DNA of 64,000 nt from NCBI RefSeq assembly GCF_018143015.1, contig NC_054751.1:16353292-16417291 (forward strand), given 5' to 3'. The position numbers were made by a program, and so were the translations under genes. Below the pieces are notes generated by a model. That model saw only the letters and a list, made by a program, of their open reading frames with translations. It was not told the origin of the DNA and ran no database searches. Source of the stretch: Lytechinus variegatus (taxonomy: Eukaryota; Echinodermata; Echinoidea; Temnopleuroida; Toxopneustidae). This document shows positions 1 through 64,000 of this stretch, piece after piece. Position 1 is the stretch's first letter. Every line of letters starts with the position of its first letter.

Positions 1-349
1 TGAATGTCAGGCTAAGAGAGATCTGAGGTAGTGTCAGGTCTATTAGAAGCATTGTAACTTAAAATCTTATAATATGGAAACTTTGCTTATGCTATACTAT
101 ACACTCAACTATCTACGAGTATGATAATGTGGCTATAAAGTAATAACTTAATTATTACAATTTTCCAGAGAATCATGGCCTTATGCTTGTTTAACAAAAC
201 CGTCAAAAGATGTTTGTTAGCATCATCCCATCCCGAGCAAATACATGTTAATTTTATACTGGTGATGATGGGTTTTTGTGATACATGATACAGCAATATA
301 TAGGCCCCTGCTCCTGTCAGCTGATATCAAAGAGGAAAATATAGCTCAC

Positions 350-3300
350 CATACAAGCTGCTCTGGCTTCATAAGAGCTTGGATCTAACTCCAGGACTTG
401 TTTGAAGTCTGCCAAGGCTTCATCTAGCTTTTCCATCAGCTCATATGTGTTTGCTCTTCTTAGCCATACCTAAAGCAATTGGAACAAAGATGATCAGAAT
501 CTATACAGTGCATCCCCGGAAAAACAAAGCAGAGAATGATCAATTATTGATAATTTATCATACCTTCATCACAAAGTGGTCATTGTAAAGCTTAGTCTCC
601 TGCTTCACCTATTATAATTGATATGATTCCTCAATCATGCATGAGTGTGCAAAAAACAATTCTAACAAATGATACCAAAAATTCACTTGCTGGAAGGTAT
701 CTGAATTTTGAAAGGAAAGTCATATGTTCTAAAAATTCCACACCTGCTCTTTAATCTGATTATTCAATAATAAACAACAACAAAGTTCGTTGAATGATGC
801 TTGCATTTTCATAATTTACTGAAGCAAATAAGTAGTCATGGATTGCCACCTGTTCCAATGGCATGGTGGTCAAAAGACTTTATGCATGATTGATCCAAGC
901 CTGTTTATCATCTTCATTACATAAAACTATGAAAATTGAAGCATTTATTCTGAAAGAGGTGACTTTAATTGCTTAATTAACTGTACCATACTTTATTTCT
1001 TATTATCAAAAATATCCTTTCCCATGTTCTGATACACAAATTGAACATAAATACTATCATCATATTTGAATTTCATTCCTTGTCATAGATTTAATCCCTT
1101 AACAAAAAAGTAAAGTTGTTGATTTCAGTTACCTACATACATCTCATTATCTTTCAATATTTTATTACGTCTGGATAAATTTTATGTAAAATTGGTTAAA
1201 ATGCCACGTTCATACATTACGTAATTGACTTTGTATGTTTCCTGTTAATGTGTTATTTTCCATAATTGAAAATGAAATGAATATGTAGGCACCATGTGTC
1301 ATAATGTGATTTACAAAACAACAATACCTTCAAGTAATGTGGATGAAGTTCTAGGGCTTTATTGCAGTCTTCTATGGCCATCTCATTCTGCTCTCGACGC
1401 ACTCTGCATGCTGCTCTGTTTGCATACATTATTGACCTCTCCTTTTTAAAACATAGAGGGCAGACTTCCAATGCTTGTGAGTAGGAGGATATTGCATCCA
1501 GAAACTCTGTAATAAAAGGAAGGAAAGAAGCTGATAAGATGAGGGAAAACATGAAAAAATAATAAAATGAGATATGACGGGGAAAATTGTCAAACTGACT
1601 GATTACCAGATTTTGAGATAAAAGACCCCCCCCCCGTTTGTTATTTTGTGCCAGTAAATAAAAGGGAAAAATAATACAAGAAGCTACTAACTGAAACATA
1701 ATTGAAGTATAATAAAGACACAGAAAATAAGAACTGAGCATATTTCACACAAACATGAAAAGAAATTATCTCCTTTTCAAACATTAGCTGCCTGTGAATT
1801 AATATCTTAGTGAATTTTCCAAAGTATTTTTCTTAATTCTCACCATCTTGTTTGAATAGGTTGTTTCCTTTTGCCTTGTGTGATTGAGCTTCCTCCTTTA
1901 GATTCTGTGTAAAAATAAAACAAAATATAATTGAATTATGATATAATAAAAATATAAGTCAGCTAAAGTTTTTTTGCATAGGTATTTGAATGTACCTCAG
2001 CAACTTTCCTTTTAAATCTTTATTTTGGGCAAAGATATTATTTTCATCTTCAAAAGTCAAATTCTATAAAGCTTTTATCTTTAATACACATTAATTTTTG
2101 TTTAGAGTTGAATCTATAATGTCACAACAACTTTAAATAAGATATTCCAATAAATGAATGTCATGAAAGCAATAATATCGACTAACTTGAATAAAAGTCA
2201 ACCTCTCATAACTGGAAAATTTGTTGAAGTAAAAACTTCAAATGTTTATCAGTATTGATTCAATAATGTAATAACAACCTCAATAATGAAAGATTCCAAT
2301 ACATATATGCTAACAAAGCGATAATATCCTCTAACTTTTATATGAGCCAAACTCTCATACATGAAAAATTTATTGTTCAAAGAAAAAAAAAAAAACTTTT
2401 TTTCACATCTTGTTTTCAAAATGATAATAGTCAGTTCTTGTATAGCACATAACACATTATAAGTAACGTCTCTATGCGCTTCCAAAAGACTTGGATATTA
2501 TTACCCTGGCTTTAGCCCTGCAGCCTTTTACAGCACTGAGGCATTTCAATGAATAAATTCCTGCCAGGTACCCATTCACCTCACCACGGCATGGCTGGGG
2601 ATTGAACCCACGACCCTCTGATTCAAAGTCCGGAGACTAATCCACTAGGCCACAACGCTCCGCAATATAAATAATATAAACAATAATAAAAATAATAGTA
2701 TTATGGTAGACTGATCTTGTGAATCATAAGTCTACTTGATATCAGGTAGACTAATTTGAATTGACATTTACCTCTCTCTCTTCATTGGTCATTGCATCTT
2801 CCCTTTGTTGCCTCATCTCCATCTCATCTTCCACGATCTTCTCTTCCTCCACATTCTCTCCTTCTTCCTGCAACCTATCATCCTCCTTCTCCTCTGCTTC
2901 CAAGCCTTCACACACCTCTTCATCCTGAGTGAGTTCTTGAACCTTTGAAGCAACTGGCTGAATTGTTGAATCATCTGAAGTAACTGGCAGACCAGTAGAA
3001 GTATCTGAAGAAACTATCAAATTATCAGATGTTTGTTCATTCTCTACATTTGCATTGTCTGCAAAATTAGAGCAGGCATCACCTCCAGATTTTTCCAAAA
3101 CCTGCACACTTTCTTTCAATCTGCTACATGAACTGTCACAATTTTCCTCTATATTCAGTTCTGTCTTTGAAACAGAACCGACATCTAAAGTTTCCTCTTG
3201 CCCAGGTTGGCGATCTGATGGCAAGCCCTGTGCTGTTTCACCTGACCCTGAACCTGACAATGAAACACGATTCTCTACAGACTGCACTGATGGATGATCA

Positions 3301-3434
3301 TCACCACTGCTTCTTGACAGAAACTCCTTTTCTTCTCTGCCACCTTTGGACTCTTCATTGGCTAATGCATCAAAGAATTCATCATCAGAGTCGCTGTCGG
3401 AGACTGCAACTTGATGGGCCTCATTTGTGTCCAT
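350..3434 (-). CDS. TTC1: Tetratricopeptide repeat protein 1 (TTC1), 3' end beyond the window
   Basis: Four coding exons are visible on the minus strand: 3434-2772, 1904-1844, 1506-1328 and 469-350. All have GT-AG borders and phases that join cleanly, giving 341 residues. The start at 3434 has a strong context (CACCATGG). Residues 1-221 form a long, acidic, Ser/Glu-rich, low-complexity leader. The TPR block follows, with NLKEEAQSHKAKGNNLF, then CPLCFKKERSIMYANRAA and ALELHPHYLK, then WLRRANTYELMEKLDEAL. This matches TTC1, whose TPRs are known to bind Hsp90/Hsp70 C-termini and G-protein subunits in the cytosol. The family's final segment (about 60 residues after ARAACM) must lie left of base 1, where I see no further exon. 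The acidic leader is longer than in human TTC1 (292 residues in total). The gene is divergent from the lipid kinase gene 7 kb away. Confidence 0.9.
564..608 (-). other. Candidate 45-nt in-frame cassette exon of TTC1
   Basis: This segment lies between the third and fourth recognised TTC1 exons. It has an AG before it and GTATGA after it on the minus strand, and it is exactly 15 codons in phase 0, so inclusion would keep the frame. It would add VKQETKLYNDHFVMK between ALELHPHYLK and VWLRRANTYE. TTC1 relatives I know lack these residues at this position inside the TPR array, so it may be a chance match or an alternative exon. Confidence 0.25.
2418..2661 (-). mobile_element. tRNA-derived SINE
   Basis: Read on the minus strand, it opens with GGAGCGTTGTGGCCTAGTGG (A-box-like) followed by GGGTTCAATCCC (B-box-like). 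A body then contains GGTGAATGGGTACCTGGCAG and a tail with CCAAGTCTTTTGGAAGCGC. The same head, body and tail occur on the plus strand at 39603-39943. It lies in the first intron of TTC1. A related head and partly different tail occur at 44555-44850. Confidence 0.85.
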
Positions 3435-4911
3435 GGTGACAAGTTTTCGCTTTGCTATCCTTCTCCTGGTTGGCTAACAGCACATCAATGGCATCTAAAA
3501 TCAACCAGAAACTTCTGAAAACATAACAGAAATTAATTTGTTAAATAAAATGAAAGGAATGACACCAATCCAAAGATTCCAAACTCTCTTATTTGTTTAA
3601 TTTTCCTTGTAAGACTTAGAATAATTCTAGAGAGTTGATGCTACAAATGCATATCATTATTCAATCTAATTTAATTTTTTAATTCAATTCAATTTTTTTC
3701 CAATCTACCTATTTCCACTCAAAACAATATAAATCGATATAACCCAATATTCAATAGATACATGTAACATAGGGATTCTGGGGAATAATAAAAAGAACCA
3801 ATCGGCTTATTGAATATGACCCCTTTCATCAATTATTATTATTATCATTATCATTACTATTATTAAATGTGTGGACATATAAAATAGATCCAATTTTTTT
3901 TTTAAGTCTTAGCAATTGCACTTGTGACAAAACACACCTATTGCTTGGTTAATCTAATAATTTCATTTGATCATTGTAGATTTTAACCATCAGTGATACA
4001 CCCAAAACCATGTGAATTTTATTGCACAGGGGTTTTTGTACAAAGTCATTAATTTGGCTTGCAAAGTTTACTCACATTATCGCGTTTCACTTCTTGACTA
4101 TGTTTATAAAAAAGCATCCACTAATCTACAAAGTGAAGGGTTTACAAATTACACTTTGAGTCTTTACACACTTTACCCTTGGACAGTTTTTCAAGATTTT
4201 TCAAATTGCAAGCGCTTGTTAATAAGATTAATCGTCACGTCACACAACAAAATGAACCCGCACAAGTATCACAATATAACATGTATGTGTGTGATGAAAC
4301 AAAGGATTAGACAGGAAAATCTGTTTCAAGTTATTAAAACATTTTACATGTATGGTGTACAATTGTTTTTTTCTCAAATATACATCCTCTGCACACAGCT
4401 TGATACATGACATAACTTGAGAGACAAGCTTCTATTGGTAAGTTATTGATTCCTGCTCACTTTTTCACATTAATATTCAACATTTGCATATTAGACTTAA
4501 ACTTAAGTCAAAGACAATTCACAACATGCACCAAATAGTCTAGACCAAAAGCTTCTGTCTCTGATATATTGGTTGTTGCTCTGAACTCAGTTGGCTCCAC
4601 TCAACAATTACAGAGACCAAAGTTCTATCTCGATCTGTACAGGGAGTCAGGGACTCAATGGGCCATATGTTTATGTATTAAGTTCAGATAAACCAGGGAA
4701 GTGGGAGTTGTGCAACGGCCAAACAGCCGAAGTCACTGTTTTTCCCTTTTAAGTTTATTTTTCCTGTTTTGTTGCATTGTAGGCCAAAAGGGAATAATAA
4801 TAATTATTTTGGTAAATTCTTGGAAAGACTTCCATATGTCCCCACCACTAATTTTAAAAAATACTTCTCCAAAACCCCCTTCTGTCTTTCTCTTTCTTCT
4901 TTTTTTCTTCT
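3435..4911. other. Intergenic DNA, TTC1 upstream side
   Basis: No convincing gene. The first 100 bases or so left of the TTC1 start presumably hold its 5' leader and promoter, but I cannot place a start site. The rest is AT-rich. An open frame of 132 codons at 4012-4410 has no recognisable motif and no splice context. Confidence 0.5.
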
Positions 4912-4996
4912 TACTTCTGGTGGGAACTTGGATTCAAACCTCTCGCTGCAGAACGAAGTATCTCCAGTCTGTCGCCTTACTCACTGAGCTAACAGG
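4912..4996 (-). repeat. tRNA-like head of a second SINE type
   Basis: On the minus strand the order is TAGCTCAGTGAGTAAGG (A box), about 45 nt, then GGTTTGAATCC (B box). The 5' and 3' ends do not pair as an acceptor stem, so this is probably a SINE remnant and not a working tRNA gene. Its sequence differs from the GGAGCGTTGTGG SINE family elsewhere in the window. Confidence 0.5.
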
Positions 4997-7900
4997 AATT
5001 GTTGAAAGCCATGGGTTTCATAACGGTTATCAAAAGATATTACGACTTGTCTACTCTCCAAGAGTATTGGGTATTTATTTTTCTGACTAAATAAACCGAT
5101 GCCATTGGGAATTACACACACTCAAATTTTTGACGGAATATAGCCATATTTTGGTATGTATCTGACTTTTCCTTCTTAAATCTCTTAGTCTTAGGTATAT
5201 ATTAGAGACAAAAATCAATGAGCCCCGTCAGGGGGATTTTGCATAAAAAATCCTCGAAACAGATGGCTGCTAGCTGTCTACAAAAAGTCATGCTAATGAT
5301 AGGTATGTTGCAAAAGCGCCCTCTAGGTGCATTCTGAATGAGGCATTGAATGTGCTGGCTAGAATTGCAGGGCGACTGTGGGGGCATTGCTTTGTATGTT
5401 TTTGCATGTGGAAGGAAAGGTTATTCTCCATGGCATCATTGTTTTTACGTAGTTGAATGTTTATGGCAGCTGTATAAACTTGAAAAAAATTCTCACTTGG
5501 TGATCTTGCGACTCTGTGTGCTACTGGAACTTTGGCCTTGCTTTCAACCTCTTGCTATTCACATTTACAGGTATCATCCCACTCTAAAATGTATTCATTC
5601 CGATAGAGCAACATTTAAACTATATTGTGGTGAAATTTGAGTGAAATCTACTGACGCTAAAGATGCTTTTTATGTCCCTGTTTCGGCGGCGTCTGTTATT
5701 TTTGGGAGTGTTTTGGGGCACTTCCACATGTAAATGCATGCGCATTGCCGTTTTCTATTAGTGCACCTTGGTCCCAGTTAAGATCACAGCTTTTGGCTTA
5801 AAAAACAAAGGAATACATAGTCATAAGAATTGAATAGGCGATTTATATGACCTTAAAACTACAATAACTTTCTTATTTCTGGGGCTATTGAGACAAATGA
5901 GGTGTTAAATTAAAGGTCTTGATGAGCCCTAAATGATGCCATGAAGAAAACACCTTATTTCTGAGATTTATTTTTTTTTGCAACATACCTACCATAATGA
6001 TTATTAGTATTACGACTCGGTGACACAATATGTCCAATCTAGACTCACACAAGTAATGTAGCTATATTACATGATTTTTTTTTTTTTTAAATACAGACAA
6101 ATTATACATCACTTGAAAGGTTTTTTTCAAGACAAATTCAATGGTGAAGACCAAATTACAATTGGAGCACCATAACTGAAGATATGGCCTCTTAAAGGGA
6201 CGCTATACGCAGAACTTTTCTGCCACCCAAGACAAGTACCCATTGGGTGGCAGATCTACAGGTACTTGTAGATCTAAGAAACTTCCATACTTTTTTTTCA
6301 TGTAGGTTACTAAGTTAATTTGACTAAAATGCAACACAAGAGGTGATCTTGTAGAGCATGGCTGTGTTACCTTCATATTTTTCTTATTCAAACAGCTTCT
6401 ATTTGTGAAAATATAGTATACAAGAAGAAAGATAACAAATTAGAATAAGACAAGAGAAATGCATGGAACGCTTTGCGTTGTTAAAAAAAATTAATCAACT
6501 CTTGGGGGTCTCATTCCTCAACAGACTTTAATCAGAAAATAAAAATGAATGTCCCACTATACTTCCCGGTATCTGTAAGATTTATATCATTCAAAAGTAG
6601 AAAATTAAGTTTTGCAAGTAAATTTTTTTTTTCTTTCTGTTTGTCCATGTTCACTCTGTATTCTGTATAATTACCATGATGTCTCTTTTTGTTTGCAGAT
6701 CTGAGAATGCGAGATCAGACAGCTGGAGCTGCAACAGTACCTAGAAATGTACTCCACTGCTTAGAATTATAGAATATATTAACATTAAATATATTGGAAT
6801 ATATAAAGTTAAAAAGCAAGTCTCTGACATTATCTGAATTTCTACTACATTTAAAATCACATTTACAAAATAATCCCCCTTCTAGTAAACATAATAAAAC
6901 AGGGACCCATTATTGTGTACATCATGTGAATTGATGAGACAGCTTATTTATATGATGACACAAAACAACAGAATATAGATATAGTCATGTATCTATTCAT
7001 TTTAATACCAGTACCAGGCAGCAGTCAATGCATGGTCTGCGCCTGTACACCATGAAAAAAAAATGAGACTGCTTTAATTCCCGCCTGTTTTTTTTTTCTT
7101 GAAATATTAAGTTGAAATTATCATTAATTTATCATCAATACACATAATTCATGCAGAAATCAAATGCACAACTTATCACCTACAACTAATTTCAATGGGT
7201 TTAACAATAACATACATGCATCAAGTACCACACCCATGGCCACCACGCCCACTCACTCCTTTCGGTCAGCCATGGCACCAAAATCACACTCTAGGCGGCA
7301 CAACATGGGCTTGCATTCGCCTCTTGCGCAGCTATGCGACACATTCTTATATATCAAAATTAGATTTTCTGATACAAATACACTTCAAAGAATTAATTTA
7401 TATCTGATATTTGACTGTTCCCTGGGAAATTTTCTGTTTATACGGCTTTGAAGTAAGAAAATAGAAACACGATTTACCGTAAGTGTCCAAAAAACTCCTT
7501 TTTGTAACGAAAAACATTGCCGATATTGAACTGACATCGTCACTAACTTGTAGAAGAAAGTCTGCCGATTTTAATGATACATAACACATGGTTATTTGAT
7601 GCCCCTAGAGGGTGTCAACGAGTAAAAGTAACTTGCAAGATTAACCCGGTTCTGGAGTCATATTTTCCAAAATGGCGACTTCCATCGTGTGACGACGGAC
7701 AGGTGGTGCTCTCGAAAACGGCCTTAAAAACAACATTTTGGCGATGCAAATGTGAGTAAATTGACTAGAAATAAGAAGTTTAGATATAATAGAAAAAGAT
7801 CGTAACATTTTATGAAAAAAGGATTTGAAATGTTGATACACTGGCTCAATGAATTTTGCCCATTTTGTGTGTTGGCAGAATAGGAAATGTGTTAAACGCG

Positions 7901-10158
7901 AACCTGTTGCGATCGCTAAATAATGATAATATTATTACCCATAAAAAAGCATATTAGAAAGATATCTGCTTCCTATTTATATTACCATACCTATGACTGT
8001 TACAATACAAAACGCGTTAACTTAGTTTTTTACCTCATAACAATATTCAAGTGGATATGCCATAAATTACAATGGACTTACACAAATATCAATATATGGG
8101 GCAACAGCAAGTAAAACAAAAAACTTGCATAATTAGAAATGATGCTAGAATTTCATATTTAAAAGTAAGATACAGATCGATACATCAGATAACGAATTAA
8201 ATGCTTTTACATGTACTTTACAAGGTTGGTTTGATAAGAAAACACTGAAAAAGCCGGTAAAATTACCTCCTTCAGAGCGCGACTGTCGTGAATATGTGTG
8301 ATGTATGGTATCTCGAAGTCGAAATGTGAAAATTTGATTTTTTTAATTTCGGGAAGAAAGTTGTGATGCAATGGAATAGGGGATGCAATGATGCAATCAT
8401 AGAGATCTCTATACAATCCATTTGGTCAAATCTGCCCTTTTTGGTTTGCACTCTCTGGTGTATTTTTTTTTCTTGAAAATTTGATTGGAAATAAACGAAA
8501 TTGATTTTCAAAATAAATACAAATTAAAAATATTTTGCATGAATGTGGCTTGTAGTATTTTTCCATTTTTTCTTCCAAAATATATTATTTGGTTGTCTGA
8601 AACACATAATTTCGCAACTTCTTTAAAAAGACATTTGAAATTCGATTGAGTTTCATTTTTTTGGTCTTTCCTCCAGTGACTGTATTATGATTTTTAAGGG
8701 GGTGAAGGGCAAACGAAAAAAATTATTGGGACAGAGTCACTGTGGACAATTTCTTCATAGTCATATTTTCTTGTGGCCACTGAGTGGAGTTGGGAGGGGC
8801 AAATGACGATGACACCACTACCCATAAGTTTCGCAGTGGCGGACTGCAAACATGCAGATACTCTTTACCTCAGACAGTATATAGGACTCGAATACACTTT
8901 ATCGATTCACTAAACAAGAGCATCAATCCAACAATACAATCTTTTTGTTTTTCAAGGAATTCTAAATATTGATGTGTGACTTTCTTTGCTTATATAGGTC
9001 TATATAGCCTACCTTATCTTTCTCAAATTTTGCTTTGATGATGATGTATCCATGGACATTAGGTCCATGAGCTATCAGTATTATTATGTAGGCCTATAAA
9101 CTGCAGGAATTAATTACCCTTCCATATTTAAAAAAAAACAATAATTCTTGAATTTTTTATGCAGTGTAAGTTATAGTAGGCCTAATTAATGACATTATTT
9201 TAAGCCTGATCTGAAACAAAATTTGAACTTGGTTATATTTTGATCAAATTGATGATTTATTTTATGAACTTAAAACAATAAAAATGACATTCATACACTG
9301 CACATTGCATAACTTCTTCACCCTTTGATGATCACGGGTGCTTTTTTAAAAGTCTATCTATATCGATCATATTTGTAGGACCGTAAGAACAGTCATTTGG
9401 AATTCACTTCCATCATACAAATGTATTAAAACAATATCGAATATTTTAAATATAAAAAAATACTCTTCATATTTTTATTCACTTGCTTCATATCCTCAAG
9501 ATGAGTTAATACATAATAATGTATATATTTTTAATTTAAATTTTAATGTAAACGAGAGAAAGTGTAGGAGGAACATGAATATGAGATGAAAAAAAATAAA
9601 GGGAACAAATCACTCTTCCTCCACTTTGATATTGAAATAGCTATTTCTATTAATTTCTTCCATTCTTATATTAATAGCTACCTCCTCCCTTCACAGTGCA
9701 GTGCAGTGGAAACAATTTTCTGTACTATATGGGGGCGGATCCAAAATTTTTGAAACGGATTTAAAAAAAAATGAGATGGGCTTCACTCCAAAACAATGAG
9801 GACTTATCTCACGAGAAATATAACAAGCAAAAGAACAGCCTTAAAAAGTTTCCCATGCTGGACCCTTCCTGGTAGTCCCCCATCTTTTCTGACGAAACAT
9901 CTGGGCCATTTGCCATATGAACAAAAAAAATCAAAATAATTTCCCCAAATAATCCAGATTGCACCCCCGTGTCCACCCACGCACCCACTCTCAACTTCTA
10001 AAGTCTTTAACGCACGTTGAGGTTGACGTCGCATCGTTGTCATCATCACTATCTTCATCCCTTCTTCTCCAGCTTCTTCTTCATCATCTGCTCTGTTATT
10101 TCTTGAATTTTGAAACTTTTTTTTTTTCCATTAAATGTTGAACAATAATTTTAGGACA
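4997..10158. other. Intergenic DNA between TTC1 and PI4K2
   Basis: AT-rich with many poly-A/poly-T runs. Short open frames show no family signature. An inverted pair around AGGTATGTTGCAAAA (5294-5315 and 5975-6003, about 690 bp apart) could be the ends of a decayed DNA element. A slightly more GC-rich patch at 7200-7760 shows no gene. Confidence 0.4.
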
Positions 10159-10166
10159 TGACGTCA
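10159..10166. promoter_or_regulatory. Perfect CRE palindrome TGACGTCA upstream of PI4K2
   Basis: An exact 8-bp CREB/ATF consensus lies about 320 bp before the PI4K2 start codon, in a more CpG-rich stretch (10150-10488) that looks like the promoter and 5' leader. The site is visible. Its use by CREB/ATF is inference. Confidence 0.4.
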
Positions 10167-10347
10167 TGGGAGTTTCAGCTGGGGATTGTATACACCACGT
10201 ATTCGAGAGTGAGTCACCGTACCGTTTGTTCGTTTTGTGATTTTTATTGTACAAATTGAAATCTTACGAGCCAAATATTCTATAATGAAATGCAGAGCGT
10301 TGTAATGTAGAAGGTTGTTCATTACTTAGTAGTAATCGGTTGGCTGA

Positions 10348-23688
<13,341 letters not shown>

Positions 23689-26600
23689 TGACGGCTGATG
23701 GTTAGTTAACTAGAATCACATAGATTTAAAGAAAAATGTACTTTAAGGTAATTTCTGTAGCTGTGGTTAATATTGTTGTGAAGTTGTGCAAAAAAGGTAT
23801 TCGATGTATCTTGCAATCCAAACATGACTCCAATGAGAGTGATGCAATGAAGAGTATTGACACTTTCCTTGAGATCCTTTGAGTCCTGAAAATTCTAAAG
23901 TTGAGTGAGATGAGTGGTATGATACATGCATCTATTACAATTAAGCTTTAATGGATGGGACATTCCTTTACAGGATTGTAAAGTTCATGTAATGTCAACC
24001 ATAAACAAGCATTTGAAGGTTTGTTTGATTGTCATGAATTTCTAAAATAAGACACTTAATTTTTCTTTTGCCAATCTGACTGTACTGACTCTTTGTAGTG
24101 GAAGAGAGTTGAACCTTGATCCCATACGGTCTCATAATTTGAACTTGTGTGTTTTTACTCCAAAAGTTTTTCCGCCGTGGAAAAATTTGATAAACAAGTG
24201 ATGACAATGATCATTTATCTCGTGCTAATACACAGGAGTCTCATGCTGTGAAATTGTGGCATTCAGTTTATTGAAACTAAATGTCAGGAGAGTTTTTATT
24301 TGAAACTGCACCCTCTTTGTTGGGTGAAAAACATGATTGTTGGTGATTGGATATGCAGTATAAGCCTAGTAATTGAAAGATGTATAAACTAAAAAAAAAT
24401 ATATCATCTTTATAGGGAGATTATCCTTACTTTATATTTGTAGTTCGGAATCTTTACCTGTGTCAATCAGCATTCTAAATCCAGTGGTAAATTTGACCAC
24501 GGTTTAGGGACTTGACTGTCAAAATGATAAGTGAATCTTTAAAAGGAAGGTAGTATATATTTGACAAAACTATATACATTTCTATGTTTACCAATATAAT
24601 TTAGCAGATTCAGCAGAGATTTTGCTTCATATAGCATGCTAACAGAATCTTTTAAGAACTGGAGCAGACTGAAGCTGCTTTCATTCACCAGAATGGCAGA
24701 AGATAAAGTGAATTTGAGAGTTGTTGCAGTCAACCTCTGGACAGGTAGAAGCTAATATTGAAATACTGTAGAAACTAGATTGATATAGCTCCTTTTGCCT
24801 TTTAGCTGCTGGTAGGAGACAAAGACCAAGAGCTTTGCATGTTTAAATTGTGGCCTTGATTGGTGTTTTTGTACTTTGGGTATTGACAAAAATACATGTA
24901 TGAGGATCAAATATCTGTGTTTGACTTGTCTTGCTATATTGTAATGGCTACATGTAGATGAAAGAAGGTAGTAAAACAAGTTTAAAACTAAGGTAATTAT
25001 GTACTTTGAATCAAAAGTGACTTGTAAGTTGGATTTGGATGTTTTTTTTTAATTGACTACCCGGTAGTTTAACTTTCAATGATTTCTAAATACATTCAGT
25101 TCAGCTTTGAATAATGACCAACTGAGTATTAGATTTAGATGTACATGTTAGCCTGGGGGTGTTCCACAAGATTTAAGTATGACTTAGAATCGCACTGAAT
25201 GTCGTTATGTACCGGTACATACATGATATGCAACGCACAATACGCAGTAGTGCGTGTCCCCCTTGCATGATCTGACCAATGGGGTCATGCCTTTTATACC
25301 GCACGCAGCTAGGCATTTGAGTTTAACTCGAAGTCATACTTTTTTTGTGAAACACTCCGTTGATTTGAATTTAAAGCTGAAGTAATCTAAATGTTATGAG
25401 ATTTAAAAAGAAATCATTAATATTAAAAATAAATCTAATTCTGGCTGGTCACTATTCACAACCGACATGGATTTATTTCAAATCCTTAAAATTCAGATGT
25501 TTATTTATCCAGTTACTGGTATTCATATTATATGAATCATTTTTTCTCTGAAAATAATATCAATTATGGAGTGATCTGATCTGTATAGAACTTTTTAATT
25601 CCGAATCGAGCCAGGACTATCAACTGTTTTGAATAATAAGAAATCAAATATTCCATTACGTGATATTTATGCAGTCTTGAGAATGTACTTTAGGGGTAGA
25701 GACTTTGAGAACCCAGTAAGACTAATGTCTGCAATCAATTGTAAAATTGCTTTGGCCAATTAAATTAATTGTTACGCATGCATTTTGTTCAAAAGACTGT
25801 CCACAACCAATCAGAGTTCCTTTTTCAAATTGAAATGAGTCATTGGGTTTGGGTTAATGGGGATCAGATGATTAGTGGTAGTTTGCATTTATGTGTAAGC
25901 AGTTTATTTATTAAACATCGATCATGAAATAGGCGGTTTGTAGAAGCATGATATCTTATGTCTGTTTCTTTAATACTTTATGAGGGAAATGTTTTTAATA
26001 TGATGTGTTATGATTTCAACAAAGGTGGATGAGCCCAAATAGTATATATACTTAGGTGTCATAACTTTAGGGGAAAAGGAAAGAGCAAATTTACTCTTGG
26101 AAAATGGGAACTATTTTTGTTCTATTGTGTATGTAGTAATGTACTTGTATAGGAAGTTAAAATGTATCTATTTAGAAAAAAATAATATTTTCTTCCTTCT
26201 TTGCTACAGGGTTTAAAGGTGTACTTTACTTTAAAACACTTGCTTTAATTGAAAATTATGTAATTTAACTGTCTTAGATAAATTTTATGCAAAATATTTT
26301 GGCAAGAAGCATGATTTAAAAAAACACACACAAATGGTCAAGATGCCCTGAAATGGTTGAGAGCAAATTTGACAGTAGAAGTCTCGTGAATTTTTCATGG
26401 AATGCTTGCAAGGTAGCAATTTGAAGTACATGTAACTCAGTAAATGCTTGCATGTATGTGCCAAGCCAATAAACACATAGGCCCATATTCTGATACCAGT
26501 TTAATAAGGCCCTGGTCTAACTGTGAAAAGTATGGGAAGCCAAAATGTTTAATAGTCTATGTTCTTTCTCCTTTTTTTTTGCTCATTACCCTTGAATTAA

Positions 26601-27066
26601 GAATTATTCTCCGGCATTGTTCTCTGCTTAAAATTTAGTCAGTTTAGTGAGTTTGAGGGTGGTTGGGAATGATTAAATTTAATAGTTCTCAAGAGAAACC
26701 TTTGAAATGAATTGTAAGCTCAATTCTGTAATCTTTTTCATTGGTTAGGTGGAATGGAATTAAAGAGAGAAACCTATGCAATAAATCATAATGAGCATTT
26801 AGAACTAATTTGGATGGTGGTTTGACCATCCATCTCTTAACGTGAGCTGATTTTGTAATCACACCGTTTAATGATAGCAGTTTGTGTCTTTTTAAGTGGA
26901 GTTAAATGATTAGTAGGTATATGAATGAAATGAAAATTTAATAGGCCTAATGAATTACATGAGCAATCGGCAAAACAATGTCTGTATTTATTATTCTGAA
27001 TGCTATAGCTGGGGTCTAATGCTGAGAATGTCTTAACTGATACACTTGTGTATGTGCTCAGAATAA
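23689..27066. other. PI4K2 3' flank and intergenic DNA
   Basis: The start of this stretch must include the PI4K2 3' untranslated region, but no polyadenylation site can be chosen with confidence. A short dispersed motif (TAGGCCCATATTCTGA) is at 26478. No gene is seen. Confidence 0.4.
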
Positions 27067-27453
27067 TTACGTTATGTGTTGTTCTTTAATAAGAATGTCG
27101 TGTAGAAGAACCAAGAGCATTGCCAACGGCAGCTTCAACAGCGCTCGCTGCGGCTGCAGTTGTTGAACTCCAGCGGCGCCTCCAACTGACTGCAACACCG
27201 CTACTGTGCTTCCCACCGCAACTCCTCCTCCTGATGCCATTGCTGATGCTGACATCATTCCTGCGGCATAGGACACAGCCGTGATACCCGCTGCGGTGAA
27301 TCCTGCAATGCCTAAAGCTGCGGATAGAGCAACCGTAGCAACACCGACCCCGATGACACCACTGATGACTTTCCCCAGGGATGCCTCAGCACCTTGTCTT
27401 GTGAGGAGGAGAACAAGGCTACCCGTCAAATTTATTTTCTTCAAGCTCTTCAT
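27067..27453 (-). CDS. ISG12/IFI27/IFI6-family small membrane protein gene, probable frameshift
   Basis: A hydrophobic start (MKSLKKINLTGSLVLLL) leads into the family core: GIAGFTAAGITAVSYAAGMM, then SASAMASGGGVAVGSTVAVL, then QSVGGAAG. This Gly/Ala-rich ISG12 domain is known from interferon-induced mitochondrial/ER membrane proteins in vertebrates and from immune-responsive genes in molluscs and other invertebrates. After GGAAGV this frame turns into an atypical Gln/Leu-rich tail. The next frame reads STTAAAASAVEAAVGN and ends at a TAA at 27086, which looks like the true family tail. A one-base loss near 27163 (or a read error) is therefore likely. No intron is seen, though an upstream 5' exon cannot be excluded. 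A MITE lies 22 bp upstream of the ATG. Confidence 0.7.
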   Translation of the reverse strand: MKSLKKINLTGSLVLLLTRQGAEASLGKVISGVIGVGVATVALSAALGIAGFTAAGITAVSYAAGMMSASAMASGGGVAVGSTVAVLQSVGGAAGVQQLQPQRALLKLPLAMLLVLLHDILIKEQHIT

Positions 27454-27475
27454 TTCTCATCAGCTGAGATCTTAA

Positions 27476-28060
27476 AGGAGAATGAAACCTTTAGAACAAG
27501 ATAGCTTGTGTGAAAACAGAAAAATCAAAGAAACAGATTAACGAAAGTTTGAGAAAAATCGGACAAATAAGGAGAAAGTTATGAACATTTGAATATTGCA
27601 ATCACTAATGCTATGGAGACCCTCACATTGGCAATGCGACAAAGATGTGTGATGTCACTTGTGAACAACTCTCCCCATTACTTGTGTACATATTTCACTT
27701 AAACTGCCTCTTTTATCACATCTATCAGTAGATCATGTGTTCTTTCTATAGGAGGGCATGTAATACAGATTTTTGAAGAATACATCATGGATAAAGAGTT
27801 TGTATCACCACAAGAAAAAGCAAAAAGATACATTTTGGGGGTATTTTATAGTCCATCAAAGGGAAAGTTGTTCACATGTGACATCACACATCCTTTTCAC
27901 ATTGCCAATGGGAGGATCTCCATAGCATTACTGATTGCAATATTGAAATGCTCATAACTTTCTCATTATTTGTCTGATTTTTCTCAAACTTTCTTTGTTC
28001 TTATTCTTTGATTTTTCTGTTTTGACCCAAGCCTACTTGTTCCAAATGTATTTTTTCCCT
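27476..28060. mobile_element. MITE/foldback element with TTAA target sites
   Basis: TTAA at 27472-27475 and 28061-28064 bound the element. Arms of about 190 bp are inverted copies: AAAACAGAAAAATCAAAGAA, AGTTTGAGAAAAATC, GAGAAAGTTATGA, AATGCTATGGAGA and GTGTGATGTCAC each recur reversed on the right. The unpaired centre is about 190 bp. No transposase. It abuts the 5' side of the ISG12-like gene. Confidence 0.85.
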
Positions 28061-28064
28061 TTAA

Positions 28065-31000
28065 TGTAAACTTTGAAAAGAAACAGATATAAGAAGCGTT
28101 TGAACTTTCAACAATGACAGGGAGTCCGCTGCACTGAGTTGAGAGATGAGAGTTGATTTAATTAATATGAGTACCTAATGGTAGCTTTAGAGCATTTCCT
28201 ATATTTCAGGTAACCTCGAAACCTGAAAAGTGCCCAATTAACCCCTAATCCAGAATATTGGCCATAATCTTGTCTGGTGGTTTCAAAATGTTACACTATG
28301 TTTAATGTGTGTCTTTTGAATTATTTTTGGTCACAATGAGTAATATGAAGTTAGGTGTTGACCTTTTAATGTTGCTGTAGGTTTTTTTTTAACATCATCT
28401 CAGCACCAAGTAAACATGAGCTATCAATAATGTGATTTGGATATTTTTTTTTTGTAAATCATATGAGGTGTTGAAGCTAGTGAACGTATTTTGCATTGTG
28501 CATTTAACATAAACACCAACACCAACCGCAGCACCAAACTTGAATAACCAGTTTACCTTTATCAATTTTAATCATACATCAAATAGCCTTAGGTACATTA
28601 TGTTTTAAATTGTCTTTAAAATTGATTCGATATGGATGATTTTGAGCACAAATGTATTCTGTTTGTACTATCTTTTCATAGATTAATTAGCAATATTTGT
28701 TCGTTAGCCAAACATGTTTTCCTTAAAAAAGGTAACATAGATTATAGGTAGTAGAGTGTATCCACAGAATTTGAAATATTTAGAACATTTTTCTCAATTC
28801 TTAGTTCATGCACCCTCAGTGGCTCTGCCAAGCCCCATCTTGCATAAGCCCTAGACACAAAAGAATAATAATACAAGACAGACATTCAGCATTTTGTTGT
28901 GATACATGTAATATTGCTTATCATTTGTGAGGTGCTAATAAAGATAGATGGTCCCCGATACTGCTGCTCAGTAGCTTATTTAATTCTACTGTACCTATTT
29001 CAAATTGTCATAATTCAAGTTTCTGCTATTACAGTGAATCTGAAAGTTAGAAGCAAAATATGTATATTTTTTTTCATAACAGTAATTGTTTTTCATCTTT
29101 ATTGCTTACTGGTATGTATGAAGTGCAATATGAGAGCATGTACTGTATTTCTTTCCTAATTACCATTTTTGTTTTGTTATGACGGTTATATCATTTATTT
29201 GTCTTTATTGAACACTAACTATTGTTTTGTAAATCTTAACAATGAATATAACTGGAAGGTGTAAACTACAAGTATGTATGTTTATTGAGGAAGACAGTTT
29301 CATTTGTCATAGATTTCAAAGTTTCCATTTCATTGAAATTGTAAAAATTATTGTCTAGAATAAATGCACCTAATATGTTTAAGTATGTACATGTAGCTGC
29401 AATGACATTGTCAAGATTTCATGGGAGTAGGGGGGGGGGAGTAACTGATAAATATTAGCTTTAGAAAATTGGTCAAGTATAAGTTTGAAAAAAAAGGATA
29501 TAACCTACTTTCGCAATTTACTCCACACTAATTTGAATTGAACTAAATTGAATAGCGAGCTTGTATTTATCCATATAACCATGTAATATTTCCCTTGCTT
29601 GCCAGATATTTGGTTTACAGAATGAGATTTTGTCTTTGTTTTCATTTTGTTTTGTTTTGTTTGTGAAGGTGGTTCTTTAACAAAAATGATAGAAATTGTG
29701 TTTATTTGTCTAAATCTTAAAATGGAAATATTAGATGAATATCATTATTGAGAAAAAATTGCTGTAAAATGTTTGTATCAGTACATATAAATCAACATTG
29801 CTTCCCTTTATGTTGTGTTTATAAGCATGGTATGGATTTGGCAATACATTTGTACACATTATTATCATTCTTTGTTACTATTTGTCAAAATCATAATTTC
29901 TTAGAGAATGAATCATCGTGGTATGTATCTGGAAAACAAAATGGAAAAGAAGTGAATTTGAGGTGACAACTGTTTTAATGTGTCTTAAAAGATATATCGT
30001 CTCAGTGTTCTCTTCAAAATATAGTCATGATGGTTGGAAATATACATGAAAATTTACTTTTAACCTGAAAACTCAATTACTATATTGTGTGTTTATTTTT
30101 CAGCTCTGATGAGTACTGAAAGTAAAAAAAAATGTAGGAAACAAGGATAGCATGTTTTCTGACTTAAATATATTGCATATTAAAAGAAAGTATAAGGGAG
30201 AGAAAATAGGAGGCTGTCATTACTAAAGACATGATACTGATGCATAATCTGATACATGAATGAATTTGATATATTGCCATGTAGTGTCATTATACCCTCT
30301 ATCTAAATGGGCTTAGCAATGCTCCTCTGCCTGGTATGATGTGCATTGCATATGAACTTCCAATGAGATGAAATATTTCTATGATTTATTGTATGTATTC
30401 TTTTATCGGTCTTGTCTCCGTTTTCTTTTCATGTGCCTTATCTGTCTAAAGGAAATAGACTCATCTTTGACAAAAAAGCTTTGCAACAATTGATAAGCAT
30501 GGTGATCTTAATATCTTTTTTTTGCCAGTTTGCAATCTTTTGTTGGATAACTTATCACCCTTATAGTGAATGGAGAAATACAATCAAACCAATATTTGTA
30601 TGGATTTAAGGTACATGTGTGAAATTTTAAAATCCTGATAATAGAGCCAGGTTATTTGAACCCATGTCACTGCTTTGGGGTATGGATTATGGACTTCAAC
30701 TCGGTTATCATTGTAATTCTCATGTATCTTTAATTAAAACACAAGGATTGATCTTAGGTTCTTGATACATATAAACATAAAAGTGAAAGCAGTATGGAAC
30801 CTGCATCCAACCCTTAAGATCTAGGCTATCAAAATGCACATTGTAACATAAAAGCGAACCTAGACCTATCATACTTAAAGGTGCATCACCTCTCTCTCAA
30901 ACTTGCAGAAAAGGTTTACATCGAGTTACAAGTTATTTGTAAACCCATGAACCCATGAGATAAGTGTAACAATTTATTTACCTTGGTAACGGCTTGTTGC

Positions 31001-32168
31001 ATTCAAGCAAAGCTAGAAAGCAGCTTCATCTGCAGATTTCAGGATAACATTCTGCATTAAATGTGAGTAAAAGGTGTTCCGGAGAGTACTCATACTGAAG
31101 TGGCAATGAACTTTAGTTAGATCTTCTTTCAAGTATTCTTATCAACTCTGTATGAAAATGGTTCAGAACCATTGACTATTTTATTTGAATTACTCGTGCT
31201 CTCATATCTACCTGTCAATATCTGTCTAAGTTATGTGGTAATCGTAATTTATATATGAACAAAATGTTTTTGTCTAGTCATTGTAAATATAAATGGATGA
31301 ATTTGTATCATTTTGCAGAGCTATTTCAAAGGATATTCCATTAAATGCTATGAATATGACTGCATGCATTATATGAGTTTCTGTACAGTGTTTTTTTAGG
31401 GGGGACTATATGCCCAGGTTCTAGGATGTTGTTCTTGATTTTCATGTATCAATGAAAATAATTTGAGAAGGGTACACTATTAAAAATGTTTATATCTTAT
31501 TGCTATATTTTCAGCCAAGCCATGTTGACTGGTTTTCTGAGAGGTTACTCTGAAAAAAAAAATTGATGGAACTTGTGAGTGTTCCATTGAGCTAATAGTG
31601 ATTGTCAATGACTAATTTGTTTTGAGGATTGAGAAAAGGGGAAAAAGAAGTTTGAAAATGAATAAAAGAGATGAGTGAAAATAAAGTGTTAGGATATGCG
31701 AGTGAAAATATTAAAATATACGTTAATTTAAACTATTACACAGTTCCATTGATAGAAAGGTTTGTTTTTTGTCTTGTCATCTGATCAAATTGTACAGAAA
31801 AAATGTATTTGAAATATGAATTGGCATAGACTAATGGCTCTCGTTTTTCTCATATTTCGCCCCAAGCCCAAATATTGCTTGTCCACGAACTTTTTCACGA
31901 TCAAGATTGGTCGTTTATTATGAATAGCAAATTCTACGGTATTAGTAACAACGCTCGTACATTATTATAACTCGCAACTTTAGTTATTTATTTTGACCAG
32001 TGATCTTCTTTTGATTATGATTAGCGGCCCTCAGTGGATTTTGACAAATTAATTTTTTCTACAATGAAACTGGTACGTAATCGGTATACCATGTGAACTC
32101 CAAGGGGCTAGGGGGCGGCAGTCACATTTTATGTAGGTACAACATTTTGGGCCCTTATTAGTATGACG
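28065..32168. other. Intergenic DNA
   Basis: AT-rich with no recognisable exon on either strand. Open frames up to 86 codons (for example 28899-29159) show no motif or splice signal. Confidence 0.45.
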
Positions 32169-32177
32169 CAATAAGAC

Positions 32178-35100
32178 CGCATACATTCGTCAATCCGAAG
32201 GTTCGTAATCCCGAAGGTTCGTCAATCCAAAAACGAAATAAGGTTCGTAATTCCGAAGGTTCGTTAATCCGAAAACGAAATAAGGTTCGTAATTCCGAAG
32301 GTTCGTTAATCCGAAAAAGAAATGAGGTTCGTAATTCCGAAGGTTCGTCAATCCGAAAACGAAATAAGGTTCGTAATTCTGAAGGTTCGTTAATCCGAAA
32401 AGGAAATAAGGTTCGTTGATCCGAAAACGAAATAAGGTTCGTTAATCCGAAAACGAAATAAGGTTCGTAATTCCGAAGGTTCGTTAATCCGAAAAAGAAA
32501 TGAGGTTCGTAATTCCGAAGGTTCGTCCATCCGAAAACGAAATAAGGTTCGTTAATCCGAAAATTAAATAAGGTTCGTATTTCCGAAAATGAGAATAATT
32601 CATTTTGGTAACAAAAACGATGTTGTCGTTACAAGATTACACGATATTATGCAATGATAGTAATAACGATCGATGATACATGCGTGTGTTGTAGCCAAAA
32701 GCATGTACATGTATATCATTGAAAATATAGGCGCCCTGATCAAGCATAGGCCGATTTCGATTTTATCTGAGCAATTGCTGCCTAAGCAAATGGTTTAAAG
32801 ATGCAGGGATCAATTGTGTTGGTCGCATGCGAGTAACTTCTAGATAATAGGATTTGTATTGGAGGGGATGCCATTTTTAATAACAGCTTCTGCTGGTAAT
32901 AAAAATAATACTAATAATGATCTTTGTGAGATGTTGAAAGCGCGAATCGCAAGCTCAAACTAGTACACATTTCAAGACGTGAATTGAGCATTCGGAGCAT
33001 TTTTTGTAATCGTGAGAAAGATGTGTATCTTTCTAAAGAATTAATGCGAGGGCGATCTGTATACTGACCTGGGGCCCGTTGCATAAATTGTTTTAACAGG
33101 AGTTTTTGCCCTGTGCTAAAGTCAATGGCGGAAATCAGACTAACCATAGTTTTCAGTTTTTACCAGAGTTTTCTAAGGTAAAAAGGTTTATGCAACAGGC
33201 TTCAGAAAGTAATCTTTTAAGGACTGCATTTAGTGACTCATGAATAGAGTATATATCTCACGAACTAAATAATGAGAGCGCGAACCGCAAGCTGAAAATT
33301 TGTGATATTCCAACCTGAAAACTGGACATTTTATACTTTTTTTTATTTGTAACCAGGAATAGAATGAGTTCCTCAATAAACAATACTTGATGCGAGCGAG
33401 AAACGTGAGCCAAATTTTTCCGATTTTCCAAACCTGAAAACTGGACATTCTAAGCATTCTTTTAAAAAAAATAATAATAGCTGGGAGAACAGTTTTCAGA
33501 ACTGAAGTGGCTTCCCTGGGTAAATAATATCTATATCAATTATCATTCTAGACCTACATGAAATTACCAAAAGTTTGAGCACGTGATTCGCTCGCAACAT
33601 CTCACAAGGATGCCCTTTTATAAGTACTTGACCAAAAAGGCGAATTTTACATCTTCAGATTTGATTTTTTCCCCCAAACCGCTTGCTCGCTACGCTCGCA
33701 GAAATGAAACGTAAATGTATAACTCTAGTGATCACTTAAAAAATTGTGCTCAATTTAATTTCTACAAAACACACAACCTCTTTACACAGATGATAATCTC
33801 ATGGTGAAAATATCCGCTTGCACCAAATTGCCCCTATTGGCCCTTTTTTTGCTTTGCATCCCCCCCCCGAAAAAAAGAAAATACGTTCCGCCGCCATTGG
33901 TTGAAAAACGCATCGTCTTCATGGCAAACTGCAAAAAGTTCTTAAAATGTCCCCTTTAGATCAGGTCAGAGCTTATATATTTAAAATTTCTGTTCGCGCT
34001 TCTTGCTCGCAGTTATTATCTAAATTTAGTTACTTAGGCATCTCGTTTTGAAGATCACAAACATATTGCCCATCAAAAAAAGTATATAGCTCGCGCTCGC
34101 ATTATTTAAAAAGGGTTTATCATGTTATTACATATTTACTTTATTTCATAAGTATAAAGCTAATTATTGACTGTTAGGACTACCCTTTCAAAGAAACAAA
34201 AAAAAACAACTTTAAGCTGCCGATCGAGGAAAATAGGACTGAAAAAAATATTGCCCCCCCCCCCTATTTGACGAAAGTTGGATCCGCCGGGCGGGAGGCA
34301 TGTTGCACTTGCACCCCCTAAATTAAATTAAAAAAAACAGGGAAATTAATATTTTCCAAAATGGGAAAGTTCCTTTTTCAAAAATAAATATGCCGTTTTT
34401 TATGTTTTTTCGAAATGAAATACTCTTTTTAAAGTATACAAGTTAAGTTTTCAGGCTGGAATATTGCAAATTTTCAGCTTGCGCTTCGCACTCTCGTGTG
34501 ATTGGTGAAATATGCATCCTAAAGAGGTCACTGAATGCTTTCTTTAACAGGTTCCTTTTCTGGTCAGTATGTTTAAGCTCGCGTTTTACGCTCGTGTTAA
34601 TTCTTTAGTTATATGCACATCTTTTTAATGACAGCAGAAATCTGCTCGAATTTAAAAAAAATTATTTTCATTTTTTATTTAAATACCCTAAAGTTTTAGC
34701 TTGTGATTCACGCTCGCAACACCTCGCAATAATGCCATTTTAAGAATAATTGACCCCAAAAAACGTTTTACAACTTCACCTTTGAATTTTTTTTACCAAG
34801 CCGCTCGCTCATTATACTCTCTCCCGAAAAATAAAGCCTAATTATACATTTTGCCATAATAAGAAGTCACTTCAAAAAAGTTTTTCTCTACTTAATCACT
34901 ATCAAACACACTGACTTCAAGCAGATGATAATCTTAAGGTGAAAATATCACCAAAGTGCCCATTTTGACGTATGAGTTTCATTTTTGGCTTTACCCCCCA
35001 AAGAAAATTCGTTCAGCCGCCCTTGCCTTCCCATCCTCATAATGATTGAACGGCAACAGTGCCCCCTCCCCTTGCCTCTGCTTTCACGGTTTTCATTTTT

Positions 35101-35652
35101 CGGATTAACGAACCTTATTTTGTTTTCGGATTAACGAACCTTATTTCGTTTTCGGATTAACGAACCTTATTTTGTTTTCGGATTAACGAACCTTATTTCG
35201 TTTTCAGATTAACGAACCTTATTTTGTTTTCGGATTAACGAACCTTATTTCGTTTTCGGATTAACGAACCTTCGGAAAAACGAACCTTATTTCATTTTCG
35301 GATCAACGAACCTTCGGAATAACGAACCTTATTTCGTTTTCGGATCAACGAACCTTCGGAACAACGAACCTTATTTCGTTTTCGGATTAACGAACCTTCG
35401 GAACAACGAACCTTATTTCGTTTTCGGATTAACGAACCTTCGGAACAACGAACCTTATTTCGTTTTCGGATTATCGAACCTTCGGAATAACGAACCGTCG
35501 GAATTACGCCACAAATGTTCGGATTAACGAACCCTTTTTCGTTTTCGGATTAACGAACATCGAGGTATAGGCAATTTACGTGTTTCGGAATTACGAACCT
35601 TCGGAATAAAGAACCTTCGGAATTACGAAGCTTCGGAATTACGAAGTGTAAC
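32178..35652. mobile_element. TU-like foldback transposon with tandem-array inverted arms
   Basis: The outer left arm (32178-about 32600) is an array of TTCGTTAATCCGAAAACGAA and shorter TTCGTAATTCCGAAGG units. The right arm (about 35095-35652) is the same array inverted. CAATAAGAC is found on both sides (32169-32177 and 35653-35661), a likely 8-9 bp target-site duplication. The centre has GCGAGC/GCGAACCGCAAGCTG-type repeats, oriented + in the left half (about 32930-33450) and - in the right half (about 33575-34820), like an inner inverted domain. This fits the sea urchin TU description (tandem-repeat outer inverted domain, inner domain, 8-bp duplication). No transposase frame is seen. Confidence 0.8.
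33071..33203. mobile_element. Short MITE inside the TU-like element
   Basis: Ends are GGGGCCCGTTGCATAAA and, reversed, GAAGCCTGTTGCATAAA, about 130 bp apart. It is nested within the left inner domain of the foldback element, so it entered after or travelled with it. Confidence 0.6.
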
Positions 35653-35964
35653 CAATAAGACTGCCATAATATTGACTTCTGCCGTTTTAACCCACCATAA
35701 TATTGCCTTCTGCCGTTTTAACCCGCCATTTTACTTCTTACATGTTTACCTCTATCAACTTTACTCCTGTCCAAAAAGTGTCCAATTAAGTAAATTTGAA
35801 TTAACAATTTCGATCATGTTTTTTTTTGTCACAAAATATTGTTGAGAAGGGGAAAAGGGGGAAAACAAAGTCCTGTAGTAGGGTATTCCGTGGCAGGATG
35901 TTGCAGGCGATTGAAATGTTGATACGATTGTAACGCTTGATGAGGTTGGTTTGGGTTTGGTTAA

Positions 35965-36953
35965 AGGGATACTCCGGGTTGAATATCTTTATATTTAAAT
36001 ACATAAATTAAAATTTGCTGAGCAAAATGGTGAAAATTTCATCAAAATCGGATAACAAATAACAAAGTTATTGAATTTTAAAGATTTGAAATATTCCGAT
36101 GAAACAGTTCTAGGCATGTCACATGAATATTCATTAGGAGGGCTGATGTCACATTCCCACTTTCCTTTTTCTTATGCTATTACATGAAAACATTTTTTTT
36201 AAATAAGCCAGTTTACGGTTAGCTAATGATGAACTTTTCTCAAATGACCTTTGTGATTTTTCATTAGGACAAGCACTATCATTTTCAAATGTAGATGTTC
36301 CGTAAGCTTTAACGGTAGAGTATTCAAATTCTAAGAACAAAAGGCATTGTATAGACCAGGTGACTAGAATAGTACATCAGGGATAAAGTTTGGAAATCTG
36401 TTTCATTGTCTGCCTGGCACATTTGACTATTGTTTAGGCTACTGTCAAATACCAGTGATTATGAAGGCTCTATTTATTACTCTTCAGCGAGGATGTGATA
36501 AAGTGAATATTTTGAAAGGAATACATGAATAATCAAATCACAAATGCCTATGTCAGTGAATTGAATGTCTCATGGTTTATCTCAAATGACATTTTCTGCT
36601 CGTGCTTATATGTAAGTGATATGTGTCTCCATTATATGGTAAAATACGTTGCAGAAATAATTAACTAATGCATTTAATCAGTTGTCAATCCCATTGTTTT
36701 AGTCCTTGGTAGAAAAATATAGAATAAAACTTATTTTATATATCAAAAAGAGCAAGCGGGATTTGACATCATCAGCCCACCTAATAAATATTCATGACGA
36801 CATTCCTAGAACTGTTTCACCTTAATAATGCAAATATTTAAAATTCATTAACTTCGTTGTTATTCGATTTTAATCAAATTTTCAGCATTTTGCTCTGAAT
36901 TTTACTCTATTTATTGAGATATAAATCTATCTTCAGCATGGAGCATACCATAA
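35965..36953. mobile_element. Longer copy of the AGGGAT-ACTCCGGG MITE family
   Basis: TTAA at 35961-35964 precedes AGGGATACTCCGGGTTGA. The right arm (about 36770-36953) is the inverted partner, with CACCTAATAAATATTCATGA, CCTAGAACTGTTTCA and a degraded end CAGCATGGAGCATACC. It shares termini and arms with 16333-16942 but has a longer centre (about 36180-36760). Confidence 0.75.
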
Positions 36954-37862
36954 CGTTTAGATGTTCTAATAATTCTCAAACTGAGCAACTGTGGTCTTAA
37001 TAAACGGTACCATAGGGTTAGACAATTAAGCTACGGTTTTGTAAAGATGAAAAGGTTCAATTTTTAACAGACAGGATGTATATGGTGCTGAATATGTCGT
37101 TAAAATGTTTGCACGTTTCCAGGGGTCTAATTCAGCCGGTTTAAACATTATTTTTGAGGGGCGGACTGTTGTGCTAAAAAAAATACTACCCTCGAAATAC
37201 GGTCTCTATATGCATTGGAGCAAACACGACTAGATCCGGCCTGATTTCCACATTTCATGGACTTTGGCTATGTTTCTGTGTTCCCAGTCAGCTCAAACGG
37301 AGATTTTGCATTCTAGTAAAATTACAGTCTCAGCCATTGATGTTACTAAAACAATTATCAGAACACAAAGCAACTAAGGTGTGTGTGTTATCACAATTTA
37401 TTTCTGAAATAAAGGATGCAAAACGGACCCAATGCTCCATTTTACCTGTACATTATTATTATATTATTTTAATGTAGCCATATGTTTTCCACATTATGTG
37501 TATGTAAAAATCTGTTTTGTCGTTTTATGCATTGTAAGACAGATACATGTGCATTTTAATTAAATAAAGTTAAATTGAAAAACAATGTTACGCATAAATA
37601 ACTTTTACCGGGAACTTTTAGAACATTGTGTCTTCTCTAGTCACGCACGGAGAAGGAGAATCACATTGAATATCTTTTGATCAATGGCTATTACTCTAGG
37701 ATTTAAATAATAAGCATGGATGACTTCACATACTCAAAGAATCTTCGGGCCTCCGTCGTGCCAGAATAGATTCACTACATGCAAAGCCATTCTGCAATCG
37801 TATTGTGAGAATACCATCGGTCCTGATTTAGGGAGTACATTCATTCTACATATCGAGCAAAC

Positions 37863-40276
37863 ATGGCTTCACAAAAATCATTTTGTATAGTTACAGGGGC
37901 AAGCAGGGGCATCGGTCGTGCAATTGCTATCAATTTTGCCAGGTCATTTTCTGCGGAGTCTCGGATTGTTGTGACAGGGCGAACGGCGGAGGCCTTGAAC
38001 GAGACGAAGCAGATGATCCAGGCCGCTGCTCCCGGTGTTCACTGCACGGTTGTCATCGCCGATCACTCGGATGAGGGTGGTATGTCAAACACTCTCTCTG
38101 AGGTCACAAAAGATGTCAATCCAGAAGAATTTCAGCGATGTTTCCTCATCAATAATGCTGCTAGCTTGGGAGATGTGTCACGTTATGCTCGGCAGTTGGA
38201 TGCTTCTGATCTGAGCAGGCTGCAGAAAGTATGCATGTTGAATGTTACTTCAGTGTTGCTCCTGACCTCGCATTTTCTGAAGACCTTTCCGCGGAGGGAT
38301 GGACTGTCCAGAACTATCGTGTCCTTGTCATCGCTCTCTGCTTTGGTACCATTCGCCAGTTGGTAAGTTAATCATGTTTTGTTTTTGAAATACTCCTATG
38401 CAGGGGTGTTGTCCTATGTAGGGATCGTTGGCGTGATGAAGGCGAATCTTGGCCTTGGTGATGGTTATCCAGGATGGCCAACATGGGAGTATCATAATGT
38501 GGTTGTCCAGTGGGTGGTTTCCTGCAGGGGTGGCTGTCTGTAATAGATGGTTTTCATAGTGGATCTAGGGGGTGTTAATTGTCCAAGAGATTGTTTAGAG
38601 AATATGTAATGAAGGTTATCTATAACCTTGAGAATAGTTACAGGGATGTTTGTCTGCAGGGGTTTGATGCCTGTATAATAGGTAGGGATAGTCGTCTAGG
38701 AGATGGTCACCCAAAGGGTTATTGTCCAAGTGATGCTTGATCAGGACATTTTCATGGTTATCCGGTATAGTTCAGCTGATTGTCCATTGGATTTAGTTGT
38801 CCGGGAGTTCTGGGTAATGGTCAGGGAAATTTGTTGAAGGGGTAGTTGATCAGAAGTGGCTGTGGTGATGAGTATCCATGGCGGTTAATATTGGGGATAA
38901 TAATAATAGGAGTGGTTGTCTACACTCTTAAAAATGTTGGGCAACATACTGCCTACACAACAGTTGGTTAAAGCTTTATCCGATTTTGGGTAGTTTTAAA
39001 CCAATGTGTGATTTGGGTGAAAAGTACGCTGTATTGGTTGAAAATTACCCAGAGTTGGATATATTTTTTTAACCAATATCGGTGTGCACATGCAGTATGT
39101 TGCCCAACGTTTTAAGAGTGTACACTTTAAGAATTATTGGGTAAAACTTTAACCGGCAGGAGGGTAGTTACGTGTCCAACCAATTCTGGGCAGTATTTTA
39201 CCCAATGCGGGAAGCATATTGTTCAGTAAGGTTTAAAAAATAAGCATTGACTACTTTAGAATGGGTCAAATTTTCATCACACGTACTGGATAAATAAGAA
39301 TGACCAATATTGGTTGGACACATATACCCTCAAGGAGCATTATTATCCAATATTTTTAGAGAATATGGGCGGCTGTCTATCGTAAACTCATTGGAAGGAT
39401 GGTTGTCAGGGGTGGCTAACGTTCGGAAAATTGCCCAGGAGGTTGGTTCAAGGAGATGGTCATGAAGGCATTGATTGTCGGAGCGGGATGGTTGTCCAAG
39501 GATGAGATGATCATGTCTATAATAATGCTCCACTGTATTTGGGAATTTTGGTCAATTTGCACTAAGATATACATTCTTGAAACCATTCATATTTTGTTAT
39601 GTGGAGCGTTGTGGCCCATTGATTAGTCTCGGGACTTTGAAACAGAGGGTCGTGGGTTCGAATCCCAGCCATGGCGTAATTTTTTTCGGCAAGAAATTTA
39701 TCCACATTGTGCTGCACTCAACCCAGGTGAGGTGAATGGGTACCTGGCAGGAATTTATTCTTTGAAATGCGTGTGCGCTGTAATCTTAGTAATTACGGCT
39801 GCCAAGCTACAGCTGGGGGAATAATATCCAAGTCTTTTGGAAGCGCATAGACATTATTCATAATTGTATTGTGATATGCGCTATACAAGAACTGTGTATT
39901 ATCATTATTGTTATTATTATTATCATTATTATCATCATCATTCTAACCTGTTTGCAGCTCTGTTTACTGCATGACGCAGGCAGCTAGACTCATGCTCTTC
40001 AAGACCATAGCTCTAGAGGAACCCGATGTTCGAGTTTTGAGCTATAACCCAGGCCCGGTGGACACGGCAATGTTCAAAGACATGCAGACCAACAGTGCCA
40101 GTGCTGAGTGCAGGAAGATGCTAGAAGTTACTGAAAGCGAACAGAAGTTGCTCCAGCCGGATCAAACCGCTTCAAGGCTGCTCAGCATCTTGGAGAAGGA
40201 TGCATTTGAGTCCGGGGCTCACGTTAGTTACAACGATGACTTGGCAGAGACGGTCGGTAACTTACGCAAGAAGTAG
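37863..40276 (+). CDS. SPR: Sepiapterin reductase-like short-chain dehydrogenase
   Basis: Two exons, 37863-38362 and 39958-40276 (TAG), join in frame to give 272 residues (human SPR 261). The start is MASQKSFCIVTGASRGIGRA with context AACATGG. The known reaction is NADPH-dependent reduction in the last steps of tetrahydrobiopterin synthesis in the cytosol. Visible SDR landmarks are the nucleotide loop TGASRGIG, the NADP-side GRT, NNAA in the cofactor strand, VSLSSLSALVPF with the catalytic Ser, Tyr in SVYCMTQAA, then LSYNPGPVDTAM, and the SPR C-terminal ESGAHV. Oddly, the YxxxK lysine is Gln (YCMTQ), encoded just after the splice junction. Residues beyond GAHV (SYNDDLAETVGNLRKK) extend past the human end. 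Family assignment is secure. Catalytic competence is uncertain. Confidence 0.9.
38400..38920 (+). repeat. Degenerate GGTTGTCC-type minisatellite in the SPR intron
   Basis: Variants of GGTTGTCCAGG and TGGTTGTC recur irregularly every 25-45 bp here and again at about 39365-39510. Divergence is too high to define a period by eye. Confidence 0.4.
38922..39121. mobile_element. 200-bp MITE with ACACTCTTAAAA ends
   Basis: ACACTCTTAAAAATGTTGGG at the left and its inverse CCCAACGTTTTAAGAGTGT at the right form 30-bp terminal inverted repeats. They enclose TTGGGTAG- and TTGGTTAAA-type motifs. A second, more decayed, similar stretch follows at about 39122-39355. It lies in the SPR intron. Confidence 0.7.
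39603..39943 (+). mobile_element. tRNA-derived SINE abutting the SPR exon 2 acceptor
   Basis: Head GGAGCGTTGTGGCCCATTGA and B box GGGTTCGAATCCC are followed by a body with AGGTGAATGGGTACCTGGCA and the tail CCAAGTCTTTTGGAAGCGC. It ends in an (ATT)n/(ATC)n run that stops about 14 bp before the intron's AG (39956-39957). Confidence 0.85.
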
Positions 40277-41509
40277 GTTTCATCTTTCACATTTCGTCTC
40301 ACACCCGCTGCTCACACCAATCGCTCCAAAGGGGTGTGTACATCCAGATTTCTTTGGATATAGAGCTCTCGGGTTAAATTGGACTTCTAATAGCATGCCA
40401 GAGCCTATATTAGCAAAATAAGGAAGATCTAGCAAAACAAATACTTAAGCAAAATAATCTTTATGTGCGTTTTTTTTATTTTAAGTTGTTCTTTAAAATA
40501 TGTTTATACGTAATATATAAGAAAGAAAGGGGATTAAAAAAAGGGGGGTGTAGTTGCATATAAACTGAACATAAATGAAACGAAGAACCATCGATGGTTT
40601 ATAACCTAATCAAAATGCACGTGACACGTACATGTGAGCACCGGAGAGAGAGAGAGAGAGAAAGAGGGGGGGGGGTAAGTGGTGAGACTGGGGACAGGAG
40701 AGAAACGGGGAACAGATCGACGGTCATAAAATTGACCCCCCCCCCAAAAAAAAATGAATTATCACGATTCTCTTAGTACATTTATTCACGGAAGGAAAAG
40801 ATCGAAAAAAAATTAAAGTACCATTCGCCTATACCATGCCACTTTGGAGAGTTTGTCACCCTTGCCATGATTTATTAAGTTGTATAAATTTACATTTCAG
40901 TATTACAAATAGTCATAAACAGTAAACCAAGGATGGTAAACTAGGAAAAGTATCTAAAATGCATAAAGTGTATTACTACAACATATCGAGTTTTTGTGAA
41001 GTATAATGTCAAAGTTCTGCTTTGACAGAGGTCAACACACGATGTTAAAATTGATGCATATACTCTTGATGCTACCGATGGATATCAAATCAGTGGATTC
41101 CCGATCCAAGTAGGAAAATATATAAAATGGATTATATGTTTTACTTCATTATTTCCAGTTTTTGTGCGGTACAGTTTCAAATAAGCATGTGTTGTTGTAT
41201 GAATATATCACTGCTTATGCTACCAATAGATATCACATTAATGGATTCCGAAATCTATTTAGACCGCTTATGACGTCAAATTAATGGATTACTCTGCTAA
41301 CACCAATAATGAGGGTAACTTCTCTCTTTTGTCATGACTTCTGTAGATTAATGTCCGCCATTTATCAGACACAATCAATCAATGTAATAAAACGAGTTGA
41401 TTAAACAAATCAAACAAAGACACTGATAATTTCATATGAATAAGATTTGTTTGTAATTTTCCGCCACTTATCTCCCTCCATCGACTGTAAGTCTTTGCTT
41501 TATATTACA
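40277..41509. other. SPR 3' flank with simple repeats
   Basis: The stretch includes a (GA)n tract followed by poly-G at about 40646-40675 and a poly-C/poly-A run at about 40737-40753. No gene is seen. The SPR polyadenylation site lies somewhere here but is not obvious. Confidence 0.45.
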
Positions 41510-44500
41510 ATTGGCGCTCCCTAGTTCGAAGATCGATTCGCCGCCTCGTAGTTGGAACACCAATCTTCTGTTCCCCTAATTCAAACATCAATTTTGCGCC
41601 CCCTAGTTCTAACATCAATTTGGCGCCCCCTAATTCGAAGATCAATTTGGCACCCCTTAGTTCTAACATCACTTTGGTCCCCCCTAATTTGATCATCAAT
41701 TTGGCGCCCAAACCTTAGTTCAAACATCGATTTGGTGCTCCATAGTTCGAACAACATTTTTGCACACTGTAGTTCGAACATCAATTTGGCGCCCATTTAT
41801 TTCAAACATAAGTTTGGTGCCCCTACTTCAACCATCAATTCGGCGCCTCTACTTCAAATGTCAGTTTGGCGCCCCCTAATTCCAAGATCTATTTGGCGCC
41901 CCCTACTTCGAACATGAATACAACACTCCCTAGTTCGAACACAATTCGGCTCCCTCTAGTTTGAGCGTTAATTTGGCTCCCCTGGTTTGAAAATCAATTC
42001 GGTGCCCCTTGTTCGAACATCACTTTCGCATTCCCCTAATTTGAACATCGATTCGGCACCCCTAGTTCAAACATTAATTCAGCGCCCCTAGTTTGAACAT
42101 CATTTGCCCCCCATAATTTGATCATCAATTCGGCGATCCCCTTGTTCGGACATTATTTGGGCACCCCCCTAATTTGATCATCAATTTGGCGCCCCACACC
42201 TTATTTCAAACATTGATTTGGTAGTTCGAACATCAATTTTGCACCCTGCAGTTCTTACAGCAATTTGGCGCCCATCCAGTTCAAACATCAATTTGGCGCC
42301 CTCATATTCCAAGATCATTTTGTCGCCCCCAAGTTCGAACATCAAATTCGGCTCCCTCTGGTTCGAACGTGAATATGGCGCACCTTAGTTCGAACATCAA
42401 TTCGGCGCCCCCTTGTTCGAACACCCCCTTGTTCGGGCACCGAATCTATTCGGTGCCCATCTTGTTTGAACACTTTGGCTCCCCCTAATTTGATCATCAA
42501 TATGGCGCCAAATAGTTCGAACATCGATTTGGCACATTGTAGTTCTACTTCTCACACCAGTGCCCATCTAGTTAAAAAATCAATATGGCGCCTCCTAATT
42601 CGAAGATCAATTCGGCGCCTCTAAGTTCGAACATCAGTTCGGTTCCCCTATTACAAACATCACTTTGGCGCTCCTACTTCAAACATCAGTTCAACACCCC
42701 TGCGTCAAACATTTCGGCTCCCCCTAGATCGAACATCAACTTGGCACCCCTAGTTCAAAGATCGATTTGGTGCCCCCTAGTTCGAAGATCAATTCAGCAA
42801 CACCCTAGTCGAATAGTTATTCGGATCCCATCCAGTTCTAACATAAATTCAGCGCCCGTAGTTCGGGCATCACTTTAGTGTCCCTTTTTTTGAAAATCAG
42901 TTTGGTGCTCCCTAATTAAAAATCAATTTGGCACCCTGTAACTCGATCATCAATTCGGCACCCCCTAGTTAGAACAGCCCTAGCTACAACATCGATTCAG
43001 GGCACCTTGTTCGAACATCAGTTCGGCTCCCCTTTCTTCAAGCGTTAGTTTTGTGAGCCCTAGTTTGATCATCATATTGGCTCCCCTAGTTCAATCATCA
43101 ATTTGGCGCCCCCTTATTCAAAGATTAATTTGGCACCCCCAGTTCTAACACCAATTTGGCACCCCCTAGTTCGAAAATCAATTCGGCGCCCCCTTGTTCG
43201 AACATCGCTTTGGCACCCCCTTAATTTAAACATCTATTTGGCACTAATAATTCAAACATCGACTTAGTGCCCCCTTATTCAAAGATGAATTTGGCGCCCC
43301 CAGTTCGAAGACCAATTTGGCGCCCCCTAGTTCGAACATCACTTTGGCACCCCCTAATTTGATCATCAATTTGGCACCCCGTAGTTCTCATCAATTTGGC
43401 GTCTCTACTTCATACATCAACTCGGCGCCCCTACTTCAAACATCTATTTGGCGCCCCCTAAATCCAAGATCATTTTGGCACCCCCTACTTCGAACATGAA
43501 GTCGGCGCCCCCTAGTTCGAACATCAATTCGGGCTCTTTAATTCGAAGATAATTTTGGCGCCCCTAGTTCGAACATCAATTCGACAGCCCTCTAGTTCGA
43601 ACGTCTATTTGGCACGTCCTATTTTAAACCTCAGATCGCCGCCTCTAGTTCGAACATCGATTCCGCTCCAACTGGTTCGAACATCTGTTTGGTGCCCCCT
43701 CCCAGTTCTAACATTAGTATAAGACCTCTAGTTCGAACATCACTTTGAAGCCCCTCCCCCCTAGTTCGAAAATCAATTTTACACCCCCTTGTTTGAACAT
43801 CGATTCGGTGCTCCCTAATTCGAAGATCAATTTCGCACCCTGTAGTTCGAACATCAATTCGGCTCCCTCTGGTTCGAACGTTAATTTGGCGCCCCCTTGT
43901 TCGAACATGAATTCAGTGCCCCTAGTTCGAACATCACTTTGGCGCCCCTAATTTGATCATCAACTTCGCGCCCCAAACCATAGTTCAAATATCGGTTTGG
44001 CGCCCTTCTAGTTCGAACATTGATTCGGCGGCCCTACTTCAATACGGCGCCCTTAATTCCAAGATCAATTTGGCGCCCTATAGTTCGAACATGAATACAG
44101 CACCCCCTAATTCGAACACCAATTTGGCGACCATTGTTCAAATATCAATTTGGCGCCCCTAGTTCGAACATCTATTCGGCGCCTCCCTAGTTCGAACAGC
44201 TATTCTGCGCTCCCTAATTCAAATATAAATTTAGTGCCCCCTGGTTCGAACATCAATTCGGCTCCCTCTTGTTTAAACGTGATTTTTGGCACCCCTCGTT
44301 CGAAAATCAATTCGGCGCCCCCTTGTTCGAGCTTAGCTTTGAGACCCCCCTAATCTAAACATCTATTCGGCGCCACTAGTTCAAACAGACTTGGTGCCAC
44401 ATAGTTCGAACATCAATTTGACTCCCAGTAGTTTTAACATCAATTTGGCGCCCATCTAGTTCAAACATCGAATCGGCGGCCCAACTTCAATATGGCGCCA

Positions 44501-44554
44501 CTAATTCCAAGATCAATTTGGCGCCCTCTAGTTCGAATAGTAATACAGCACCCC

Positions 44555-44850
44555 ATAATAATAATAATAATAATAATAGGCATTTATATAGCGCCATCTA
44601 TCTAGAAATAATCTATTCCGAGGCGCGTTGTTATTATTATTATTACCCCGGCTTTAGCTCGAGCTGCCTCTCAGCGCTCATGCATTCAAGGAATTAATCC
44701 TACCGGGTACCCATTCACCTCACCTGGGTCGAGTGCAGCACAATGTGGATAAATTTCTTGCTGAAGGAAATTACGCCATGGCTGGGATTCGAACCCACGA
44801 CCCTCTGTTTCAAAGTCAGAAGACTTATCCACTGGGCCACAACGCTCCAC
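44555..44850 (-). mobile_element. SINE inserted in the minisatellite
   Basis: A 13-bp target-site duplication AATACAGCACCCC is at 44542-44554 and 44851-44863. The minus-strand head is GGAGCGTTGTGGCCCAGTGG and the B box is GGGTTCGAATCCC. The tail ends in (TAT)n. The satellite unit at about 45475-45520 matches the pre-insertion sequence, an empty-site paralogue within the same array. Confidence 0.93.
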
Positions 44851-46150
44851 AATACAGCACCCCCTAATTCGAACACCAATTTGGCGACCCTTGTTTAAAT
44901 ATCAGTTTGGCACCCCTAGTTCGAACATCGATTCGACAGCCCTCCAGTTCGAACGTCTATTTGGCACGTCCTATTTTGAACCTCAGATCACGGCCTCTAG
45001 TTCGAACATCGATTCCGCTCCAACTGGTTCGAACGTCTGTTTGGTGCCCCTCCCAGTTCTAACATTAGTATAAGACCTCTAGTTCGAACATCACTTTGAC
45101 GCCCCTCCCCCTCCCCCCCCCCCTAGTTCGAAAATCAAATTTTACACCACCTTGTTTGAACATCAATTCGGTGCTCCCTAATTCGAAGATCAATTTCGCA
45201 CCCTGTAGTTCGAACATCAATTCGGCTCCCTCTGGTTCGAACGTTAATTTAGCGCCCCCTAGATCGAAAATAAATTCGATGCCCCCTTGTTCGAACATTA
45301 CATTCGCATCCCCCTAATTTGAACATCGATTCGGTGCCCCTAGTTCAAACATGAATTCAGTGCCCCTAGTTCGAACATTACTTTGGCTCCCCTCCAATTT
45401 GATCATCAATTTCGCGCCCTAAACCATATATAGCCAATATGGCGCCACTAATTCCAAGATCAATTTGGCGCCCTCTAGTTCGAATATTAATACAGCACCC
45501 CCTAATTCGAACACCAATTTGGTGACCCTTGTTCAAATATCAGTTTGACGCCCCTAGTTCGAACATCGATTCGGCGCCCCCCTAGTTTGAAAATCTAATC
45601 TGCACTCCCTAATTGAAAGATACATTTTGTGCCCCTAGTTCGAAGATCGATTCGGTGCCGTTACTTCAAACACCAATTAGGTGTCCTCCAATTCGAAGAT
45701 CGATTTGGCGCCCCCTAGTTCGAAGATCAATTCAGCATTACCCTAGTTCGAACAGTTTTTCGGCTCCCATCTAGTTCTAACATAAATTCAGCGCCCCTAG
45801 TTCGGGCATCACTTTAGTGCCCCCTAATTAAAAAATCAATTTGGCCCCCTGTAACTCGGCACCCCCTAGTTAGAACACCAAATTGGCATCAATAGCTACA
45901 GCATCGATTCAGGGCACCTTGTTCGAACATCAGTTCGGCTCCCCTTTTTTCGAGGGTCAGTTTTGCGAGCCATAGTTCGATCATCATATTGGCTCCCCTA
46001 GTTCAAACATCAATTCGGCGCCCCCTTATTATAAGGTTAATTTGGCGCCCCCAGTTCTAACACCAATTTGGCACCCCCTAGTTCGAACATCAATTTGGCT
46101 CCCACTGGTTCGAACGTGAATTTGGCACCCCCTTGTTCGAAAATCAATTC

Positions 46151-47170
46151 GGCGCCCCCATGTTCGAACATCGCTTTGGCCCCCCTTAATTTCAAACATC
46201 TATTCTGCGCCACTAGTTCAAACATCGACTGGGTGCCCCATAGTTCGAACATCAATTTGGCTCCCTGTAGTTTTAACATCAATTTTGCGCCCATCTAGTT
46301 CAAACATCAATTCGGCGCCCCTACATCAGATATCCATTCGGCGCCCCTACTTCAAATATCAATTTGGCGCCCCTAATTCCAAGATCAATTTGGCGCCCCT
46401 AGTTCGAACACCTAATTGGCACCTCCTAGTTTGAACTTCAGTTCGTCGCCCCTAGTTCGAACATCGATTCCGCTCCAACTGGTTCAAACATCTATTTTTT
46501 TAAAGTTCTAACATTATTATAGGGCCTCTAGCACGAACATCACTTTGGAACCCCCCCCCCCCACTTCAAAAATCAAATTTGCACCCCCTTGTTTGAACAT
46601 CAGTTTGGTGCTCCCTAATTCGAAGATCAATTTGGCACACTGTATTTCGAACATCCATTCGGCGCCCCCATGTTCGAACATCGCTTTGGCCCCCCTTAAT
46701 TTCAAACATCTATTCTGCGCCACTAGTTCAAACATCGACTGGGTGCCCCATAGTTCGAACATCAATTTGGCTCCCTGTAGTTTTAACATCAATTTTGCGC
46801 CCATCTAGTTCAAACATCAATTCGGCGCCCCTACATCAGATATCCATTCGGCGCCCCTACTTCAAATATCAATTTGGCGCCCCTAATTCCAAGATCAATT
46901 TGGCGCCCCTAGTTCGAACACCTAATTGGCACCTCCTAGTTTGAACTTCAGTTCGTCGCCCCTAGTTCGAACATCGATTCCGCTCCAACTGGTTCAAACA
47001 TCTATTTTTTTTAAGTTCTAACATTATTATAGGGCCTCTAGCACGAACATCACTTTGGAACCCCCCCCCACTTCAAAAATCAAATTTGCACCCCCTTGTT
47101 TGAACATCAGTTTGGTGCTCCCTAATTCGAAGATCAATTTGGCACACTGTATTTCGAACATCCATTCGGC
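46151..47170 (+). repeat. Recent tandem duplication of about 510 bp within the minisatellite
   Basis: The block beginning TGTTCGAACATCGCTTTGG at 46161 recurs at 46671 and stays nearly identical for about 500 bp. The main differences are T-run and C-run lengths. Some 18 units were copied as a block. Confidence 0.85.
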
Positions 47171-48207
47171 TCCCTCTGGTTTGAACGTTAAATTGGCGCC
47201 CCTAGTTTGAAAATCAATCCGGTGCCCCCTTGTTCGAACATCACGTTCGCATCCCCTTAATTTGAACACCGATTCGGCACCCCTAGTTCAAACATTAATT
47301 CAACGCCCCTAGTTCGTTAGGTGCTCCCTAATTCGAAGATCAATTTGGCACCCTCTAGTTCGATCACCAATGCAGCACCCCAACCCTAGTTCGACATCAA
47401 TTCGGCGCCCCCTAGTTTGAAGATCATTTCGGCGCCCCCTAGTTTGAACATCAATTCGGCGACCCCAAGTACAAACGTCAATTTGGCGCCCCCTAGTTCG
47501 AACCTCAATTTGGCACCCCTATTTCGAACATCTCTTTGGCTCCCGCTGGTTCGAACAACAATTTGGCGCCACCTAGGTCGAACATCAATTCGGAGCCCCC
47601 CTAGTTCGAAGAACAATTTGGCGCCCCCTGGTACGATCATCCATTCGGCTCCCTCTGGTTTGAACGTTAATTTGGCGCCCCTAATTTGAAAATCAATCCG
47701 GCGCCCCCCTTGTTCGAACATCACTTTCGCATCCCCTCAATTTGAACACCGATTCGGCACCCCTAGTTCAAACATTAATTCAGCGCCCCTAGTTCGAACA
47801 TCACTTTGGCACCCCCTTGTTTGAACATCAATTAGGTGCTCCCTATTTCGAAGATAATATTGGCACCATCCAGTTCGATCACCAATGCAGCACCCCCCAC
47901 CCTAGTTCGACATCAATTCGGCGCCCCCTAGTTTGAAGATCATTTTGGCGCCCCCTAGTTTGAACATCAATTCGGCGACCCCAAGTGCAAACGTCAATTT
48001 GGCGCCCCCTATTTCGAACATCTTTTTGGCTCCCGCTGGTTCGAACATCAAATTGGCGCCACCTAGGTCGAACATCAATTCGGAGCCCCCCTAGTTCGAA
48101 GAACAATTTGGCACCCCCTGGTACGATCATCAATTTAGCGCCCCACCTCTTAGTTCAAACATCGATTCGGCACCCTGTAGTTTGAATATCAATTTGGCAC
48201 TCCCTAG

Positions 48208-48503
48208 TTTATATAAGGTTTCAGGTATACTTACCATTCTTATACATGTACGCCTATCTTTTTATTTTACCGTTAATACTAAGATGATCTATAATGTTTC
48301 GATGTTTTTGTATCACGTTGATATTTTTGTATCTTACCCTGTTTTTCGATATATGCTTATGATTATATGCATATTATTGCCAGTTTACTATGTTTTTTAT
48401 GCACAAGGACCAAGACGCAAAACAGTAATTTTATCTCAGATATTGTGAACCTGTTTGAATATGTGTGAGTAATAAATAAATGAATAAATAAATAAATAAA
48501 CAG
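48208..48503 (+). mobile_element. LINE 3'-end-like insertion in the minisatellite
   Basis: About 300 bp of unrelated AT-rich sequence interrupts the array and ends in (AATA)n (48470-48500), as a 5'-truncated retroposon would. No coding part and no clear target-site duplication is seen, so the family is unknown. Confidence 0.55.
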
Positions 48504-51500
48504 AACATCGATTCGGAACCCCTTGTTTGAACATCAATATGGCGCCTCGTAATTCAAAGATCAATTTTGCGCTCCCTAGTCCGAAGATCGATTTGGCAAC
48601 CCCTAGTTCGAACATCGATATGACGCCCCCCCCCCATTGTTCAAACATCGATTTGGCACTCCTTAATTAAAAGGTTAATTTGGCGCCTCGAGTTCGAAGA
48701 TGTATTCGGCTCCCCTAGTTCATCGAACATCAATTCGGCACCCCGTAGTTCGAAGATCGATTTGGCGCCCCCTAGTTCGAACATACCTTTAGCGCACCCT
48801 CCCCCCTCCCCAGTTCGAACATCAATTTTGCCCCCACCCCTTAGTTAAAACATCAATATGGTACCCTGTATATTGATCATCAATTTAGCACCATGTAGTT
48901 AGAATTTCAATTTGGCCCCCCTAGTTAGAACATCGATTCAGGGCCCCTCGTCCGAACATCAGTTCGGCTTCCCCTACTTAAAGCGTCAGTTTGCACTCCC
49001 TAGTTCGATTACCAATTTGGCACCCTTTAGTTCGAACAAAAATTCGGTTCCCTCTGGTTCGAACGTTGAATTTGCACCCCTAGTTCGAAAATCAATTCGG
49101 TGCCCCCTTGTTCGAACATCACTTTCGCATCCCCCTAATTTGAACATCGATTCAGCGCTTCTGGTTCAAACATAAATTCAGCGCCCCTAGTTTGAACATC
49201 ACTTTGGCGCCCCTTAATTTGATCATCGATTTCGCGTTCCAAACCTTAGTTCAAACATCGGTTTGGTACCCCATAGTTAGAACATCAATTTAGCACCCCC
49301 TAGTTCGAACATGAATACAGCACCCCCCCCCCTAATTCGAACATCAATTTGGCGACCCTAGTTCAAATATCACTTATGCGCCCCTAGTCTAAACATAATT
49401 TCGACGCTTTCCTTGTTCGAACATCTATTCTGCGCTCCCTAATTCAACGATAATTTTTTTGCCCCCCTAGTTCGAAGATCGACTCGGCGCCCGGTAGTTC
49501 GAACATCAATTGGTGCCCCCTAGTTTGAAAATCAATTCGGCACCCTCTAGTTCGAACATCAATTCGGCGCCTCCTATTTGAAACATCAATTTGGTGCCCC
49601 CTAGTTTGAACATCAATTTGGCGCCCCTACTTCAAACATCAATTAGGCGGCCCCTTATTCGAAGATCAATTTGGCGCCCACTAGTTCGAACCTCATTTCG
49701 GCTCCCACTTGTTCGAACATTAATTTGGCGCCCCCTTAGTTTGAACATCAATTTGGCAGCCCCACTAGTTCGAACATCGATTCGACGCCCCTGGTTTTGA
49801 CGTTTGACATCAATTTGACACCAGCTAGTTCAAACATCAATTTTGTGCCATTCCTTTAAACATCAGATCGGCGCTCATTAATTCAAAGATTAATTTGGCG
49901 CTCCCTAGTTCGAATATCAATTCGGTGCCCCCCTTCTTTGAACATCACTTTCGCATCCCCCTAATTTGACATCGATTCGGCGCCCCTAGTTCAAACATAA
50001 ATTCAGCGCCCCTAGTTTGAACATCACTTTGGCGCCCCCTTATTCCAAGATCAAATTGGCGCCCCCTTAATTTGAACATGAATACAGCACCCCCTAGTTC
50101 GAACATGAATTTGGCAACCCTTTAGTTAAAACATCTATTTGGCACCTCCTAGTTTGAACCTCTGTTTAGCGCCTCTACTTCGAACATCGATTCCACTCCA
50201 ACTGGTTCGAACATCGATTTGATGCCCCGTAGTTCGAACATCAATTTGACACCCTGTAGTTCGTTCTAAGATCAATTTGGCGCCCATCTTGTTCAAGCAT
50301 CAATTTGGCGCCCCTCCAAATATCAATTTGGCGCCCCCTAATTCCAAGATCAATTTGGCGCCCCCTCCTTCGAAGATCACTTTGGCATCCCCTAATTTGA
50401 TCATCAATTTGGCACCTTGTAGTTCTAACATCAATTTGGCGTCTCTACTTCACACATGAACTCGGCGCCCCTACTTCAAACATCTATTTGGCGCCCCCTA
50501 AATCCAAGATCATTTTGGCACCCCCTACTTCGAACATGAAGTCGGCACCCCCCTAGTTCGAGCATCAATTCGGGCTCCATAATTCGCAGATAATTTTGGC
50601 GCCCCTAGTTCGAACATCAATTCGACAGCCCTCTAGTTCAAACGTCTATCTGGCACATCCTATTTTGAACCTCAGATCGCTGCCTGTAGTTCGAATATCG
50701 ATTCCGCTCCAACTGGTTCGAACATCTGTTTGGTGCCCCCTTCCCAGTTCTGACATTAGTATAAGACCTCTAGTTCGAACATCACTTTGGAGCCCCTCCC
50801 CCCTAGTTCGAAAATCACTTTTACACCCCCTTGTTTGAACATCAATTCGGTGCTCCCTAATTCGAAGATCAATTTCGCACCCTGTAGTCCGAACATCAAT
50901 TCGGCTCCCTCTGGTTCAAACGTTAATTTGGCGCCCCTAGATCGAAAATAAATTCGGTGCCACTTGTTCGAACATTACATTCGCATCCCCCTAATTTGAA
51001 CATCGATTCGGTGCCCCTAGTTCAAACATGAATTCAGTGCCCCTAGTTCGAACATCACTTTGGCGCCCCCCCTAACTTGATCATCAATTTCGCACCCCAA
51101 ACCATAATTCAAATATCGGTTTGGCGCCCATCTAGTTCGAACATCGATTCGGCGGGCCTACTTCAATATGGCGCCACTAATTCCAAGATCAATTTGGCAC
51201 CCTCTAGTTCGAATATTAATACAGCACCCCCTCATTCGAACATCTATTCTGCACTCACTAATTGAAAGATACATTTTGTGCCCCTAGTTCGAAGATCGAT
51301 TCGGCGCCCGGTAGTTCGAAAATCAATTCGGCACCTGGTAGTTCGAACATCAATCGGCGCCTCCTATTGTAAACATCCATTTGGTGCCCCCTAAATTCAA
51401 AAATCAATATGGCGCCCCCTAGTTCGAACATCCATTTGGCTCCCCCTAGTTCGAAGATCAATTTGGCACCCGGTAGTTCGAACATCAATTCGGCGCCTCC

Positions 51501-54500
51501 TATTTGAAACGTCAATTTGGTGCCCCCTAATTCATTAATCAATATGGCGCCGCCTAGTTTGAACATCCATTTGGCGCCAAAAGTTTAAACGTAAATTCGG
51601 CGCCCCTGCTTTAAACATCAATTAGGCGTCCCCTTCTTCGAAGATCAATTCGGTGCCCCTAGTTCGAACATTTAATTCGGCTCCCGCTCGTTCAAACATT
51701 AATTTGGCACCTCCCTAGTTCGAACATTAATTTGGCGCCCCCCTAGTTAGAGCTTCAATTTGGCACCTCTTGTTAGAACTTCTGTTCGTCTCACCTACTT
51801 TGAGCGTCAGTTTTGCTTCCCCTAGTTCGAACACAATTTTTTTGCCCCCTTAGTCAGAACACCAATTTAGCGCCCCTAGTTCAAACATCAATATGGCGCC
51901 CCTAGTTCAATAATCAATTTGGCGCCCCCCTAGTTCGAACATCAATTTGGCACCCTGTAGTTTGATCATCAATTCGGCACCCCTCCCCTAGTTAGAATTT
52001 CAATTTGGCACCTCTTGTTAGAACTTCTGTTCAGCTCACCTACTTGAGTGTCAGTTTTGCGTCCCGTAGTTCGAACATGATATTTTTTGCCCCTTAGAAC
52101 ACCAATTTAGCGCCCCTAGTTCAAACATCAATATAGCACCCCTAGTTCAAACATCATTTTGGCACCCCCTAGTTTGAACATCAATTTTGTGCCATTCAAC
52201 CACCAGATCGGCGCCCGTTAATTCAAAAATTAATTTGGCGCCCCCTAGTTCGAACACCAGTTTTTCGGACCCTAGTTCGAACATCGATTCGGCACCCCCA
52301 CCCCCTTAGTTCGTACATCTATTTAGCGCCCCATACTTCGAACATCGATTAGGCACCCCTTGTTTGAACATCAATCCAGCTCCCCGTACTTCGAGCGTCA
52401 GTTTTGCGCCCCCAAACATGATTTCGGCGCCCCCCTAGTTCAAACATCAATTCGGTGCCCCTACTTAAAAGATCAATTTTGGCGATCAATTTCGCAACCT
52501 GTAGTTCGAACATCAATTCGGCTCCCTCTGGTTCGAACCTTAATTTGGCGCCCCCTAGATCGAAAATAAATTCGGTGCCCCTTGTTCGAACATTACATTC
52601 GCATCCCCCTAATTTGAACATCGATTCGGTGCCCCTAGTTCAAACATGAATTCAGTGACCCTAGTTCGAACATCACTTTGGTGCCCCCCCCTAATTTGAT
52701 CATCAATTTCGCACCAATTCAAATATCGGTTTGGCGCCCATCTAGTTTGGACATCGATTCGGCGGGCCTACTTCAATATGGCGCCACTAATTCCAAGATC
52801 AATTTGGCACCCTCTAGTACGAATATTAATACAGCACCCCCTAATTCGAACACCGATTTGGCGACCCTTGTTCAAATATCAGTTTGACGCCCCTAGTTCG
52901 AACATCGATTCGGCTCCTCCCCAGTTCGAACATCTATTCTCCACTCCCTTATTCAAAGATACTTTTTGTGCCCCTAGTTCGAACATCCATTTGGCGCCCC
53001 CTAGTTCGAAGATCAATTGGGCACCTGGTAGTTTAAACATCAATCGGCGCCTCCTATTGTAAACATCCATTTGGTGCCCCCTAATTCAAAAATCAATATG
53101 GCGCCCCCTAGTTCGAACATCCATTTGGCTCCCCCTAGTTCGAAGATCAATTCGGCACCCGGTAGTTCGAACATCAATTCGGCGCCTCCTATTTGAAACA
53201 TCAATTTGGTGCCCCCTAATTCAAAAATCAATATGGCGCCCCTAGTTCGAACTTCCATTTGGCTCCCCCTAGTTCGAAGATCAATTCGGCACCCGGTAGT
53301 TCGAACATCAATTCGGCGCCTCCTATTTGAAACGTCAATTTGGTGCCCCCTAATTCATTAATCAATATGGCGCCGCCTAGTTTGAACATCCATTTGGCGC
53401 CAAAAGTTTAAACGTAAATTCGGCGCCCCTACTTTAAACATCAATTAAGCGTCCCCTTATTCGAAGATCAATTCGGTGCCCCTAGTTCGAACATCAATTC
53501 GGCTCCCGCTTGTTCAAACATTAATTTGGCGCCTTCCTAGTTCGAACATTAATTTGGCGCCCCCCTAGTTAGAACTTCAATTTGGCACCTCATGTTAGAA
53601 CTTCTGTTCGTCTCACCTACTTTGAGCGTCAGTTTTGCGTCCCCTAGTTCGAACACAAATTTTTTGCCCCTTAGTCAGACCACCAATTTAGCGCCCCTAG
53701 TTCAAACATCAGTATGGCGCCCCTAGTTCAATAATCAATTTGGCGCCCCCCTAGTTCAAACATCAATTTGGCGCCCCCTAGTTCGAACATCAATTTGGCA
53801 CCCTGTAGTTTTATCATCAATTCGGCACCCCCCTAGTTAGAATTTCAATTTGGCACCTCTTGTTAGAACTTCTGTTCGGCTCACCTACTTGAGTGTCAGT
53901 TTTACGTCCCGTAGTTCGAACATGAATTTTTTGCCCCTTAGTCAGAACACCAATTTAGTGCCCATAGTTCAAACATCAATATAGCGCCCCTAGTTCAAAC
54001 ATCAATTTGGCACCCCCTAGTTCGAACATCAATTTTGTACCATTCCTTCAACCACCAGATCGGCGCCCATTAATTCAAAGATTAATTTGGCGCCCCCTAG
54101 TTCGAACACCAGTTTTTCGGACCCTAGTTCGAACATCGATTCGGCACCCCCACCCCCTTAGTTCGTACATCTATTTAGCGCCCCATACTTCGAACATCGA
54201 TTAGGCACCCCTTGTTTGAACATCAATTCAGCTCCCCGTACTTCGAGCGTCAGTTTTGCGCCCCCAAACATGATTTCGGCGCCCCCTAGTTCAAACATCA
54301 ATTCGGTGCCCCTTCTTCAGAGATCAATTGTGGCGCCCACTAATTCAAAGATCATTTGGCGCCCCCTAGTTCAAAGATCGATTCGGCAACCCCTAGTTCG
54401 TACATCATTCGTCACCCTCTTAGTTCGAACATATGTTTGGCGCCCCCTTGTTCAAACATCAATTTTGTGCCATTCCTTCAAACATCATATCGGCGCCCAT

Positions 54501-55080
54501 TAATTCAAAGATTAATTTGGCGCCCCCTAGTTCGAACACCAGTTTTCCGCCCTCTAGTTCGAACATCGATTCGGCACCCCCACCCCCCATAGTTCGTACA
54601 TCTATTTGGCGCCCCATACTTCGAACATCAATTAGGCACCCTGTAGTTTGAACATCAATTCGGCACCCCCTAGTTAGAACACCAATTCGGCAGCCCTAGT
54701 TAGAACATCGATTCGGGGCCCCCTTGTTTAAACATCAATTCAGCTCCCCGTACTTTGAGCGTTAGTTTTCCCCCTCAAACATGATTTCGGCGCCCCCCCC
54801 CCCCGTTCAAACATCAATTCGGTGCCCCTACTTCAAAGATCAATTTTGGCGACCCCTAATTCAAAGATCATTTTGGCGCCCCCTAGTTCGAAGATCGATT
54901 CGGCAACCCCTAGTTCGAACATCATTCGTCGCCCTCTTAGTTCGAACATATGTTTGGCGCCCCCTTGTTCAAACATCAATTCGGCGGCACCCTAGTTCGA
55001 TTATCATTTTGGCGCCCCTAGTTCGTCGAACATCAATTCGGCACCCCGTAGTTCGAACATCACTTTGGCTCCCCCTAGTT

Positions 55081-55433
55081 TACTTATTCAGATATTCATT
55101 TATTTATTAGAAAATATTTTTACAGGATAAAAAAATGAACTGAGTTGCTGTTTTTCATCAATGTCCTGATTTTACAAGGTTAAAAAACATAAAATTACAA
55201 TATTATGATGCAAAATCCATATAAATATTTAAAACAGCAGTATCTAAACTCTGATGACAAAGTGATAATTCAACACTATAGGAACCTAAACAGTAGCGGC
55301 ACCTTGATTCAAGTTATTATTTCACTAAGAAAAAACAAATAGCCCTATCAAAGGGCAGCCATGCACTCCACAAGCACCCAAAGCGCCAAACCAGCACCCT
55401 ATCCTTCAGAGTGTACGCAACTAGATAACTATA
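55081..55433. other. Right flank of the minisatellite
   Basis: AT-rich sequence starts abruptly after the last unit. It opens with TTTACTTATTCAGATATTCA and TTATTTATT, which resembles a retroposon tail read on the opposite strand. No gene is seen. Confidence 0.35.
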
Positions 55434-56293
55434 GGGTAAGGCGGGGTAAGTTGTGACAGTTTTTGCTTTTTGCATGTTAGAATTGATATGATTAATAATC
55501 TTGTCGAAATAAGTACCTTGCCTTGAAATTTAATTCTTCTGAAGTATTTTCCACCTATATATAACTTTCTATCCCCACACTGAAAGTCATCGTGACCTTT
55601 GAAAAAAACGATGTCAAATGGCTCAACTTGCCCCATATATGGGGTAAGTTTGAGCCACCTTCTGGGGTAAATTGAGCCACAAAAACTATGTACAAAATGT
55701 ATGAGGGGAGAACCAGCATGTCAATTTTTTGTTTAAAGTCTTTTCACGTGCCAATTCTCTATAAATACTAACATCCTTTAAAAGGAAAAGAGCAATCATG
55801 TAAATTTGCTCCTTTCAGCCAGCATTTCAATCGATTTTTATGATTTGTTTTTTTTTAAGATACATTACCATAGGAATTATCATGGCTCAACTTGCCCCAT
55901 GCTGTTTGGCTTAACTTACCCCAGTACGAGCTAAGTGCGATAATTTTGTATCCACACATTTATTATGCATCCATCATATAAAAGACTATGACAAGAATTA
56001 AGATCCATACCTGGACTAATAATGCTGTTATCATGTCTTTATTATATTTAAAGACGTGTGTGTTTATAATGCACTTATCTATTTCACACTCTTTTTTACT
56101 TTTTTGGCTGAAATTCATATTTTTCCCTCTAAAAAACTACTTTTTGTTTCAAAGTTGAAAACAATGTGGTGGGGTTAGGGGTTATGCTATGGGTCATCAA
56201 TACATGACACCACCACAATGTCTGACTCATTCATTATTGGCCTGGGGCTGGTGGCTCAACTTGCCCCTATGCTCAACTTACCCCGCCTTCCCC
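55434..56293. mobile_element. TA-flanked MITE with GGGGTAAGTTG repeats
   Basis: Ends are GGGTAAGGCGGGGTAAGTTG and, reversed, GGGGAAGGCGGGGTAAGTTG. TA lies on both sides (55432-55433 and 56294-56295). Internal palindromes repeat GGCTCAACTTGCCCCA and its inverse at about 55619-55672 and 55880-55922. No transposase. The TA target suggests Tc1/mariner-type mobilisation, but that is inference. Confidence 0.75.
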
Positions 56294-56532
56294 TACATAA
56301 AGTTTGCAGGTATATCAATTACTTAGCTACTAAAATATGACAATGAAATACTGTTAATAATTATGTTAAGACATTAATAAAAGTGAAATTCAGTTCAAAC
56401 TAGTAAAGTGACCACGGGAAGACAATCTGCTGCACCCACCCCAACCTTTTGCAAGCAACCGAAAATTCATGACACGGAACAGTCCCCGCCCAACACATCG
56501 CTGACATGGGAGAGAGAACAGACAATATATAA

Positions 56533-57128
56533 AGGTCAAGTCCATCCCAGAAAAGAGTTGATTTAAATAAATAGAGAAAAAATCAAACATGAATAACGCT
56601 GAAAACTCCATCAAATTCGGATGTAAAATAAGAAATTATGACATTTTAAAGTTCCGCTTATTTTTTCACAAAACAGTTCTATGCTCAACTCAGTGATATG
56701 CAAATGAAAATGTCGATGATGTCACTCACTATTTCTTTTGTTTTTTATTGTTTGAATTATACAATATTTCAATTTTCACGAATTTGACAATTAGGACCCT
56801 CTTGCTTGAACCACAAAATGTTAAAATAATGGAATTCCATGTGTTCATGGAGGAATGAACTTTGTTTTATATGATAGAGACGAGAAAATCAAAATATTTT
56901 ATATTTTATATGCAGTATAATACAAAAGAAATAGTGAGTGGGTGATGTCATTGGTTCTCTCATTTGCATACAGGATGAGCATATAACTGTTATGTGAAAT
57001 TATGCAAAACTTTAAAATGTCATAACTTTCTTATTTTACGTCTGATTGTGATGAAATTTTCAGTGTTATGCTTGTTTGATTTTTCTCTTTCTATTCAAAT
57101 CAGCTTTTTGTTGGGGTGGACTTGTCCT
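56533..57128. mobile_element. MITE/foldback element, TTAA-type
   Basis: The left arm AGGTCAAGTCCATCCC and reversed right arm AGGACAAGTCCACCCC extend inward for more than 120 bp (AGAGAAAAAATCAAAC, AAAATAAGAAATTATGACAT). TTAA is intact on the right (57129-57132) and one base off on the left (ATAA). The organisation matches the 27476-28060 element, but the ends differ in sequence. Confidence 0.8.
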
Positions 57129-57349
57129 TTAACGACGTCATTCATCTCTCGGTAGGTCGAACAAGAACGATTCACCACAACAATAATTTGGAAAAGCCTG
57201 TGAGTGCGGCGACATGCAGTCAAGCCAAGCATCATGAATATCAATAAGTTCGATCATCAAATAAAACGTTTATTTTACAACACCCGCACTCTGAAACAGA
57301 GCTCACATACAAAAATCATACTTATTAGGAAATTAAAACACCCACTACA

Positions 57350-57610
57350 TCGCAGAAAGAAAGAAAACAGAGCAAATGAAGATAAAGAAAGGACGTACAG
57401 ATAAAAAAGAAGAAACGCAGAAGAAAGGAGAAATTTGCTACAAAATAAGCATGATAAGGAAAGGCAAAAAAGATGGAAAGACAAAGAAAGGGAAGAGTAA
57501 AGAGAGAAAATAACAAAATAGGAAATAAAGGAAAATTTAAGTATGAAGAAAATAAGAGACATAGAGTGAAAGAAATAAGAGTAGAAAGTTTAAAAAAAGA
57601 AAGTGAGAAA
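57350..57610 (+). repeat. Purine-rich (A/G) low-complexity tract
   Basis: About 260 bp of almost uninterrupted A and G on the plus strand. It opens Lys/Glu-rich frames on plus and Phe/Leu/Ser-rich frames on minus, neither of which looks like a protein family. Confidence 0.7.
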
Positions 57611-57639
57611 GAAAACAAATTGGCTTTAAAAATTATCTT

Positions 57640-58133
57640 CTTTGGCGTTCAATTGTTTCTGCTATTCCACAGATAGTTAAAGCTCGTTGTTTGGAGAGGC
57701 GACATTTGTTTAAAAAATTAGATATTTTTATAGTTTTTGGTAATAAAAAAATGTTTATATCAAAATTGTCAACCAAGATCATAAATATGATATTAAAAGA
57801 AAATAAATACCAAACCCCTACTTCTGAAATATATTGGAGATCAAGGTATGATATAAGTAAAGAAGATTTTAGTTTTATTTATGAATTGCCTTTTAAAGTT
57901 ATTCCAGATACAAGAACAAGAATATGTCAATATAAAATAAATACAAGATGCCTACTAGTAAATGCAAAGTTAAAGAAAATGAAAGTTGTAGACAATGAGA
58001 TGTGTTCTTTTTGTGAACAAGAACAGGAAACAATTGAACACCTACTGGCAGAATGTTCGCATGCTCGAGATTTTTGGAATGAATTTCTAAGATGGTGGCA
58101 TACTAAATTTAAAAAGGAAACTATCCAATTAAT
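57640..58133 (+). mobile_element. L1/Tx1-like LINE fragment, C-terminal end of the reverse transcriptase ORF
   Basis: From about 57660 the frame reads IPQIVKARCLERRHLFKK, then WRSRYDISKEDFSFIYELPF, then RICQYKINTRCLLVNAKLKK. It ends with the zinc-knuckle-like CSFCEQEQETIEHLLAEC (C-x2-C...H-x4-C) and ARDFWNEFLRWW. This is the typical post-RT tail of L1-group LINEs. The upstream RT core is missing and a frame change lies near 57670. The copy is cut at 58133 by the foldback element. Codons after that point belong to the foldback. Confidence 0.8.
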
Positions 58134-58469
58134 GCTAGGTTCCCACTGCCGATCAAACCAACCCAACCAAGCCCGATCACCCATTTTTCCCCGACCAATC
58201 CCGACCACATGCCTAAACACGAGCTCTTCCCGACCGCTATTTGACCATTCACGACCCATATTCGACCATTCACGACTCCTTCACGACGTACAGTCGACCA
58301 CTACTTAGATCTCTTCTCGATCATTCCGATCTACATACGATCCCAACGCGATCCCTACTAGACTAGCTGGACGTCCATCCGATCTCTACACAATCTAGAC
58401 CCAAGCAGATCAACTTGTTCGAAAAGAGATTGCTGCACGTTCGTTTTTTTCTTGGTCAACCGAGGGATT

Positions 58470-60003
58470 CACTGGCGTAAATCCGTGTTGATGGGTGGGG
58501 GGATGACTGAAATATTTTGGCATTTTTTGCAATCATGTTTTTAGATATGCAAGGAATTGTCATTGATATGTCCACACTGGCGTTCCGTGGGTCACGGCAT
58601 TGTGGGGGCACCAGCAAATTTTTTGAATCACTGAGTGAGCGCGCGAGCTGATTTTTTTTATATTCACACCTAAAAAGGGACATTATAATCAAATTTATGT
58701 AATCATGATAGGTACCTGTCTTGCTAAACAATGCGAGCTGAAATTTTCTTATATTTTGACCACAAACAGCGAGATTTTAAGGAATATATTTTAGGAATCC
58801 ATTAAGAGTATGCATATCTCACCATAGTCATCTAATGCGAGTGCCAAGCGCTTGCTGATTTTATTAGAATTACATCTGAACACATGAAACACTCTTCGTA
58901 GTCATTGCAATCATGATTATCATACGCATTTCACCAATCAAATATTGCGAGCGCGAAGCGCGAGCTGAAAATTTAGATAATTCAGACCTGAAGTGGGGCA
59001 TTCAAAGGTTTCTTTGTAGGAATTAACTAGGACCATATAGGTATTTCATTAACCAAATGATGCGAGCGCGAAGCGCGAGCTGAAACTTTTTCATATTCAG
59101 ATCAGAAGGGACATTTTAAGGACTGATTTTAGGAATTCACGAAGAGCAGACATATCTCACCAATCCACTAATGCGAACGTAATCACGGACAGGAAATGTT
59201 TATATCACTTTTTGAGTCATGTAAAAAAAGCATATGTCAATATATGATATCTTAAGTGCTAGAAAATATATTTGGTTTATATTGACTTGAAAACGTGATG
59301 TTTTAGTACAACAGGATTACATATCTTGTTAAACAGACAATGCGAGCACCAGGAACAATGAAGACGTAGGCCCTGGGCAAATTATATTTCATGAAGTTAT
59401 GATAAAAATGTTTCTTATGTAATGTAACATAAATAATTATAATATAACATTATAATGAATTATATTTTCTTCTTTCCCACTACGTTTCTCTTCCTTTCTC
59501 CCTCATTTCTCATTTTCCCCGTTTTTTTTTGGGGGGGGGGGTGCATGTGCCCCCATGCCCCCCCCCGGTAGTTACGCCACTGTATGTCCATATGGCAAAT
59601 ACCCCTCCGATATTGTTATCTTTTTTACCCCATTATGGTTTAACGGTTTTATTAGAGATTACATTCAAAATGTTTTGACATTCCATCTTAATCCCTCCCC
59701 CCAAAACCCCAACATTGATGAATTGGAAGAAACGGGGGTTTCTCTTCAATGTTATAATAAGGACAAAAGTAATTCGTTTGCAAATGGTGAACTGGCTCTT
59801 TATTTGCATTTTATGATCCAATGATATTGTTTTATTTATTAAGCGGTATTTTAGGAAGAATTTTCACCAACAAAACAATTATCTCTTGTGATTTTTTTTT
59901 TCATTTCTTCCGTAAAAAAGTGGGGGGATGTTTGTACAGGCCATCCCCCCTCCTCAAAAAGTGGGGGGATATATCCCCCATCCCCCCGGGATTTACGCCA
60001 GTG
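58470..60003. mobile_element. Non-autonomous hAT-like DNA transposon
   Basis: An exact 8-bp duplication GAGGGATT flanks it (58462-58469 and 60004-60011). Termini are CACTGGCGTAAAT and its exact inverse. Subterminal GGTGGGGGGAT and ATCCCCCCA-type motifs mirror each other. The 8-bp target duplication and CA(C/G)TGG ends are as in hAT elements. The interior has GCGAGC repeats (58620-59360) and another TAGTTACGCCACTG end-like sequence at about 59570-59583, possibly a relic of a related element. No transposase. Confidence 0.85.
58615..59360 (+). repeat. Tandem GCGAGCGCGAAGCGCGAGCTG repeats (shown as TGCGAGCGCGAAGCGCGAGC)
   Basis: About five or six units spaced 110-160 bp apart. Each has a GCGAGC...GCGAGCTGAAA block followed by CAGACCTGAA, GGGACATT, TTAGGAATT and ATCTCACCA motifs. 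The best units are at about 58945 and 59060. Related units lie in the TU-like element and near 63880. Confidence 0.8.
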
Positions 60004-60865
60004 GAGGGATTTCTACAGGAGGTGAGATGGCCGAGGTTATTTTCACTTTCAGTCACATCAGATGACGCAGCAGAAGCACTGACACTTCTTTTCATGTGCT
60101 CTTGTCTTCGGGTGTGTTAGGCAGGGGAGTCTTCGGTTTGAGGTGCTGCTGTACGCTCTTCGGGCCTTGTGACTGAAGATGTTGAAGATGTCGATTCATT
60201 GCCATCATCTGTATCAGCAGCTGTCGCAGCTTTACGTTTAGTTCTACGCGGCATGTTGGAGTATGTGAAGAGCTGCAAGTAGTCACCTGTTATCACTCCC
60301 AATTCCAGAACTGATTAATTTTAATATCAATAATAGGCCTACTGGTACGAAGAAAATGTGATAAGATCAGCACGTAATTGTGTCTTTGCCCTTGGTTGAG
60401 TTGCGATCCGAAAGATCGAGTGCGGTCGGGAAGTGATTGGGACGTGATCGTAAAGCAGTCGAGAAGTGAGCGAGTTCGGTCGAGTAAGTGTTCAGGGCAG
60501 ACATGTATCGATCGTGAAGCAGTTGAGTTGTTGATCGAGTTGATCGGGAACCAATCGTGTAGAAGTTGTGTGTGAATCGAGATGATCGGGTAGTGATCGG
60601 CGGAAAAAATCCACCCCGACCAAACTAGACCTCTACACGATCGATTTTCGATCAACTCGATCAGTACACGATCGCTGTACGATGGCTTGCCTTCACGACT
60701 CCTACACGATATTTTTTGGCATGCCAAAAAATGTCGTGTAGGAAGCCAGATCGATACCGATCAAGGTAGACCGACCCCGATCGCCCTTGCCGACCGAGCC
60801 CGACCAGGCCAAAATAGCTTGATCGGGCTTGGTCGGGCTGGTTTGATCGGCAGTGGGAACCTAGC

Positions 60866-61861
60866 AAGCCCCTTTCACAATTGACGTACGACCTGTTTAC
60901 GACCGCCTGCAACAGTTTTTTCTTGTTGTTGCACGATTGATCTCTTGGTGTCTTGCGAGCACTCGCAGTCGTTGTAGACGAACGCACGAATTCGAGGTGG
61001 TCGTGACTGGTCGCATCTGAATTTGAATGTTTTTCAAAATCCAAAGGCGATCGAATACGATCGATTCACTGGCATCAGGTCGTGCCAGGGGTCGTACCAT
61101 CGGTCGGGTGATCATCGTGCGAATGTTTTTCAACGTTGTACGACTTGGTGCGAGAGGTGGCACGAATAAGTAGTCGCATTTACTCGAATGGAGGTCGTAC
61201 AACACTTGCACATGTGCTAGCGACCTACATATACAGGTGTTGTGGCTCAGTGGATAAGGCTTCGGACTTTGAACCATAAGGTCCGGGGTTCAAATCCCAC
61301 CTCAGCACTAACGTCCTTTGGCATGACGTTTATCTACATTTGCCAATCTCAACCCAGGTGTAGTAAATGGATACCCGGTATTAATGAATTCCTTGAATGC
61401 CCGTGCGCCCGATCAGGGTAGCCGTGCTAAAGCCGGGGTAATAGTATGCAGCGCTTAGAAACATTTGTATTAAGCGCTATATAAATGTTGCATATTATTA
61501 TTATTATCATTATATACAGAGACATGTCTTGCGACTGGGCGCGATAATATATGGGCCAAGATTGTTGCAAGACCGATCGCAACGGCTCACAACATTGCAC
61601 TACCGTTTCATTCGCATGTATGCGACCTTTCCCCTCGAAATCCCTCGTGCAACATTCGCATGTGATCGCACGAGCACAATAGGATCATAAGCGACTTACT
61701 CGTGCAACGGGTTTTACTGGTTGTTTTTGTTGTACGACAGCTGTTGCAACTGTGATAGCCTCTGGGCGATCTTATGAGATGACTAGCAATTGATGCCTGT
61801 TGCAGCCTGTCGCACGACCAAATGGTCGCAAATGGTCGTACGTCAATTGAGAAAGGGGCTT
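60866..61861. mobile_element. Second foldback element, AAGCCCCTTTC ends, with nested SINE
   Basis: The left end AAGCCCCTTTCACAATTGAC and the inverse of the right end AAGCCCCTTTCTCAATTGAC agree, followed on both sides by GTACGACC. The interior is rich in TCGCA/TGCGA and GTCGTAC words. It begins directly where the previous foldback ends and cuts the minus-strand LINE at its right edge. No clear target-site duplication is seen. Confidence 0.8.
61237..61511 (+). mobile_element. tRNA-derived SINE nested in the foldback
   Basis: An 8-bp duplication ATATACAG is at 61229-61236 and 61512-61519. Head GTGTTGTGGCTCAGTGGATA and B box GGGGTTCAAATCCC are followed by a body with AACCCAGGTGTAGTAAATGG and a tail AAGCGCTATATAAATG ending in (ATT)n. 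It is the same superfamily as the other SINEs here but a different subfamily, with a TATAAATG tail. Confidence 0.9.
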
Positions 61862-63560
61862 AACGTAGCATGCTGCTCTTTTTGTAATCGTGTTAAGTGA
61901 TCATGTTCCTTTTTCCCAATACAATTTCCACAAACATAAATTGCATAATCTAAAGTTGGCAAAACATTACTCATATAAAGAGTGTTAAGGAGGGATTTAT
62001 TCAAAAATTGTCTCAGTTTACAAAGAGAAAATATCTTGTAGGCTAATGTTTTAGATATTTGATTAACGTGCGAACTCCAATTCAAATTTTCATCAATTTC
62101 AACACCGAGGTATCTAATGGATTTTTCCTGTTCTACCAAATTATTGTCGATAAAAATATAAGACCTATTTCTCAACAGCATTACCTTTGTCTTACTGACG
62201 TTTATACTTAAGTGGTTTTTATCGTACTATTTTTTAACATTGTCGATACTTTTTGTGCATTTTTAAAGTAACTTCATTGACATCGAAACCATAATCATAA
62301 ATTACCACGTCATCATAAAAATTATTACATTCACTACTGATGAGACAAGTAGAAATGTCGTTAATCATTAAGAGAAAAAGAGCCGGGCCAAGCCCACTTA
62401 ATTGCGGAATTCCTATATCCACATCTTTATATGATGAAATTTCACCATGGCAACAGACCATTTGCTTTCTGTTACTTAAATAACATTCAGATCATTCCAA
62501 TGGAGTACGAGTAACGCCGTATTATTTGTAAATTTCAATAGTATTAGCTTATGATCAATTGAATCGGAGCATTTAGAAATGCTAAGGAAGCATGCCCCGA
62601 CCATTTCACTTTAATTTAACGCCCCATACCAGTCGTCAATCAATCAATGTAAGGAGGTAACAGTTGAGTGGTTAGGTATGAAAAGCAAACTGAACAATAA
62701 GATCAAACTTCTGTAAATAAACGAGAAGTTGGTTTTGAACAGTTTTTTTTTTTCAATTAATTTGGAGATATGACAAGCGACTGAAATTGGTTTATAATTT
62801 GATTTATCTGATTTTGATCCTTTACCCTTATAAGCATTGTTCTTGACTTTTTCCAATCATCCGGGATTATACCTGACATTAAACTTAAATTGAAAATTTG
62901 AATTAGTGAATTGTAAATAAAAGGTGCAGCTAAACGTAGAAATTCAGAATCAAAATCCATAACATCTGGGTTACTTGTGACTGACAGACTCAGAAGCAGT
63001 TTTACCACTTCATGTAAGGTTTATCATGTTCAAAATCAAATTCATACTTACACTGAGGTTGGTTCCAGTAAACATTTTTCTTATCTTTTTCTGTAATTAA
63101 GATTTTTGCCTATATTAATAAAATAATCATTCATTGTGTTACATTATAATTCAACTTGAACATCAATTTCTTTTTGTATTTCCAGTCATCAAAGTAAGTT
63201 CATTCCATAATTTCTTAGGATCATGTTTATATTTAGTGGAAATCTCAGAAAAGTATTGGCGTTTAGATTCTCTTATCAATTTGGTAATTTGATTTCTTAC
63301 AATACGATATTCATTAACACGATGAAGAATATCTACCGCTTTGGATTTACAATATTTTCTTTTCAAGAAATCACGCCGGCACATGAGATCAATAATTTCA
63401 TCAGTTATCCACGGAGTAACGTTCTTTAACTCTGATAACTTTAAGAGGAGCATGTTTATGACTTATTTCAAGAAAAATACTTTTACAACTCTTCCATACG
63501 CTATTGATTTCATTGTTGCACGATTCATATTCAGGCCACATGAATACCTTATTTTGCTTC
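61862..63560 (-). mobile_element. Decayed CR1/Jockey-group LINE, endonuclease-RT linker to post-RT
   Basis: Read leftward on the minus strand the order is KNVTPWITDEIIDLMCRRDF (linker), FNLSLMSGIIPDDWKKSR and YKPISVACHISKLIEK (RT start), GIPQLSGLGPALFLLMINDI with the active-site motif YDDVVIY (family form YADD), then SIRYLGVEIDENLNWSSHV and LDYAIYVCGN. The parts lie in several frames with multiple shifts and stops, so it is not functional. The 5' endonuclease is mostly absent. The 3' end stops at 61862 against the foldback, where RLQK is followed, one base shifted, by RAACYV. Confidence 0.8.
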
Positions 63561-64000
63561 TAAAAATGATTTTTTTTTTGTTAGGAATAACCCTTAAAAA
63601 GGAAAAGGGAAAAAATCAGATTTTGGTGGCTGCGACGGGAACATTTTGATGAAACTATTTTCGCACCCCCCATGATGAAAGCTGGAACTGATCCTGGGTA
63701 TGACCGAAGAAAATGTAAGAAAGGAGAATGTAGAACCCTTCCAATATTCATGGTCGCCGGACTTCCCTACCGACTTTTGGGGGAAGAGAAGAAGTAAGGA
63801 ACGAAGGGAGAAAGAAACATTAAAAGATGAAAATAATTGGAAATCAAAACTATAAGTCAAATAATATAAATTTAGCTCGCGGTTCGCGCTCGCATTTATA
63901 TTTATGCAATGATAAAAGACATACGGATGAGTTTATCTTCCTACCACAACCACTTATATTTCAAAGAAGAAAGTCATTTCTTATACGGATTAAGGGGACC
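63561..64000. other. Window right edge, unassigned repeat-rich DNA
   Basis: No gene. At about 63873-63896 a single minus-strand unit of the GCGAGCGCGAACCGCGAGCT repeat is present, suggesting another element begins here and leaves the window. Confidence 0.4.

Follow-up and report, generated by a model that had tools for sequence, protein, structure and literature searches.

Does a gene of the sea urchin Lytechinus variegatus that reads as a sepiapterin reductase (SPR) still encode a working one when the catalytic lysine of its YxxxK motif has been replaced by glutamine? SPR governs the final steps of the route to BH4, the cofactor used in monoamine and nitric oxide synthesis. The gene, called W below, lies in a stretch of 64,000 nucleotides of contig NC_054751.1 (the window). 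The species agrees with a comparison at one locus: a morpholino published for L. variegatus Axin (PMC8034878) paired with the genome in 25/25 bases and at one site only, where its S. purpuratus counterpart had 3 mismatches. A first-pass annotation, made from the letters of the window, had pointed out the replacement and had listed a young pseudoenzyme, a functional variant, a polymorphism and a sequence error as its possible meanings.

The coding sequence of W comprises 819 bases in two exons (Table 1) and specifies 272 amino acids with 0 internal stops. Its splice sites are canonical and its frame is open, free of any frameshift or splice defect, just as the first-pass annotation had described it; its GC3 is that of its paralogues. 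Exon 1 carries the cofactor loop TGASRGIG, Arg40, Asp67, NNA, Asn127 and Ser157. The proposed membership of the SPR family was borne out by the equivalog model for SPR, TIGR01500, on which the whole protein reached 235.2 bits (cut-off 206.55); the protein also passed the classical SDR superfamily model PF00106 (89.4 bits, cut-off 26.6). The dinucleotide-binding stretches TGxxxGxG (as TGASRGIG), NNA (as NNAA) and PGPVDT are all kept, in agreement with the earlier remark that the cofactor motifs are intact; TGxxxGxG and NNAG-like stretches are motifs of the SDR Rossmann fold. The solved structures closest to W are those of human and mouse SPR (the top 8, among the best 60 of 216 matches). Identity to human SPR is 44.1% (112/254), about the same as that of paralogue A described below (43.7%, 111/254). 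Like vertebrate SPR (human SPR, EC 1.1.1.153; PDB 6usn, 1z6z and 4hwk), W has the dinucleotide motifs, Asn127, Ser157 and Tyr170, but it differs by the changes Lys174 to Gln, Asp257 to Ser, Gly173 to Thr and Asp204 to Ala. Residues are given in human numbering, taken from the structure alignment as the 6usn chain number minus 2.

Table 1. Coordinates of gene W, of its kept and altered residues, and of the two SPR paralogues. Positions without a prefix are those of the window.
Feature	Position	Strand	Remarks
W exon 1	37863-38362	+	ATG to donor GTAAGT; residues 1-166 and two bases of codon 167
W intron	38363-39957	+	1595 bases, GT-AG, phase 2
W exon 2	39958-40276	+	acceptor TTTGCAG; catalytic Tyr region to stop TAG
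Ser157, TCG, kept	38331-38333	+	position derived from residue number
Tyr170, TAC, kept	39965-39967	+	
Thr173, ACG	39974-39976	+	Gly (GGG) in both paralogues; Gly in human SPR
Gln174, CAG, replacing catalytic Lys	39977-39979	+	AAG in both paralogues
Ala204, GCA	40067-40069	+	Asp in both paralogues and in human SPR
Ser257, AGT, replacing Asp257	40226-40228	+	GAT in both paralogues; Asp in human SPR
SPR paralogue A	C12:602106-600615	-	own-genome search
SPR paralogue B	C12:981760-983252	+	own-genome search

The codons at 39965-39979 read TAC TGC ATG ACG CAG, that is Y170-C-M-T-Q174, and Ser157 lies 13 residues N-terminal of Tyr170. The substitution that had been reported, YCMTQ with Tyr and Ser retained, is therefore present as described. 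Within the Asn-Ser-Tyr-Lys set, Asn127, Ser157 and Tyr170 are found and Lys174 has become Gln, so that the set is incomplete. Asp257, which is needed for sepiapterin reduction, is likewise missing (Ser257); Asp260, three residues further on, is kept. These are part of a wider divergence: W differs at 27 of the 111 columns where A and human SPR agree, including K174Q, G173T, D204A and D257S. The last three had escaped the first-pass annotation, D257S among them, for which published SPR inactivation data exist. K174Q requires the single base that had been suggested (AAG/CAG), AAG being the codon of both paralogues, and G173T (GGG/ACG) and D257S (GAT/AGT) each require two relative to the paralogue codon. 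A protein that keeps its fold signature and has lost conserved catalytic residues, as the W sequence has, corresponds to a pseudoenzyme as defined by sequence, namely by the absence of conserved catalytic motifs (PMC10211241). The proportion of key residues lost (2/5), set against the 27/111 changed conserved sites, is not significant (P 0.35); hence a special relaxation at the active site is not demonstrated, and random change could suffice.

We then considered whether another transcript could supply the motif, since a different acceptor for exon 2 had been named as an observation that would overturn the finding. Two-exon models were enumerated around the W intron from 20 GT donors and 93 AG acceptors. 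Seventeen combinations were open, the full 272 amino acids were obtained only with donor 38362 and acceptor 39958, and YxxxK occurred within residues 126-200 in 0/17. Alternative splicing as the source of the missing motif was thus rejected for two-exon models. A tblastn search of the whole window with the three SPR proteins found no second exon 2 with YxxxK, and neither a tRNA nor a known RNA was detected in the W intron region with ARAGORN and Rfam.

Several repeats were observed in and around the gene. Inside the intron, at about 39620-39670, a stretch that has gggttcgaatccc at its end is similar to the B box of a tRNA-derived repeat; ARAGORN and Rfam scored nothing there. At window positions 41511-49998 a large minisatellite was traced whose degenerate units, of about 27 bases each (TTGGCGCCCCCTAGTTCGAACATCAAT), show 62-66% matches in the long rows. 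It starts 1.2 kb past the W stop codon, in a scan that covered up to position 50000. Tandem arrays with units of 16, 26, 42 and 126 bases, based on TTTCGGATTAACGAACC, lie at window positions 35097-35645.

Gln at the Lys column was seen in W only: the column holds Lys in 41/41 other proteins compared, which were 30 bacterial SDRs, 8 SDR exons of the same genome, A, B and human SPR. The bacterial control is small: it draws on three genomes and takes in 30 of their 91 listed matches. In the same-genome control, 12 of the 19 matches listed were examined; 4/12 were without the motif and the other 8/8 had Lys. Four entries of the profile alignment (L004, L005, L022 and L023) were dropped because the column is absent from them. 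The genes entered as L017-L019 recur as L024-L026, and each entered the count a single time; for L021 the residue was taken from its translation by visual inspection. A scan for SPR in bacterial and archaeal genomes gave 3 loci from 62 candidate stretches, all three bacterial. The SDR motif is called strictly conserved in a review (PMC7520308). In the accessible portions of the literature on Lys-to-Gln SDRs, SPR mutagenesis and SDR pseudoenzymes, no active YxxxQ SDR surfaced, and no description of the W gene was found there or in that on sea urchin SPR.

The first-pass annotation had also advised a search for a paralogue with an intact motif. In the own-genome search the exons of three SPR genes, W, A and B, accounted for 6/11 matches, the five others being weak (24.7-36.1 bits). 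Two genes thus answer that description, with YNMGK in A and YNTGK in B, and both keep Asp257. Each consists of two exons, and its intron matches that of W in alignment position and in phase; unlike W, both have YxxxK and Asp257. Their TIGR01500 scores are 243.6 (A) and 245.7 bits (B), and the identity of W is 50.7% to A (136/268) and 50.0% to B. The original observation is strengthened by these results, because Asp257 is lost as well and intact paralogues exist. Matches to GTP cyclohydrolase I and 6-pyruvoyl-tetrahydropterin synthase were also found in the genome, by means of the two models PF01242 and PF01227, so that a BH4 pathway likely exists, with A and B supplying its SPR step.

A and B themselves lie within an inverted duplication of about 24 kb (C12:589701-613500 and C12:970987-995000) that reaches the edge of the compared stretch. 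Its main aligned pieces are 88-98% identical and two minor ones about 81%, counting pieces of more than 250 bases only. It may be genuine, or it may reflect two haplotypes that the assembly placed next to each other; heterozygosity in L. variegatus is about 3% (PMC11310861).

The age of the separation of W from A was gauged from their shared residues. Fourfold sites differ at 49/67 (73%), which is near saturation, while the proteins are still identical at half of their residues. In a relative-rate test with human SPR as outgroup, 27 changes were unique to W and 28 to A (chi-square 0.018, p 0.89). W has therefore evolved no faster than A, an argument against prolonged decay. The lack of an excess of protein change, together with saturated fourfold sites, favours a paralogue that is old and has long been under constraint over a base error. 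Judged from these comparisons, the W/A split is old; the loss of function in W may be recent.

In other SDRs, mutation of the Lys strongly impairs the enzyme. In canonical SDRs the pKa of the Tyr is lowered by the Lys (PMC5039031), and in the SDR protein MAT2B both Tyr and Lys lie at hydrogen-bonding distance from the nicotinamide ribose (PMC3793261). For SPR itself, Lys-mutant data were not found in the accessible literature, where PMC7520308 cites a paper on the Ser-Tyr-Lys triad. That review names Ser157, Tyr170 and Asp257 as active-site ligand contacts in human SPR. Sepiapterin conversion by the human D257G mutant was 'completely lost' (PMC7170898), and sepiapterin reduction was likewise abolished by D257H, which altered the production of reactive oxygen species only minimally (PMC7520308). 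In mouse SPR, mutation of the Tyr or the Ser singly left low activity (reviewed in PMC7520308), and SimC7 carries out ketone reduction with neither Tyr nor Lys (PMC5039031), so that a missing Lys alone is no proof of inactivity. SimC7 (Ser-Ile-His) resembles W in being an SDR with an altered Lys position; it differs in being an extended SDR that is also without the Tyr, which W keeps, and that uses a substrate proton (PMC5039031).

Together, these results suggest that W is probably an old, maintained SPR duplicate that has lost sepiapterin reductase activity. The protein would still fold and bind NADP(H). Loss of Lys174 would leave the pKa of the Tyr unlowered and weaken the hold on the nicotinamide ribose, and loss of Asp257 would leave the pterin without its anchor. 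Sepiapterin and 6-pyruvoyl-tetrahydropterin would then not be turned over at a useful rate, and BH4 synthesis would be left to A and B. The role of W would most likely be non-catalytic, either NADP(H)-dependent or partner-binding, or else consist in the slow reduction of a non-pterin carbonyl. Two points bear on this loss of activity: the whole-length score lies above the SPR equivalog cut-off, which speaks against it, and Asp260 might partly substitute for Asp257. As far as its residues tell, the best reading of W is an NADP(H)-binding SPR paralogue, pseudoenzyme or repurposed.

The main rival explanation holds that W is a working reductase whose substrate has changed. It would carry out NADPH-dependent reduction of a non-pterin carbonyl through Ser157 and Tyr170, with Gln174 hydrogen-bonded to the nicotinamide ribose and with residues 204 and 257 reshaping the pocket. 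In its favour, Asn127, Ser157, Tyr170 and the cofactor motifs were retained under long constraint. The D257H mutant, which loses sepiapterin reduction with little effect on reactive-oxygen production (PMC7520308), indicates that other SPR activities are independent of Asp257, and SimC7 exemplifies an SDR that acts without YxxxK (PMC5039031). However, Gln occupied the Lys column in 0/41 other proteins, and the literature surveyed, in its accessible portions, offered no active YxxxQ SDR; we consider a changed substrate somewhat unlikely. That W is instead an ordinary functional SPR tolerating Gln174 and Ser257 is highly improbable: it is above the TIGR01500 cut-off, it keeps Ser and Tyr, and single triad mutants of the mouse enzyme have low residual activity (PMC7520308), but human SPR loses sepiapterin reduction altogether with either D257G or D257H, and in W the Lys is missing too.

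The sequence error or fresh one-base polymorphism envisaged at the outset has lost ground as the whole story. AAG and CAG are one base apart, and with heterozygosity of about 3% (PMC11310861) the Lys change by itself could be polymorphic. Nevertheless, a single sequencing error does not adequately account for the codon differences at 173, 174 and 257, the two-base changes G173T and D257S representing divergence that exceeds one base. The absence of a stop, frameshift or splice defect and the lack of an excess of protein change in W also count against this group of readings. We therefore judge it very unlikely that the replacement is a polymorphism or an error in one assembled haplotype, or that W is a very recent pseudogene.

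A more specific form of the preferred reading, lost sepiapterin reductase activity in an old duplicate, is that W serves as a dedicated regulatory subunit. It would be a dead SPR that senses NADP(H), joins an active paralogue at the interface of helices E and F, and adjusts either how much BH4 is made or how output divides between BH4 and sepiapterin. SPR is a homodimer formed through these helices (PMC7520308), which would make pairing of W with an active paralogue possible. Identity between W and A is 18/30 in the helix E region and 12/23 in the helix F region, with estimated helix limits, against 136/268 overall; such pairing is thus possible, but no special conservation points to it. In trypanosomatid deoxyhypusine synthase a dead paralogue activates its partner (PMC3663545), and W is likewise an inactive-looking paralogue beside the gene of an active oligomeric enzyme. 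The fold and the enzyme are different in that case, and for W, which is known from sequence, the pairing is hypothetical. We regard the regulatory subunit as quite unlikely.

Pseudoenzymes are common in general, and W, a candidate pseudoenzyme within a well-known family, is a useful case rather than a startling one. The label 'sepiapterin reductase' that the family model confers would be wrong for it, which calls for caution. If the reading is true, W would be a natural test case, in a model sea urchin, of an SPR without both the Lys that supports the general base and the Asp that anchors the substrate. An activity-independent role has been reported for human SPR (PMC7170898), and W would allow testing for an evolved counterpart of this non-enzymatic role.
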